Source of the DNA: Candidatus Gastranaerophilales bacterium | GTDB taxonomy: Bacteria; Cyanobacteriota; Vampirovibrionia; Gastranaerophilales; Gastranaerophilaceae | Direction of reading: 5' to 3' | Length of the DNA: 64,000 nt | Assembly (NCBI GenBank): GCA_944325885.1 | Contig: CALVBT010000007.1 | Span: 1-64,000, forward strand | In this document: one piece after another, positions 1-64,000 of the stretch | How positions within the stretch are numbered: the first letter of the stretch is position 1 | Layout of the letters: each line of letters begins with the position of its first letter | Made by a program: the position numbers and the translations under genes | The notes under the pieces: generated by a model | What the model saw: the letters and a program-made list of their open reading frames with translations, nothing else | Told to the model about the DNA's origin: nothing | Database searches by the model: none

Positions 1-81
1 AAGCAGCTTTTAAACTCTATTACTTACGAAGGTATTAAAAACAACAACAACCAGCTGAGAAGTATGGTCAGAAATGCTTAG
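1..81 (+). CDS. C-terminal fragment of a probable phage head protein
   Basis: The first 26 codons in frame 1 are open and end in TAG at 79-81; the fragment ends with QLRSMVRNA. The start lies outside the window. Its place upstream of the scaffold and capsid genes would suit a portal or minor head protein in the usual siphovirus order. That is inference from position only, since the fragment is too short to recognise. Confidence 0.45.
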   Translation, partial: KQLLNSITYEGIKNNNNQLRSMVRNA

Positions 82-187
82 AATGATATTCAACCTCATA
101 TAAAAATTCTACTGCTCAAAAATTTCCACTTATCCCCCGACTCAAAGACGGGTTGATACAACATCACAAATACTGTATCATTGATGT

Positions 188-943
188 ATGAAAAATATTT
201 CATATAGTCAACTGACTCCGACTACTTGTAGAACCTGTGCAATTGACAAGTCCGTTTTGTTAAACAAGTCCGGCACAGGCAACAAGTGCATGGGGTCACT
301 TCCACAAATTTATACTTTTGCGTCCTCTCTACCTCTCATAATTATATTTTTTTGGATGCCACTGGCATATTTCCTCGGCAGAGAGTGTACACGTCTACAA
401 GCGAAGCGGCCTCAGACAATATTCCGCAAGGTTTACAACCTGCTTTTAATATCAGCGTTTTTGGTTCTCATATCGACAACGCTACCTGCTATGTGCGAAC
501 AGACAGAACACCCAATAGACAGGCAGGAGCAGGAATGTATTTCTCAAGCAAAAGACCTCAACGCCAGAACAGTCTGCACCATGAAAGCAGCCCGTGCCTG
601 GAATTTTGAAGTCGACAGATACTATTCTCTTTTGTACAAAAAGCTGCCGGAATCCGCCAGAACAACTCTTTTTGATGACCAAAAATACTGGAACATGTAC
701 AAAAACAACGAATACAAGATTCTCGATTCCCTGAAAGATGCCCAAAATGACACGCTCTCGAGCGTAATATTCCGCTCAGAACAAAAAAGAAATCTCATAA
801 AAAACCGTGCGCAAGACCTGCGCATGTACTACATACAGACTTTCCCCGATGATGAACAAGAAAAAATTAAAACAGAAACTGCTCAAGACGGTTTTAGGCT
901 TGACCCTGTGCTGCAGCGTAGTTTGCGCTGGCTCGGCTTTTGA
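188..943 (+). CDS. LprI-like (DUF1311) secreted protein with repeat-derived N-terminus
   Basis: The 251-residue ORF has two parts. Roughly residues 4-75 are translated from the dispersed family-1 repeat at 198-419 and include one hydrophobic stretch. After that comes a second hydrophobic segment (about 80-100) that looks like a signal peptide, then a region of about 100 residues with Cys-containing spacing and a W/Y-rich helical pattern (ECISQAKDLNARTVC, FDDQKYWNMYKNNEYK). That pattern resembles the LprI/DUF1311 lysozyme-inhibitor family. No good start codon lies between the repeat and the signal-like segment, so the repeat may supply the start. The last ~30 codons overlap the signal peptide of the next gene in another frame. 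Domain call is moderate; the true N-terminus is uncertain. Confidence 0.55.
   Translation: MKNISYSQLTPTTCRTCAIDKSVLLNKSGTGNKCMGSLPQIYTFASSLPLIIIFFWMPLAYFLGRECTRLQAKRPQTIFRKVYNLLLISAFLVLISTTLPAMCEQTEHPIDRQEQECISQAKDLNARTVCTMKAARAWNFEVDRYYSLLYKKLPESARTTLFDDQKYWNMYKNNEYKILDSLKDAQNDTLSSVIFRSEQKRNLIKNRAQDLRMYYIQTFPDDEQEKIKTETAQDGFRLDPVLQRSLRWLGF
198..419 (+). repeat. Family-1 dispersed repeat, copy A
   Basis: Begins tttcatatagtcaactgac and ends gcggcctcagacaa. The left ~110 bases are nearly identical to copies B, F and G. Between the ggggtcacttcc motif and gtgtacac it carries about 70 extra bases bounded by cctct and ggcagag. Terminal segments cttgtagaa (left) and a near-match of ttctacaag (right) can pair. 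It is open in the frame of the ORF at 188. Confidence 0.9.
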
Positions 944-1376
944 TATACCGAGAGCCTGTCTGCATTTTGAAAATGCAAGATATGATGACGAAGCCTCTGT
1001 TATACTCTGGCACTGGCTGCTGAAACAAATCCGGCTGAGCGAAAGAAATGCCGCACTCCACCGTATTTATGCACAAGACTGTGCAGCGATTTTTTATGAT
1101 TTGGATTCTGACGGCGAAGACGAAATCCTCGGCACTCACGCTTCTACTGCAAGAAACAGCGGCGGTGAGTGGCTTTTGTATGTATTAAAAAAAGACAAAA
1201 ACAACATCTACAAAGAAATTACAGGCGACACTGTTTATTTTGATGCTGCACACCCTGTGTGCATTATGCTCAACAAGACAAACGGGTTTAGGAATATTCA
1301 GGTGGTCACGGGAACAAAAGACGATGACATCACCTATGTTTTTAACAAGCAGAGCGGACTTTATTACAAAAAATAA
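849..1376 (+). CDS. Secreted protein with FG-GAP-like Asp motif
   Basis: I place the start at the ATG pair 849/852, giving about 175 residues. From there the protein begins with Lys-rich residues and a hydrophobic core ending CAGSA, a convincing signal peptide. An upstream in-frame ATG at 807 would put extra residues ahead of it. The mature part carries YDLDSDGEDEIL, an Asp-rich loop of the kind seen in FG-GAP/VCBS calcium-binding repeats, followed by strand-rich sequence. It overlaps the LprI-like ORF by 95 bases and lacks a clear Shine-Dalgarno site, so it may be translationally coupled. It sits between a probable head gene and the scaffold gene, so it is probably accessory cargo. Function unknown. 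Confidence 0.55.
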   Translation: MMNKKKLKQKLLKTVLGLTLCCSVVCAGSAFDIPRACLHFENARYDDEASVILWHWLLKQIRLSERNAALHRIYAQDCAAIFYDLDSDGEDEILGTHASTARNSGGEWLLYVLKKDKNNIYKEITGDTVYFDAAHPVCIMLNKTNGFRNIQVVTGTKDDDITYVFNKQSGLYYKK

Positions 1377-1433
1377 TTTTATATAAGTCAGACTTTTCCC
1401 TTATTTACTTACACGCAACAGAAAGGAGTTCCT

Positions 1434-2021
1434 ATGTCAGGTACACAGGACGAAATTTTGGCTGCAAACAGCTCCACTCAAGAGCAGCAGCCCTCTCAGG
1501 CAGGCCCTGAAACAACACAAACCACGGCTCAGGAAGCCGTAACAAAAACAGAAGATGAACCGCAAAAAATTCTCTCCCCGTCAGAAAAAATGGACATGCT
1601 GATTCGGGGGACATCTTCTTCTCAGATGAAAAAAGAGATTGAAAAACTCAGAAAAGAAGCAGCAAAATACAGAACCGCTTCAAAAAATGAAACAGCACAA
1701 AATCTTGCGCTGCAGGCAAAAGCCCGAGAAATCCAAAAAGAGCTGGACACGCTAAAGCAGGAACACAAAAAACTCACCATTATGCGTAAGCTCGACAAAG
1801 CAGGCTGTCTAAAAAGCGACCTCGTCGCAAAAGACCTGCCCCAAGAACTCGAGGCGCAGGAGCTGGACAGTTTTATTGAACAATACAAAGAAAAAAATGC
1901 TTTTCTTTTCAAAACGCCAAAGCAAAATGCAGGCGGAATCTTTAAAACTGCCCGTGCAAAAAATCTCACCCCGTCGCAACAGATGGATGCATACATCCGT
2001 GCTGCACTCGGACGCAATTAA
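1434..2021 (+). CDS. Phage scaffolding protein (GP20-like)
   Basis: 195 residues. The N-terminal third is rich in Gln, Thr and Glu and looks disordered. The middle (about 65-120) is a continuous Lys/Glu-rich heptad-like coiled coil (KEIEKLRKEAAKY, KELDTLKQEHKKL). The C-terminus is basic and compact, with a final MDAYIRAALGRN. This layout, and its position 18 bases before the capsid gene, is typical of phage scaffolding or minor structural GP20-like proteins, which chaperone capsid assembly. The start ATG at 1434 has aaaggag 6 bases upstream. No protease domain is seen. Confidence 0.75.
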   Translation: MSGTQDEILAANSSTQEQQPSQAGPETTQTTAQEAVTKTEDEPQKILSPSEKMDMLIRGTSSSQMKKEIEKLRKEAAKYRTASKNETAQNLALQAKAREIQKELDTLKQEHKKLTIMRKLDKAGCLKSDLVAKDLPQELEAQELDSFIEQYKEKNAFLFKTPKQNAGGIFKTARAKNLTPSQQMDAYIRAALGRN

Positions 2022-2039
2022 AAAAGAAAGGACAAAAAC

Positions 2040-2990
2040 ATGACTCTAGATGCAAAAATAATCAACCGCACAAATGCAGAAGCTCTCATCCCTGTGGAAA
2101 CTTCTTCCGAAATTATCAAAGAAGTTCCAAAAGCTTCTGCAGCATTACAACTTTTCAAACAGCTCCCGAACATGAGCGCAAAACAAAAAACACTCCCTAT
2201 CGCCTCTACACTCCCGACAGCATATTTCTTAAACGGCGACACTGACATGAAAAAGACAACTAACGCAGAATGGGACAAACTCACTCTCACTGCAGAAGAA
2301 ATTGCAGTAATTGTTCCTATTCCGGAAGCTGTTTTTGAAGACTCTCAATACTCAATGTGGGACGAAATCAAACCCCAAATCGTTGAGGCTTTCGGTGTTG
2401 CAATTGACGAAGCGGTTTTCTTCGGCACAAACAAACCGACTACATTCCCCGATGCAATCGTTACAGCAGCTATTGCTAAGAAAAACACTGTTGCAATCGG
2501 CACAAACGAAGATATTGCAGGCGACATCATTGGCGAAGGCGGTGTAATGTCTAAAGTAGAAGCTCAAGGCTACAAAGTTACAGGCTTCTATGCTGACAGC
2601 TCTCTGGAAGCAAAATTCCGCAACCTCAGAGATACAACAAATCAGCTTTTGTACACTCCGGGTCTTACTGCAGAAATGCCTGTTAGCCTTGTCGGCAGAC
2701 CTATGAAATACGATGACACAGGCATTTTCGATGCATCAAAAGCTCTGTTGATTGCAGGCGACTTTACAAAAGCTGTCTACTCTATCCGTCAGGACATCAC
2801 TTACAAAGTTCTTGATCAGGCTATTATCCAAAACACTGACGGAACAATTGCCTACAACCTTGCTCAGCAGGATATGGTTGCATTGCGTTGTGTAATGCGT
2901 CTTGGTGTACAAATAGCCGCACCTGTAACAAGAAAAGGTACAGCTGACCGCTATCCGTTCGCTGTTTTAACTCCAAAATCAGCAGGCTAA
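2040..2990 (+). CDS. Phage major capsid protein, HK97 fold
   Basis: 316 residues, normal for an HK97-type capsid without a cleaved delta domain. Recognisable family patterns in order: an N-terminal arm ending LPNMSAKQKTLPIAS; a WDKLTLTAEEIAVIVPIPEA strand region; EAFGVAIDEAVFFGTN; and a C-terminal AYNLAQQDMVALRCVMRLG followed by the final strands. The preceding gene is a scaffold and the following genes are connectors, which fits. The Shine-Dalgarno site aaagga lies about 8 bases before the ATG. Repeat copy B begins about 24 bases after its stop. Confidence 0.9.
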   Translation: MTLDAKIINRTNAEALIPVETSSEIIKEVPKASAALQLFKQLPNMSAKQKTLPIASTLPTAYFLNGDTDMKKTTNAEWDKLTLTAEEIAVIVPIPEAVFEDSQYSMWDEIKPQIVEAFGVAIDEAVFFGTNKPTTFPDAIVTAAIAKKNTVAIGTNEDIAGDIIGEGGVMSKVEAQGYKVTGFYADSSLEAKFRNLRDTTNQLLYTPGLTAEMPVSLVGRPMKYDDTGIFDASKALLIAGDFTKAVYSIRQDITYKVLDQAIIQNTDGTIAYNLAQQDMVALRCVMRLGVQIAAPVTRKGTADRYPFAVLTPKSAG

Positions 2991-3013
2991 ACCTTTCTGC
3001 ACTATTTAGTACA

Positions 3014-3187
3014 TTTCATATAGTCAACTGACTCCGACTACTTGTAGAACCTGTGCAATTGGCAAGTCCGTTTTGTTAAACAAGTCCGGCACAGCCAACA
3101 AGTGCATGGGGTCACTTCCACAAAATGCTAGACTTGGCGGCACTCGCACTCCGTGTACACTTCTACAAGCGAAGCCGCCTCAGACAA
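3014..3187 (+). repeat. Family-1 dispersed repeat, copy B (compact canonical copy)
   Basis: A 174-base copy with both ends intact: left tttcatatagtcaactgac, right cttctacaagcgaagccgcc then tcagacaa. Left cttgtagaa is a perfect reverse complement of right ttctacaag. The central block holds two direct copies of caagtccg separated by a gttttgttaaac loop. One reading frame is open across the whole copy. I do not call the 73-codon ORF starting at 3073 a gene. Confidence 0.9.
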
Positions 3188-3193
3188 CTTTAC

Positions 3194-3224
3194 GGGCGGG
3201 AGATTTTCTCCCGCTTGTTTTTAT
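3194..3224 (+). terminator. Rho-independent terminator after the capsid gene
   Basis: Perfect stem gcgggaga / tctcccgc at 3196-3214 with a TTT-T loop, followed by a T-rich tail. A near-copy of the same hairpin occurs at 3450-3476, so the two bracket the family-2 repeat lying between them. Confidence 0.75.
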
Positions 3225-3241
3225 GCCTCAAAAAACAAAAA

Positions 3242-3406
3242 AGATAATTGTTAAAAAAAGACCTTTGCATAGTGAATTACAGAATGTTACTTGAACAACA
3301 GCAAGCGAGGTGTGTTTGAGGCTGTTGTACAGCCGAGTTGCCGAGCATTAAGTGAAAGTTATATTCTGTTTGAACGACGCAACAGGTCGGCTTTTAATAA
3401 TTATCT
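3242..3406 (-). repeat. Family-2 structured repeat, copy R (inverted, diverged)
   Basis: On the minus strand the core reads like copies P and Q: an aactcggctgt...acagcctcaaacac core, then pieces matching the Q/P right half down to the aaaggtc end. Its outer arms, agataattgttaaaa on one side and ttttaataattatct on the other, pair with each other, yet differ in sequence from the arms of P and Q. Confidence 0.7.
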
Positions 3407-3449
3407 GCCTGTATAAATCTAACAATTTAACAATGTAAACACTTCACGG

Positions 3450-3476
3450 GCAGGAGATTTTCTCCCGCTTATTTTT
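3450..3476 (+). terminator. Second copy of the gcgggagattttctcccgc hairpin
   Basis: Same hairpin as at 3196-3214 with one mismatch in the stem, followed by ttattttt. It lies just ahead of the connector gene at 3497. Either a duplicated terminator, or the right flank left by insertion of the family-2 element. Confidence 0.6.
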
Positions 3477-3496
3477 AACAAAAAAGGTATACAACA

Positions 3497-3937
3497 ATGA
3501 CAATCGAATTATACAAAAATTCTCTCATAACGCTGCAGGATGCAGACTCCTATTTTGATGAAAGATATGGCTCTCAAAGCTGGACAGAGCTGGAAGACAG
3601 CGAAAAAGAAGAGGTTTTGTGTACGGCCAGCAAAAAAATAAGCCGTTTTGATTTTGTCGGTGAGCCGCTCGAGAAAAACCAGCCGCTCGCTTTCCCACGT
3701 GATTTTGACATGCCGCAGGACATAAAAGATGCTGTGTGCGAAGAAGCCATCGCTCTTGTCCAAAACACGGACAATGTTCATTTACAAAATCTGGAAAACA
3801 ACATCACCTCTATTTCGCTCGGAGCCGGCTCTGTTTCTTATTCTACAGGAGCTTTGTCCTCTGAAGCAAAGCTTTTGCGCTCTTCTACAGCAATATATCT
3901 TGTCCAAAAATGGATTAAAAAAGGATATTTTATATAG
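3497..3937 (+). CDS. Phage head-tail connector (gp6 / DnaT-like fold)
   Basis: 146 residues, first of four small genes between capsid and tail tube. It begins with a substrate-like YKNSLITLQDADSYFDERYG segment followed by helices and the PLAFPRDFDMPQDIKDAVCEEA stretch split by a proline turn, a pattern I associate with phage DnaT-like/gp6 head-tail adaptor proteins. Such proteins form the first connector ring under the portal. Stop TAG at 3935-3937 lies at the edge of a small hairpin. Family assignment is moderate; structural role follows from position. Confidence 0.7.
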   Translation: MTIELYKNSLITLQDADSYFDERYGSQSWTELEDSEKEEVLCTASKKISRFDFVGEPLEKNQPLAFPRDFDMPQDIKDAVCEEAIALVQNTDNVHLQNLENNITSISLGAGSVSYSTGALSSEAKLLRSSTAIYLVQKWIKKGYFI

Positions 3938-3955
3938 CCGGCAGACTCCGGCTGA
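3931..3955 (+). other. Hairpin overlapping a stop codon
   Basis: Perfect stem agccgg (3936-3941) / ccggct (3948-3953) with loop cagact, starting at the TAG stop of the connector gene and preceded by ttttatat. The tatatag...gactcc order echoes the left end of family-1 repeats, so it may be a reduced remnant. No T-run follows, so it is probably not a terminator. Confidence 0.5.
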
Positions 3956-3999
3956 AAACGCTGCATTATTTCAATACAAAATTATAAACAGGAGAAAAA

Positions 4000-4308
4000 A
4001 TGGGATACTTTACACATTTATTGAACAATACAGCTGTTCTTAAAACAGTTGACGGCACCGACGAAAACGGAAAGCCTAACATCATTGCAATAGACGAAAT
4101 TGACTGCAAAATAGAATACAAAAAAGCCCTCACGGTAAACTCGGCAGGAGAGGAGATGACCTCATCAGGCAGATTGTTTACGGAATCAGTAATAAAAGAG
4201 GGTGACATTATAGAAACCGCAAAAAGAGAGTTTAAGGTAATTTCCGTAACTCCAAATTATCCTCTCACTGACACATTTTGTGTCATAAATGAAGCGGCTT
4301 TTGCTTAG
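4000..4308 (+). CDS. Phage head closure / head-tail adaptor protein
   Basis: 102 residues, beta-rich and small, with the C-terminal pattern GDIIETAKREFKVISV that is common in phage head-closure (adaptor or stopper) proteins; these have an SH3-like barrel. The ATG at 4000 has aggag 7 bases upstream. It lies between the gp6-like connector and a tail-completion-like gene, the usual position for the stopper that seals the packaged capsid. I recognise the architecture rather than a strict motif. Confidence 0.6.
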   Translation: MGYFTHLLNNTAVLKTVDGTDENGKPNIIAIDEIDCKIEYKKALTVNSAGEEMTSSGRLFTESVIKEGDIIETAKREFKVISVTPNYPLTDTFCVINEAAFA

Positions 4309-4343
4309 TTAAATTTTCAAATAACACAAAAAGGAAAAATCAG

Positions 4344-4718
4344 ATGATTTTAGACGACATAAAAAGCTTTATCGAAGAAAAAGCCCTCATCTCGCAGGAC
4401 ATTGAAATAAAGTACGATTATGACACGGCAAAAGGCGGCGACACACTGCTTTTGACACTTTATGACAATGTACCCTGCGACCTTGCTATGCGCTCAGGCA
4501 TAAGAATTGCCGTAAAGCTTAACGACCTAAAACTTTCCAGGGACACATGTTTTGCGCTGCACAATGCTTTTTTCCCCGAAGAAAATTTCCAAAAAGCAAT
4601 AGTTATCAACAACAAAACAATGCACGCAAAGCTCAACCAAGGCCCCTATTACCTTGAAAAAGACCAGTCCAAAAGGCACATCTACATACTGGATATTACA
4701 CTTACATACAAAAGATAG
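4344..4718 (+). CDS. Phage tail completion / minor capsid-like protein
   Basis: 124 residues. Mixed alpha/beta sequence with an early DIEIKYDYDT strand, central MRSGIRIAVKLNDLKLSRDT, and a final RHIYILDITLTYKR strand, matching the size and pattern of phage minor capsid or tail-terminator proteins that lie immediately before the tail tube gene. It ends 9 bases before the tail tube start. Function by position and pattern, not by a diagnostic motif. Confidence 0.6.
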   Translation: MILDDIKSFIEEKALISQDIEIKYDYDTAKGGDTLLLTLYDNVPCDLAMRSGIRIAVKLNDLKLSRDTCFALHNAFFPEENFQKAIVINNKTMHAKLNQGPYYLEKDQSKRHIYILDITLTYKR

Positions 4719-4727
4719 GAGAAAACA

Positions 4728-5327
4728 ATGGCACTAAAAACAGTAACAAAGCTCTTCGGTGTTGATGATGCAAAACTGTTCCCCGTAACAGAAGACTCCG
4801 AGGACAAATTCACCTGCGGCACAGGCATAGACCTGCCGGGGGTAAGACAGATTTCTTTAACTTATGAAATCGAAGAAAAATCCCTCACAGGAGATGAAAA
4901 GGTTCTTGAAGTTTCTAACAAAATAAAATCAGTAACCTTTAATATGGAATACGCAAAACTCAGCCTTGAAGTTCTGGCACAGCTCACCGGCGGAACATAC
5001 ACAACCACCGGCTCCGACGACACAGAAACAGGAAAATTCACCTTTGGCGGCGGCGATTTGCCAAACTATTTCCAGCTGAAAGCTCAGATTCTCGACACAA
5101 GCAACGACGGCGGAGATGTTCATTTTTGTATTTACAAAGCAAAAGCCACAGCTATCCCGATAAACGGTGTTCAAGACGACTTTGCAACGCTCACTTTTGA
5201 CGGCAGAGGCGTTTATACGGAACACGAATTCGGCGAAGAAGGTTCAAAACAGACAAAACTGCTGGATATAGAAATCCACGCCAAAGCTCAAGACCTTGCT
5301 GCAACTGTGGACAACGGCACTGTATAA
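4728..5327 (+). CDS. Phage major tail tube protein
   Basis: 199 residues, beta-rich, with repeated Gly/Thr/Asp turns and an LPGVRQISLTYEIEEKSLTGDE segment (split by turns) followed by SVTFNMEYAKLSLEVLAQLTGG. This is the usual pattern of siphovirus tail tube proteins, whose hexameric rings stack into the tail tube. Shine-Dalgarno aggag lies 7 bases before the ATG. After it one would expect tail chaperones and a long tape-measure gene; instead a reverse-strand gene follows. Confidence 0.75.
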   Translation: MALKTVTKLFGVDDAKLFPVTEDSEDKFTCGTGIDLPGVRQISLTYEIEEKSLTGDEKVLEVSNKIKSVTFNMEYAKLSLEVLAQLTGGTYTTTGSDDTETGKFTFGGGDLPNYFQLKAQILDTSNDGGDVHFCIYKAKATAIPINGVQDDFATLTFDGRGVYTEHEFGEEGSKQTKLLDIEIHAKAQDLAATVDNGTV

Positions 5328-5349
5328 ATATTTGCTCTTGCAGCCCCCT

Positions 5350-5412
5350 GTTTTCTGCCCGAAGAAGCACATTTGTTGCCATTCGGGCTTCGGGGCGGCC
5401 GCTACTGATTCT
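5350..5412 (+). other. GC-rich hairpin after the tail tube gene
   Basis: Stem gcccgaa / ttcgggc with a loop of about 18 bases, followed by a GC-rich ttcggggcggcc segment, just after the tail-tube stop. No run of T follows, so I do not call it an intrinsic terminator. It sits at the junction between rightward phage genes and the leftward phosphoesterase. Confidence 0.4.
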
Positions 5413-5492
5413 TTTATATAATCAATCAATAAATACCAATAAATATAAAAATAATCTTTCTATTCATTTGTATTTATATGTTTGCAGGTTAT

Positions 5493-6326
5493 TTATACAA
5501 AATCCACAACAACAATCTCCGGCAGACAATTAAAACGGACACGCAAAATACTTGTCCCCAGCCCCTTTGTTACTATCATTACTTTTCCGTTACTCTTAAT
5601 TTTTCCAAAAGCATACCTGTTCCCGTATTCCGAGGGAACAACAACAGGCCCGACAAAAGGCACAACCACCTGTCCGCCATGCGTATGCCCCGCCAGCACC
5701 AAATCAACACCTGAAGGGATTTGTAGAAAAATATCCGGCGAATGCGTGACAAAGACCACAGGCTTTTTAGTATTTTTTAATGCCCGTTTTATATCAGGCT
5801 CCCCTGTCAATGGGTCATCCGCACCGGCAAGAAAAATTGTTTTTGACTGCAGTTTTATCTGCTTGTTTTCATTCAGCAAAAGCGTTATACCGCTGTTTTT
5901 CAATACACTTTTGACACGTTCAATGCCATACCATCTGTCATGATTTCCGACAACAGCATACACCCCGTACGGCGCACGGAGTTTGGACAGTTCTTTCGAC
6001 ATTTCTGCAGGCGGTATATTATCCTCTCTGTCATACCCGTTGACAAAATCACCGCCCAGAACAATTATATCCGGATAGCTGCTGTTTATAAGGTTTACGA
6101 TACTTTTTAACCTGTTTTGCTGATTTTTTTTGATATGAAAATCCGATGCAAAAACGAGCCTTGTGCCGGCAAGGGCTTTATTTTCGATTGTGTAATGTTT
6201 TACCGTCAACAGCTGTGGTTCTACAAAAAAAGCATAAACAGCTATTGATACGGCAAAAATCAGCACCAGGGCTGATATTTTCAATAGCGGAACAATAAAT
6301 TTTTTCATAATTTTCATAATTTTCAT
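5493..6326 (-). CDS. Membrane-anchored metallophosphoesterase (YkuE/YaeI-like)
   Basis: All five calcineurin-like metallophosphoesterase motifs are present in order: SDFH, GGDFVNG, GNHD, THSPD and AGHTHGGQ. These residues bind the two catalytic metals. One N-terminal hydrophobic segment (PLLKISALVLIFAVSIAVYA) would anchor the protein with its catalytic domain outside the cytoplasm or at the membrane. This matches YkuE/YaeI-like phosphodiesterases, some of which act on lipid A precursors. The substrate here is unknown. Several ATGs are possible (6368, 6326, 6308); I chose 6326 because the membrane segment then begins near the N-terminus, but no start has a clear ribosome site. It is the only reverse-strand gene in the prophage. 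Confidence 0.85.
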   Translation of the reverse strand: MKIMKIMKKFIVPLLKISALVLIFAVSIAVYAFFVEPQLLTVKHYTIENKALAGTRLVFASDFHIKKNQQNRLKSIVNLINSSYPDIIVLGGDFVNGYDREDNIPPAEMSKELSKLRAPYGVYAVVGNHDRWYGIERVKSVLKNSGITLLLNENKQIKLQSKTIFLAGADDPLTGEPDIKRALKNTKKPVVFVTHSPDIFLQIPSGVDLVLAGHTHGGQVVVPFVGPVVVPSEYGNRYAFGKIKSNGKVMIVTKGLGTSILRVRFNCLPEIVVVDFV

Positions 6327-6450
6327 AATGCATATTATTGTTCCATTTAAGGAATAATAAATTAACATATTTTCCGTTTACAAAGACAATTTAATTTAGC
6401 ATAAAGGCAACAACGAAAATTAAGATGCAAGTTTTTATCTCAAATGTTCA

Positions 6451-6618
6451 TAACGAAATCTAATTTTAAAACCTGATACTTCGCTTTTACATAAACTAAT
6501 CTCAACTTAAGGCTCGCAACTCGGCTGTTACACAGCCTCAGACACACTCGCCTTGTAATTGTTTCGATAAGTTTCTGTAAAAAAGCTACGTAAAAGGTTT
6601 TTAAATAAAATTTCGTTA
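6451..6618 (+). repeat. Family-2 structured repeat, copy P
   Basis: Outer arms taacgaaat...aattttaaaacc (left) and ggtttttaaataaaatttcg plus tta (right) are reverse complements over about 23 bases with few mismatches. The core, containing ggctcgcaactcggctgtta then cacagcctcagacacactcg, is nearly identical to copy Q at 58542. An inner hairpin ggctgt/acagcc is at the tip. It lies between the phosphoesterase and the next phage gene. The 6369-6679 gap holds this element and nothing else that I recognise. Confidence 0.85.
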
Positions 6619-6679
6619 CAAATAAAATTTCATTACAAACAAATTTTCTTATAAATCACACACAAAAAAGGAATCAACA

Positions 6680-15303: not shown

Positions 15304-15948
15304 ATGTCATACAAATTAAATAAGCCCTGCACGGACAAAACCCGTGCAGATTTTATAGTGCTGCACAATCATCAAAACGGAAGAATAATAGAAGAAACAG
15401 AAACAGCACTCTTCGCTCTTGAGCCTGACGAAATCATGCAAGAAGGACTGCCTGTCAAAAACCCTGATTACGAAACCGAGCAGCTTGCATACGCCAAAGA
15501 ATCAAAAACACAGGAAGCAACGGACAAAGCCTATTCTTTTGAAGAAAAAGATGCTCTTGTCACTGTCAATGCTACCAACCTGAAAACCAGAGCTTCCGGC
15601 ATTTACCACATCGAAGGCAACCTCACAAACAACATAAAGATGTCTGCTTATGCGTCCACGCTCGATGACATAACTGTTGTCCCCTGGAATACAAAGGAAA
15701 ACGTCAACATACTGTTGAACAAGACAGCCTGTCAGACTTTGACCTCTCTAATGAGCCAGATGAATGCAAAGCTCTGGACAGTAGACTTTCCGACATACCT
15801 TGCACAGATTGATACCTGCGAAACAGCAGACGAAGTTAACGCAATAAATATTGAATACCAAAGCCCGCAAGAGGTTGTGGACATAAACATAGCGCAGTCA
15901 ACAGATACTCAAGAACCTCAAACAGAAGGAGAAAACACAAATGAATAA
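15304..15948 (+). CDS. Phage tail-fibre-associated protein, DUF4376-like C-terminus
   Basis: 214 residues. The middle contains a beta-rich segment. The C-terminal part (WTVDFPTYLAQIDTCETADE, VNAINIEY) has the helical pattern of small tail-fibre assembly or DUF4376-type proteins. Its place between fibre and holin genes fits a fibre chaperone or appendage. The ATG is preceded by aaggag. It overlaps the next gene by 8 bases. Function is inferred from position and length. Confidence 0.5.
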   Translation: MSYKLNKPCTDKTRADFIVLHNHQNGRIIEETETALFALEPDEIMQEGLPVKNPDYETEQLAYAKESKTQEATDKAYSFEEKDALVTVNATNLKTRASGIYHIEGNLTNNIKMSAYASTLDDITVVPWNTKENVNILLNKTACQTLTSLMSQMNAKLWTVDFPTYLAQIDTCETADEVNAINIEYQSPQEVVDINIAQSTDTQEPQTEGENTNE

Positions 15949-16150
15949 CGTATTAGAAACAATTTTAAAATACCTATCACAAGCAAGCACTTACAAAGGA
16001 CTCTTTTCCGTGCTTGCTGCTTTCGGCGTTGTTCTAAAACCCGAACTCGCCGACGCTATTATTGCATGTGCGTTAGGGATAATCGGGCTTATCAACGTTC
16101 TTATTGACGAACACAAAAAGCCTGAAGAACCAACAGAGGCCAAGGCATAA
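15941..16150 (+). CDS. Holin-like protein
   Basis: 69 residues with one or two hydrophobic segments (YKGLFSVLAAFGVVL and DAIIACALGIIGLINVLI) and a charged C-terminal tail (DEHKKPEEPTEAKA). Small size, membrane character and position upstream of a lysozyme fit a phage holin, which would permeabilise the inner membrane for lysis. aggag is 9 bases upstream. It is linked to the next gene by a TAATG overlap. Confidence 0.65.
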   Translation: MNNVLETILKYLSQASTYKGLFSVLAAFGVVLKPELADAIIACALGIIGLINVLIDEHKKPEEPTEAKA

Positions 16151-16398
16151 TGTACACTGCCATTCTTTCTGCAATTTCTTCAATAAGCAGCATTTTTTCA
16201 AAACTATTTGAATTCAAAAAAGCACAAATTGAAAACCAGCAGATAACAGAAATTATTCACGACAAAAAAGACTACAAAAAAGCCTCTGATATAGCCGAAC
16301 AAATTATCTCACTTGCACAAAAATATTACAAACAAATGTCACTATGCGACAGATTAAAATTCAGCAAACTGTCGAACAAATTCTACAAGGTAAACTAA
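16150..16398 (+). CDS. Small phage protein of lysis cassette, unknown
   Basis: 82 residues. It begins with a weakly hydrophobic amphipathic helix (AILSAISSISSIFSKLF) and continues as a Lys-rich helical protein ending FSKLSNKFYKVN. It lies in a tight four-gene set with holin-like proteins and lysozyme, so a role in lysis or membrane association is plausible. I see no catalytic motif. Confidence 0.5.
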   Translation: MYTAILSAISSISSIFSKLFEFKKAQIENQQITEIIHDKKDYKKASDIAEQIISLAQKYYKQMSLCDRLKFSKLSNKFYKVN

Positions 16399-16402
16399 CA
16401 AA

Positions 16403-16669
16403 ATGGAAAAATTTATTGAATACGCACCAATTATCCTTGTGCTGATAGTGTTTTTTATTCAGTACAAGATTTTTGTCACACCGGATCAAATGACTGCTCT
16501 AAAATCAAAACTCGTTGAATACATGTCAGAGCATTATGTGTCAGAAAAAACTTATCACGACAACAACATTAGTCTGGAAAACAGAATCGACCGAATCGGA
16601 AAAGACATAAACGATGTAAAAACTCTGCTGATAAGTATTGTCCAATGGCACGGCAACCCGAACAATTAA
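16403..16669 (+). CDS. Small membrane protein with coiled coil (XhlA-like)
   Basis: 88 residues: an N-terminal transmembrane helix (APIILVLIVFFIQYKIFV), then a soluble helical region with coiled-coil character (LENRIDRIGKDINDVKTLLI). The layout resembles phage lysis accessory proteins such as XhlA, although XhlA usually has the membrane helix at the C-terminus. Start is 5 bases after the previous stop. Repeat copy D follows immediately after the stop. Confidence 0.55.
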   Translation: MEKFIEYAPIILVLIVFFIQYKIFVTPDQMTALKSKLVEYMSEHYVSEKTYHDNNISLENRIDRIGKDINDVKTLLISIVQWHGNPNN

Positions 16670-16670
16670 T

Positions 16671-16778
16671 TTAATATAGTCAACTGACTCCGATTACTTG
16701 TTGAACCTGTGCATTTAACAAGTCCGTTTTGTTAAACAAGTCCGGCACAGGCAACAAGTCCATGGGGTCACTTCCACA
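16671..16778 (+). repeat. Family-1 dispersed repeat, copy D (right end missing)
   Basis: Left two-thirds conserved through catggggtcacttccaca; the right terminal block is absent. A short stub, gatagtcaactgac, recurs at 16811-16824 just before the lysozyme gene, as if a second copy's left end remained. Confidence 0.85.
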
Positions 16779-16841
16779 GACACAAGTAAAATTGCTTTAA
16801 ACATATTACAGATAGTCAACTGACATAAGAAAGATTTTGCT

Positions 16842-17297
16842 ATGGATAAATTATTTAAAAAGGCACTGGCCTTTGTCCTCAAATGGGAAGGCGGCTATGT
16901 CAACAACCCGTACGACAAAGGCGGTGCCACAAACAAAGGTATTACACAAAACACTTACAATGCGTGGCTCAAAAGCTGCGGACTTGCACAAAAAGATGTC
17001 AAAAACATTACAAACGAAGAAGTTGAACAAATTTATTACAAAAATTATTGGCTCAAAGCAGGCTGCGACAAAATGTCCCCCCATTTTGCGCTACTGGCTT
17101 TTGACACAGCTGTCAATATGGGTGCGGCCAGAGTAAACCCATTCCTGAAAGCCGCCTGCTACAAATATCCGGAAAAATTTATTGCAGCACGCCGTGCAAA
17201 ATATATAGAGTTTTCAAAATACGGAAACCAAAAAATCTTTTTACAAGGCTGGCTCAACCGGCTTAACGATTTAGAAAAAACAATCCAAACCCTTTAA
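16842..17297 (+). CDS. Phage lysozyme, glycoside hydrolase family 108
   Basis: 151 residues, a complete GH108 muramidase with the C-terminal peptidoglycan-binding part. The motif KWEGGYVNNPYDKGG places the catalytic Glu at residue 16, and GATNKGIT follows as in the family. The C-terminal segment contains the FDTAVNMG and FLQGWLNRLNDLE patterns of the fused binding domain. It cuts the glycan backbone of peptidoglycan for cell lysis. No signal peptide, so release depends on the holin. Terminator follows at 17315. Confidence 0.92.
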   Translation: MDKLFKKALAFVLKWEGGYVNNPYDKGGATNKGITQNTYNAWLKSCGLAQKDVKNITNEEVEQIYYKNYWLKAGCDKMSPHFALLAFDTAVNMGAARVNPFLKAACYKYPEKFIAARRAKYIEFSKYGNQKIFLQGWLNRLNDLEKTIQTL

Positions 17298-17314
17298 TCA
17301 TACACTCCTTTACC

Positions 17315-17355
17315 AGCCCCGTCTTTTTTCTTTTACCTTAGACGGGGCTTTTTTT
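17315..17355 (+). terminator. Strong rho-independent terminator at the prophage right edge
   Basis: Perfect stem agccccgtc (17315-17323) / gacggggct (17341-17349) followed by seven T. It separates the lysozyme gene from the folate genes. Confidence 0.9.
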
Positions 17356-17388
17356 ATGCAAAAACGAGTCATCCTAAGATATCATAAA

Positions 17389-17417
17389 TTGCATTTGTTT
17401 CATAAAGTGTGTACTAT
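17389..17417 (+). promoter_or_regulatory. Predicted sigma-70-type promoter of pabBC
   Basis: TTGCAT (17389-17394), a 17-base spacer, then TACTAT (17412-17417). Transcription would start near 17424, downstream of the in-frame ATG at 17356 and upstream of the ATG at 17449, which supports the latter as the start. Confidence 0.55.
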
Positions 17418-17448
17418 TTTTAAAAAGTCAGTCAACACAAAAAATATT

Positions 17449-19158
17449 ATGCAAATTTATTCAGACAAATGTTTTAAAAATCCCTTAAAAATCATAAAAG
17501 CTTTTTCAAACACAGACTTCAAAAACGCTATAGAACAAGTTGAACAGGCTGCAAAATCCTTTTATGTGCTGGGGTACATAAGATATGAGGCAAAAGAAGT
17601 TTTTGCAAACCGTCCTATAAAAACAAAACTTCCGCTTTTATATTTTGAGGTTTACGACGGATTTGAACCCTATTCTCCAAAACCAAAAAACATAAACCTT
17701 CAGCTAAAAACTCAGCCCGACATAACTTTTGAACAATACGAAAAAGCCATTGACCATATAAAAAACCAGATATGTGAAGGGAACACCTACGAGGTCAACT
17801 ACACTTACAGCTGGACTGTAGAAGCGCCCTGTGACGAAATTACTCTTTATGAGTCGCTTTTAAAAAACCAGAAAACACCCTACAACACATTTATAAAAAA
17901 TGATTACGAAACGCTTTTGTCCTTTTCTCCGGAACTGTTTTTTGAACTTGAAGGCAGACATATCCTGACAAAGCCGATGAAAGGCACAATAAAAAGAGGC
18001 AAAACACCAAAACAAGACCTTGAAAATATTGAATTTTTAAAAAACGACATAAAAAATCGGGCAGAAAATGTAATGATTGTCGACCTTTTGCGAAACGACC
18101 TGTCAAAAATAGCAAAAACAGGCACGGTAAATGTCCCCAAACTCTTTGAAATAGAAACACACAAAACTCTTCATCAGATGACCTCGACAATAAAAGCACA
18201 ACTCAAAGATGATACTACACTCTACGACATATTTGAGGCAATATTTCCCTGCGGCTCGATTACAGGCGCACCAAAAATCAGCACAATGCAGATTATAGAC
18301 CGTGTCGAAACACAAAAAAGAAATATCTACTGCGGTGCAATAGGATTTTTAACCCCGAAAAAAGCCGTTTTCAGCGTACCAATCAGAATCCTTCAAAAAC
18401 CCTTCAACAAAACGACTTACACCTGCTCTGTCGGCGGGGCAATAGTCTGGGATTCCGACACAAAAAATGAATGGGAAGAAACAATTACAAAAACAAAATT
18501 TTTAAATAACACACAAAATGACACGCCCGACCCGTCATGCAATTTCAAGCTTATAGAAACAATAAAAGTTGAAAACAAAGAATTTGTCTACGGAAAAGAA
18601 CATTTTGAAAGGCTGAAAAACTCTGCAGAAAAACTAAATTTTAAATTCAACACAGAAATTTTCAACCTGAAACCGCAAAAAGACGGAATCTTCAGGCTGC
18701 TGCTATCAAAAGACGGCACCATTGAAACAGAATACAAAAACCTGAACCCGACAAAATCTAACATAATAACAATTGCGCCAAATACCGTACAAAGCAGCGA
18801 AAAACTCCTCTATCACAAAACAGAATGGCGGCCTTGGTTTAGCAAAAACGAAAAACTAACAGAGTTAATAAAAAAAGACAAACTCTACGACATGATTTTT
18901 TTCAATGAAAAAGGAGAACTCACAGAAGGCTCAAGAACAAATATTGTTCTCGAAATTTCAGGCCAAATGTACACCCCGAAACTGCAATCAGGACTCCTGA
19001 ACGGAATAATGAGGCAAAAACTCCTGAAAGAAGGCCGCTGCAAAGAAAAAATTCTATACAAAAATGACCTGATAAATGCGGACAAAATCTTTTGCATAAA
19101 CTCCGTAAGAGGAATAAAACAGGTATTTTTAAAGGAGAAAAACAATGATATTAATTGA
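17449..19158 (+). CDS. pabB: Aminodeoxychorismate synthase I fused to aminodeoxychorismate lyase (PabBC)
   Basis: About 569 residues from the ATG at 17449. The first ~390 residues are a chorismate-binding enzyme: GNTYEVNYTYSW, then KGTIKRG, AENVMIVDLLRNDLSKIA, FPCGSITGAPK and YCGAIGF, all signature segments of PabB. The last ~180 residues match the PLP-dependent class IV fold of aminodeoxychorismate lyase, including EGSRTNIVLE and SGLLNGIMR. One protein would therefore make 4-amino-4-deoxychorismate, using ammonia from PabA, and convert it to p-aminobenzoate for folate. It overlaps pabA by 14 bases. An upstream in-frame ATG at 17356 overlaps the terminator and is unlikely. Confidence 0.88.
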   Translation: MQIYSDKCFKNPLKIIKAFSNTDFKNAIEQVEQAAKSFYVLGYIRYEAKEVFANRPIKTKLPLLYFEVYDGFEPYSPKPKNINLQLKTQPDITFEQYEKAIDHIKNQICEGNTYEVNYTYSWTVEAPCDEITLYESLLKNQKTPYNTFIKNDYETLLSFSPELFFELEGRHILTKPMKGTIKRGKTPKQDLENIEFLKNDIKNRAENVMIVDLLRNDLSKIAKTGTVNVPKLFEIETHKTLHQMTSTIKAQLKDDTTLYDIFEAIFPCGSITGAPKISTMQIIDRVETQKRNIYCGAIGFLTPKKAVFSVPIRILQKPFNKTTYTCSVGGAIVWDSDTKNEWEETITKTKFLNNTQNDTPDPSCNFKLIETIKVENKEFVYGKEHFERLKNSAEKLNFKFNTEIFNLKPQKDGIFRLLLSKDGTIETEYKNLNPTKSNIITIAPNTVQSSEKLLYHKTEWRPWFSKNEKLTELIKKDKLYDMIFFNEKGELTEGSRTNIVLEISGQMYTPKLQSGLLNGIMRQKLLKEGRCKEKILYKNDLINADKIFCINSVRGIKQVFLKEKNNDIN

Positions 19159-19714
19159 CAACTACGACTCCTTTACCTACAACATTGTTGAATACTTAAG
19201 AGAGCTGGGAAAAGAACCGCTTGTTTTTAAAAACAACGAAATATCCATTGAAGAACTAAAAAAGCTTAATTTTTCACATCTGATAATCTCACCCGGCCCC
19301 GGAAACCCTCTAGACCCGGAATGGTTCGGCATCTGTGACAAAGCAATAGAAACATTTTACAAAACAAAAAAAATTCTGGGCGTATGCCTCGGCCACCAGC
19401 TCATTGCATCACACTTTGGAGCCGTTGTAAATAAAGACAAAAATCCGTTTCACGGAAAAGTTTCAAAAATACGTATAACAACGCCCTCAAAGCTTTTTGA
19501 CGGGATTGAGAACAATTTTGATGCCACAAGATACCACTCACTAAAGGTCGAAAATCTGCCCGGGTGCCTTATACCGCTTGCGTACACGCAGGACAACATT
19601 CTTATGGCCCTAAAGCACAGAGATTATGATGTTTACGGTGTACAATTCCATCCGGAAGCAATTCTCACGCAGCACGGACACAGGCTTTTTAAAAATTTTA
19701 TCAATTTAAAATAA
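19145..19714 (+). CDS. pabA: Aminodeoxychorismate/anthranilate synthase glutamine amidotransferase (PabA/TrpG)
   Basis: 189 residues, the usual size. Class I amidotransferase signatures: IDNYDSFTYNIVEYL at the N-terminus, ISPGPGNP, GVCLGHQ with nucleophile Cys81, and VQFHPEA with His169 and Glu171 of the triad. It supplies ammonia from glutamine to the partner synthase. The overlap with the PabBC gene suggests folate rather than tryptophan synthesis, though such subunits can serve both. An aaggag site precedes the ATG. Confidence 0.9.
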   Translation: MILIDNYDSFTYNIVEYLRELGKEPLVFKNNEISIEELKKLNFSHLIISPGPGNPLDPEWFGICDKAIETFYKTKKILGVCLGHQLIASHFGAVVNKDKNPFHGKVSKIRITTPSKLFDGIENNFDATRYHSLKVENLPGCLIPLAYTQDNILMALKHRDYDVYGVQFHPEAILTQHGHRLFKNFINLK

Positions 19715-19755
19715 AAGCCGGATACCAGCTGTTAAAAAATCGTTTCAGATAAAAA

Positions 19756-20367
19756 TCACATAAATTCTTCCAGCATTTGTTTTAGAGCCTTTGTGGGCAG
19801 GCCGATTACGTTTTCCAAATCACCGTCCACAGACTTTATAAACTCGCTGCCCATTTCCTGAATCCCGTATGCACCCGCCTTGTCCAGAGGTTTTCTCTCT
19901 TTTACATAACTTTCAACAAGCTCATCAGACAAATTTTGAAACGTTACATAAGTCTTTACTACTCTGCTCAACGACTTTTCCGTATCCACATCTACGACGC
20001 TGATTGACGTTGCAACAAAATGTGTTTTGCCGGAAAGCTCTTTGAGCATTTTTTTTGCGCAATTTTCGTCTTTTGGCTTGCCGTAAATTTTATTGTCCAA
20101 AACGACCATGGTGTCCGCACTCACTATCAGGCGGTTTTTATACAAAGAAATGTCCGCCTTTTTCAATTTTTCAAGGACGGACAATGCTTTATTAAGAGAG
20201 AGAGAATTAATGACTTCGTCTGTATAATCGTCAGAAGAGAGTTTTTCTTCGTAATCTGAAACAATTACATCAAAATCAATGTTTAACTTTTTTATAAGAG
20301 AGTGGCGCCTCGGGGATTGTGAGGCCAGGATTAATTTTTTTGGAATAAAACTTTTTTCTGTTTGCAT
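19756..20367 (-). CDS. maf: Maf family nucleotide pyrophosphatase
   Basis: 203 residues. N-terminal ILASQSPRR signature (Ser16-Arg21) that binds the nucleotide phosphates, then SADTMVVLD and the KPKDENCAKKML region, and KAGAYGIQ near the C-terminus. Maf proteins hydrolyse non-canonical or canonical nucleoside triphosphates (dTTP/UTP or m7GTP, depending on subgroup) and were first noted for septum inhibition. The subgroup cannot be set by eye. It is convergent with pabA and the two stops lie about 40 bases apart. Confidence 0.9.
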   Translation of the reverse strand: MQTEKSFIPKKLILASQSPRRHSLIKKLNIDFDVIVSDYEEKLSSDDYTDEVINSLSLNKALSVLEKLKKADISLYKNRLIVSADTMVVLDNKIYGKPKDENCAKKMLKELSGKTHFVATSISVVDVDTEKSLSRVVKTYVTFQNLSDELVESYVKERKPLDKAGAYGIQEMGSEFIKSVDGDLENVIGLPTKALKQMLEEFM

Positions 20368-20390
20368 AGTGCTATTCTAGCACGAAACAA

Positions 20391-20630
20391 TTATGCTGTT
20401 GCAAATCTCGAACATCTGTACTGAGCAGCTTTTGCATTCAATGCTGCGCAAACACTTGTCAATTTATTATTTAAAAGCATCATATTTTTTCTCATATCCG
20501 AATATTCACCCATTGCCTCGAGCATTTTTGACGGGTCTACAAGTTTTGCAATCTCAGGATTGTCAACTTTTTCATCTGCATATTTTTTTACTAACAACTG
20601 ATCAATGTAATCTCTTGGTCCAACTGCCAT
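20391..20630 (-). CDS. Small conserved-looking protein of unknown function
   Basis: 79 residues, starting MAVGPRDYIDQLLVKKYADE, predominantly helical with a Met-rich central helix (SDMRKNMMLLNNKLTSVC). Its ATG has an agggaga site about 7 bases upstream on the coding strand. It lies just upstream of maf in the same direction and could be co-transcribed with it. No signal peptide or membrane helix. I do not recognise it. The opposite strand is also open over this length, but the minus-strand ORF has the better start. Confidence 0.55.
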   Translation of the reverse strand: MAVGPRDYIDQLLVKKYADEKVDNPEIAKLVDPSKMLEAMGEYSDMRKNMMLLNNKLTSVCAALNAKAAQYRCSRFATA

Positions 20631-20697
20631 AATTTAATTCTCCCTATAAAATTTAATCCCTTTAATTTCCCTTACTTATATAAAGTATTTTTGCAGC

Positions 20698-20728
20698 AAA
20701 AAATTGCCTTTTTAAAAAAGAAAAGGTT
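20698..20728 (-). terminator. Weak terminator after rfaE2
   Basis: On the minus strand: stem ccttttc / aaaaagg with an A/T-rich loop, then caattttttg. It lies between rfaE2 and the 79-residue gene. The stem is weak, so the call is tentative. Confidence 0.45.
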
Positions 20729-20762
20729 AACATTTCTTAATATTACAAAAGGGAGGGCAAAG

Positions 20763-21236
20763 TTAGCTTTTGGCTTCTATTTTTTTGATGACGTTTGTTG
20801 TTGATTTGCCTTCCACAAAGCTGATAAACTCGACCCTGCCGCCGTTTGCAATGATTGATTTTGCTTCGGGCAAAGTTTCTAAAGTATAATCAGCACCCTT
20901 TGTGTGTACATCCGGTTTTATTTCGCACAACAATTTTTCCGGCGAAGATTCGTCAAACAACACAACATAATCAACACAAGACAAAGCGCACAAAATCTCT
21001 GCTCTGTCTTCTTCACAGTTTATCGGTCTATCCGGCCCTTTTATTTTTTTGACTGACACATCGGAATTTAAACACACTATCATTACATCCGCAAAGGTTT
21101 TTGTCTTTTGCAAATATCTGACATGTCCGACATGCAGAATATCAAAACAGCCGTTTGTCGTTACGATTGTTTTTCCCTGTTTTTTCAAATTTTCGAGCAG
21201 CTGCGGCAGCTCTTCTCTTTTTACTAAACTACCCAT
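20763..21236 (-). CDS. rfaE2: D-glycero-beta-D-manno-heptose 1-phosphate adenylyltransferase
   Basis: 157 residues with the nucleotidyltransferase motif GCFDILHVGHVRYL (HVGH at 35-38) and the later GADYTLETLPE and EGKSTTNVI segments. It transfers AMP from ATP to heptose 1-phosphate, giving ADP-heptose for the LPS inner core. In Escherichia coli this is the C-terminal half of HldE; here it is a separate protein. Its ATG overlaps the stop of the kinase gene (TAATG), so the two subunits are probably translated together. Confidence 0.93.
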   Translation of the reverse strand: MGSLVKREELPQLLENLKKQGKTIVTTNGCFDILHVGHVRYLQKTKTFADVMIVCLNSDVSVKKIKGPDRPINCEEDRAEILCALSCVDYVVLFDESSPEKLLCEIKPDVHTKGADYTLETLPEAKSIIANGGRVEFISFVEGKSTTNVIKKIEAKS

Positions 21237-22258
21237 TATTTTGCTGCTCCCGAATTTACCGAATTGTTATACGCAACATTGATAATTTCTTTTAATTCAA
21301 CAGGACGAACGGCAAATGTACCGACCTTGCGCACAGCGGCTGCTGCAGCGTAATTTGCCAGATGGATTGCCTCGTTATAATCAAAATTTGACCCGATTAA
21401 GCCAAGGCCCAAAAGCGCAACAAAAGACCCGCCTGCACCTGTTGCATCCACAACATCAGTAGAAAAGGCCTCGAGTTTGAGTTCGTCTGCACCGTCGTAA
21501 TAGTACACGCCGTTTGAGCTGCGGGTAATAATAACTTTGTCCGCAATCTTTCTCAAGGCTGTTGCAATCTTTTTAACAGGTTTTGTTCTGTCGGATTTTG
21601 TTGCTATCAAAGCTTCTTCAAAATTCGGGACAAGAACATCCACGCCCTCGTATTTTGAAAAATCCTGACCCTTTGGATCCATCAAGACAGTTTTGTCATG
21701 CCTGTTGGCCAATTTTACTATATCTTTGATAAGCTTTGCAGAAAGCACGCTGATAATATAATCAGACAAAATAATCAAATCTACTTCGTCAATAACTTTT
21801 TCTATATCAGAATAGATTTTTTTAGTGATTTCAGCACTCACCGGCTCCAAAGACTCGTTGTCCACACGTGCAAGGTGTTTGTTATTCTGGGCGATGAGTC
21901 TGGTTTTTACGGTAGTCGGACGGGTCTTGTCCTTTAGAACAAAACCCGTATCGATTTTATTTTTTTTCAAAAGCTCAAGCACAACACCGCTGTACAAATC
22001 ATCACCGATAACACCGGACAGTATAGCCTTTGCACCCATTGCCGCTATGTTATTGGCTACGTTTGCGGCACCGCCCAAGAGGTAAGTTTTTCTTTTTACC
22101 TCAAGCACCGGCACAGGTGCCTCGGGCGACAATCTGTTGGCCATACCCCACAGGTATTCGTCCAGAATAATATCGCCTACTACAAGTATTTTTGCTTCAT
22201 CGAACTTGCTTATGAGTTCCGTAAGTTTGTTCTTTAAAGATTTGTTCATATTTGTCAC
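21236..22258 (-). CDS. rfaE1: D-glycero-beta-D-manno-heptose-7-phosphate kinase
   Basis: 340 residues, PfkB-type sugar kinase. GGAANVANNIAAMGA near the N-terminus is the sugar-binding signature, and DVVDATGAGGSFVALLGLGL near residue 270 holds the ATP-binding/anion-hole region with catalytic Asp. The TGAGGSF form replaces the more usual GAGDtF, so the expected catalytic Asp in that motif appears as Gly; this deserves checking. With RfaE2 it makes ADP-heptose for LPS, indicating an outer membrane. A Met-Thr-Asn extension lies before MNKSL, so the start may be a few codons downstream. Confidence 0.88.
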   Translation of the reverse strand: MTNMNKSLKNKLTELISKFDEAKILVVGDIILDEYLWGMANRLSPEAPVPVLEVKRKTYLLGGAANVANNIAAMGAKAILSGVIGDDLYSGVVLELLKKNKIDTGFVLKDKTRPTTVKTRLIAQNNKHLARVDNESLEPVSAEITKKIYSDIEKVIDEVDLIILSDYIISVLSAKLIKDIVKLANRHDKTVLMDPKGQDFSKYEGVDVLVPNFEEALIATKSDRTKPVKKIATALRKIADKVIITRSSNGVYYYDGADELKLEAFSTDVVDATGAGGSFVALLGLGLIGSNFDYNEAIHLANYAAAAAVRKVGTFAVRPVELKEIINVAYNNSVNSGAAK

Positions 22259-22296
22259 CTGTTGTCTTGTATCTGCGGCGTGTAGCCGAAATCCGC

Positions 22297-23436
22297 CTAC
22301 TCTTTGGCTGATTTTTGAGGGTTCATCAAGGCAGGGTTGTTCTTTGCCTGTTCTTTCATAGCTTTTTGAATTTCTTTAGGATTGAAGCTCGGGTCATTGT
22401 ATTCAATCTTAGCATTGTTTTTCAATGTTTCTACAAACTGCTGCAATACTTTGACCTTTTCCTGATTTGTCAAAAAGTCTTTGATTTCGTCTTTAACTTT
22501 ATCAAACGGTTCTACACCGGCTTTTTGTCTGTCTGTAACCATAATGATGTGGTAGCCGTAAGGTGTTTTTACAATACCGCTGATAGTGTTAGGTTTCATA
22601 GAAAAAGCTGCTTTTGAGAACGGTTCTACCATTTCTTCTTTGGCAAAGAAGCCTAAATCACCGCCCATTTGCGCACTCTGTGTATCGTCAGAGTTTTCTT
22701 TTGCTACTTTAGCAAAGCTTTTCGGGTCTTTTTTAACTTCTGCAAGCAGTTTTTCTGCTTTAGCTTTTTGTTCGTCCATCTGTTTGTTAACTTCTGCGCT
22801 AAGCTGTGCATCAGTCATATTTTTGCCCTTGTCAGAACCGGAAATTTTTGCTTTCAATTCTTCAGGGTTTGCGCTCACAAGAATGTGAGAAGCTCTAACC
22901 TTATCAGGATTTTTGAACTTGTCAGCATTTTCTTTATAGAATTTCATTGCATCTTTATCGCTTACAGAAACTACAGAAAGTGTGTCAACAAGTTTTTGGA
23001 TTTTTACTTCGTTTGTCAAATCTTTTTTAAACTGTGCTGATGTCACACCGTTTTGTTTCAACAGTTCGTTGAATTTTTCTTTTGAACCGACTTTGTCGAT
23101 AATAATTTTGAGCTGTTTGTCCATATCTTCTTTGGAAGCTTTGATATGTCTTTTGTCAAACTCCTGATCAAGAAGTTCTTTTACAATAAGCTCGTTGATA
23201 ACTCTATCCTTGAGCATCAAGTGCAAAAAGCTGTTGGGGTCTTTTTTCAAATCAATACCCATCTGTGAAAACATAGAATTGTTAGCCACAGCATCAAATG
23301 CCTTATCATATTGAGCTTTTGTAATAGCTTCACCGTTTACGGTAACTACCGCATTGTGATTTACGCAGCCGCACAGCATCAAAACAGTAGATGCTGCAAC
23401 AACTGTTGCGCATTGTTTCAGTTTCTGCAAGTTCAT
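22297..23436 (-). CDS. Peptidylprolyl isomerase lipoprotein (PrsA/SurA-like)
   Basis: About 379 residues from the ATG at 23436, which has aggag 7 bases upstream. An in-frame ATG at 23451 overlaps the mfd stop (ATGA) but has no ribosome site. The N-terminus has a signal with lipobox-like LMLCGC, suggesting a lipid-anchored protein. The N-terminal SurA/PrsA-type helical region is followed by a parvulin domain: VRASHILV, then GGDLGFF and TPYGYHIIMV. It would assist folding of exported proteins in the periplasm. It lies in the mfd-rfaE run and is probably co-transcribed. Confidence 0.88.
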   Translation of the reverse strand: MNLQKLKQCATVVAASTVLMLCGCVNHNAVVTVNGEAITKAQYDKAFDAVANNSMFSQMGIDLKKDPNSFLHLMLKDRVINELIVKELLDQEFDKRHIKASKEDMDKQLKIIIDKVGSKEKFNELLKQNGVTSAQFKKDLTNEVKIQKLVDTLSVVSVSDKDAMKFYKENADKFKNPDKVRASHILVSANPEELKAKISGSDKGKNMTDAQLSAEVNKQMDEQKAKAEKLLAEVKKDPKSFAKVAKENSDDTQSAQMGGDLGFFAKEEMVEPFSKAAFSMKPNTISGIVKTPYGYHIIMVTDRQKAGVEPFDKVKDEIKDFLTNQEKVKVLQQFVETLKNNAKIEYNDPSFNPKEIQKAMKEQAKNNPALMNPQKSAKE

Positions 23437-23447
23437 CTTTATACTCC

Positions 23448-26400
23448 TCATTGTTTGTTTATGTACTCATAACTGATTTTATTAATATAATAAAATAAAT
23501 CAGCCAATATGTTAAATACTTCTTTAAAGCTAAGTACACTGTTATTAAAAAGAAGTATCGAATTGCCGTCCTGACAAGACTTTGGAGCAATTGTATATTT
23601 TATATATTTTGTAATATTTCTATCCAGTCTAGAAGCAATAATTGCCCACTCTGCTTTGTTATATGGCATATAAATCCTTATATTGTCGGCAGTTTCTCTT
23701 ATCAGACCGATTTTTGCAGAGGTGGCCAGCAGTCTGAGATGTATAAGTTTTATTAAGTTTTCCACGGGTTCCGGAATTTTCGAGAATCTGTCTTTCCACT
23801 CCTGATGTATCAAATCCAGCTCCTCGAGCGTTTTTACGTCAGAAAGCCGCTTGTACTCTATCATTTTCTGTTCTTTTGAGCCGACCCACTCGTCAGGGAT
23901 GTAAGCAGTAACATTTATGTCCACAATAGCAGGCGGCTGCGGTTTTTCTCCGTTTTCCTGCAGTTCGTTTATAGTTTCTTCCAAAAGCTGGCAATAAGTA
24001 TCAAAACCTACACTGGTCATATGTCCGTGTTGTTTTGTTCCGAGAATATTACCTACCCCTCTTATCTCGATATCTCTCAGCGCAATCTGATATCCGCCGC
24101 CCAGTGTCGAAAACTCTTTTATAGCGTTCAAACGCTGTAATGCGTCAGGAGTAAGGCTTGCGATACCGTTTTTGTTATTTTTTGCTCTGTAAAAGCAATA
24201 GCAATACGCCTGTCTGTCGCTTCTGCCGACTCTGCCTCTCAACTGATAAAGCTGTGCCAGCCCGAATCTGTCCGCATCATAAATTATCATGGTGTTTGCA
24301 TTCGGAATATCCAGCCCTGACTCGATAATCGTTGTACACAGCAAAATATCATACTTATGCTCAGCATATTCGAGCATTATACCTTCTAAGGTTTTTGCGT
24401 CCATTTGACCGTGTGCAACGGCGATTCTTGCGTTAGGCACAATTTTTTGCAATTCAGCAGCAAACTCAAATATTGTTTCTACCCTGTTATAAAGGAAGAA
24501 CACCTGCCCGTCACGGTCAAGCTCGTGGTTTATTGCATTTTTTACATAAGTTTCATTATACTGGCCGACATAAGTTTTTACAGGCAGCCTGTTCATCGGC
24601 GCAGTGTTTATTACAGACATATTCTTTATCCCTGACAAAGACATATAAAGCGTTCTCGGGATAGGAGTGGCGGACATGCTCAAAATATCGATATTTTTTC
24701 TCATCATTTTGAGTTTTTCTTTGTGTTTTACGCCGAATCTGTGTTCCTCATCTATAACAAGCAGCCCCAAATCCTTAAACACAACATCGTCCTGCAGCAG
24801 TCTGTGTGTACCTATCACTACATCGACCTCGCCTTTGATAAGTTTTTTTATAATTTCTTTCTGCTCTTTTGCACTCCTGAAACGGGACAAAAGCTCTACT
24901 TTTACAGGGAAAGGCTTGTATCTTTCAGAAATTGTCTGGTAATGCTGCATTGCAAGAATGGTCGTCGGGACTATAACAGCTGCCTGTTTTCCTGACATTA
25001 CGGCCTTAAATATTGCTCTTATTGCTATTTCGGTTTTTCCAAAACCGACATCCGCACAAATCAGCCTGTCCATAGGCTTTTCAAGCTCCATATCAGCCTT
25101 GGTTTCTTGAATAGCCTTCATCTGGTCGGGTGTTTCCGTATATTCAAAGGCCTCTTCCATTTCGTACTGCCAGACGGTATCGGGTTCAAAGGCAATACCC
25201 TGTGCAACTTCACGTTTTGCATACAGACGCAGCAAATCTTTTGCAATATCTTCTATAGCTTTTTTTGCACGTGTTTTGGTGATATTCCAGTCATTTCCGC
25301 CCATACGGGAGAGTTTTGGAGCAGCAGAGCCTGCGCCTCTGTAGCGCACAAGCATGTTTATCTGCTCAGCAGGGATATGCAGTTTGTCGCCCTGAGCATA
25401 CTCTATTGTCAAATAGTCCTTGAGCTGTCCGTCTATCTCCTGTTTGCTCAGACCTTTATACAGCCCCACGCCATGCACCTGATGCACGACATATTCGCCC
25501 TCTTTTATATCGTTGATGGACTCTATATATTCTGCGCTTTCTTTGTAATAGCTCTGTTTTCTGGCGGTAATATCCTTTGACTTTTTGTTAAACAGCTCCT
25601 TGTCCGTCAGCACAACGAGTTTTAAATCCTCGACAACAGCCCCGCCAAGAGCCAGATTGTCCATAAGATAAACCTCGTTGTTGTTAGAAAAATCACCGGA
25701 CACAGCCAGCTCAAAGTCCTCAAAAACCTCTTCTATACGGTTTTTGTAATCAGTTGCAACAACGACCTTGTACCCCTGCTGCATTTTTTCTTCCACAAAG
25801 GTCAAAATCTCTTCCATTTTAGAAGAGAATCCGGGGATAAGGCTGCTCTCAAACTCTACAATGTAATCACTCACCGTATCCAGAAAATTGTCCAGATAAA
25901 TTTTTTGAAAACCCGCTATGTCGTTTTGAAAAGCCTCAAAAGAAAGATGAGCTTTTTCCTTCAACGGCAAAGCCAGTGCCTTCTGGATATTTTCTTCTAT
26001 CTGTTTGTTATAATTTTCGTCAATCTGAGCAAACTTTGAAAAAACCTCTGACGATTCGTCAAAAACAAGAGCCTGTTCTTTTTTTGCACCTGCAATAATG
26101 GAAGCAAGACTCTTCAAATTTTTATTCAAATACGGTTGAAAATACTCTATCCCGTCAAAATACTTTTCATTATCAATTTTTTCCAGAGTTTCGGACAGCA
26201 GTTCTCTTATGACATCTGCGTTTTCGCCTGTTTCACAAGCAACAGCAGCCTGAATAAGCTCGTCTTTAAAAGACTCTGAGTCGCTGTCATTTAAAACAAA
26301 TTTGAACACGGGAAGGATGGTTGTTTCTTTTATTTTTTTGACGCTTCTTTGGGTTTTGTTGTCAAAATATCTGATATCAGTGATTGTATCACCCCAGAGT

Positions 26401-26969
26401 TCTATACGGGAAGCGTACTTGTCCAAAGAAAAAATATCAATAATATCACCACGGATAGAAAACTCGCCGATATCAGACACCATTGTCACACGCTTGTAGC
26501 CGAGGTCTACAAGTCTTTGGGCAATATTAGAGGTGTCAATTTCTTCATCTACTTTAAAATGCAATGCATTATTTTTATAAAACTCTTGTGAGGGAAACTT
26601 TTCGAGCATTGCTTTGACAGGCACTATCAAAAGCGGAATATTCCCGATATTTTGAAGAATTTTTACCTGCTGAGCGTATTTATACAGATTCTGTGCCACT
26701 CCGTCATACAAAGACACATCCTGATAAGGAAAAATTTCTGATTCCATATCAAAAAACTTTTGCAGGTCGTGTTTGTATTTTAGAGCGTTCTGTTCCGTAG
26801 ATGTAACAAAAATCGTCTGTTTTTCTTTGCTCGTCAAAGCAAGCAAAACCAGCCTCAATATTGAGGTCAGCCCGCTTATTGTGAACGAATTATTCTGTTT
26901 TAAAAAAGCCTGAATTCTTTCTACATTCAGGGCTTTTTTATTTTTTATTGATTGAATAATATCTTCCAT
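23448..26969 (-). CDS. mfd: Transcription-repair coupling factor Mfd
   Basis: 1173 residues, full length. In order: UvrB-like N-terminal domains (FPYQDVSLYDGVAQNL), a CarD-like RNA polymerase interaction domain (EGEYVVHQVHGVGLYKGL), superfamily 2 helicase motifs (ADVGFGKTEIAIRA as Walker A; VIDEEHRFG as DEEH box; SATPIPRTLYMS), a helicase C part (GLDIPNANTMII; LRGRVGRSDRQAY), and the C-terminal D7-like region. It removes RNA polymerase stalled at DNA damage and recruits UvrA. Its stop overlaps a potential start of the PPIase gene. Confidence 0.97.
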   Translation of the reverse strand: MEDIIQSIKNKKALNVERIQAFLKQNNSFTISGLTSILRLVLLALTSKEKQTIFVTSTEQNALKYKHDLQKFFDMESEIFPYQDVSLYDGVAQNLYKYAQQVKILQNIGNIPLLIVPVKAMLEKFPSQEFYKNNALHFKVDEEIDTSNIAQRLVDLGYKRVTMVSDIGEFSIRGDIIDIFSLDKYASRIELWGDTITDIRYFDNKTQRSVKKIKETTILPVFKFVLNDSDSESFKDELIQAAVACETGENADVIRELLSETLEKIDNEKYFDGIEYFQPYLNKNLKSLASIIAGAKKEQALVFDESSEVFSKFAQIDENYNKQIEENIQKALALPLKEKAHLSFEAFQNDIAGFQKIYLDNFLDTVSDYIVEFESSLIPGFSSKMEEILTFVEEKMQQGYKVVVATDYKNRIEEVFEDFELAVSGDFSNNNEVYLMDNLALGGAVVEDLKLVVLTDKELFNKKSKDITARKQSYYKESAEYIESINDIKEGEYVVHQVHGVGLYKGLSKQEIDGQLKDYLTIEYAQGDKLHIPAEQINMLVRYRGAGSAAPKLSRMGGNDWNITKTRAKKAIEDIAKDLLRLYAKREVAQGIAFEPDTVWQYEMEEAFEYTETPDQMKAIQETKADMELEKPMDRLICADVGFGKTEIAIRAIFKAVMSGKQAAVIVPTTILAMQHYQTISERYKPFPVKVELLSRFRSAKEQKEIIKKLIKGEVDVVIGTHRLLQDDVVFKDLGLLVIDEEHRFGVKHKEKLKMMRKNIDILSMSATPIPRTLYMSLSGIKNMSVINTAPMNRLPVKTYVGQYNETYVKNAINHELDRDGQVFFLYNRVETIFEFAAELQKIVPNARIAVAHGQMDAKTLEGIMLEYAEHKYDILLCTTIIESGLDIPNANTMIIYDADRFGLAQLYQLRGRVGRSDRQAYCYCFYRAKNNKNGIASLTPDALQRLNAIKEFSTLGGGYQIALRDIEIRGVGNILGTKQHGHMTSVGFDTYCQLLEETINELQENGEKPQPPAIVDINVTAYIPDEWVGSKEQKMIEYKRLSDVKTLEELDLIHQEWKDRFSKIPEPVENLIKLIHLRLLATSAKIGLIRETADNIRIYMPYNKAEWAIIASRLDRNITKYIKYTIAPKSCQDGNSILLFNNSVLSFKEVFNILADLFYYINKISYEYINKQ

Positions 26970-27011
26970 AGTTTGATAATATCACATTAGAAAGATTTTT
27001 ATATAGACTGA

Positions 27012-27320
27012 TTATTGTTCATTAAGCAGATATTTTGCCAGCTTGACAAAAGGTTTTGCCATATTGCAGCTCTGCCTGTATTTATTAGATACATAATGAC
27101 AACCCTCGTCTTTTGTAAAAAAAATTGCCTGAAAAAAGCCGCACGCAAGTATAGCAAAAATCATAGCAACTGTGTATATTACAAAAACCAAATTTTTTTT
27201 AAAAGTTGATTGCTGCGCTGCATTTTCTGCTGCCATAGTATATTTTGTTGTTAAATATACAATAAGTATCGCCAATCCGCCGAAAACTATTGCGGCTATC
27301 AAACAAACCAGTGCAACCAT
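27012..27320 (-). CDS. Small two-helix membrane protein, unknown
   Basis: 102 residues with two transmembrane helices (LVCLIAAIVFGGLAILIVYL and VFVIYTVAMIFAILACGFFQ) and a Cys-containing C-terminal tail (GCHYVSNKYRQSC). The start codon overlaps the yebC stop (TAATG), and mfd begins 42 bases after its end, so it is part of the same operon. The paired cysteines at the tail could form a disulfide if the tail is periplasmic. No family recognised. Confidence 0.65.
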   Translation of the reverse strand: MVALVCLIAAIVFGGLAILIVYLTTKYTMAAENAAQQSTFKKNLVFVIYTVAMIFAILACGFFQAIFFTKDEGCHYVSNKYRQSCNMAKPFVKLAKYLLNEQ

Positions 27321-28072
27321 TACAATTGAACCTTTTCCATTACTTCATCCGGAATATCAAAGTTTGAATAAACATTTTGAACATCGTCGTGTTCTTCGAG
27401 TTTGTCCATCAAAAGAAGAATCATCTTTGCTGTTTTTTCATCAGTGATTTCCAGCGTATTTTGAGGGAGTTTTGTAAGTTCTGCACTTGTGTGTTTAAAC
27501 CCTTCTTTTTCCAGAGTTTCTACAACACTCTGGAAACTGTCCGGAGCAGTAATGATTTTGTACTCATCATCTTCTTCCACAAAATCATCCGCACCGGCAT
27601 TGATAGAAGCTTCAAAGAGTTTTTCATAATCATTGTCATCTTTTGCAAAAGTAACAACACCGGCATCTTTGAACATCCAGCCTACACAGCCTGTTTCGCC
27701 GAGATTTCCGTTGAATTTTGTAAAATAGCTTCTGATATCGCCTGCGGTACGGTTTCTGTTATCGGTCATTGTTTCTACAATAACGGCAACACCGCCTGCG
27801 CCGTAGCCTTCGTAGGTGAGTTCTTCATAGTTTTCGGAAGCACCTGCGCCGCAGCCTTTTTCAATAGCACGTTTGATATTGTCGTTTGGCAAACCGCCGG
27901 CTTTTGCTTTTTCAATAGCTGTTCTGAGGCGGAAATTTGCAGCAGGGTCGCCGCCGCCCATTTTTGCAGCTACAATGATTTCTCTGGAATATTTTTGGAA
28001 AGCAACGCCTCTTTGTGCGTCCACTTTTGCTTTTTTGTGTTTAATGGTTGACCATTTTGAGTGTCCTGACAT
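27320..28072 (-). CDS. yebC: YebC/PmpR family protein (TACO1-like)
   Basis: 250 residues, normal length. Signature start [19 protein letters not shown], then [37 protein letters not shown] and [13 protein letters not shown]-like sequence ([19 protein letters not shown]). YebC proteins are DNA-binding regulators in some bacteria and have recently been linked to relief of ribosome stalling at proline-rich stretches. Here it sits 23 bases after ilvD and overlaps the next small gene. Confidence 0.95.
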
Positions 28073-28095
28073 ATTTATTTTCCTTATTTAAATTA

Positions 28096-29754
28096 TTATA
28101 ATGTTATTGCTCCGACAGAAGCACTTTGCACTGTTTTGGAGTATTTTGCAAGAAATCCTTTTACTTCTTTGGGCGGTAATGGTTTAAAGTCTTTTCTTCT
28201 GCGTTCAAGCTCTTCATCACTCACAAGAAGTTCCAGTTTTCTGGCCGGTATATCTATTTTAATTTTATCACCATTTTTTATCAAGCCTATAATTCCGCCC
28301 ATGGCAGCTTCAGGACAAATATGCCCTATGCATAGTCCTCTTGTACCGCCGGAAAAACGCCCGTCAGTAATCAGTGCAACCTTTGCACCAAGCCCCTTGC
28401 CCACAATCATGGAAGTAGGTGCCAGCATCTCACGCATGCCGGGGCCGCCTTTAGGCCCTTCGTAGCAGATTACAACTACATCGCCTTCTTTTATCAGGTC
28501 TTTGTCTATGGCATCCATGGTTTCTTCTTCGGAATTAAACACCTTTGCGCTGCCTTCAAAAGTGAGAGCAGAAGGGTCAACGCCGGAAATTTTTATCACG
28601 GCTCCGTCTTTGGCAAGGTTTCCTTTTAAAATTCCAAGACCCGGATTTGATGTAATAGGATTGTCCAGAGTGTGAACAATAGAGTTGTCCACCCATGCTG
28701 ACGCTGCAATTTCAGAAATTTTGAACCCTGACACACCTTTTGTGTCCTTGAGTTCCGGAGTATTTCCCCACAGTGTCTTTAATACACCGGGGATTCCGCC
28801 TGCATAGTGCAAATCTGTCATTGTCGGCAGAGCAGAAGGGTCGAGTTTTATTATCTGAGGGATTTTATAACTCAACTCATCAAAATCTTTTAAAGTAATG
28901 TCTATATTGCCGGAGTTTGCAATAGCGAGCAAATGCAAGATAGAATTTGTAGACCCGCCGAGAGCCAAGTCCGTAACGATTGCGTTTCTCATTGAGTCAC
29001 GTGTAATGATGTCCGAAGGTTTTATGCCTTTTTCCACAAGCTCAACTATTTTCATGCCTGATTCAAAAGCAATTTGTTTTTTCTTTGAAGAAACAGCCGA
29101 GGCAGTAGCGCAGAAAGGAAGACTCATCCCCATAACTTCTGTAAGACAGGCCATGGTGTTTGCTGTATAAAGCCCCTGACAGGAACCTGCGGAAGGACAG
29201 CATTCTTCTTCCATTTCACACAGACGCTCCTGCGTAATTTTGCCTGCGGAGAGCTTTCCGACAGCCTCGAAAGAGCCTCTTATCATAGTCAAAACTTCAT
29301 TTTTAGAACAACCGTCCAGCATCGGGCCTGCAGTAACAACGATGCAGGGAATATCCATTCTCAATGCGGCAATCAGCATTCCGGGGGTGATTTTGTCACA
29401 GTTTGTTAAAAGCACCAGCCCGTCCAGCTGATGAGCCTCTGCAACAGTTTCTATACAATCTGCAATCAGGTCACGTGAAGGCAGAGAATATTTCATTCCG
29501 CAATGTCCCATGGCTATCCCGTCACAAACAGCCGGAGTGCCAAAGATAAAAGCCTGTCCGCCGCCTGAGTGAATACCTTTTTCTATCTGTCTTTCCAAAT
29601 CTCTCATGCCGGCATGTCCGGGAACCAAATCAGAAAACGAACTCGCAATACCGATAAAAGGTCTTTTCATCCCTTCTTTAGAAACACCCGTAGCATAAAG
29701 CAATGAACGGTGTGCTGCTTTGTGTATGCCTTTTTTTACATTGTCGCTTCTCAT
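28096..29754 (-). CDS. ilvD: Dihydroxy-acid dehydratase
   Basis: 552 residues, full length. Iron-sulfur cluster and active-site patterns: [33 protein letters not shown] (split across the Cys pairs), [12 protein letters not shown], and near the end [19 protein letters not shown]. It dehydrates dihydroxy-isovalerate and dihydroxy-methylvalerate in valine and isoleucine synthesis. No other ilv gene lies nearby; instead it heads a leftward run with yebC and mfd. A divergent membrane-protein gene starts about 110 bases away. Confidence 0.96.
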
Positions 29755-29823
29755 AGTTTTGTTACCCCGTTTACTTAGCTTTTATATAGTAATTAAAATT
29801 ATACTACAATATTTAACGAAATA

Positions 29824-29832
29824 TGATATAAT
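29824..29832 (+). promoter_or_regulatory. Extended -10 promoter for the membrane-protein/miaA pair
   Basis: TGATATAAT (TG-N-TATAAT) in the short AT-rich region between ilvD and the rightward membrane gene. No good -35 hexamer at the right distance. Leader to the ATG at 29867 would be about 25-30 bases. Confidence 0.5.
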
Positions 29833-29866
29833 CTCTATGAAATCGACATTTTGGAAATAATTATTT

Positions 29867-30739
29867 ATGAGTTTATATATAAAAAAAGCGTTTAAAATCA
29901 CACAGGAAAATCTAATAGTAGCACAGCCGTTAATCATATTTTTGATAATAATCAGCCTGACAACAGCCGCACTGGCTACCCAGACAAACAAGGCCGCATA
30001 TATTGTGTTTCTTGTAGCGAATGTGCTTCTTGCCACAGCGTTTTTTGCCGGCTGGTTTTATATGATAAAAAAGACAATCGACCACAACAAAAAAGCGGAA
30101 AACGGCGGCTACAGCAGTGACAAAGACAGAGCAGAGGCTTCCTTTGCACTCGGAAAATACTTCTTTCCCGGAGTGGGAGAATACTTTTTGCCCGTCACTT
30201 TTACAATGATTTTTTATGTAATTGTTTACCTGCTTTTGCTTTTTATTTCAATAAAAGCAGGCCAGCATTTTTTGCCAAAACCTGACCTTGACTGGAACCA
30301 ATTTATGGCTGCGGCAAACTCCACCCCCGAACAAATGCAAAAATACGTATATTCTCTAAGCTATGCCCAGCTAAAAGCAATAAATCTCTGGATGCTTTTT
30401 GTGGGCGGAGTTGTCAGTATTTTTACTTTTTTGACAATGTTTTTGTTTCCGGCTCTCATCGACAATTGCGAAAACAGAAACCCTGACAAAAACAAAAAAG
30501 ACAATTTTCTTTTTATCCCGTTCAACTCTTTTAACAAAAACCTTGTTTTTATTTTCAAAAACTTTTTCGGAGTTTTGGGGCTGCTGGTATTTTTGTTTGC
30601 GCTGAACATTGTACTGTCTTTATTCAGCCTGCTTTTTAGTATAAATATTATACTGTCCGTAGTAGGGCTTTTGATATCTTTTTATTTTATGACATACGGG
30701 TTTGTGTTGATATTTTTGTATTATGACGAAAAGAAATAA
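29867..30739 (+). CDS. Polytopic membrane protein of unknown function
   Basis: 290 residues with about six hydrophobic helices, e.g. PLIIFLIIISLTTAALA, AYIVFLVANVLLATAFFAGW, FTMIFYVIVYLLLLFIS, GVVSIFTFLTMFLFPAL, NIVLSLFSLLFSINIIL. A cytoplasmic-type loop with Lys/Asp lies after the second helix. The arrangement resembles poorly characterised bacterial integral membrane proteins of the glycerophosphoryl-diesterase membrane-domain type, but I cannot assign it. It overlaps miaA by 17 bases. A reverse ORF over its 5' part is a shadow. Confidence 0.75.
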   Translation: MSLYIKKAFKITQENLIVAQPLIIFLIIISLTTAALATQTNKAAYIVFLVANVLLATAFFAGWFYMIKKTIDHNKKAENGGYSSDKDRAEASFALGKYFFPGVGEYFLPVTFTMIFYVIVYLLLLFISIKAGQHFLPKPDLDWNQFMAAANSTPEQMQKYVYSLSYAQLKAINLWMLFVGGVVSIFTFLTMFLFPALIDNCENRNPDKNKKDNFLFIPFNSFNKNLVFIFKNFFGVLGLLVFLFALNIVLSLFSLLFSINIILSVVGLLISFYFMTYGFVLIFLYYDEKK

Positions 30740-31661
30740 AGTAATAGCAATAGCAGGGCCGACAGCGTCCGGAAAAACCTCTCTGGCTGTAGAAATCGCA
30801 AAAGCTCTAAAAACAGAGATTATCTCTGCAGACTCCAGACAAATCTACAAAGAATTTGATATTGCAACGGCCAAACCCTCAAAACAAGAAATGCAGGGAA
30901 TAAAACACCACCTGATAGATGTTGTTTCGCCGGAGGAAGAATTCACCGTAGCTGATTTTGCAGACAAAGCCGCAGAGGTAATGCGGAATCTTTTTGAACA
31001 AGGAAAAATTCCCGTGGTCGCAGGCGGCACAGGATTGTATTTCAGAATCCTGCTTGAAAATTACGATATGCCAAAAGTAGCACCCGACAAAGAACTGAGA
31101 GAAAAACTCCACAACATTGAAAAAGAACAGGGAGTGCAGGCTCTTTATGACCTGCTAAAACAGCAAGACCCCGTGCTGGCTGAGAATATGCACCCCAACA
31201 ACACGGTCAAAATCATCCGTGCGCTTGAGGTTTGCAAGACACTGGGCATTCCTATGTCACAGGCTCAAAAGAAAAAAGACCCGCTATATGACGTCATCTG
31301 GATAGGACTGGGACATCTCAACGGCGAAGACAGACAGTTTTTATATAACAGAACTGACAAACGTGTCGACCTTATGCTGGAACAGGGGCTGGAGCAGGAA
31401 GCAAAAAAACTCTATGAAAAATACGGAAAAATAAACAGCCTTTTAAAAACAATCGGCTATCAGGAGTTTATTGATTATTTTGAAGAAAAAATTTCTTACG
31501 AACAGTGTATTGAAAAAATAAAACAAAACACCAGACGCTACGCAAAAAGACAGCTTACGTGGTTCAGACGCAACGAGGATATAAAATGGTTCGATATCCG
31601 GAAGGAAACCACAGAAGATTTAACGCAAAAGTGTCTTTATCATATAAAAAATTTATTATAA
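30723..31661 (+). CDS. miaA: tRNA dimethylallyltransferase
   Basis: 312 residues. P-loop GPTASGKTSL at 12-21, then SADSRQIYKEFDIATAKPS, HHLIDVVSPEEEFTVADF, VAGGTGLYF and the C-terminal RRYAKRQLTWFRR. It transfers a dimethylallyl group to A37 of tRNAs reading codons that start with U. It overlaps the end of the upstream membrane-protein gene, suggesting coupled translation. Confidence 0.96.
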   Translation: MTKRNKVIAIAGPTASGKTSLAVEIAKALKTEIISADSRQIYKEFDIATAKPSKQEMQGIKHHLIDVVSPEEEFTVADFADKAAEVMRNLFEQGKIPVVAGGTGLYFRILLENYDMPKVAPDKELREKLHNIEKEQGVQALYDLLKQQDPVLAENMHPNNTVKIIRALEVCKTLGIPMSQAQKKKDPLYDVIWIGLGHLNGEDRQFLYNRTDKRVDLMLEQGLEQEAKKLYEKYGKINSLLKTIGYQEFIDYFEEKISYEQCIEKIKQNTRRYAKRQLTWFRRNEDIKWFDIRKETTEDLTQKCLYHIKNLL

Positions 31662-31749
31662 AATATTTCTATGTATTCCGGTCACGGGGTCACTAAAAAA
31701 TGGTCAAAAGTAAAAAGTAAAAAAGTAAAAGGGCTAAGGGGGTTAAAAG

Positions 31750-33504
31750 GTGAACAAAGAAACACTTATAGAATTTGTAAAAAAACACAGAGAAACCATT
31801 GCACTAATTGCACTGCTTTGTATTTGTTATTTTTTATTTTTCTGTTCAATGGGGAATTATCCTCTCTTTGATGCTGACGAGGCACGTTATGGAACAATTT
31901 CCCGCAACATGTTTTTGTCCAAAGAATATTTGACAATGCTGTTGAACGGAGAATTTTTCTTTGACAAACCGCCTTTATTCTTCTGGACAGAAGCTTTATT
32001 CTGCATGCTTTTTGGCAAAGCAACGGAAATCACACTCAGAATCCCTGTTGCCCTTAGTGCTACTTTTGGCGTTTTTATGACATATTTTCTCGGCAAAAGA
32101 ATCGCATCAAAAAGATACGGAATGATTTGTGCTTTGATTCTTGCTACAGGGTGTGAATACATTATCCTCGGCAGAACAGCCATAATCGATATGCTTTATG
32201 CAGTAGTTATTGCAACAGCTGTTTTTTGCGGATTGTACACACTTTTTTGCAGTGAAAATTACAAAAAATATTTCTGGTGGCTGTCATATATTTTTGCAGG
32301 GTTTGCTGTCCTGACAAAAGGCCCCGTCAGTGTGCTTATTCCGGCTTTAACAATACTGATTTCTTATGCTGTTGCAAAAAGAGAAAAAGCATTAAAAGAA
32401 ATTTTTACCCCGCTTTATTTTATTCCGGGGCTTGTATTTTTCCTTGTGCTGTCTTTGCCTTGGCACATTATTATGTACCAGCAGTACGGCGACTTTTTCC
32501 TGAGAACTTATTTCAAAGCCCGTCACGCTGAATACTTTCTCAGCACGATTCAAGACAGAAGCAGACAGCCGTTTTATTACTTTATACCCGTGTTCTTTGC
32601 TGCATTTTTGCCGTGGATATTCTCCTCTGCGGCACAGGTTGTTATGTATTTCAAAAAATCAGTAAAAAACACACGCTCTTATATAGAAAAATTCAATGAC
32701 CTGCAGCCGATTTCACAATTTATGGTAGTGAATTTTATATTTTTTGCAGTGGCTTTTGTTTGTCTGTCCTGCATGTGTATAAAACGCCCCGCATACATTC
32801 TGCCTGTGATGTTCCCCGCAGCTATGATGCTTGGCAAATTCTGGTTTGATTATACCTTCAAAGACGAAAACGAACGTGCCGTTAATATTTCGACTCTGGT
32901 AATGAATTTCGGTTTAATAATTTCTGCTGCAGCACTGCTTGTTGCACCAATGTACATAAAGTCATTACAGGTACCGGAATTTTTTGCAATACAAATTTTC
33001 GGACTTGTGGTCATATTTGCATTCATAATATTGAACGGATTTGCTATTTTTAAAGACAAAAAACTCGTGCATTTTCTTTCAATACCGTTATTTATGATTG
33101 TTTTGTCCATATTTTTTGCAAAGGCAGCTGCGCCTTTTATAACAAATCTCGAGCAAAGAGAACTGATGAAATTTGCTAAAATTGCAAAAGAACATAACAA
33201 AAATATCTCTGTCTGGGGAATGCCTGCAAAATATTCTCTTGTATTTTACGGGGGCAAAGATATTAATTACACAGGCACTATTGCCCCGTATTCTTATGAC
33301 ATTCCGTCCGGTGATTATGTAATCATCCGTAATATTAAAGATAACAGCTTTGATAAAGATTATAATTATGAAATAATAGAAAAAGGCAAAGATTATATTC
33401 TGGTCAAAAATGTTGTCTGCAAAAATATAAAGCCTGATAAAAAAACTTTAAAAAATTTAAAAAGGCTGCAGTTTGCGAAAAAAAGGAGACACCCTCGTGT
33501 TTGA
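31750..33504 (+). CDS. ArnT/PMT-like lipid-linked glycosyltransferase
   Basis: 584 residues, GTG start with aaggggg 7 bases upstream. Multi-pass membrane protein of the GT39/GT83 type: first periplasmic loop PLFDADEARYG contains the catalytic-type acidic pair, DKPPLFFWTEA follows, then many hydrophobic helices, and a small C-terminal soluble part. Such enzymes move a sugar from a polyprenyl-phosphate carrier to lipid A or protein on the outer face of the inner membrane. With rfaE1/rfaE2 in the same region, an LPS role is plausible; the substrate is not known. The C-terminus overlaps the next gene by 8 bases. Confidence 0.85.
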   Translation: MNKETLIEFVKKHRETIALIALLCICYFLFFCSMGNYPLFDADEARYGTISRNMFLSKEYLTMLLNGEFFFDKPPLFFWTEALFCMLFGKATEITLRIPVALSATFGVFMTYFLGKRIASKRYGMICALILATGCEYIILGRTAIIDMLYAVVIATAVFCGLYTLFCSENYKKYFWWLSYIFAGFAVLTKGPVSVLIPALTILISYAVAKREKALKEIFTPLYFIPGLVFFLVLSLPWHIIMYQQYGDFFLRTYFKARHAEYFLSTIQDRSRQPFYYFIPVFFAAFLPWIFSSAAQVVMYFKKSVKNTRSYIEKFNDLQPISQFMVVNFIFFAVAFVCLSCMCIKRPAYILPVMFPAAMMLGKFWFDYTFKDENERAVNISTLVMNFGLIISAAALLVAPMYIKSLQVPEFFAIQIFGLVVIFAFIILNGFAIFKDKKLVHFLSIPLFMIVLSIFFAKAAAPFITNLEQRELMKFAKIAKEHNKNISVWGMPAKYSLVFYGGKDINYTGTIAPYSYDIPSGDYVIIRNIKDNSFDKDYNYEIIEKGKDYILVKNVVCKNIKPDKKTLKNLKRLQFAKKRRHPRV

Positions 33505-34876
33505 ACGTTTTACGGAAAAAGCAATTAACATAATATCAATGGCTCAAAAAGAAGCTGCTGATTCAAAGACTTTTAAAATCTATCCGGAGCATATTCTGCT
33601 CGGGATACTGCAGACAAAGTCTAATATATGCTCCCGTCTTCTTGCATACGGCGGTATGAATGCAGACGATTTTAGAGAATATGTTTATGAAAAATACAAA
33701 AACATTTCTCACGAATTCAAACACACTAACATTGCTTTTAGTTCCGGCGCACAGTCGCTGATAAAGCTTGCTTCAGAACTTGCGAAAAAAAACACAAACT
33801 CCTATATCATGCCGGAACATCTTCTTCTGGCACTGATACTTAATGCGCAAAAAACACAACCTGCAGTGCTTGAAGATTTTAAAAGATACGGCACAGATAT
33901 TGAAAAGCTAAAACTCACGCTCTTAAAACTTATTGCAAAAAATGACAAAAAAAACCAGCTGCATCCGGAACTCGAAGTAAAACAAGAAAAAAATGACTAC
34001 TCCACAGTGCAGTCTATTTTTAAAGACGGCGAGGCAAAAGACATACTGGACAGAGCAGTAGCAAAACTCACCGCCTCACATTATGAAATCCTCGGCACAG
34101 AACAGATTGTGCAATCTATTTTAGAGGACAAAAACTCTGATGTATCAAAACTGCTGGAAGAATCAGGCGTGGATTTGGACAACTACCTGAGCAAACTGCA
34201 GGAAATTTCTTCCCGTCAGGCAGAATTTGAAGAAAAACAGATTATCTTTACGCCGAATGCATTTAAGACAATGTTCCTTGCTTTTGAAACGGCAAAAGAA
34301 CTCGGCTCTGCAAACGTAAAGCCTGAACACATTATCCTCGGCGTTTTAAAAGCAAAAAGCGGCATTGCCTACAACATTTTTAAAGAACTGAACATAAAAG
34401 ACGATGAGCTTGCGCACAAAATTATAAAACCGATAGAAAAACAAATGCCCGAAACACTCACAATACTGAGGCTTGCAAAACGTGAAGCCCAGAGCATGAA
34501 CAGAAACATTGTCGGCAGCGAGTTTATCCTGCTCGGAATAATCGGCGAAGGCGCAGGAATAGGTGCCAGAGTGCTTTCCCGCCTCGGTGTGACAATAAAA
34601 GATGCCAGAATAGAAGTCGAAAGAGTACTCGGCTACGGAAACTCCTACACCTTTGGCGAGTTTGTATTTTCTGACAGGGCAAAAAAGATTCTGGAGCTTG
34701 CCTGGGAAAAAGCTAAAAAACATAAAAATACAAAAATTGCATCAGAAAATCTGCTCTGGGCAATTACTCAGACACCGGATTCCGTTGCAATGCAGGTATT
34801 ATCCAATCTGGGCGTTGATGTGCTGGAGATTAATCAGGGCATACTGACAGAACTCGAATCCATAAAAAACGAATAA
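33497..34876 (+). CDS. Protein built only of Clp_N-like repeats, no ATPase
   Basis: 459 residues from the GTG at 33497, which has aaggag 8 bases upstream; a TTG at 33473 lacks one. It begins FERFTEKAINIISMAQKEA, the start of a ClpC/ClpB N-domain, followed by the EHILLGIL pattern. I count six such units, i.e. three paired Clp_N-like domains: around 1-70, 75-145, 160-235, 250-310, 315-385 and 390-455 (recurring forms PEHLLLALI, TEQIVQSIL, PEHIILGVL, SEFILLGII, SENLLWAIT). No Walker motif or AAA+ module is present. In ClpC the N-domain binds adaptors or substrates, so this may be an adaptor or sequestering protein. Function unknown. Confidence 0.8.
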   Translation: MFERFTEKAINIISMAQKEAADSKTFKIYPEHILLGILQTKSNICSRLLAYGGMNADDFREYVYEKYKNISHEFKHTNIAFSSGAQSLIKLASELAKKNTNSYIMPEHLLLALILNAQKTQPAVLEDFKRYGTDIEKLKLTLLKLIAKNDKKNQLHPELEVKQEKNDYSTVQSIFKDGEAKDILDRAVAKLTASHYEILGTEQIVQSILEDKNSDVSKLLEESGVDLDNYLSKLQEISSRQAEFEEKQIIFTPNAFKTMFLAFETAKELGSANVKPEHIILGVLKAKSGIAYNIFKELNIKDDELAHKIIKPIEKQMPETLTILRLAKREAQSMNRNIVGSEFILLGIIGEGAGIGARVLSRLGVTIKDARIEVERVLGYGNSYTFGEFVFSDRAKKILELAWEKAKKHKNTKIASENLLWAITQTPDSVAMQVLSNLGVDVLEINQGILTELESIKNE

Positions 34877-34877
34877 A

Positions 34878-34960
34878 TTTATATGTCAACTGACTCCGAC
34901 CACGTAAGAGCCTGCACCTTCTTAGGCAAAGACAAACTCGGACAAACTACACTTCCAAAA
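34878..34960 (+). repeat. Family-1 dispersed repeat, copy E (degenerate)
   Basis: Starts atatgtcaactgactccgac two bases after the Clp_N gene stop, then diverges (cacgtaagagcctgcacc) and ends acacttccaaaaag. Reduced and mutated. It provides the stop codon of the reverse-strand gene at 34947. Confidence 0.65.
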
Positions 34961-35195
34961 AGAGCTTTCTGCCTACTATATTTGGTTTTCCGTTATAATA
35001 GCCTGCAAAATAACCGCCTCTGACCGGATTATTTTTTCCGTAAAAATTTGAATTAACAGAAGAATTAGACATGAAAGGATTTGTACTCTGGCCCTGCGCA
35101 AACGGGTTTACTGATGCGGGTCTGACTGAAGTAATGGCTGTAGACTTTGCCGGAGTAAGAGTCTTTGAAATTAATCCTAACAAATTTTGAATCAT
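34947..35195 (-). CDS. Small NPF-motif protein, unknown
   Basis: 82 residues, low-complexity, rich in Asn, Ser, Gly and Tyr, with two NPF motifs (SVNPFAQG, STNPFMS) and a Gly/Tyr run (RGGYFAGYYNGKPN). The start has aaagga 6 bases upstream on the coding strand, which supports a real gene. The last codons and stop come from repeat copy E. A similar NPF appears near the start of the 707-residue protein at 46313. No family recognised. Confidence 0.45.
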   Translation of the reverse strand: MIQNLLGLISKTLTPAKSTAITSVRPASVNPFAQGQSTNPFMSNSSVNSNFYGKNNPVRGGYFAGYYNGKPNIVGRKLFLEV

Positions 35196-35410
35196 GCTAA
35201 TCCTTTCTTGGACGGGGAAATTGGCTTTACAATATTGCTGACCGAATCCTAATTTACTAACATTTCTAATTATAAGAATAAATTAGAACCCGTCATATTT
35301 ATTATAGTACATTATTAAATTTTGTTAAGCACTTTTTTGCAAAAATCACCCGAAATGCGTATGCATAAACGATTTATAAGTGTCAAAATAGTACAAATAG
35401 GAGAGAGAAA

Positions 35411-35617
35411 ATGATTAAAAAATGTCCGTTTAATTTTGACGAATGCAATGCAGGATGCGCACTGTTCATTGCGCCGGATGAGTTGAATGAGTTTGTTTCA
35501 AACAGACTCTCGAGCATAGGTGTCTTTAACAGAAATACAGGCATGTGTTCTTTTAAACATCACGCTCTTGCAAAAAGCAGAGAAATTTTTGAAAAAAGCC
35601 AGTCAAATAAGTTTTAA
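35411..35617 (+). CDS. Small cysteine-containing protein, unknown
   Basis: 68 residues starting MIKKCPFNFDECNAGCALFI. Four cysteines: three in the first 16 residues (C5, C12, C16) and one near residue 46 followed by SFKHHALA. This spacing with later His could bind a metal or Fe-S cluster, but this is a guess. taggagag lies 6-7 bases before the ATG. The 200 bases upstream are AT-rich and hold no other gene I can see. Confidence 0.6.
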   Translation: MIKKCPFNFDECNAGCALFIAPDELNEFVSNRLSSIGVFNRNTGMCSFKHHALAKSREIFEKSQSNKF

Positions 35618-35710
35618 AAAACACACACAGGCATAGATTTTTGTTCACTATACAAAAAAATATATTATACTGTTTAATATAGTGTCATTGCCAACAACAT
35701 CAGGTGCAAG

Positions 35711-36697
35711 ATGAGTGATTTAAGCCTCGGACAATTTTTAAAAAACGTTTTTGACTACAGCACGGGCAAACCTGTCCAGCAGCAGCCGGGCAAAGTTGCA
35801 AACGAAAATTTTCAGCGTGCGCAAAACGAAACAATGAAAATGGTGCAGCAAACAGCACAAAACATTACCCAAAACTTTGTGCAGCAGCAAAATATCCTGC
35901 AGACACAAATGATGCTGAAAGAACTCTCACGCACGGAACAATCCTGGCTGATGAAACACATGTTCGATTTTCCGGAAAATATTGCACAGCTGTTGGAACA
36001 AATTGTCACAAACGGCAAAACAGTTTCCGCACAGGAGCTTGCTTCTTTGATGAAACAGGAGCTTGATATTTCAAAAATCCTTGTTCTCCTGCAAACAAAC
36101 GGCAAAACCGCTCTTGAAAAGGTTGCAAAAATGATTGCAACAATGAACCAATCAGGGATTTTTAACACACAGCAGCTAAAAGAAATGTCCGTGCTGATAA
36201 ATGCCTGCATACCCGCAAACGATGCCAGCCAGACACAGATTTTAAAAAGTTTGATGATTATGTATCTTCCCTGGCTTCCCATAAATGAAAGCGTAGGGTT
36301 CAATTTTGGTGCAGATTCCGCACAGGAAGGACAAAAAGGTGCAGGCGAAGACACTATCACGATTTTGATTACCACAAAAACCTTCGGCCTTGTAAAAATA
36401 TTTTTGTTTATGTCAGACAACGGCTGCAATATGGACATAAACTGTTCACAAGAATTTCCCAAAGACCGCTTTAACGAAGCGATAAAAGGCGAAAACGCTC
36501 TCCACCTCAACGAAGAGCCTGTCTATACAGTCAGAAAAACGCCCGAAGAAAACACTGCCTCGGAACTTAAGGTAGAATTTTCCAAATCAGCAAAAATCAC
36601 ACCGCAGCTGTTGATTATTGTCCACACAATTATCAAAATCGTCACAGAGTTGGACAATTCAGGCTCGCTTGCTGAAAAAAGAAAAGAAAACCTCTAA
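35711..36697 (+). CDS. Unrecognised protein, possible FliK-like C-terminus
   Basis: 328 residues. N-terminus is Gln-rich and helical (QQQPGKVANENF, QNFVQQQNILQTQMML). The middle is helical. The C-terminal half has SLMIMYLPWLPINE followed by a beta-rich region (TITILITTKTFGLVKIFLFM) and DRFNEAI, a layout loosely like the C-terminal domain of flagellar hook-length control protein FliK, in which an L-P motif precedes beta strands. No signal peptide or membrane helix. It lies alone 100 bases upstream of ileS. The FliK idea is weak inference. Confidence 0.55.
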   Translation: MSDLSLGQFLKNVFDYSTGKPVQQQPGKVANENFQRAQNETMKMVQQTAQNITQNFVQQQNILQTQMMLKELSRTEQSWLMKHMFDFPENIAQLLEQIVTNGKTVSAQELASLMKQELDISKILVLLQTNGKTALEKVAKMIATMNQSGIFNTQQLKEMSVLINACIPANDASQTQILKSLMIMYLPWLPINESVGFNFGADSAQEGQKGAGEDTITILITTKTFGLVKIFLFMSDNGCNMDINCSQEFPKDRFNEAIKGENALHLNEEPVYTVRKTPEENTASELKVEFSKSAKITPQLLIIVHTIIKIVTELDNSGSLAEKRKENL

Positions 36698-36799
36698 ATT
36701 TCATATCGCAAAAGCCCTATAACTATATGAAAAATTTTGCTTCTAAATCTTTTTAATATAAAATTATTTATTATGGGATAAAAGAATAAAGGATAAAAA

Positions 36800-39625
36800 A
36801 TGTCTGATAAAAAAGAATTTGAATTTAAAGATACCCTGAACCTGCCGAAAACTACTCTTGCCATGCGTGCAAATGCACCCGTAAGAGAGATAGAAATTCA
36901 AGATTTTTGGGAAATGCACAAGATTTATGAAAAAAACCTTGCACAAAGAAGCATTGACAACAAATTTGTACTCCACGACGGCCCGCCGTATTTGAGTTCT
37001 CCAAAAATCCATATCGGTACTGCTTTAAATAAAATTCTCAAAGATATTTTAACAAAATACAAAGCCCAATCAGGCTACTATTCACCATACGTACCGGGCT
37101 ATGACGGACACGGTCTGCCTATCGAAAACGCTGTTGTAAAAACTATCGAAGGCGGAAGAGAAGCCGTTACAAAAGGTGAACTCAGAGCAAAATGCAGAGA
37201 GTTTGCTATGAAAAACCTGAAAGGTCAGGAAGAAGACTTCCGCCGTCTGGGTGTTTGGGGCAACTGGGAACATCCTTATGTAACGATTGATCCGGAAATC
37301 GAAGCCGAACAGGTAAGAATTTTTGGCGAAATGTATCAAAAAGGTTATATAGAAAAAGGGCTGAAACCGGTTTACTGGTGTCCTCACTGCGAAACCGCTC
37401 TGGCAGAAGCAGAGGTGGAATACGCTGACCATACATCTACTGCGATTTATGTAAAATTCCAGTTTGTTGCAGAAGATGAGGCTCTTATCTACAAAAAAGC
37501 CGGCGTAGAAACAGACAAAATTTTATCCGCTGTAATCTGGACAACTACTCCGTGGACAATTCCGTCCAACCTTGCAATAAGCGTAAATGACAAATTTGAA
37601 TATTCGCTTGTTGAATACGTTGACGAAGTCTACCTCATCGCTTCGGAACTCGTTCCTTCTTTTGTAAAAGATGCAGAACTCAACGAAGCTGATATCAGAA
37701 TCCTCGGAACAATCAAAGGCAAAGAGCTGGAAAACCTCAAAACACAACATCCGCTCTATGACAGATTCAGCCCGATACTGTGCGGCTCTCACGTTACACT
37801 GGATGCCGGTACCGGCTGCGTACACACAGCCCCCGGACACGGTCTGGAAGACTGGGAAGTATGCCAGAGATACGGTATAGAGGTACTTTCACCTCTCGAT
37901 GCAAAAGGTGTATGGACTGACGAAATTCCTGATATGCAGGGCAAATACTACGAAGACGGAAACAAAATTGTCATCGAAAGATTGAACAAAGCTCTTGCAT
38001 TGATTTCTCAAAAAGAAATCACTCACAGCTACCCTCACTGCTGGAGATGTAAAAAACCCGTAATCTACAGAGCAACACCTCAATGGTTTGTAAAAGTAGA
38101 CAGATTCCGTCGTGCAGCATTAAGAGAAATAAGCAATGTTCAATGGATTCCCGCATCAGGCGAACAGAGAATTTCTAACATGGTAGAATCCCGCTCTGAC
38201 TGGTGTATTTCAAGACAGAGAGTCTGGGGTGTGCCGATACCTGTATTCTACTGCAAAGACTGCGGACAGGAGATTGTTACACCTGCTACCATTGACAAAC
38301 TCGCTCGCACTATCGAAAAAGAATCCTCTGATGTCTGGGTTAAAATGCCTGCAAAATACCTTTTGCCGACTGCGTTCAAATGCCCTCACTGCGGCAGCAG
38401 AAATTTTGCAAAAGAAAAAGACATCATGGATGTCTGGTTTGATTCAGGTATCACTCACAGAGCAGTAGTAGAAAAAAGACACAAAGAACTCGGACACCTG
38501 CCTGTAGAAATGTATCTTGAAGGTTCTGACCAGCACAGAGGCTGGTTCCAGTCCTCGCTGCTCACTGCTGTTGCAACATCAGGCAGAGCGCCTTATTTGA
38601 CTGTTCTGACACACGGTTTTGTTCTCGACGGCGAAGGCCGCAAGATGAGCAAATCCCTCGGAAACACAGTTGCTCCTCAAGATATCATAAAACTCTACGG
38701 TGCAGACGTATTGAGGCTGTGGGCTGCTTCCGTTGATTACAGAAACGACGTAAAAATAGGCGAAACAGCTATAAAACAGATGGTAGAAATCTTCAAAAAG
38801 ATGAGAAACACATCAAGATTTTTACTCGGCAACCTCTATGACTTTGACCCGATAGCAGATTATGTTTACTACAAAGACCTTAAAGCCATAGACAAATTTG
38901 CACTGCACAAGCTTAATACGCTTATTGCAAACGTTACAGAAGCATTTGACAATTACGAATTCTACAAATACTTCCAGCATTTGCAAAACTTTGCTGCAGC
39001 TGATTTGAGTTCTTTCTACCTTGATATTGTAAAAGACAGACTCTACACAGCAGGCAAAAAATCACTCTCAAGACGTGCATGCCAGACAGTATTGTATGAA
39101 ATTTCACAAGCACTGACAAGAATGCTCGCTCCTGTTATGCCGCATCAGGCTGAAGACATCTGGCAAAATACTCCGGAAAAACAACAGGACGGACTTGAAA
39201 GTATTCTGCTTTCTGACTGGCCGATGACAAATGCAAAATGGGTAAACGAAAAACTCGAAGCAGAATTTTCAAAAATTCTTAAACTAAGAGAAATCGTTTC
39301 CAAAGCAATTGAGCCTCTGAGAGCAGACAAACTGGTCGGCAGCTCTTTAGAAGTTGCTGTTCACATTCAAGGCGGCGATGAAGCATTGCTCAAAAAATAT
39401 GCAGACGAGCTGTCCAACATCTTTATTACATCGCAGGCATATTTGACAGACAAAAAACCTGCTCATGTCTTGAATGAATACAAAGAAGATGACTACACAA
39501 TCTATGTAACAAATGCAGAAGGCGAAAAATGCGACCGCTGCTGGAAATACCGCAAACTCATCGACATCGGTGAACACGGAAAAATCTGTAAAGATTGTGT
39601 AAACGCAATAAACGGTAAAGACTAA
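36800..39625 (+). CDS. ileS: Isoleucyl-tRNA synthetase
   Basis: 941 residues, normal for the bacterial enzyme. Class I signatures: HDGPPYLSSPKIHIGTALNK with HIGT at 71-74 in place of the usual HIGH; the editing domain (TTTPWTIPSNLA); DWCISRQRVWGVPIPVFYC; KMSKS at 615-619; and a C-terminal zinc ribbon CDRCWKY...CKDC. It charges tRNA-Ile and edits valine. The His-to-Thr change in HIGH is unusual but the fourth position is tolerated in some class I enzymes. A terminator follows at 39641. Confidence 0.97.
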   Translation: MSDKKEFEFKDTLNLPKTTLAMRANAPVREIEIQDFWEMHKIYEKNLAQRSIDNKFVLHDGPPYLSSPKIHIGTALNKILKDILTKYKAQSGYYSPYVPGYDGHGLPIENAVVKTIEGGREAVTKGELRAKCREFAMKNLKGQEEDFRRLGVWGNWEHPYVTIDPEIEAEQVRIFGEMYQKGYIEKGLKPVYWCPHCETALAEAEVEYADHTSTAIYVKFQFVAEDEALIYKKAGVETDKILSAVIWTTTPWTIPSNLAISVNDKFEYSLVEYVDEVYLIASELVPSFVKDAELNEADIRILGTIKGKELENLKTQHPLYDRFSPILCGSHVTLDAGTGCVHTAPGHGLEDWEVCQRYGIEVLSPLDAKGVWTDEIPDMQGKYYEDGNKIVIERLNKALALISQKEITHSYPHCWRCKKPVIYRATPQWFVKVDRFRRAALREISNVQWIPASGEQRISNMVESRSDWCISRQRVWGVPIPVFYCKDCGQEIVTPATIDKLARTIEKESSDVWVKMPAKYLLPTAFKCPHCGSRNFAKEKDIMDVWFDSGITHRAVVEKRHKELGHLPVEMYLEGSDQHRGWFQSSLLTAVATSGRAPYLTVLTHGFVLDGEGRKMSKSLGNTVAPQDIIKLYGADVLRLWAASVDYRNDVKIGETAIKQMVEIFKKMRNTSRFLLGNLYDFDPIADYVYYKDLKAIDKFALHKLNTLIANVTEAFDNYEFYKYFQHLQNFAAADLSSFYLDIVKDRLYTAGKKSLSRRACQTVLYEISQALTRMLAPVMPHQAEDIWQNTPEKQQDGLESILLSDWPMTNAKWVNEKLEAEFSKILKLREIVSKAIEPLRADKLVGSSLEVAVHIQGGDEALLKKYADELSNIFITSQAYLTDKKPAHVLNEYKEDDYTIYVTNAEGEKCDRCWKYRKLIDIGEHGKICKDCVNAINGKD

Positions 39626-39640
39626 ATAAAAATAAATACA

Positions 39641-39680
39641 AAAAACAGGGTGAAGCTTTTTGCCGCACCCTGTTTTTTTA
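39641..39680 (+). terminator. Terminator between ileS and the small reverse gene
   Basis: Stem aaacagggtg / caccctgttt with loop aagctttttgccg, flanked by A-runs and seven T. It can act on both strands. Confidence 0.85.
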
Positions 39681-39704
39681 ATTCTTATTTTTAGTTACTT
39701 TCAC

Positions 39705-39851
39705 TTAAATCGTAGCAAAAGTAATGGCATAAAGTGCAACTATAGCAATAGCACTCAGCATTATCCAGCCGTTGATTACCGGATGCTGGTTTGCAAAAAC
39801 ATCTGCTATAGTAAACTTTCTTTCGCTAAAATCTGCTGAATTTGTTTTCAT
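39705..39851 (-). CDS. Small single-helix membrane protein (48 residues)
   Basis: A short ORF on the minus strand: MKTNSADFSERKFTIADVF at the start, then NQHPVINGW and a hydrophobic helix (IMLSAIAIVALYAITFATI) to the end. The amphipathic start plus one C-terminal membrane helix is a plausible small protein. Ribosome site is weak (agaaaagagcg about 10 bases upstream). The region between ileS and the HD gene contains no other candidate. Unknown function. Confidence 0.45.
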   Translation of the reverse strand: MKTNSADFSERKFTIADVFANQHPVINGWIMLSAIAIVALYAITFATI

Positions 39852-40078
39852 AATAAACACGCTCTTTTCTAATATCTTCTTTCTTAACTGAGTTTTGGAT
39901 GGTTATAAATTTATTAATAGTCTACATGATGATTGTATCGTTTTTAGATTCATTTACATCAACTGTTTATATTATTTAATTACAATCTCAGACAGCCCCT
40001 ACTCCTACGGTAGGATTGTTTTTATCAGTGTAAGTATTAAAATATCTATGATTAAAATAATTATAATGAGATGTTTAT
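39852..40078. other. AT-rich intergenic region upstream of the HD gene
   Basis: Contains an imperfect stem-loop at about 39985-40022: acaat...cctac / gtagg...attgt then ttttt, a possible terminator. A TATAAT at 40062-40067 lies only 12 bases before the HD gene ATG, so the transcript would have a very short leader. No coding sequence recognised. Confidence 0.35.
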
Positions 40079-42331
40079 ATGAGAAAAATTCAACTTATTA
40101 ACCTGCTTGCAGACACATTTTCGTCTTCAAAAGTAATCAACCTGCTGATTTTTATAACATTTGCAATAGTTATGACAGCAGCACTCGGAGCCAGATATTA
40201 TCTGTTCCAGAGCATAATAGCCGATGACGGCACGAGCAAACGTGACATTGTTGCGCCAAAGACAATAAAAGTCATCGATACTTTTAAGACCGAACAAAAC
40301 AAAAAAGAAATCGCCCAGAAGGTAGAGCCTATCCTCACTCCGGCAGAAGATTCTTATATAAAAAACAACTATGCAATGCTCGTAAAATCTATTGAACAAA
40401 TCAGAGCAAAACAAACAAACTACACACAAAAAAAAGAGGAAATGAGCCTGCTGTTTGACTTTGAAAACAACAGCTACAAAGATTACATCCTCAATTATCT
40501 GATAAATTCTAACGACGAAAGACTGCACAATACCCTTACAAAAGCGGCAAAAACACTATCTAATGTACTCAATCAAGGTGTTACGGAAAAAGACTTTGAA
40601 AAGAACAACCTTTCTTCTCTTATCTTGAGAAACACCCACTTTGAAACATCAAAAGGAGAAATCCGTGTTATTTCCGCACTGTTAGAACAGGTCATTGTGC
40701 CTAACATGGTTTTTGACGAGGCAGCGACAGAGCTTGCCAAAAAAAATGCGATAAACTCCATTGCACCTACAGTCGTAAAATTTGAAAAAGGCGACAAAAT
40801 TGTCTTTGCAGGCGAACCTGTCACCCGTGTGAAAAAAGATGCACTGCAAAAAGCAGGATATAACATTCTGGAACTCAACACAAAAGGTGTAATCGGTATA
40901 TTCGCCCTCGTGTGCATGGGTGTTATTACATTTATGTATTACCTTTTGTATTACGAAAAACAGTTTGTCACAAAGAACTACCTTTCCGTAATAGGGCTTC
41001 TTGCCATACTGATGTCTGCTCTGGCGGCTGTTCTGCCTGCGGGGGCATCGTTCTATTTTCTGCCGTTTCCGGCAATTGCTGTATTGATTGCTGTTTTTAC
41101 AAACTCCAGAGTCGCAATCAACACAACAACTATTTTGATTACAATAATTTCACTTGTGGAACAAATTCCTATACAACCTGCTGCAGTGTTTATCATTGCA
41201 TGTCTTGTTGCTTCCATATCAATATCAAAAGTACGCTATTCAAGAAGATTTGACCTTATCAAAATCGGCGGCGAAATCGGTTTTTCAATGCTGTTTTTGA
41301 TACTGATTATTTATTTAATAGAAAACTCAATAAATCCTATAGATTCCGTCTTTGTCTGGACAAACACAATCATAGGTACAGCCAACGGCCTTTTGTCAGG
41401 GATTATTGTTCTCGGTATTATTCCGCTTTTTGAAAGCATGTTCAAACTGGTCACTCCGTATGGACTGGCAGAACTCGCTGACAACAACCAGCCGCTTTTA
41501 AAAAGATTGCAGTTTGAAGCACCGGGGACTTTTGCACACTGCCTTATGGTAGCAAATCTCTGCGAAACAGCAGCAGAAGCAATAGGTGCAGACCCTGTTC
41601 TCGCCCGTGTGGGTGCGCTTTATCACGACATAGGAAAACTGAAACGTCCTTTGTTCTTTGTAGAAAACCAGACATATTTCGGTATTGAAAACCCTCACAC
41701 AAAACTCAATCCAAGATTGAGCAAAATGGTAATCACTGCCCATCCAAAAGACGGTATTGACCTGGCAAAAGAGTATGGACTTCCTCCTGTTGTCCAGAAC
41801 TTTATCATTCAACACCACGGTGACTCCATAGCCAGCTATTTTTACAATCAGGCAAAAATGGAAGAAGGCGCAGACAAAGTTACGGAAGAACAATTCCGTT
41901 ACACAGGCCCTCGCCCGAATATGAAAGAAACAGCTATTCTTATGATTGCAGACTCTGTAGAATCTGCTTCAAGAACACTAAAAGAACATTCACAAGAAGA
42001 AATTGACGGAATGATTAACAAAATCATCCAGTCAAAACTCAATGACGGCCAACTCTCTGACAGCCCGCTGACACTCAAAGACCTGAAAACAATTGCTACT
42101 GTGTTCAGCAAAAACATCAGAGCAGCTCACCACCAGCGTATAAAATACCACGAAAACATTATTCAGGAGCTTGAAGAAAAAGCACTGAAAAAGAAATTTG
42201 TTGCTCCGGACAAAATCATTACGGACAACGAAGAAAAAATTGAAAAGAAAATCCAAAAACATCTTCAAAAGTCTGAAGCAAAACAACCGGAAGAAAAAAA
42301 AGATAACAATGACAACGAAAAAAGAGATTAA
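40079..42331 (+). CDS. 7TM-HD phosphohydrolase, PgpH-like c-di-AMP phosphodiesterase
   Basis: 750 residues. Order: N-terminal membrane helix, a large extracytoplasmic 7TMR-HDED-type domain (to about 270), a block of about six transmembrane helices (280-450), then a cytoplasmic HD domain with HCLMVANLCE, YHDIGK (His516-Asp517), AHPKDGIDLAKEYGLP and QHHGDS. This is the architecture of PgpH/YqfF, which degrades cyclic di-AMP. The C-terminus has a Lys/Glu-rich tail. The next gene, ybeY, overlaps it by 23 bases, an arrangement common for this pair in other bacteria. Confidence 0.9.
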   Translation: MRKIQLINLLADTFSSSKVINLLIFITFAIVMTAALGARYYLFQSIIADDGTSKRDIVAPKTIKVIDTFKTEQNKKEIAQKVEPILTPAEDSYIKNNYAMLVKSIEQIRAKQTNYTQKKEEMSLLFDFENNSYKDYILNYLINSNDERLHNTLTKAAKTLSNVLNQGVTEKDFEKNNLSSLILRNTHFETSKGEIRVISALLEQVIVPNMVFDEAATELAKKNAINSIAPTVVKFEKGDKIVFAGEPVTRVKKDALQKAGYNILELNTKGVIGIFALVCMGVITFMYYLLYYEKQFVTKNYLSVIGLLAILMSALAAVLPAGASFYFLPFPAIAVLIAVFTNSRVAINTTTILITIISLVEQIPIQPAAVFIIACLVASISISKVRYSRRFDLIKIGGEIGFSMLFLILIIYLIENSINPIDSVFVWTNTIIGTANGLLSGIIVLGIIPLFESMFKLVTPYGLAELADNNQPLLKRLQFEAPGTFAHCLMVANLCETAAEAIGADPVLARVGALYHDIGKLKRPLFFVENQTYFGIENPHTKLNPRLSKMVITAHPKDGIDLAKEYGLPPVVQNFIIQHHGDSIASYFYNQAKMEEGADKVTEEQFRYTGPRPNMKETAILMIADSVESASRTLKEHSQEEIDGMINKIIQSKLNDGQLSDSPLTLKDLKTIATVFSKNIRAAHHQRIKYHENIIQELEEKALKKKFVAPDKIITDNEEKIEKKIQKHLQKSEAKQPEEKKDNNDNEKRD

Positions 42332-42836
42332 CATCTTTATAGAAAATGCTTACGAAAACTTTGAATCACTGCCTGACCTGTCAGAAATGACAAAAGCAGC
42401 TGTCAAAATGACTGAGTATTTTCTATCAAAAAAAGATTGGGTACAAAATTCATGCCTTGAGGGATATGATTTTGACCTGTTGTATTTTGATGTTGTGCTG
42501 ACAGACGACGAAAAAATCCACGAGATAAACAAACAATACCGTCAAAAAGATGCGCCTACGGATGTTATTACTTTTGCAATGTTTGCAGACAGCCCGAAAG
42601 AAGAAAGATTTATCTTTAACAATGAAATAAACCTCGGAGAAATAATCATCTCACTGGATACCGCACTGGCACAATCAAAAAACGAATGCCACGAAAACAA
42701 AACTTTTAAAGACGAATTATATTTCCTGCTTGCCCATGGTATACTACATTTGTTAGGATATGACCATCAGGATGAAACAACACTAAAACACATGTGGAAT
42801 CTCCAGCAGGAGATGATAGAAAATCAAGGGAATTAA
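42309..42836 (+). CDS. ybeY: Endoribonuclease YbeY
   Basis: 175 residues from the ATG at 42309. The signature HGILHLLGYDH (residues 143-153) provides the three zinc-binding His. YRQKDAPTDVITFAM upstream is also conserved. YbeY acts in 16S rRNA 3'-end processing and ribosome quality control. A longer open frame to 42198 exists but is Lys-rich and translates the end of the HD gene in another frame. dgkA follows by 4 bases. Confidence 0.95.
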   Translation: MTTKKEINIFIENAYENFESLPDLSEMTKAAVKMTEYFLSKKDWVQNSCLEGYDFDLLYFDVVLTDDEKIHEINKQYRQKDAPTDVITFAMFADSPKEERFIFNNEINLGEIIISLDTALAQSKNECHENKTFKDELYFLLAHGILHLLGYDHQDETTLKHMWNLQQEMIENQGN

Positions 42837-42840
42837 GGAT

Positions 42841-43221
42841 ATGTCAAAGTTTACTTCAGGGGGATATAAAAAGAGTCTGTCTTATGCGCTGCAGGGGTTG
42901 AGCGTCGCATACAAATCCCAGAGAAATTACAGATTCCATCTTTTTGTCGGATTTCTGGCAATTGTCGGCGGAATAATTTTAAACTTTAAATGTATCGAAT
43001 ACTGTGTACTTATCCTTGCTATCAGTTTTGTTATTACTGCAGAACTTTTTAACTCGGTAATTGAGTTTGCTCTTGATGCGCTTTACAAAAACAAATACTC
43101 AAAAATGGTCAAAATGGCAAAAGACCTCTCAGCAGGAGTTGTACTCATTGCCGCAATGACAAGTATTCTCATAGGGCTTATGCTCTTTGGCCGCAAGCTT
43201 TTGATAATGTTTTTGTATTAA
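42841..43221 (+). CDS. dgkA: Diacylglycerol / undecaprenol kinase
   Basis: 126 residues with three membrane helices. The DgkA signature AELFNSVIEFALD (family form E-x-x-N-T-A-I-E) and AKDLSAGVVLIAA are present. The YSLSYALQGLSVAYKSQRN-like start (KSLSYALQGL then NYRFH) is also typical. It phosphorylates diacylglycerol or undecaprenol, feeding the lipid carrier pool for envelope polymers. Follows ybeY in the same transcript. Its stop overlaps the 3' end of a convergent gene by 4 bases. Confidence 0.92.
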   Translation: MSKFTSGGYKKSLSYALQGLSVAYKSQRNYRFHLFVGFLAIVGGIILNFKCIEYCVLILAISFVITAELFNSVIEFALDALYKNKYSKMVKMAKDLSAGVVLIAAMTSILIGLMLFGRKLLIMFLY

Positions 43222-44078
43222 TACTCAGGGAGCCTGCAGGTCAACTTGTCGAGTATTGTCCTGCCTTTGAGCATTTGTTTCCATTTTTTCAGTTCTTTGC
43301 CTGAAAGTTCCAAATACGAAAAATAAGAATCCAGCGACCATAGCCTGTATGCGCCTGTTCTGTCGATTCTTCTTTTGCATTCGGCAAGATTTGTCATAGC
43401 CTGTGTTTTGTTTACATCAATAAAAAAGCGAAGACCCTTTTGCACTATAACAGGGACAATGTCCGTAAATTTTATCTCACTAGTTCTGACATCAAATTTT
43501 TGTTTAACAAGTTTGTTTAAATCTTTAAAATGTTTTATCTCTAACAAATCTTCTTCTATAGGCAAAAAGCCCATTTTTGTATGATACAAAGTTGCATGAG
43601 CAAGTGATTGTCTTGGAATTTTTTTTATCCCGAGCTGCAATGCCCGTTCTATTTGTATCTGGTCAAGCCTTATACCAACACCCAAATACTGTTTGCTAAA
43701 ATTATCCATTTGACCCGACATCATGGAAAAAGAACCGTTTTTGTGCCGTTTTATGGAAAAAGTTTTTTCTCCTATTGGAATGCCAAATTCGTCTACTATT
43801 GTATATGTTTCTTCAACAGCATTTTCATAGGTTTTGCTCGGGCTTGATTTTACAACGACCTTCGCCTGAACAGGCCCGCCGGTTTGTGCATCTTTCAGAT
43901 ATATAGTATCCGGCCGTCCGCCCTTATACTGAAAAGTATCGCCGAGCATTTCAAACAGTGTTTTTGAATGAAAAACAGTTTCTTTTTTCATTTTCAAATA
44001 ATTTTGTGACGACTCTTGAGCAAGCCCCGCCAGCTTTGGTCTTATTATTGATGTTATTGTTCCGGAAAAATTAATCAT
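43218..44078 (-). CDS. Unrecognised protein with a GNAT-like segment
   Basis: 286 residues. The middle section QYLGVGIRLDQIQIERALQL followed by ATLYHTKMGFLPIEE has the layout of an acetyl-CoA-binding GNAT core: G-x-G-x-x-L, helix, then a late Y-x-K-x-GF. Upstream is a beta-rich stretch (AKVVVKSSPSKTYENAVEE). The C-terminal 80 residues are helical and basic. No membrane or signal sequence. Possibly a lineage-restricted acetyltransferase-like protein; the acetyl-CoA loop is not a strict match to R/Q-x-x-G-x-G/A. Confidence 0.55.
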   Translation of the reverse strand: MINFSGTITSIIRPKLAGLAQESSQNYLKMKKETVFHSKTLFEMLGDTFQYKGGRPDTIYLKDAQTGGPVQAKVVVKSSPSKTYENAVEETYTIVDEFGIPIGEKTFSIKRHKNGSFSMMSGQMDNFSKQYLGVGIRLDQIQIERALQLGIKKIPRQSLAHATLYHTKMGFLPIEEDLLEIKHFKDLNKLVKQKFDVRTSEIKFTDIVPVIVQKGLRFFIDVNKTQAMTNLAECKRRIDRTGAYRLWSLDSYFSYLELSGKELKKWKQMLKGRTILDKLTCRLPEY

Positions 44079-44133
44079 TACAAAAAGTATAACGCTGTAA
44101 TAAAAAAATTTTGCTATTTAATTTATTACATAC

Positions 44134-44166
44134 AAAAGCTCTGTTAAAAAATTTAACAGAGCTTTT
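44134..44166. terminator. Bidirectional terminator
   Basis: Stem aaaagctctgttaaa / tttaacagagctttt with a short loop. It has A-run on one side and T-run on the other, serving the leftward RNR gene and possibly readthrough on the other strand. Confidence 0.9.
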
Positions 44167-44193
44167 TGTTGTTAAACCTATGCTTTAGATATT

Positions 44194-46194
44194 TTATGAA
44201 CAACCGGAATATCCGCAGTTCAAGCAGATAAAGCAGCCTTCGCCATAGCCGAGAACGGCTCCGCATTCGGGGCATTTATGTTCTTCACCCACGTGTTGAG
44301 CTTCCGGCAAATCTGCTTTTGGTTCTTCTATTGCTTTGATTTCTGGCATTTTCTTAGCATCTTTTTTCTCAAGGTTCATTGGCTGGAACTGTCTTGAGTT
44401 GTTACGATAAACAGTAATGCCTTTCAAATTGTTTTCGTAAGCCAAAAGATAAGAATCTGCAACATCCTGTTTTGTGGCATTTTCTTCAAAGTTTACTGTT
44501 TTAGAAACAGCGTTGTCAGTATGCAGCTGGAATGCAGCCTGCATTTTTACATGCCAGTAAGGAGAAACATCGTGAGCGCAAACAAAGATTCTCTTAGCTT
44601 CTGCGGGAACTTCGTCGCAATGAGCCAGAGTTCCGTCAATAGAAATCTTTGTCATAAGCTCATCAGAATAGAAGCCGTGTTTTTTAGCATAAGCTTCAAA
44701 AATCGGGTTAACTTCTACGAGTTTTGTTCCGTCCATTACGTCACGGATAAATACAAGGCCGAACAACGGTTCTACACCGCCTGATGCACCGGCAATCATA
44801 GAAATTGTACCGGTCGGAGCGATACAAGTAGTTGTAGCGTTTCTGATACCGTATTTTGCAATTTGTGCATCCAAATCAGCCCACATTTCATCAGTGATGA
44901 TGCCTGCTGATTTGCCCTGATATTTATAAGTTAAAAACGGTTTTCCGTCCTTGAACACACCGTCATACACGCTGCCTTTAAAGTTGCCGAATCTGCCTCT
45001 TTCTTTAGAGAGTTCGATTGATTTTACTTTTGACTGGTAATCAATAAATTCCATAATCTGAGAAGCGAGCTTTGTACCTTCTTCAGAGTTGTAAGCAATG
45101 CCGAGTTTCATAAGCATATCAGCCCAGCCCATTACGCCGAGACCGATTTTACGGTTGTTTTGAACCATTTCTGAAATCTGAGGCAGAGGATAATTGTTGA
45201 TAGCAATAACGTTATCCAAAAAGTGGATAGCTGTTTGTGTTGTTTCTGCCAGTCTGTCCCAATCAACAGAGTAATTTCCTTCACTGCCTTTGAGCATCAG
45301 TCCAAGGTTTATAGAACCGAGGTTGCAGGCTTCGTAAGGCAGAAGAGGAACCTCACCGCAAGGGTTTGTAGATTCGATTTCGCCAATCAACGGAGTCGGA
45401 TTGTCAGAGTTCATATTGTCGATAAAGATGATACCCGGTTCACCGTTTTTCCATGCACCTTCTACAATCAGGTCGAACACTGCTTTTGCATTCAGCTTGC
45501 CGACAGGCTGTTTTGTTCTCGGGTGGATAAGTTCGTAGTCTGTACCTGCTTTCAATGCTTCCATAAACTTGTCTGTAATAGCAACAGAAATATTGAAATT
45601 GTTCAGCTTAAAGTTGTCAGACTTGCAGTTGATAAAATCTAAAATATCAGGGTGGTCAATTCTCAAGATACCCATGTTTGCGCCACGTCTTGTGCCGCCT
45701 TGTTTTACGGCTTCAGTAGCAGCGTTGAATACTTCCATAAAGCTGACAGGGCCGGAAGAAACACCCATTGTAGAACGTACAACGTCGTTTTTAGGTCTTA
45801 ATCTTGAGAAAGAAAAACCTGTTCCGCCGCCTGATTTGTGTATCAGAGCAGTGTTTTTAACTGTTTCAAAAATACCTTCAAGAGAATCTTCAACAGGCAA
45901 TACAAAACAAGCTGCCAGCTGGCCCAGTTCTCTGCCTGCGTTCATCAATGTAGGTGAATTAGGCATAAAGTAGCGTTTTGTAATAAAGTTATAAAATTCT
46001 TTTGTTGATTTGTTAACTTCCTCTTGAGTTGCACCGAATTTTTTGTCAGCTTCCGCAAGAGTAGAAGCAACTCTCAAAAACAAATCCTCGGGTCTTTCTG
46101 TAGGATTGCCCTGTGCATCTCTTTTTAAGTATCTTTTTTCCAAAACTTTAATTGCGTTTTGGGACAAGTTAAGTTTTTCTTCCGTACAGTCCAC
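44194..46194 (-). CDS. nrdJ: Adenosylcobalamin-dependent (class II) ribonucleotide reductase
   Basis: 666 residues. Radical RNR features: PTLMNAGRELGQLAACFVLP, GGGTGFSFSRLRP, RRGANMGILRIDHPDI, STNPCGEVPLLPYEACNLGS with the N-x-C-x-E active-site motif, and ATTTCIAPTGTISMIAGASG. The C-terminus has a zinc ribbon (CPECGAVLGYGEGCFICLNC) typical of the NrdJ class. It reduces ribonucleotides to deoxyribonucleotides using a B12 radical and does not need oxygen. No other RNR gene is in the window. The leader shows no cobalamin-riboswitch-like sequence that I can recognise. Confidence 0.95.
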   Translation of the reverse strand: MDCTEEKLNLSQNAIKVLEKRYLKRDAQGNPTERPEDLFLRVASTLAEADKKFGATQEEVNKSTKEFYNFITKRYFMPNSPTLMNAGRELGQLAACFVLPVEDSLEGIFETVKNTALIHKSGGGTGFSFSRLRPKNDVVRSTMGVSSGPVSFMEVFNAATEAVKQGGTRRGANMGILRIDHPDILDFINCKSDNFKLNNFNISVAITDKFMEALKAGTDYELIHPRTKQPVGKLNAKAVFDLIVEGAWKNGEPGIIFIDNMNSDNPTPLIGEIESTNPCGEVPLLPYEACNLGSINLGLMLKGSEGNYSVDWDRLAETTQTAIHFLDNVIAINNYPLPQISEMVQNNRKIGLGVMGWADMLMKLGIAYNSEEGTKLASQIMEFIDYQSKVKSIELSKERGRFGNFKGSVYDGVFKDGKPFLTYKYQGKSAGIITDEMWADLDAQIAKYGIRNATTTCIAPTGTISMIAGASGGVEPLFGLVFIRDVMDGTKLVEVNPIFEAYAKKHGFYSDELMTKISIDGTLAHCDEVPAEAKRIFVCAHDVSPYWHVKMQAAFQLHTDNAVSKTVNFEENATKQDVADSYLLAYENNLKGITVYRNNSRQFQPMNLEKKDAKKMPEIKAIEEPKADLPEAQHVGEEHKCPECGAVLGYGEGCFICLNCGYSGCS

Positions 46195-46245
46195 TGTAAT
46201 ATCTCCCCAAATCTAATAACTAATTTTGCTTAACTTATATTGTAT

Positions 46246-46276
46246 AATAGAAAAACCATGACAATGCAGTCATGGT
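46246..46276 (-). terminator. Terminator of the 707-residue gene
   Basis: On the minus strand: stem accatgac / gtcatggt with loop tgcatt, followed by tttttc. It lies between the end of the 707-residue gene and nrdJ. Confidence 0.7.
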
Positions 46277-46312
46277 CTATAGTTTGTTACAATTTACAAT
46301 ATTATATAAAAA

Positions 46313-48436
46313 TTACCAGCCGGCACCCTGCTGCATAACCTGATGAGCAAGCGTATTTGAATCCATTTTATTAATCAAGAATTCAAGCTCCTGAGTAATT
46401 TTTTGCAATTGTTCGTTAAATTCTCTTTGTGAAGCAGGCGGATTTTGCTGCAGGGTTCTTACATCCTGCACGCATTTGTTAAGCGAAACATTTGTAAATG
46501 TTTCGGGATTAAAATATGACCTGCCGCCGACAGAAGCGAGCTGTCTGGCATTGTCCAAATCAGCCATAAGTGCCTGTGTCATATATCTGGCATAAGATTT
46601 TGAAATCAATGCTTTTTCTCGACCGCTGATATTGTGGCCGGATGACATGACAAGATATTTTGAATCCATCAAATTGCGGTTGAACGGATTGTTGCCTGCT
46701 TCTTGAAGATTTTCGATTTTGCCCTGATTTGCGAGAGTACCCTGCACGCTGTGCAAGAAATCTGCGCATATTTGTGCAACAGGAATATCGTCACCATGTT
46801 TTTTGATGTATTCTCTTACATCAAAATTTTGTACAGCAGTATCAAGTGCGGAATAAATTTTGTTTAAATCACCTCTGTTGCCGGTTGTATAACGCAATTC
46901 ACGTTTTAAATCACGGACATAGTCCTTGATTTCTCTGTTAATATTTCTTACGGCAGAAGAATTTGGTCGGCCTGTCCAGTTTTTGGTATTGTGAATCATC
47001 CCCTGAGGAAGACCTACATCACCTGCAGCATAAAACAATCTGTGCTGATTTCTGCTCACTTCAAATCTGTTGGCAAAAGATTCATGCCATCTAAAATCAT
47101 GCGGCCCCATCGCCCCCATCGCTCCCAGCATATTGCCGTGGCCAAAAGGCGGCTGACCGACGGGTCTGCCCAGACCTGCGGAAAATCTAACCACATCAGC
47201 AATTTGTTGACCGTCTGTATAACGCAACATACCAAGTATTTCACCCTTAGCCTGATTGATTCTTTGCTGAACCTTTCTCGGATCTGTTTCGTATTCTATG
47301 CCGGCCAGCACTTTCATTGCAGATCTGTACTGCGGTCTGTTCTGATAATCAGGAACAAGTGCTTTCAGCATTCCGATTGATGTTTCATCATTCAACATCT
47401 GGCTTACGATAAAATCTGCTGTTTTAGTTTTAAGCTGATTTTCTTCTCTGCTGTTTATATAACTGCCGCTTTGAGAAAATACGGAGTTTGCAAAACGGGC
47501 AGAATTGTACAAATCAGCATATTTGTCGCCTCTGTCTGCAGCATCATTAATTATTGCACCGGAAACTGAAGGTCTGCCGCCCGGCGGATTGCTGCTGATT
47601 GTTCCGACAATTTTGTTTATATTGCTATGGTTTAAGAGTCTTTCGATTTGATTTTTGGCTTCTTCCACAGCTCTTTTTACTTCTGCGGGATTGTTTCCTC
47701 CTTCTGCAGCGTCAAGGAGTCTTGCTGCATTTCTGTATTCCGGATAGCTTTCAAAATAAGGATTTATTTGATTTAACAAATCAATATTGTCCTTTAACAT
47801 TTGATTGACTATATAATCCGCAGCACTGTCTTTTATATTTTTTGCCTCGGCAGAGCTTATACCGCTGCCATATCTGGACAACCAGCTTTGAGAATCCTGA
47901 ACAGTATTGTACAAATCTGCATATTTTGCCTCGCTGCCGCTTTTTTCATTTCTTATAATATTCGAAGAGGCCTGTCTGCCACGTTCCATTTGTTCAACTT
48001 TTTGCTGCGCAAACATGCCGAACTCCTGCACAACATCTGACATAACAATAGAACGTTCGCCCTTCATTTCATTCATATATCTGGCAATAAACTCTTCATC
48101 TATACTGCCAAGAAAAGATTTTACCTCCTGTGCTGACACATTCGGATTCTGTCTTTCATAATTTTGAGCATAAACTTCAATATATTTTTCCAGCTCTCGT
48201 TTCAAGGTGTTTGCATTGTTGGCAATTTCCTCTTTCATACCGTTTTTTCTTGCAGCATTATAATTACGTTCCGTGTCACCGCTCATCAAACGTATGTCTA
48301 CATTTTCTTCGTCCTGTGAATCACCGTTTATAACGTAATCGTTGCCCTGTTCCTGTTCAAGAAGCTTCTGGTATTCTTCCAAATCAACATACTGGACGTT
48401 CTTAATAAACGGATTAAAATTTACTGACCCTGCCAT
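46313..48436 (-). CDS. Large repeat-containing protein, unknown
   Basis: 707 residues, hydrophilic, Asn/Gln/Arg-rich, no signal peptide or membrane helix. Two related units of about 115 residues occur near 168-280 and 305-415: each starts KYADLYN, contains ADxIVxQML, and has a PEYRNAARLL or PQYRSAMKVL motif followed by EVKRAVEEAKNQI or KVQQRINQAKGEI. The C-terminal half includes a Phe/His-rich stretch (FRWHESFANRFEVSRNQHRL). An NPF motif lies at the start (NFNPFIKN). It is monocistronic between two terminators and follows repeat copy F. Possibly a lineage-specific structural or cytoskeletal protein; function unknown. Confidence 0.65.
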   Translation of the reverse strand: MAGSVNFNPFIKNVQYVDLEEYQKLLEQEQGNDYVINGDSQDEENVDIRLMSGDTERNYNAARKNGMKEEIANNANTLKRELEKYIEVYAQNYERQNPNVSAQEVKSFLGSIDEEFIARYMNEMKGERSIVMSDVVQEFGMFAQQKVEQMERGRQASSNIIRNEKSGSEAKYADLYNTVQDSQSWLSRYGSGISSAEAKNIKDSAADYIVNQMLKDNIDLLNQINPYFESYPEYRNAARLLDAAEGGNNPAEVKRAVEEAKNQIERLLNHSNINKIVGTISSNPPGGRPSVSGAIINDAADRGDKYADLYNSARFANSVFSQSGSYINSREENQLKTKTADFIVSQMLNDETSIGMLKALVPDYQNRPQYRSAMKVLAGIEYETDPRKVQQRINQAKGEILGMLRYTDGQQIADVVRFSAGLGRPVGQPPFGHGNMLGAMGAMGPHDFRWHESFANRFEVSRNQHRLFYAAGDVGLPQGMIHNTKNWTGRPNSSAVRNINREIKDYVRDLKRELRYTTGNRGDLNKIYSALDTAVQNFDVREYIKKHGDDIPVAQICADFLHSVQGTLANQGKIENLQEAGNNPFNRNLMDSKYLVMSSGHNISGREKALISKSYARYMTQALMADLDNARQLASVGGRSYFNPETFTNVSLNKCVQDVRTLQQNPPASQREFNEQLQKITQELEFLINKMDSNTLAHQVMQQGAGW

Positions 48437-48541
48437 AGATTTCTCCGATTTTTATTTTATTTTTGTTCCCTGTAATCATGTATACGGCAGGGTTTTAGAT
48501 AAACTTTAGGTTTTATTACAGCCCGATTTACAATCCTTAAT

Positions 48542-48676
48542 ATTTGATATAGTCAACTGACTCCGACTACTTGTAGAACCTGTGCAATTGACAAGTCCGT
48601 TTTGTTAAACAAGTCCGGCACAGCCAACAAGTGCATGGGGTCACTTCCAAAGCTACAAACTGAACCGCCTCAGACA
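48542..48676 (+). repeat. Family-1 dispersed repeat, copy F (shortest full copy)
   Basis: 135 bases. The left 115 bases match copy A almost exactly. The variable and right part is reduced to aagctacaaactgaaccgcc then tcagaca. One frame is open throughout. Confidence 0.9.
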
Positions 48677-48691
48677 TAAATATAGACAAAC

Positions 48692-48722
48692 AAAAAAAAC
48701 GGCTCATCTTTCGAAGAGCCGC
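48692..48722 (-). terminator. Terminator of the YhaM-like gene
   Basis: On the minus strand: cggctc / gagccg stem with loop ttcgaaagat, followed by eight T. Confidence 0.85.
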
Positions 48723-48723
48723 C

Positions 48724-49133
48724 GGAATGAAAATTGCTTTACATTCCCCGTCTAATGTAGTGTGTGTGAAGTGTGAAGTAAATGAAGTGAAGTAAATTAA
48801 TGAAGTAAGTAGTAAGTCTTTGATTAGCTTTTTAAGCTTTGTGGTTTGTTTTCTCTTTTCTCTATATCTCTAATATGTTGTGGTTTATGTGGTTTAACCT
48901 TTGTCTCTATCTCTTTTTATCTCTCGTACTTATATAAACAAATTTTGATATAAAAAATTGCTATATTGGAGTCATAAAAAGTATATATCTGTTACATAAC
49001 TTAACATTGCAGATAAAAAACAAGTCAAAACTGCCTCAAAAAGGCAATATTAAACACTCATCTCAGTTGCCGAAAATAGTCATTATCGCAAGTATCACAT
49101 TCCCGAGCAAATCAAATATACCCATCAGAATAT
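48724..49133. other. Non-coding region with GAAGTRA-type simple repeats
   Basis: A ggaatg/cattcc hairpin at 48724-48747 is followed by about 57 bases (48760-48816) of irregular repeats of gaagt, gtgaa and agtaa. After that come CT-rich and gtggttt-containing stretches, with AT-rich sequence to 49133. I see no credible gene. Confidence 0.55.
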
Positions 49134-49964
49134 TTAACCCAAATCACTTATTGCTGTTTTGCCGAATTTTGCACTCAAATCATCAATATGATGCAAAAGA
49201 TACAAACAAGGCTCCAAGTCCTTTTCGCCAAGGTCAACGATTGCGCCCCATTCACTGCGTCCGTGGTGGGCTGCTATCATTTTTGCAACAGTTTTAAAGC
49301 CGTTGGCCATACATGTTGAAAATCCCCACTGCGAATGCGTGAGCCATTCTTTTGGAAATTCCTCGTCATATTCTATGAGTCCTGATTCTTCATCAATTTT
49401 GTATTCAAAAATCTTGCCGAAGTCATGCATTATACACGCTGCATATATCTGGGATTTGTCCACTTTTTTATACATTACGGACATAAGAGTTTTTGCAATT
49501 TCCAGACACTCAAAAGTATGCTCAACCAGCCCGCCCAGATAATTGTGGTGCATGAGTCTGGCTGCAGGAGAAATTTTGAATTCTTTTTCATATTCAAACA
49601 ATAAAGAAGAAACAAACTGTTTCAATTTTTCGTCTTCAATTTCGTTTGCATATTCGATAACAGCATTGAACAGAGCATCTCTTTGAGCTTCATCCAGACC
49701 TATTTTTGCCTCGCTGACAAGTTCGAGATTGGAAATAAGGCAGTTATTATATTTTTCGTTATAAGAGCCGCCGAGGATTTTTACGTGATTGCCGGTGCGA
49801 AAAAGCTTGCTGTCCAGTCTGTTAAGAGCCTCTTCCCACAGTATGCAGTTTAGCAAAGACCCGTCCCCCAGATTTTTAAGCTGAAGTTTTCCCATTTTAG
49901 TGCCGGCTTTTGTATCCCCGACTGAGAATATCACTACTTCGTAAGTTTGAGTCAAATCTAACAT
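49134..49964 (-). CDS. HD-domain 3'-5' exoribonuclease, YhaM-like
   Basis: 276 residues. N-terminal OB-fold region (MGKLQLKNLGDGSLLNCILW) followed by an HD domain: VEHTFECLEIAKTL, CIMHDFGKIFEY with the His-Asp pair, WLTHSQWG, IAAHHGRSEWG and LLHHIDDLSAKF. This order matches YhaM/CBF1 family proteins, which degrade RNA or DNA from the 3' end. The ATG has aaagg about 6 bases upstream. Confidence 0.85.
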   Translation of the reverse strand: MLDLTQTYEVVIFSVGDTKAGTKMGKLQLKNLGDGSLLNCILWEEALNRLDSKLFRTGNHVKILGGSYNEKYNNCLISNLELVSEAKIGLDEAQRDALFNAVIEYANEIEDEKLKQFVSSLLFEYEKEFKISPAARLMHHNYLGGLVEHTFECLEIAKTLMSVMYKKVDKSQIYAACIMHDFGKIFEYKIDEESGLIEYDEEFPKEWLTHSQWGFSTCMANGFKTVAKMIAAHHGRSEWGAIVDLGEKDLEPCLYLLHHIDDLSAKFGKTAISDLG

Positions 49965-50138
49965 AATATACCTTTCTCTAATCCCGACGGTTTTCTATTA
50001 TTCTAACATCAAAGATAAATTTTAATGTGTAAATGTGAAAGAATTGTAAATAATCTGCCGAAAAAATGTACAACATGCAGTGTTTCATAATACAATTTTA
50101 AGAAGATAAATTAATATCAAACGGGGAGAAAAAGAGTT

Positions 50139-51164
50139 TTGATTAAAAAAGCAATGGTTATGGCAGCAGGCGTAGGATCCAGACTAGACCCTCTTACACA
50201 AAAGATACCAAAACCGCTCGTCCCTGTTTTGAACAAACCGGTAATGGATATTCTGCTGCAAAAACTCAAAAACTTTGGTGTAGAAAAAGTTATTGCAAAC
50301 ACACACTATCTCGGCGAACAAATCCAAAACCGCTACAGCGAAAATTCTCCGGTTGATATTGAGTTTTCGTTTATACACGAAACAGAACTCTCAGGCACTG
50401 CCGGCGGGGTCAAAAAATGCGAATCGTTTTTTGATGATGTTGAGGATTTTATTGTAGTGAGTGCTGACGGGCTGCACGATGCCGATATCGAAAAGGTTGT
50501 CCGTTCTCACTTTGAATCAGGCTGCATTGCCACAATGGCAATTGTAGGTGTTGAACACGAAGAAGTTTGCAAATACGGTGTCGTTGTCCCTTCAGAAAAT
50601 CATACTGTTTTGGAATTTCAGGAAAAACCCTCGCTCGATGAAGCAAAAAGCAACTTTATCAACACAGGGATTTATGTTTTTAACAAAAGGATTTTTGACT
50701 TTATTCCAGAAGGACAAAAATATGATTTTGCCAGAGATGTGTTCCCTTCTCTTCTTGAAGCGGGCGAAAAAATCAATACTTACAGAATCTATTCTTACTG
50801 GTCAGACATTGGTACAATAGACCAGTATATCCAGTCCAACAAAGATGCGCTTAACAGAAAAGTTATGACACCCGAGCCGAATATTATGCGCAAATACGAG
50901 GCTGTTTACTCTGTCGGACACAATTGCAAAATCGACAAATCAATAAAATTTGTAAACAACGTCATCATCGGCAACAACTGCAAAATAGGCAAAAATGTAA
51001 CCCTTGATGATGTAATCCTCTGGGACAACACGGTTGTTGAGGACAATGTAGAGCTGAAAAGAGTCGTATCTGCGAACAACAATGTTTTCAAATCTTCCAT
51101 AGAAGGCAAAGAAGAATGGAAGGTAATCGGCCCTGACAGTGTGATTGAAGCAAGTTTAGTTTAA
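50139..51164 (+). CDS. Sugar-phosphate nucleotidyltransferase with left-handed beta-helix
   Basis: 341 residues, TTG start with ggggag 10 bases upstream; an ATG at 50154 is an alternative. Nucleotidyltransferase start AMVMAAGVGSRLDPLTQKIP, KPLVPVLNKP, then SADGLHDADIE (metal site), GVEHEEVCKYGVV, and YSYWSDIGTIDQY. From about residue 245 on there are hexapeptide-type repeats (IGNNCKIGKNVTLDDV). Enzymes of this shape make GDP-mannose, dTDP-glucose or UDP-MurNAc/GlcNAc; I cannot pick a substrate. Next gene is DAHP synthase, with only a 26-base gap. Confidence 0.85.
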   Translation: MIKKAMVMAAGVGSRLDPLTQKIPKPLVPVLNKPVMDILLQKLKNFGVEKVIANTHYLGEQIQNRYSENSPVDIEFSFIHETELSGTAGGVKKCESFFDDVEDFIVVSADGLHDADIEKVVRSHFESGCIATMAIVGVEHEEVCKYGVVVPSENHTVLEFQEKPSLDEAKSNFINTGIYVFNKRIFDFIPEGQKYDFARDVFPSLLEAGEKINTYRIYSYWSDIGTIDQYIQSNKDALNRKVMTPEPNIMRKYEAVYSVGHNCKIDKSIKFVNNVIIGNNCKIGKNVTLDDVILWDNTVVEDNVELKRVVSANNNVFKSSIEGKEEWKVIGPDSVIEASLV

Positions 51165-51190
51165 GAAAATAAAAAAGGAAGCACGAAACA

Positions 51191-52255
51191 ATGATAATAA
51201 TAATGGAGCCAAAAGCCACTGTAGAACAAATTAACGCCGTAAAAAGATATATGGAAAACAAGGGCTTTAAAATTGTTCTGAACCATGGCGATGTAATGAC
51301 TGTCCTCGCTGCAATCGGCGACAAAAGACTTATTGAACCGCAGTCTGTGGCTTCATTTGAGGGTGTCAGAGAGGTAAAACTTATACAAGAACCGTACAAA
51401 CTCGCCTCTCGTGAATACAAAGAAGAAGACACGGTAATAGAATTTAAAAACGGAGTAAAAATCGGCGGGCTGGAAAGACCTGTTATGATGGTAGGCCCCT
51501 GTTCCGTTGAAAAAGACTTTAACTGGCTTATGGAAGTAGCACAGGCAGCAAAAGAAATGGGCTGCGAATTTTTAAGAGGCGGAGCTTTCAAACCCAGAAC
51601 CTCACCCTATGACTTTCAAGGACTCGGTGAAAAAGGGCTGCAATATTTAAAAGAAGCAGCGGAAAAAACAGGGCTGCTCGTTGTTTCAGAAGTAATGGAC
51701 ACGGCTGATGTTGACATGTTTTGTGACTATGTGGATTTGATACAGATAGGCGCACGCAACATGCAGAACTTTAAACTACTCAAAGCAGTAGGGAAAGCAG
51801 GCAAACCCGTGCTTTTAAAAAGAGGGCCTGCTGCAACTATCAGAGAGTTTCTCCTAGCTGCAGAACACATAATGGCAAACGACAACGACAAAGTCATACT
51901 TTGCGAAAGAGGGATAAAAGGCTTTGATTCTACGTTTACAAGAAACACACTCGATATTGCGGCAATACCAATCATCAAAAAATACTCTCACCTGCCTGTA
52001 CTCGCTGACCCGAGCCACGGCACAGGCCGCAGATATCTCGTTGAGCCGATGAGCAAAGCCGCTCTGATTGCCGGCGCAAACGGGCTTATGATAGAAATTC
52101 ACAACGACCCTGACAATGCTTCTTCTGACGGAGCGCAGAGTCTGAGCCTGCCTATGTTCAAAGATGTTCAAAGACGTCTGAACAAACTTATCGGCAGGAT
52201 TGACTATGACAACAAAGTTTTGAAAGCAGAATTGAAAAAAGCATCAAAAGTTTAA
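51191..52255 (+). CDS. aroF: 3-deoxy-7-phosphoheptulonate synthase (type I-beta)
   Basis: 354 residues. The first ~70 residues form a small ferredoxin-like regulatory domain (EQINAVKRYMENKGFKIVLN). The TIM-barrel catalytic domain carries VGPCSVEKDF, GGAFKPRTSPYDFQG, KRGPAATIREFLLAAEHI and LADPSHGTGRR. It condenses phosphoenolpyruvate with erythrose 4-phosphate, first step of the shikimate pathway feeding chorismate (used by PabBC at 17449). Shine-Dalgarno aaggaag lies upstream of the ATG. Confidence 0.95.
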   Translation: MIIIMEPKATVEQINAVKRYMENKGFKIVLNHGDVMTVLAAIGDKRLIEPQSVASFEGVREVKLIQEPYKLASREYKEEDTVIEFKNGVKIGGLERPVMMVGPCSVEKDFNWLMEVAQAAKEMGCEFLRGGAFKPRTSPYDFQGLGEKGLQYLKEAAEKTGLLVVSEVMDTADVDMFCDYVDLIQIGARNMQNFKLLKAVGKAGKPVLLKRGPAATIREFLLAAEHIMANDNDKVILCERGIKGFDSTFTRNTLDIAAIPIIKKYSHLPVLADPSHGTGRRYLVEPMSKAALIAGANGLMIEIHNDPDNASSDGAQSLSLPMFKDVQRRLNKLIGRIDYDNKVLKAELKKASKV

Positions 52256-52258
52256 AAA

Positions 52259-52402
52259 ATGAAAAATTATGCAGACACAAAAGAAAATCGAAGAATATAT
52301 AGCTGCCGCAACAATAACGGCAGCGAAATGAACCCTGTTTACAATCTGCTGTCGGATTTTTATTTTAAATCTTACGCTTATGAAAAGGTCATGAAATATT
52401 AA
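52259..52402 (+). CDS. Possible small ORF after aroF
   Basis: 47 residues, MKNYADTKENRRIYSCRNNN at the start, then NLLSDFYFKSYAYEKVMKY. No clear ribosome site, and the ATG is 3 bases past the aroF stop. Another frame gives an alternative short peptide (MQTQKKIEEYIAAATITAAK) that ends just where the second half of this one continues. It could be the remnant of a broken gene. Very tentative. Confidence 0.25.
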   Translation: MKNYADTKENRRIYSCRNNNGSEMNPVYNLLSDFYFKSYAYEKVMKY

Positions 52403-52523
52403 ATCAGTTTGTGCATAAGCAAGGACACATCAAACATTACAGGAAAATTCATCTATATGACGGATATTCTCACAATAAAAAGTGTGGAATGATATTATAT
52501 GAAATCTAAGAATTGGGGATAGT

Positions 52524-53321
52524 ATGAATTTTTCGGCAATATTTGCACTTTTTGCAGCTGTATTTTTAATACTTCTGTCGCACAGGGCTGACGGAGCTTC
52601 TATGGTTTCATTGCTGCAGCCTTCGGCAATAATGATAGTTCTGGGCGGAACTTTTTGCGCTGCAATAGTAAACTTCAAACCCTCAACTCTTATGACTGCC
52701 CTAAAATCAGCTTCCGAAGTCTTTATGGACAAACAGCCCTCTCAAATAAAAGTTATTGACGAGATTATTTATCTGGCGCATCAGGCCAGAATCAAAGGTC
52801 TGTTTTCTTTGAACAACCTTGTTGAAAATATTCAAGACCCGTTCTTAAAAAGAGGGGTTCAACTCTCCATTGATTTCAACAATCCTCAAATGATTTATGA
52901 CATATTAAAAGCCGAAATTTCTTACGACGAAGAAGAAGAGCTGATAAACTCAAGAGTTTTTGAGGCACTGGGCGGATATGCGCCTACTTTTGGTATTGTG
53001 GGTGCGGTTTTCGGGCTTATACAAATCATGGGCTACATACAGCAGCCTGACATTCTGGCGCAGGGTATTGCGGTGGCTTTTGTTTCCACGCTGTACGGCG
53101 TAGGGTTTGCAAACCTTTTATTCCTGCCTATTGCAGGGAAACTAAAAATGAACACAAGAGAAAAAATTCTCTTAAAAGAAGTTGTGCTGCAGGGTATTGT
53201 TTCTATCCAGATGGAAGAATCTCCAATGGTTATTGAAGAAAAACTCCTTGCGTACTTAAAATACCACAACAGAAATCACTCCATTGAAAACAGAAAGCAA
53301 GACAGCATTTACAGCAGATAG
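52524..53321 (+). CDS. motA: Flagellar motor stator protein MotA
   Basis: 265 residues with four membrane helices: two near the N-terminus (FALFAAVFLILLSH, SAIMIVLGGTFCAAIV) and two in the second half (YAPTFGIVGAVFGLIQIMG, VAFVSTLYGVGFANLLFLPI). The cytoplasmic loop between helices 2 and 3 holds a DIYLAHQARIKGL-like segment (EIIYLAHQARIKGLFSL). MotA and MotB form the proton- or sodium-driven stator. First gene of a five-gene motor cluster; motB begins 15 bases after it. Confidence 0.94.
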   Translation: MNFSAIFALFAAVFLILLSHRADGASMVSLLQPSAIMIVLGGTFCAAIVNFKPSTLMTALKSASEVFMDKQPSQIKVIDEIIYLAHQARIKGLFSLNNLVENIQDPFLKRGVQLSIDFNNPQMIYDILKAEISYDEEEELINSRVFEALGGYAPTFGIVGAVFGLIQIMGYIQQPDILAQGIAVAFVSTLYGVGFANLLFLPIAGKLKMNTREKILLKEVVLQGIVSIQMEESPMVIEEKLLAYLKYHNRNHSIENRKQDSIYSR

Positions 53322-53336
53322 GGCAAAACATTCCAA

Positions 53337-54089
53337 ATGAATAACGATTATTACTCAAATTCACAAGACTACATCAACCGCTGGGTAATCTCCTATGCGG
53401 ATTTTGTCACAATGCTTCTGGCATTGTTTATGGTAATGTTTGCAACAAGCTCCATGGGCGATTTAAAAGTAAAAGATGTTAACAAGTCGATACAAAAAGT
53501 CTTTAATGCTCAGAGTGTAACAACAAACACAAAAGACACGGAAAATGTTAAGAATGTTGAAACACAACAAGACCCCCAAAGCACTTTTGACAATACCGGA
53601 AAAACAATACTGGACGGCAATAACGGGATACTGGATACAGAAACTGTTCTGCAAAAAATGAAACAGCTTGAAAATGACACAGAACTTCAAACAAGCGTAA
53701 AAGTCCTGAAAACAGACCGTGGCGTGGTAATAAGACTTAATGACACTATGCTTTTTGACACCGGTTCTGCTATAATAAAACCACAGGCAAAAGCTACTCT
53801 GGATAAAATTTCTTCTTCACTGGCAAGTTTTGAAAATCCTGTATTGATAGAAGGTCATACGGATTCTATGCCGATAAGAACAGAAAAATATCCGTCAAAC
53901 TGGGAACTGTCCACAGCAAGAGCAACAAACATAATCAAATATCTTACACAGGCGCACAAATTCCCGCCGAGCAGGCTCTCAGCCGTCGGCTACGGCGAAT
54001 ACATGCCGGTTGAACAAAATACAACACCTCAAGGACGTGCAAAAAACAGAAGAGTGGATATAATAGTATTAAGTTCGGATAAAAAATAA
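53337..54089 (+). CDS. motB: Flagellar motor stator protein MotB
   Basis: 250 residues. Start segment RWVISYADFVTMLLALFMVM carries the critical ion-binding Asp22 in the single membrane helix. After a linker comes an OmpA-like peptidoglycan-binding domain (EGHTDSMPIRTEKYPSNWEL, then GYGEYMPVE and RAKNRRVDIIVL). It anchors the stator to the cell wall. The Asp in YADF and the linker with Asn/Thr/Gln are normal for MotB; the ion (H+ or Na+) cannot be told from this. Confidence 0.95.
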   Translation: MNNDYYSNSQDYINRWVISYADFVTMLLALFMVMFATSSMGDLKVKDVNKSIQKVFNAQSVTTNTKDTENVKNVETQQDPQSTFDNTGKTILDGNNGILDTETVLQKMKQLENDTELQTSVKVLKTDRGVVIRLNDTMLFDTGSAIIKPQAKATLDKISSSLASFENPVLIEGHTDSMPIRTEKYPSNWELSTARATNIIKYLTQAHKFPPSRLSAVGYGEYMPVEQNTTPQGRAKNRRVDIIVLSSDKK

Positions 54090-54104
54090 AGTTGGAGAAC
54101 AAAA

Positions 54105-54728
54105 ATGGCAAAACCTACACAGGCAAAAGAACCTGATAATAAAGAAAAAGATAAAAATGAAGGCGGAGGCGCAAATTCAATACTGATTAACGTCATTACA
54201 ACGACTATTGTTTGTATAATCTTTATTGGTGTAAACTATTTTCTTCAATCAAATCTTTTGACAACACAGCTTCAATCCATTACTGCAGAACAAAATGCAG
54301 ACGAAGATATGGAAAATCTGGACAAACCCGAAAAGGGTATTGTTCTCGATTTGGGCGATTTTACAATGAACCTCAGCGACATAGAGCCGAGAAGATACCT
54401 GAAAGCCAATGTTGCCATTGAGATTACAAATCCGGAACCCGATCCGACACAACAGGAAGAACAACCAAAAGCATCAGGCGGTCACGGCGGCCATGGCGAA
54501 GCTGCCCCTGCTGACCCGAAAGCTGCAATAGTAGCAGAAATGGAACAATACAAACCGGCTATCAGAGATGCTGTCATCACTGTTTTGACCAGCAAAACCT
54601 CTGACGAACTTGCTTCTACAGCCGGAAAAGAGCTTGCCAAACAACAGATTGCAGAAGCCGTAAACGGTATCTTTGACGGAGAAAGAGAAGTCATAAGAGT
54701 AAGTTTCGGCCAGTTCATAATGCAATAA
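54105..54728 (+). CDS. fliL: Flagellar basal body-associated protein FliL
   Basis: 207 residues. N-terminal cytoplasmic Lys/Glu-rich stretch, one membrane helix (INVITTTIVCIIFIGVNYFL), then the FliL periplasmic domain (IVLDLGDFTMNLSDIEPRRY, LKANVAIEIT) and a C-terminal GKELAKQQIAEAVNG. An inserted Gly/His/Ala-rich stretch (ASGGHGGHGEAAPADPK) lies in the middle and is unusual. FliL surrounds the stator and modulates torque. In the motor cluster between motB and fliM. Confidence 0.88.
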   Translation: MAKPTQAKEPDNKEKDKNEGGGANSILINVITTTIVCIIFIGVNYFLQSNLLTTQLQSITAEQNADEDMENLDKPEKGIVLDLGDFTMNLSDIEPRRYLKANVAIEITNPEPDPTQQEEQPKASGGHGGHGEAAPADPKAAIVAEMEQYKPAIRDAVITVLTSKTSDELASTAGKELAKQQIAEAVNGIFDGEREVIRVSFGQFIMQ

Positions 54729-54749
54729 AAACAAAAAAGGGAGAGGTAA

Positions 54750-55763
54750 ATGTCTGATTCTGGAAACAGTTCTAAATCAGCAAATATGAATATAGACGAT
54801 TCGTTCCCGATGGATAATTTCTTGAAGGGTTTTGACGAAGTTGATGAACATAAAAAGGGTTATAAACTCTACAACTTCAGACGTCCTGACAAATTTTCAA
54901 AAGACCACTTAAGAGGGCTTCAGGATATCCACAGAGAATTTTCCAGACAGCTTGCCCTTGTTTTGACGGCATATCTGCGTATGCATTTAGAGGTTGATGT
55001 AGTTTCTGTTGACCAGCTTACTTATGACGAATTTATGCGCTCCGTGCCGAACCCGATTTCTATTGCAATTTTTGAACTCAATCCGCTGCCGGGACAGATT
55101 CTTCTCGGTATAAGTTTTGAGGTTCTGTCCAGTATAGTAGACAGAATGCTAGGCGGTGTGGGTGCTGTGGAGATAAAACCCAGAGAACTTACGGATGTTG
55201 AAGAATCTTTGCTCAAAAAGATGATAGAGCGCACCATCCAGACTCTTGCCGATGCTTGGTCGCATGTTATCCCTGTAGAAAGCAATTTGATAGGACTGGA
55301 CAACAATTATTCCGGTATTCAGGTAGCGACCCCCGGTGAAATCGTTGCTCTTATTACTTTAGAGGTTCATATTTCGGGCAAACACTACGGGCTTATAAGT
55401 TTGTGTTTTCCATATCCTGTTTTGGAAAATATTCTGTCACAATTAACAACACAGCACATCTTCCAGACAAAAGGTATCATTGCAACAAGTGAAGAAAGAC
55501 AAAAAATGATTGAAAAACTGGACACTTCTCTTGTTGATATAAACGTTCTTTTCGGGCAGACAGATATTACAATGCAAGAATTTCTTGATTTAAAAGAAGG
55601 TGATGTATTAAAATTGGATAATGCTGCCACCGAAGACCTTATTGTAAAAGTGAACGGAGAACGAAAATTTTACGCACGTCCGGGCAGAATAAAGGACAAA
55701 ATCTGTGTAAAAATCACAGACAGATACGATTACTACATTGACGCATTAAAAAGATATTTTTAG
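54750..55763 (+). CDS. fliM: Flagellar motor switch protein FliM
   Basis: 337 residues. Middle domain: RRPDKFSKDHLRGLQDIHRE, then QLTYDEFMRSVPNPISIAIF and LPGQILLGISFEVLSSIVDR with MLGG, typical of FliM. The C-terminal SpoA-like domain (VLFGQTDITMQEFLDLKEGD) is present. The N-terminal CheY-binding motif LSQxEIDALL is absent; the N-terminus is Ser/Asn/Asp-rich instead, so switching by phospho-CheY may be altered. FliM and FliN make the C-ring. Confidence 0.93.
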   Translation: MSDSGNSSKSANMNIDDSFPMDNFLKGFDEVDEHKKGYKLYNFRRPDKFSKDHLRGLQDIHREFSRQLALVLTAYLRMHLEVDVVSVDQLTYDEFMRSVPNPISIAIFELNPLPGQILLGISFEVLSSIVDRMLGGVGAVEIKPRELTDVEESLLKKMIERTIQTLADAWSHVIPVESNLIGLDNNYSGIQVATPGEIVALITLEVHISGKHYGLISLCFPYPVLENILSQLTTQHIFQTKGIIATSEERQKMIEKLDTSLVDINVLFGQTDITMQEFLDLKEGDVLKLDNAATEDLIVKVNGERKFYARPGRIKDKICVKITDRYDYYIDALKRYF

Positions 55764-55775
55764 AAAGGATTTTTC

Positions 55776-56408
55776 ATGTCAGACGATAATATGCAAAATG
55801 ATGATTTAAATAAACCGGCATCAGACAGCGATAATATCAGCGGTGTAAATCCTGCTATGAATAATAATGCTGATGTGGAACAAAATACAGGCATCCCGCC
55901 GATAAGTCCGACCGGGCCGGAGCCTATAAATTTAACACCAATGGAGCCTAATGATGTAAATGCAGGAGCTGTTGATTATGATTTTACAAACCTGCAGCCT
56001 GAGGCTCATCCTGAAAATCCGGCACAAAATCCTCATTATGAAGAACAGCATGAGGTAAAACTCGACCAGACACAAAACAGCGACCCTGTGACTGTAAGAC
56101 CTGTTGAGTTTACGCCTTTTGACAGCTACACACCGACAAACACAGACACAAACAAAAACCTCGAGCTTTTAATGGATATCAAGCTCGAACTGACTGTAGA
56201 ACTCGGACGCTGCCAGCTGCCTGTCAAAAAAGTTCTTGAACTTACCAGAGGTTCTATTATTGAACTGGACAAAGTAGCCGGAGAATCCGTAGAACTTTAT
56301 GCAAACGGCAAACACGTTGCCAACGGCGAGGTTGTTGTTATAGAAGACAACTTTGGCCTGCGTATCACAAGCATCACAGACCCGGAAGAAAGAGTAAAAG
56401 GTTTATAA
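55776..56408 (+). CDS. fliN: Flagellar motor switch protein FliN with long N-terminal extension
   Basis: 210 residues; typical FliN is 80-140. The first ~125 residues are Asn/Asp/Pro-rich and disordered-looking. The C-terminal ~80 residues are the SpoA domain: LLMDIKLELTVELGRCQLPV, then KVLELTRGSIIELDKVAGE and ELYANGKHVANGEVVV. This part forms the C-ring with FliM. ATG is preceded by aaagg. Last gene of the five-gene cluster. Confidence 0.92.
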   Translation: MSDDNMQNDDLNKPASDSDNISGVNPAMNNNADVEQNTGIPPISPTGPEPINLTPMEPNDVNAGAVDYDFTNLQPEAHPENPAQNPHYEEQHEVKLDQTQNSDPVTVRPVEFTPFDSYTPTNTDTNKNLELLMDIKLELTVELGRCQLPVKKVLELTRGSIIELDKVAGESVELYANGKHVANGEVVVIEDNFGLRITSITDPEERVKGL

Positions 56409-56425
56409 ATTTATAAATAAAAATT

Positions 56426-57316
56426 TTAACCTTCAAAAATCCTTCTTAAAACACCTTGATTCTGCTTTAAGAGATTGTCTGCTTCTTCAAAAGAAAGTCC
56501 GTACAATATAAACAATACAGCGTGTTTTGTATTATAGCCGTTTGATTCCAGTACGTTTCTGGCTGTCATTTCACGGCAGCCGCAAATTTCAGAAACTATT
56601 GTTACTGCTCTTCTTTTCAGCTTGCTGTTGGTAGGTTTTACATCAATCATAAGGTTGTGATAAGTTTTGCCTATCTTTACCATGGCGGCTGTGGAGAGCA
56701 TATTCAAAATCATTTTTTGTGCGGTGCCGGCTTTCATTCTGGTTGAGCCTGAAATAGCCTCTGCACCTGTTTCCGCACAGATAAAGCAGTCAGCGTATTC
56801 TTTTAGTTTTGCATCAGGATTTGATGTGATTACAATAGTTTTACATTTTTTTATTTTTGCAACTTGCAAAAATTTGCATACATACTTTGCATTGCCTGAG
56901 GCAGAAATTCCGACAACCGTATCCGTGTTGCAGATATCATATTTGTCAAAATCATACAGAGCCATTTCTTCCGAGTCTTCGGCACCTTCGATAGCCTCTC
57001 TCAATGCTCTGTCACCGCCTGCGATAATACCCTGCACCATATCAGGCGGCACGCTGAAAGTCGGCGGACACTCGGACGCATCCAAAACGCCCAGCCTTCC
57101 GCTTGTACCTGACCCGACATAAAACAATCTTCCGCCATGAAGAAAATTCCTCACAATAATATCAACGGCTTTTGCTATCTGAGGAATACATTTTTTCACA
57201 GCCTCAGCAACCTTCATATCCTCGTTATTAATCATAACGAGCATGTCATAAGTCCCGACCAGATCTATATTAAACGTATCACGATTTATGTGTTCGGTTG
57301 CTGTTTCATTATTCAT
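56426..57316 (-). CDS. murQ: N-acetylmuramic acid 6-phosphate etherase
   Basis: 296 residues. SIS-domain enzyme: GGRLFYVGSGTSGRLGVLDA near residue 60, SECPPTFSVPPDMVQGIIAG, GISASGNAKYVCKFL, and GSTRMKAGTAQKMILNMLST. It cleaves the lactyl ether of MurNAc-6-phosphate to GlcNAc-6-phosphate. Adjacent anmK feeds it in the same pathway, so this is a peptidoglycan-recycling pair. Start 57316 is 31 bases after the anmK stop on the same strand. Confidence 0.95.
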   Translation of the reverse strand: MNNETATEHINRDTFNIDLVGTYDMLVMINNEDMKVAEAVKKCIPQIAKAVDIIVRNFLHGGRLFYVGSGTSGRLGVLDASECPPTFSVPPDMVQGIIAGGDRALREAIEGAEDSEEMALYDFDKYDICNTDTVVGISASGNAKYVCKFLQVAKIKKCKTIVITSNPDAKLKEYADCFICAETGAEAISGSTRMKAGTAQKMILNMLSTAAMVKIGKTYHNLMIDVKPTNSKLKRRAVTIVSEICGCREMTARNVLESNGYNTKHAVLFILYGLSFEEADNLLKQNQGVLRRIFEG

Positions 57317-57347
57317 AAGATTTCCCGTATCTGGTTTTTGCTGAAAA

Positions 57348-58487
57348 CTAATAGGATACTATACCCATAATAACTCTTTTTTTTGCTCCTGTACAGGTGG
57401 GAAGGTTGTTAAATTTCTTTTCAATGGTGCAAACCCCCAGTATAGCAAAGGCTAAGGCTTCTTTAAATTTGTCATCAATTCCAAAATCACTGTGCGTTTT
57501 GAGTTCTATACCGCTGCCGAGATATTGTTTTAAAAATTTTTTCATTGTAAGGTTGTAAACCCCGCCGCCGCCAAGGACTACCTGTTTGATATCCGTTTTT
57601 GGAAAAACAAAATTTTTGTAAGCATCACTGATAGTTCTTGCGCTCAATGCAGTGAGTGTGGCTATGATATCTTTGTGATTTTGAGGTGCGGTTTGCAGGA
57701 TTTTTTGTACATATTCTTCATTAAAAAGCTCTCTGCCCGTAGTTTTTGGCGGTTTTTGAGAATAATAAGGCTCCTTCAATAGTTCTGCCAGCCAGCGTTC
57801 ATCAACATTGCCTTGTGCAGCTATTTCACCGTTTTTGTCATAAGGCTGATTGTAAAACTTTTGGCAAAAATAGTCTATGAGCATATTTCCAGGCCCCGTA
57901 TCAAAAGCGAAAATGTCACAGGCTTTTGACAGCACTGTCACATTACCGATACCGCCAATATTTTGAATGGCTCTCGGGATATCTTTTTTAAAAATCAACT
58001 CATCCGCAAATGGCACAAGAGGCGCACCCTGACCGCCGGCCGCAATATCTTTTGAGCGGAAATCGCCCACTGTAGTGATACCGGTAAGCTCTGATATAAC
58101 GGAAATATTGCCTATTTGCATGGTGCTTGCGGTTTTTACTCCTGCTGTATCAATTGTTTGCGGGATATGAAAGACCGTCTGACCGTGCGAGGCAATAAAG
58201 TCTATCTGTTCTTTTTTATAACCGGATTTTTGTACAAGTTCGTTTGCACAATCCGCAAACAAATGTCCGATTACAAAATCCATATTACAAATGTCTTTTG
58301 TAGCGGCGTTATTATTTGCAATAGCGAGGATATTTTCTCTAATTTGTTTTGGATAATCAAGCGTGTGAGTGTCAATTATTTCAAAATTGAAATCGTTGTC
58401 TATTTTGACAAGCACAGCATCAATCCCGTCAACAGAAGTGCCGGACATCATACCGATAGCAGTTTTGTAATTTTTTTGCAATTCCAT
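57348..58487 (-). CDS. anmK: Anhydro-N-acetylmuramic acid kinase
   Basis: 379 residues. ASKHA-type kinase start GMMSGTSVDGIDAVLVKID, then SHGQTVFHIPQ, STMQIGNISVISELTGITTV, DFRSKDIAAGGQGAPLVPFA and the later FDTGPGNMLIDYF. It converts 1,6-anhydro-MurNAc from wall turnover to MurNAc-6-phosphate, the substrate of MurQ. Upstream lies family-2 repeat copy Q, then glmU. Confidence 0.96.
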   Translation of the reverse strand: MELQKNYKTAIGMMSGTSVDGIDAVLVKIDNDFNFEIIDTHTLDYPKQIRENILAIANNNAATKDICNMDFVIGHLFADCANELVQKSGYKKEQIDFIASHGQTVFHIPQTIDTAGVKTASTMQIGNISVISELTGITTVGDFRSKDIAAGGQGAPLVPFADELIFKKDIPRAIQNIGGIGNVTVLSKACDIFAFDTGPGNMLIDYFCQKFYNQPYDKNGEIAAQGNVDERWLAELLKEPYYSQKPPKTTGRELFNEEYVQKILQTAPQNHKDIIATLTALSARTISDAYKNFVFPKTDIKQVVLGGGGVYNLTMKKFLKQYLGSGIELKTHSDFGIDDKFKEALAFAILGVCTIEKKFNNLPTCTGAKKRVIMGIVSY

Positions 58488-58541
58488 ACACTTATATTAG
58501 CGAAATATCGCTAAAAACAAAAGTGCTTATACAATATATAA

Positions 58542-58713
58542 TACAAAGATATTTTATTTCTCAACCTGATACTGCGCTTTTACATCAACTAATCTCAACT
58601 TCAGGCTCGCAACTCGGCTGTTTACACAGCCTCAGACACACTCGCCTTGTAGTTGTTTTGATAAGTTGCTGTAAAAAAGCTGCGTAAAAGGTTTCTAAAT
58701 AAAATATCTTTGT
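58542..58713 (+). repeat. Family-2 structured repeat, copy Q
   Basis: Perfect 18-base outer arms tacaaagatattttattt / aaataaaatatctttgta, then the core shared with copy P (ggctcgcaactcggctgt, cacagcctcagacacactcg). The core is about 90% identical to P by eye, but the arms are different sequences. Located between anmK and glmU, both leftward. Confidence 0.85.
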
Positions 58714-58734
58714 ATCTTTTTTATTTTTTATTTA

Positions 58735-60030
58735 TTAATTTTTTACCCTGTTGAACCAGTCTTTAAATATTTTTAAAGGCGCCCTTGTCAAACCGAGAGC
58801 GTTAGCCTCAACATCCTTGCTGATTACGGAACCAGCCCCGATAGAAGCATTTTCTCCAATGTGAGCAGGTGCAACAATTACGCTGTTGGAGCCTGTTGAA
58901 GCATTGTCATCTATAGTGGTTTGGAATTTTTCTTTTGTAATATGGTTGTAGTTTGCAGTGATTGTACCAGCACCGATGTTAACATTAGCCCCCAGTGCGC
59001 TGTCGCCGATGTAGCTCAGGTGGCAGACATTTGTATGAGCTTTTATTTTTGATTTTTTAATTTCAACAAAATTGCCAATCTTAACCCCTTCACCCAGCTC
59101 AACATCGCCTCTGATTCTGGCAAACGGGCCGATTTTACAATTTTTTGCGATTTTGTTTTTTCCCTCTATATATGTGCAGGGATAAATTATAGTATCAGCT
59201 TCAATCTCTGTTTCCGGTGAAATATAAGTAGTATCAGGGTCTACAACTGTTACACCATCATTTAAAAGTTTTTCAATAACTCTGTTTTTCAAAATCTTTG
59301 CAGCCTCAGCCAACTGTTTTTTAGAATTTATGCCAAAGGATTCATCATTGTTTTCTAAAATATAAGACTGAGCCTTAAGCCCCTGTTTTATCGTCCATTT
59401 CACAATATCAGTGAGGTAATATTCGTTTTGTGCATTGTTGGAATCCAGATTCAAAAACGCTTCATGCACTTTCGGCCAATCGAGCAAATATACACCTGTG
59501 TTTATTTCTTTAATACTCTTTTGTTCCAAAGTAGCATCTTTTTCTTCGACAATAGCTTTCAGGTTTCCGTTACTTTCTTTTACAATACGTCCGTAATTTG
59601 TCGGGTCTTCAAATATAGCAGACATAACAGTCAGGGCATTGTTATTTTTTCTGTGTTCTTCAATAAATTTGTTCAAAGTTTCAGTAGTAAGCAACGGTAT
59701 ATCCCCGTTTAATATAAGGACTTCACCGTCAAAGCCTTCCAAATCCTTGTAAGCCTGAAATGCCGCATGGCCTGTACCCAGCTGAGGGGACTGCAGTCTG
59801 CATTTTGCATTCTCGTATGTTTGATGAACATAATTTTCTACCTCATCAGCGCAATGGCCAACTATTACATAATTTTCCGTAACCTTTCCGGTATTGTTTG
59901 CAGCATCGATTACGTATCCCAAAAGTTCTTTATTAAAAATTTTGTGCAAGACTTTCGGAGTTTCAGACTTCATTCTTGTACCTTTGCCTGCAGCAAGTAT
60001 GATGGATTTTATTTTTGTATTGTCGCTCAT
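58735..60030 (-). CDS. glmU: Bifunctional GlmU (UDP-GlcNAc pyrophosphorylase / acetyltransferase)
   Basis: About 431 residues from the ATG at 60030, which has aaaggg 6 bases upstream; an in-frame ATG at 60054 would add eight Lys/Asn-rich residues. N-terminal uridylyltransferase: IILAAGKGTRMKSETPKVLH, then QLGTGHAAFQA and the ILNGDIPL metal-binding segment. C-terminal left-handed beta-helix acetyltransferase: NFVEIKKSKIKAHTNVCHLS, IGDSALGANVNIGAGTITAN and the final segment ending FKDWFNRVKN. It makes UDP-GlcNAc for peptidoglycan and LPS. Slightly shorter than the usual 450-460. Confidence 0.95.
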   Translation of the reverse strand: MSDNTKIKSIILAAGKGTRMKSETPKVLHKIFNKELLGYVIDAANNTGKVTENYVIVGHCADEVENYVHQTYENAKCRLQSPQLGTGHAAFQAYKDLEGFDGEVLILNGDIPLLTTETLNKFIEEHRKNNNALTVMSAIFEDPTNYGRIVKESNGNLKAIVEEKDATLEQKSIKEINTGVYLLDWPKVHEAFLNLDSNNAQNEYYLTDIVKWTIKQGLKAQSYILENNDESFGINSKKQLAEAAKILKNRVIEKLLNDGVTVVDPDTTYISPETEIEADTIIYPCTYIEGKNKIAKNCKIGPFARIRGDVELGEGVKIGNFVEIKKSKIKAHTNVCHLSYIGDSALGANVNIGAGTITANYNHITKEKFQTTIDDNASTGSNSVIVAPAHIGENASIGAGSVISKDVEANALGLTRAPLKIFKDWFNRVKN

Positions 60031-60156
60031 TTTTTTCCCTTTATTTTTGTTCAATTATATAATTATTTTAGCCCAAATAAAAAATCTGCAACTTGTTGCT
60101 GACAACAGACAAAAAAAATCTTATAATAATTAAAAAGAATAAAATGGAGTAAAATT

Positions 60157-60816
60157 ATGAAAATAAAAACAGCCTTCACTCTGGCAGAAGTACTTGTTAC
60201 ATTAATGATAATCGGAGTCATAGCAGCGATGACTATACCCGGTCTTAGAAAAAATGCAGATATGCAAGAATACGTAGCAGGCTGCAAAAAAGCCTACAGT
60301 ACAATTTCAGGTGCTATGCGTGCAGCTGAGATGCAGCATGGCGATTTTAAAAGATGGGCTTTTAAAGACGGTGATAATGCATCAATACAAAAAGCATTTG
60401 ATTATATAGCAAAAGAACAAATGAGTCTTCTAAGACAATGCGGCATAGACAAAGACGGCTGCTGGAAGCAGACTAGAAACCTTGGCTCAGGTAATTTTGC
60501 ATATACATCAAAAACTTACGGTCTTGGTATTAACACAATTTCATTTACCACTGCAGACGGGATGAATTGGAACATAGACGGGTTAACAGGTACAGTCCAC
60601 GGTGTTGATACTGGTACTACTATTGGTTTCTTTGTTGATATCAACGGAGATAAAAAGCCCAATATGCTTGGCTACGATGTATTTACCTTTATCTATGATC
60701 CGGAAAGAGGTATTGTTCCTGCGGGTTCTGATAATCAATCAAAAGAATGCTCATCAGCAGGCAACGGCGTAGACTGTGCCGCAAAGGTAATTAAGGAAGG
60801 CAAAATCACATATTAA
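60157..60816 (+). CDS. Type IV pilin-like / prepilin-type protein
   Basis: 219 residues. N-terminus MKIKTA-FTLAEVLVTL is a class III prepilin peptidase site (Ala6-Phe7, Glu at +5), followed by the hydrophobic helix IIGVIAAMTIP. The globular part is Gly/Asp/Thr-rich with several Cys (CGIDKDGCWK; SKECSSAGNGVDCAAK) and a possible Ca-type DINGDKKPN loop. It may be a minor pilin or pseudopilin exported by a type II/IV system. No pilus genes are nearby. Shine-Dalgarno ggag precedes the ATG. Strong terminator follows. Confidence 0.85.
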   Translation: MKIKTAFTLAEVLVTLMIIGVIAAMTIPGLRKNADMQEYVAGCKKAYSTISGAMRAAEMQHGDFKRWAFKDGDNASIQKAFDYIAKEQMSLLRQCGIDKDGCWKQTRNLGSGNFAYTSKTYGLGINTISFTTADGMNWNIDGLTGTVHGVDTGTTIGFFVDINGDKKPNMLGYDVFTFIYDPERGIVPAGSDNQSKECSSAGNGVDCAAKVIKEGKITY

Positions 60817-60833
60817 TCTCTTATTAATATATG

Positions 60834-60864
60834 AAAAAAGACCCGAGATTTCGGGTCTTTTTTA
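60834..60864. terminator. Bidirectional terminator after the prepilin gene
   Basis: Stem aaaaaagacccga / tcgggtctttttt with loop gatt. It can end the prepilin transcript and, read on the other strand, the typA transcript. Confidence 0.92.
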
Positions 60865-60865
60865 T

Positions 60866-60910
60866 TTGTCTGAGTCGGACTCAAATAATGTCTGAGGCGG
60901 CCTCAGACAA
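60866..60910. repeat. Short nested palindrome related to family-1 ends
   Basis: 45 bases bounded by ttgtctgag and ctcagacaa. It contains two palindromes, gagtcggactc and tgtctgaggcggcctcagac plus a final a. These match the right end of family 1 (gccgcctcagacaa) in both orientations, so it looks like two family-1 ends joined tail to tail. It lies just beyond the typA stop. Confidence 0.7.
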
Positions 60911-60911
60911 A

Positions 60912-62699
60912 TTATCTCAATTTTACAAGGTCGTATTTTCTCATACGGATGTTTTGCGGTGTAACTTCGACAAGCTCGTCATCAGAAATGTACTCAAGAC
61001 ATTCCTCTAAAGACAAATGTCTTGCAGCCTGCAAAGTAACCATAACATCAGCAGTGGCTGTTCTCATGTTTGTAAGTTTTTTAGTCTTGCAGACATTGAC
61101 AGGAATATCCTGAGGTCTGTTGCACTCACCGACAATCATACCTCTGTAGACTTTTGTTTTTGGAGTAATAAAGAATACGCCTCTGTCCTCAAACTGAGCA
61201 AGAGCATAAGGCACAGCCTCGCCTTCTTCGTGAGCAATGAGAGAACCCATTCTCTGGCGGTTGATATCGCCTGCGTATGGTTTGTACTCTGCAAAGGTAT
61301 GGTTCATTATGCCTTCGCCTCTGGTCATTCTGATAAATTCACCTCTAAAGCCGATAAGGCCTCTTGATGGGATTAAAAATCTCATTTTAGAACGGGTGCC
61401 GACAGCCTGCATTTCGAGCATTTCGCCTTTTCTTCCTGCCAGCTTTTCAATACATCCGCCCGCACATTCCTCAGGGACATCAATGAGCAAATCTTCATAA
61501 GGCTCATAGAGCTGCTCATCGATTGTTTTGTAAATAACTTCCGGTTTAGAAACCTGAAACTCATATCCCTCACGGCGCATTGTTTCTATGAGGATACTCA
61601 GATGAAGCTCGCCTCTGCCAGATACTTTGAAGACATCTGTTGAGTCTGTATCTTCTACACGGAGCGAAACATTTTTTTCTAGTTCCTGATAGAGTCTTTT
61701 TCTCAGCTGTCTTGAGGTAACGAATTTGCCTTCCTGACCGGCAAAAGGACTGTTGTTTACAGAAAAATTCATCTGCAAAGTAGGTTCATCAATTTTGATT
61801 AAGGGCAGAGCCTTAGGATTTTCAAGACAAGCAATTGTTTCGCCTATCTGTATGTCAGGAAATCCTGCAATACCGACGATATCACCGGCATGAGCCTCTT
61901 TAATTTCCACACGGCCAAGATCCTCAAACCCGAAGAGTTTTATGATTTTGCCTCTTGTAATAGTGCCGTCAGTGTGAATATGGCTGACCTGCTCCTGCGA
62001 TTTCATAGAACCGTTTACGATTCTGCCTATTGCAATACGTCCGACATACTCGTTGTAATCAAGTGTTGTAACGTGGAACTGCAAATCCTGAGAAGCGTCT
62101 GCAATAGGAGCTTTTACATTTTCTATAATACAATCCAACAGCGGGATAATATCTTTTGACTCGTCTGTTAATTCTTTTTTTGCAAACCCGTGCAGGCTGC
62201 TTGAATAAATAACAGGAAAATCTATTAAATACTCGTCATCCGTAAGCTCTGTAAACAGGTCAAACACCTTATTGAGAGTTTCGTCAGGATCGGCTGCGGG
62301 TTTATCGATTTTGTTGATTACGACAATAACTCTGATACCTAATTCCAGAGCTTTTTGCAATACAAATCTTGTCTGAGGCATAGGGCCTTCTGCAGCGTCA
62401 ACAATAAGCAACGCCCCGTCTACCATACCGAGTACACGCTCAACCTCTCCGCCAAAATCTGCGTGGCCGGGGGTATCAACGATATTTATTTTGTAGCCTT
62501 TATAGTGTACGGAAACGTTTTTTGCAAGGATTGTGATACCTCTTTCTCTTTCAAGGTCGTTGCTGTCTAAAACACGCTCCTGAACTACTTCGTTTTGTCT
62601 GAAAACACCGCACTGTTTTAACATACAGTCGACCAGTGTGGTTTTGCCGTGGTCAACGTGTGCGATGATGGCTATATTTCTTAATTTTGAACTGTCCAT
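60912..62699 (-). CDS. typA: Ribosome-associated GTPase TypA/BipA
   Basis: 595 residues. G1 AHVDHGKTT (residues 13-21), G3 [18 protein letters not shown]4 [12 protein letters not shown] and the switch I RERGITI. EF-G-like domains follow ([40 protein letters not shown]), and the C-terminal BipA domain contains [18 protein letters not shown]. TypA helps ribosome assembly and stress adaptation. Start ATG is followed upstream by repeat copy G. Confidence 0.96.
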
Positions 62700-62724
62700 T
62701 TTTATAAAACCTTTTTCTTTTGTA

Positions 62725-62912
62725 TTTCATATAGTCAACTGACTCCGACTACTTGTAGAACCTGTGCAATTGGCAAGTCCGTTTTGTTAAACAAGTCCGG
62801 CACAGGCAACACCAGGTAGGGGCATAAAATCTCGTTTCGACTTTGTCTCAACGGATTTTGCAGCCAGTGCAAGGGGTCACTTCACAAGTTACAAGCGAAT
62901 CCGCCTCAGCCA
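62725..62912 (+). repeat. Family-1 dispersed repeat, copy G (with insert at site 1)
   Basis: Left part as in copies A and B to cggcacaggcaaca, then about 58 inserted bases (ccaggtaggggcataaaatc...) between that point and agtgcaaggggtcacttc, the same place where copy C holds its hairpin insert. Right end acaagcgaatccgcctcagc is slightly mutated. It sits between divergent typA and prs. Confidence 0.9.
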
Positions 62913-63192
62913 TATTAATGTTTGTGTAACCTTATAAGTGAATGATATAACAGACATTAATTAAAGTAAAATTTTATAAGACTACAAGTGTAACAATTTA
63001 TTGCAATTTAAATATTTATGCTGCACATTGCTGACAAAAAATATTTTTACGATTTTTAATGCATAACACACATCAATTTTTATTGCAGATATTTTTTATA
63101 GTTAATATTTTGCAATTTTATGTATAAAATAAAAAGATTTACTGCTATAATTTAATGGTCTGTCAATAAAAAAGACAAGGAAGGAATAAAAA
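62913..63192. other. AT-rich leader region of prs
   Basis: Divergent promoter region between copy G and prs. A strong extended -10 lies near the prs end (annotated separately). No gene seen. The typA promoter must lie within or near copy G. Confidence 0.5.
63143..63151 (+). promoter_or_regulatory. Extended -10 promoter of prs
   Basis: TGCTATAAT (TG-N-TATAAT), with transcription expected near 63158, giving a leader of about 35 bases. No convincing -35 element. Confidence 0.55.
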
Positions 63193-64000
63193 ATGGAATT
63201 GACAATGGAATTTCCCCAGCGAGAAAAAACTATCAGTCCGACTCATGATATAAAACTTTTTGCAGGACGTGCGCACGAACAACTGGCACAAGAGATAGCA
63301 GATTATCTGGGAACCAGCGTCGGCCCGATGATTATCAAAAACTTTGCTGATGGTGAAATTTATGTTCAGGTACAGCAGAGTATCAGAGGCGATGATGTGT
63401 TTTTGATACAACCGTTGTCAAACCCTGTTAACGAAAATTTGATGGAACTTTTGATTATGATAGATGCGTTCAAACGTGCAAGCGCAAAATCAATCACAGC
63501 AGTTATTCCATACTACGGATACGCAAGACAGGACAGAAAAACCTCTGGCAGAGAAGCTATTACAGCAAAACTGGTAGCCGACTTGCTGACTACCGCAGGT
63601 GCGGACAGAATCCTTGCTATGGATTTGCATACCGGTCAGATTCAAGGATTTTTCAATATTCTTGTTGACCATATTTATGCAACTCCTGTTTTGACGGATT
63701 ACATAAAAAAACTAAACATCCCTGCTGACAAACTCGTTGCAGTAAGCCCTGATACAGGCGGTGTTCAAAGAACAAGAGTTTTTGCTAAAAAATTGGATTG
63801 TCCTCTGGCTATCGTGGACAAAAGACGTGACAAACACAACGAAGCAATAGCAGACCACGTTATAGGCGATGTAAAAGACAAAATCTGCGTTCTTGTAGAC
63901 GACATGATAGACACAGCAGGCACTATCTGCGAAGCAGCTAAACTCCTCATCAAAGAAGGTGCGCAAAAGGTATATGTCTGTGCTGCTCACGGTATTTTGT
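63193..64000 (+). CDS. prs: Ribose-phosphate pyrophosphokinase (5' part)
   Basis: The first 269 codons are in the window; no stop is reached. The ATG at 63193 has aaggaagg upstream; an in-frame ATG at 63205 is possible. Signature stretches: KLFAGRAHEQLAQEIADYLG, KNFADGEIYVQVQQSIRGDD, PYYGYARQDRKTSGREAITA, MDLHTGQIQGFF, VSPDTGGVQRTRVFAKKL and VLVDDMIDTAGTICEAAKLL (the PRPP-binding loop). It makes phosphoribosyl pyrophosphate from ribose 5-phosphate and ATP for nucleotide, His and Trp synthesis. Confidence 0.96.
   Translation, partial: MELTMEFPQREKTISPTHDIKLFAGRAHEQLAQEIADYLGTSVGPMIIKNFADGEIYVQVQQSIRGDDVFLIQPLSNPVNENLMELLIMIDAFKRASAKSITAVIPYYGYARQDRKTSGREAITAKLVADLLTTAGADRILAMDLHTGQIQGFFNILVDHIYATPVLTDYIKKLNIPADKLVAVSPDTGGVQRTRVFAKKLDCPLAIVDKRRDKHNEAIADHVIGDVKDKICVLVDDMIDTAGTICEAAKLLIKEGAQKVYVCAAHGIL

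Follow-up and report, generated by a model that had tools for sequence, protein, structure and literature searches.

A recently active, gene-less mobile DNA element of Gastranaerophilales that inserts without target duplication and whose orientation follows GC skew

The window analyzed here is the initial 64 kb of contig C7 in a Candidatus Gastranaerophilales genome (G000) that totals 2.17 Mb in 19 contigs. An earlier note on this DNA had described a dispersed family of seven copies that share about 110 bases at the left, all in one orientation. The left block (TTTCATATAGTCAACTGACTCCG...GGGGTCACTTCC) or its remnant is present on the + strand at 7/7 of the named places, and the length common to the window copies is about 88–110 nt. 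The right end (...GCCGCCTCAGACA), which had been taken as common to all seven, is found in copies 1, 2, and 3 and as close variants in copies 6 and 7, whereas copy 4 carries no recognizable right end and copy 5 is a degenerate remnant. Copy 2 (3014–3187) is full-length and uninterrupted and serves as the reference copy. The middles of copies 1, 3, and 7 contain additional hairpin modules: copy 1 (198–419) is a long form with a type X module (CTACCTCTC...GGCAGAG), copy 3 (9299–9546) has both ends full and is interrupted by modules W and X, and copy 7 (62,725–62,912) has full ends and holds a reversed module Y at about 62,812–62,865. Of the others, copy 4 (16,671–16,778) consists of the left block only, copy 5 lies at 34,878–34,960, and copy 6 (48,542–48,676) is a short form (about 135 nt) whose right end has diverged. 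The proposed presence in a prophage is borne out, with copies 2 to 4 lying among genes for major head, terminase, tail-fibre, and endolysin proteins.

Other repeats share the window. A second family, at 6452–6617 and 58,545–58,711, is an imperfect palindrome of ~166 bases (AACGAAAT...ATTTCGTT) whose two copies are 89% identical; a partial inverted copy lies near 3277–3353, and the family is unrelated to the main element apart from the string CCTCAGACA. Two terminator-like sequences (3187–3223 and 3441–3477), 92% identical to each other, flank a copy of this second family, as if its insertion had been accompanied by duplication of ~37 bases. In addition, at about 60,863–60,910 the tiny palindromes TTTGTCTGAGTCGGACTCAAA and TGTCTGAGGCGGCCTCAGACA lie side by side and look like the right end of the main element joined to its own reverse complement.

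In its uninterrupted form, the main element (TTTCATATWGTCAACTGAC...CTCAGACA) measures about 173–178 nt, and both shorter forms (about 134 nt) and longer forms occur. It is non-coding and encodes no transposase. A long imperfect hairpin spans alignment columns 16 to 104 and is conserved as TGACYCC...GGGGTCA with an inner stem of the CTGTGC/GCACAG type; in copy 2, this hairpin (TGACTCC...GGGGTCA with inner stems) occupies 3029–3114 on the + strand. Across the full structure examined, pairing holds in 94.6% of cells versus 30 to 41% when the structure is slid, and 22 double changes were counted versus 6.1 in shuffles. Among the compensatory changes across species, two inner pairs vary between CG, GC, UA, and AU and between UA, GC, and AU, respectively, with zero sequences unpaired at these positions. 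Such covariation could equally arise from folding as single-stranded DNA or as RNA. A search of Rfam gave nothing above threshold, and no curated covariance model matched.

The ends had been read as imperfect inverted repeats of about 30 bases, built on the complementarity of cttgtagaa at the left and ttctacaag at the right. That complementarity is present in copy 2, but it breaks down between species: the left-hand sequence drifts to GTTGAA, GATGAA, or ATTGAA, whereas TACAAG at the right hardly changes. We rejected it as a functional pairing, and pairing of the ends over 30 bases is likewise not conserved. Terminal inverted repeats are at best short and imperfect (GTCaacTGA/TCAGAC).

The hairpin modules sit at fixed points within the element and have conserved feet and variable stems. 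Module X (CCTCTC...CGGCAGAG) and module Z (CTTGGATT...AAATCCG) are also found outside the element, and module Y (GGCTGC...CCCTACCTGG) lies in opposite orientations in different copies. While Y inserts cleanly (CTAGACT-Y-TGGCGTC and GGCAACA-Y reversed-AGTGCA), X and W, the fourth module type within the element, substitute for a few bases, and Z may insert with a 3-base duplication. Most likely, the extra modules are other small mobile hairpins that inserted into the element. At locus L189 of G011 (198–851, and from 5129 leftwards), the middles are filled by tandem Z modules (CTTGGATTATTGGC...), forming a nested array several hundred bases long.

Copies outside the window are abundant. Matches within the same genome reach E = 1.5e-81, which excludes chance. 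BLAST of the window genome returned 49 pieces, equivalent to about 40 clear copies, and a scan of the fetched stretches with an exact 10-base core located at least 61 places when decayed copies are included. These are unevenly spread over the contigs: the largest, the 344-kb contig C1 (L309–L325), has only two exact core matches, and contig C17 has seven in 16 kb. By BLAST, the element is present in 19 of 59 genomes, all 19 in one genus. The covariance model matched 15 of 192 genomes of the order and 4 of 45 genera, mainly the genus of the window and one other genus of the same family (G186 and G191), with only single weak matches in two further genera. Relatives of the element are carried by most species of one Gastranaerophilales genus and by one neighboring genus. 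When a strict pattern was compared with 85,000 species genomes, the titles among the matches listed were mostly Candidatus Gastranaerophilales MAGs, the remaining ones being uncultured bacterium or Clostridia; the strict core pattern had no match in viral contigs. No description of the repeat was found in the literature searched.

The family has spread recently. In G011, 32 of 35 copies are identical over their full length while their flanks diverge abruptly at either end, and many short contigs of this genome terminate in the element. G013 has its own homogeneous type of about 177–179 nt. The element is a recently active, gene-less mobile DNA element, and such repeats break metagenome assemblies of gut Gastranaerophilales, which is relevant to anyone binning them.

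The mobility proposed in the earlier note is supported by lineage-specific insertions and empty sites as well as by the copies outside the window. Genes of the syntenic region in G001 are 68 to 76% identical to those of the window, and none of the four copies within positions 1 to 20 kb has a counterpart there; the site of copy 4 is a short empty gap with the same two genes on either side. Copy positions are not conserved between G000 and G001. Further empty sites, several of them within one genome, were obtained by joining flanks by script and comparing them with all fetched DNA. For example, GCAA-element-ATTATTC corresponds to GCAAATTGTTC and GAGT-element-GTCTTTG to GAGTGTCATTTG, and loci L150 and L168 provide a filled/empty comparison of equal length. 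These alignments revealed neither target duplication nor evident target loss. Likewise, the left and right flanks of 111 distinct full-length copies agreed about as often as shuffled flanks did at lengths of 2 to 10. In these 111 copies, base bias is limited to about 5 bases on the left, where −1 is A or T only, and 6 bases on the right, where the bias is strongest, with T at +4 in 93 of 111 (84%) followed by +3 (72 of 111). The target is A+T-rich with a one-sided AWTT motif; on the lower strand, this motif reads AAWT and sits 5′ of the element.

Two single copies deserve mention. L092 (G013:C46:3046–3223) is the sole copy lying between two 39-base direct near-copies of flank, which differ by one mismatch. 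Copy 2 is 96% identical to the copy at L031 in G001, genes of the same region being 68 to 76% identical; from the sequences, this suggests either interspecies exchange or very strong constraint. G001 carries a different subtype of the element besides L031.

The single orientation of the seven copies holds within the 64-kb window and is a local effect. Genome-wide, copies face both ways, being mixed on contigs C10, C12, and C17 and reversed relative to the window on C2, C6, and C15, and their orientation tracks GC skew rather than genes. Neighboring copies less than 40 kb apart agree in 66 of 88 pairs (p 3e-6). Orientation opposes the local GC skew (rho −0.51, 153 copies), with values of −0.48, −0.49, −0.36, and −0.49 in G000, G001, G011, and G013, respectively, and the effect persists with net gene strand in the model (permutation p 2e-4 overall and <0.03 in each genome). 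Gene strand itself is unrelated to copy orientation (84 versus 83). With third-position skew, the orientation rule was supported strongly in G000 (44/51) and weakly in G013 and was not supported in G001 or G011. Modules Z and X show the same sign relative to skew without significance (n = 35 and 28). The link to replication is more weakly anchored: a ribosomal L14 gene in a G-rich part of contig C1 fits the G-rich strand being the leading strand, two gyrB genes are contrary to it, and the position of dnaA gave no readable replication direction. The leading-strand sign depends chiefly on this single ribosomal protein gene. Were the G-rich strand the leading one, the lower strand of the element would be on the lagging-strand template.

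We then considered which enzyme could move the element. RAYT-like Y1 transposase genes, a type of gene that the earlier note had proposed looking for, occur in 8 of the 23 congeneric genomes and show no evident link with copy number. Y1 was not detectable in nine copy-rich draft genomes (G000, G003, G007, G008, G010, G011, G015, G186, and G191). Most of the Y1 genes inspected are flanked by unrelated GTAGGTTGGG REPs and not by the element; at L235, L236, L238, L240, L241, and L242, such genes lie near GTAGGTTGGG/CCCAACA palindromes, and palindromes and RAYTs together make up a canonical REP system of this genus that is distinct from the element. One Y1 gene of G013 lies between two element copies, but this adjacency looks like chance because the G009 relative of that gene aligns across the junction without the element. 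The reverse transcriptase domain RVT_1 turned up in no more than 3 of the 23 congeners and was not found in G000, G001, G011, or G013. A search for Y2_Tnp (IS91) gave no match, and its control was likewise silent. A transposase with matching ends had also been envisaged, but a scan of 2.3 Mb of sequence revealed no extended copy enclosing a gene between these ends. It is possible that the enzyme gene was lost from the draft assemblies because identical repeats break contigs.

Overall, we consider it somewhat more probable than not that this is a non-autonomous mobile element of ~173–178 nt, without a transposase of its own, which is mobilized in trans with a single-strand step. Insertion without duplication and the replication-linked facing suggest that it jumps as single-stranded DNA. 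The enzyme would be encoded elsewhere, transposition would pass through a single strand, and the mobile strand would be the lower one, placed on the lagging-strand template. The main argument for single-strand transposition is that AAWT lies 5′ of the element on the lower strand and that this strand would occupy the lagging-strand template, both of which match the mobile strand of IS200/IS605; these are two independent observations that point in the same direction. As to the mobilizer, a more tentative proposal, which we regard as a real but minority possibility, is that it is neither a Y1 (HUH) enzyme nor a reverse transcriptase but an undescribed single-strand, replication-coupled system serving the main element and modules X, Y, and Z.

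The likeness to a MITE or REP-like unit drawn in the earlier note is apt in that the element is dispersed, mobile-looking, and non-autonomous, and it fails in that target-site duplications and a REP tag are missing. A classical MITE, in the sense of a DDE-transposase insertion sequence reduced by deletion and mobilized by that transposase through terminal inverted repeats, would account for many non-coding copies, a recent burst, and the short imperfect inverted ends. We nevertheless judge it improbable, since neither the 111 copies nor the direct empty-site alignments contain a target-site duplication, 2.3 Mb of sequence yielded no larger element bounded by these ends, and a strand rule set by GC skew is not expected of double-strand transposition; with duplications absent and terminal repeats short and imperfect, the element is not a MITE in the strict sense. 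About equally improbable is a REP/REPIN-type repeat that depends for its movement on the RAYT (Y1) enzymes of the genus. The eight congeners with such genes and the G013 gene between two copies speak for it, whereas the copy-rich genomes devoid of Y1, the GTAGGTTGGG palindromes flanking most RAYT genes instead, and the G009 alignment through the G013 junction speak against it. Nor does the element qualify as a strict REP: it lacks the form of a GTAG-tagged palindrome of 20 to 65 nt, and most RAYT genes of the genus are accompanied by other repeats.

Slightly less probable again is an RNA route, with a reverse transcriptase converting a SINE-like or intron-derived element back to DNA. The conserved structure with compensatory changes would suit it, and group II introns are also known to insert without duplication and with a replication-strand bias; the scarcity of RVT_1 in the genus, its absence from the four genomes named above, and the lack of an Rfam match oppose it. 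A conserved structured RNA or terminator with a function in expression, mobility being secondary, seems very unlikely: although copies are mostly intergenic (149 of 167) and the hairpin is conserved across species, flanking genes show no preferred arrangement (36 convergent, 34 divergent, and 35 and 30 co-directional), copy positions differ between G000 and G001, and the structure is not in Rfam. Least likely of all is an attC-like site spread by an integron integrase on folded single strands, which would explain the fold, the missing duplication, the replication-tied orientation, and the head-to-tail modules in places such as L189 but is opposed by dispersed rather than arrayed copies and by the lack of evident GTTRRRY/RYYYAAC ends.

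The trans-mobilized element with a single-strand step, which we favor, can be set beside several known systems. From DDE-type MITEs, it differs in having no target-site duplications of fixed length and no insertion sequence sharing its ends in 2.3 Mb. It shares with REP, REPIN, and BIME repeats and their RAYTs an extragenic location, high copy number, hairpin formation, and mosaic combinations; unlike them, it is much longer, lacks a short hairpin based on a palindrome with a GTAG or CGTC tag, and lives in a genus whose RAYTs mostly carry other REPs. IS200/IS605 elements insert without duplication 3′ to a tetra- or pentanucleotide, have subterminal hairpins, and use the lagging-strand template (PMC6006769, PMC7290912). 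As in IS608 and ISDra2 of this group, our element combines the absence of target duplication with a one-sided short target and subterminal hairpins, and its orientation follows GC skew, the leading-strand sign being weakly anchored. However, it lacks TnpA and TnpB, Y1 is not detectable in most copy-rich genomes, and its target is looser (strongest base 84%) than the fixed tetra- or pentanucleotide of IS200/IS605.

The palindrome-associated transposable elements (PATEs) of Haloquadratum walsbyi are too short for a transposase, have near-terminal hairpins and high copy number, cause no target duplication, and often have other small elements nested inside; their hairpins resemble the ends of an IS605-type transposon in the same genome (PMC3119063). 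Our element shares the first five of these features and differs in that no IS605-type parent sharing its ends emerged from 2.3 Mb of sequence and in that its sequence is unrelated as far as tested. The small mobile repeats (SMRs) of the same archaeon have prominent terminal inverted repeats, no target duplication, and an unknown mobilizer (PMC3119063). Our element is likewise small and free of target duplication, and modules X, Y, and Z behave like the SMR-A elements that insert into PATEs, whereas its own terminal inverted repeats are short and imperfect and its host belongs to a different domain of life. Ever since PATE- and SMR-like elements were described in Haloquadratum, what mobilizes them has been a puzzle (PMC3119063). 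The present family brings a bacterial example to this question: its ends are clean, identical copies have arisen in a fresh burst, the target motif is asymmetric, orientation obeys a rule, and most copy-rich genomes show no detectable trace of the usual enzyme. The occurrence of copy-rich and copy-poor species in one genus makes a search for the enzyme practical. The element resembles the single-strand elements of IS200/IS605 or the PATEs, but by the criteria applied here it belongs to neither of these families.

Follow-up and report, generated by a model that had tools for sequence, protein, structure and literature searches.

Hairpin elements P, Q and R

Three hairpin elements, here called P, Q and R, occur in the window, a 64,000-nucleotide stretch of a contig from Candidatus Gastranaerophilales bacterium. 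Copy P (6451..6618, forward strand) is an A-type element with arms at 6451-6467 and 6603-6618 and a body at 6470-6600. Its tip hairpin (6518..6539, forward strand) includes the start of the conserved loop strands AACTC and CTC. Copy Q (58541..58715, forward strand) is also A-type. The arms of Q (58541-58559 and 58697-58715) pair at 19 of 19 positions, its tip hairpin is at 58611..58633 on the same strand, and its body is 94% identical to that of P. Copy R (3242..3406, reverse strand) is an R-type element with arms at 3242-3256 and 3392-3406 and a tip hairpin at 3318..3339, likewise on the reverse strand. According to a check of neighbouring genes against Pfam, Q is flanked by a glmU-like gene and anmK, and R is located 3' of a phage-capsid-family gene. 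With this gene upstream and a DnaT-like gene downstream, R may reside in a prophage. A terminator-like hairpin, AAGCGGGAGAAAATCTCC, occurs on either side of R as direct copies, at window positions 3199-3216 and 3453-3470.

The copies lie where a sequence-only reading of the window had placed them, and the core that this reading proposed for all three is real: AACTCGGCTGT..ACAGCCTC has 8 exact matches genome-wide, and the reversed control has 0. Pairing of each arm with its own partner is also borne out, in that composition shuffles reach the observed score in 0 of 5000 trials for Q, 1 of 5000 for R and 39 of 5000 for P. The further proposal that these are three independent arm pairs fares less well. 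The arm of R, AGATAATTNTTAAAANNNGACCT, also forms the ends of the R/R' subfamily, with over 30 occurrences across the genome, and because its arms are common to that subfamily, R does not rank with P and Q as an independent pair. By eye, the arms of P look like a diverged variant of GAAATTTAATTTTT, the arm common among A-type copies. In the wider family, independent arm pairs are plentiful.

A family of repeats with a conserved body

P, Q and R are members of a family of long imperfect-hairpin repeats of about 165-265 nt that are non-coding and apparently non-autonomous; no gene was noticed inside the hairpin unit on informal inspection. When the body is used as a query against its own genome (2.17 Mb), 41 matching pieces are detected at E up to 10, corresponding to about 20 A-type copies spread over many contigs. 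The same genome holds at least a dozen R-type copies, and the R end motif, with its more than 30 occurrences, marks a second subfamily whose members are mostly about 209 bp. With a covariance model, roughly 170 matches are obtained, spread over 21 of 23 genomes of this gut-bacterial genus (Candidatus Gastranaerophilales). Searches of viral contigs with three core patterns returned no copies. Rfam 15 gives no match at gathering score in the window, and the Rfam matches obtained at E up to 5 for eight loci are all below gathering score, lie in a flank of L028 and include none on the element body.

The whole unit is predicted to fold as one long imperfect hairpin. Common to the copies is an asymmetric internal loop, AACTC / CTCRRACA, which is set between variable helices. 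Among thirteen diverse copies, the tip helix covaries and the two loop strands are nearly fixed, and B- and R-type copies follow the same plan with different helices. In all types seen, the internal loops are non-complementary, and therefore have not been levelled out by whatever perfects the arms. Since the core loops remain unpaired, recognition or selection probably acts there.

Outer arms of individual copies

Within genome G009, cores are 90-96% identical, yet their arms look unrelated. Perfect arm pairs of the family measure 31, 29, 29, 29, 27, 25 and 24 bp, and many G009 pairs are perfect over 24-31 bp. Slow compensatory substitution hardly suffices to produce unrelated perfect arms on cores that similar. 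Clustering at 80% identity divides the arms of 32 A-type copies into 17 clusters, of which one cluster of ten still looks over-merged; a threshold of 65% merged unrelated AT-rich arms. In 14 of the 17 clusters, no more than about 1% of swapped pairings (mean 5.0, standard deviation 1.25) score as high as the best member. Certain arms recur in several copies; an arm can hence move together with the body. Unpaired changes are also present in some copies (in G007 and G011).

Orthologous sites

Sites shared between species were found by comparing flanks. The names sctV, umuDC, ppiC, pepP and radical-SAM come from reading the translations, the Pfam check having covered the neighbours in the window. 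At three orthologous sites (sctV, radical-SAM and ppiC/pepP-like), elements have opposite orientations in different species, which independent insertion would also fit. The arms at the ppiC/pepP-like site are CATAGTT/AACTATG in G001 and G007, versus CATTGTT/AACAATG in G015, and comparison of G001 with G015 by hand reveals a paired A:T to T:A change. Hand reading of recA likewise shows a paired change, G:C to T:A, between G011 and G001; from the related copy L188, the G011 copy is separated by this change and two more paired ones, in all two transversions and one transition. Unpaired changes are present as well in these recA comparisons (G011, G001 and L188). Homogenisation of arms at orthologous sites is thus seen at the recA and ppiC/pepP-like sites, in few events. 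Pooled paired changes comprise 39 transversions and 16 transitions, but many of the pooled arm pairs are AT-rich chance resemblances, and we therefore place weight on the hand-checked sites only. The shared sites could also be insertion hotspots that were hit independently in each species; flips and differing arms would then arise without switching in situ.

Template switching as the favoured explanation

On balance, and with moderate confidence, we explain the family as mobile hairpins with a recognised body, whose outer arms are made and re-homogenised by template-switch copying. For mobility, recognition would fall on the conserved body, with its imperfect hairpin and fixed internal loops. 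While folded on this hairpin, a nascent strand would switch template and copy the flank of one side onto the other, so that an inverted copy of 17-31 bp surrounds the element. Such switching would later re-homogenise the arms and could invert the body. The agent, we infer, is template switching, acting at insertion or afterwards.

Switching of template between inverted repeats is reported to homogenise arms and to invert the spacer, and published bacterial data indicate that transversions are favoured in the process (PMC8604942). Because arm homogenisation together with spacer inversion is this published signature, we prefer copying to stepwise compensatory selection. The sequence-only reading had allowed that pairing itself is maintained or that one arm is copied from the other. 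Copying is the better supported of the two, given unrelated perfect arms on 90-96% identical cores, flips, and concerted changes that include paired transversions. The arms can be accounted for without selection for pairing, and unpaired changes are present in some copies; a strand bias, described below, leaves room for selection at the RNA level. Among the points that count against copying, single mismatches on the forward strand lean towards A.C over G.T (12:4 distinct contexts, p=0.08), which a symmetric process would not give.

A more specific and tentative proposal, which we think rather unlikely, is that a single strand is joined to the target at one end, and that the other, free end loops back on the hairpin and serves as primer for a copy of the target flank, giving an inverted target duplication. 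To our knowledge, insertion with an inverted rather than a direct target duplication is a mode of mobility known from no catalogued bacterial element.

Unoccupied sites and pre-existing palindromes

Alternatively, insertion might strike the middle of palindromes or terminators already present, such that the arms are target sequence evolving under its own constraint. The radical-SAM site in G011, from which the element is absent, has a 34-bp perfect palindrome; it is identical to the outermost 17 bp of the two G001 arms, fused at a repeat of 10 bp. We take this palindrome to result from a deletion between ATTTATAAAT repeats, though a target palindrome would fit too. As for a direct target-site duplication, the G001/G011 comparison alone shows a 10-bp repeat, and two readings fit it. 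Insertion into existing palindromes would have a precedent in the SMR-A elements of Haloquadratum (PMC3119063), and in many species the recA site carries a terminator-like hairpin of variable sequence.

Other sites argue against this alternative, which we regard as a serious but improbable one. In 17 of 23 genomes, no element is found between sctV and sctN; stop and start are mostly a short distance apart there, and by eye most of these unoccupied junctions have no palindrome. The element or a remnant of it is present in the remaining 6 of 23, in both orientations, and 4 of these 6 form one supported clade. At umuDC, a separate hairpin is retained in several empty species; in G009 the element is beside such a hairpin, not in it, and its 27-bp arm pair is in none of the other species shown. 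The element at L330 is likewise beside a terminator, placed between a stop codon and the intact terminator. Association with a pre-existing palindrome or insertion into one, a trait of PATEs and SMR-A, is not seen at sctV or umuDC and is possible at the radical-SAM site in G011. Arms can also overlap coding ends, as at L329 and L339, where the arm includes the last codons of a gene. Background palindromes of such length are very rare: the window contains only two perfect stems of at least 13 bp with a loop of up to 8, and none of at least 16, which makes native palindromes of 24-31 bp implausible as targets.

The sequence-only reading had also considered that the arms might prove to be a terminator shared with empty sites. 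This is largely rejected by the sctV, umuDC and L330 sites, where the arms do not correspond to a terminator of the upstream gene at empty sites, and by recA in G009, where one arm overlaps with an intact terminator, in its 3' half and T-tract, and the second arm is the inverted copy of the first. The radical-SAM site in G011 is ambiguous in this respect, as is recA in three species; in G001, G007 and G011, the recA arms resemble a terminator stem, with no other terminator ahead of them. For the empty sites of L330 and of glmU (copy Q), divergence between species is too high to tell which arm is native, and in the few readable cases the native arm has no fixed side.

RNA-level and transposon-like alternatives

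Another explanation is that the hairpin functions as an RNA from the reverse-complement strand, with pairing kept by compensatory mutation under selection. A role for this RNA is possible because one strand folds better: the reverse complement is more stable in 109 of 113 copies, which share descent, by a mean of 9.2 kcal/mol. Single mismatches are mostly A.C on the forward strand, equivalent to G.U on the other strand (30:5 contexts, not independent), and the pairs of the tip helix covary. As an account of the arms, however, we find RNA function quite unlikely. Arms change wholesale while cores remain at least 90% identical, and paired changes are mostly transversions, though homology of many of the arm pairs is not demonstrable. 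Also, orientation relative to genes flips, and pairing is lost in some copies. Ordinary MITE-like transposons, whose fixed terminal inverted repeats would simply have drifted apart, would suit non-coding, multi-copy repeats with inverted ends and some near-identical copies, but are highly improbable here, since the outer ends differ between copies within one subfamily, one core family carries 17 arm clusters, and no constant terminal sequence was found.

Comparison with known systems

The elements resemble the products of quasipalindrome template switching in their arm homogenisation, spacer inversion and paired transversions. However, the inverted spacers reported for that system are a few bases long and its repeats are incidental (PMC8604942). 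In the present family, a conserved element of about 130-190 nt takes the place of the spacer; it recurs throughout the genome, and many copies bear new arms. PATEs and SMR-A of Haloquadratum are similar in being small, transposase-free repeats linked to palindromes, and the mobiliser of these SMRs is unknown (PMC3119063). PATEs have near-terminal palindromes and are without terminal inverted repeats; the highly conserved SMR-A elements do have such repeats, and existing palindromes are their insertion sites (PMC3119063). Unlike either, the family described here has arms that differ per copy and mostly did not pre-exist. Mitochondrial repetitive hairpin-forming and double-hairpin elements are also mobile-looking hairpins that lack coding capacity and whose mechanism is unknown, but in the sponge mitochondrial hairpins the stems are reported to be conserved and the loops to vary (PMC2800124), while in our elements inner loops are conserved and outer stems vary.

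REP/BIME elements with RAYT transposases are likewise extragenic hairpin repeats in many copies, although the present elements are much longer. A Y1 (IS200-type) transposase (PF01797) was not found in the element's own genome (G000, 97% complete) or in 14 others of the 23, and was rejected as the mobiliser for its absence from the former. Integron attC sites were dropped as candidates after inspection of the ends of Q by eye, where the boxes RYYYAAC and GTTRRRY were not seen. Proteins neighbouring recA, considered as a repeated transposase, were rejected because they are the recA locus itself.

If arms are indeed produced by template switching, these repeats would form a natural record of that process in bacteria, in which one recurrent hairpin bears many independent arm pairs and is found at several orthologous sites. 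Tract length, polarity and rate of template switching would then be measurable from them. Compensated changes in arms, commonly read as proof of an RNA structure, could come from copying alone. The repeats may also expose a way of moving in which the target is duplicated in inverted orientation.

Inserts and neighbouring repeats

The hairpin tip is extended by about 43 bp of shared inserted sequence in eight A-type copies, and a ninth has a diverged form of it. The R'-type copy at L075 has a further long hairpin-like insert in its loop. Hairpin tips seem to gather additional inserts. A third hairpin repeat, AAGAGGTGTAAGATG...TCTTATACCTCTT, is found at L087 and L095 and in the right flanks of several A-type copies in L009-L014. 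It adjoins or separates half-copies of A- and R-type arms, resulting in mosaic arrays. A fourth repeat, with AGTCGGAGTCAGTTGACTATATGAAAT and GTGACCCC...TGCACTTGTTGCCTGTGC, occurs near elements in several species (L006-L008 and the flanks in G004 and G011).

Other hairpins occupy some of the same intergenic regions. At the umuDC junction (L303-L320), a hairpin of the type AAAGCGGAG...CTCCGCTTT is present between umuD-like and umuC-like genes in many species, and is a possible attenuator or terminator. Immediately 3' of recA, several species have a terminator-like hairpin whose stem sequence is mostly different from one to another (L367-L389).
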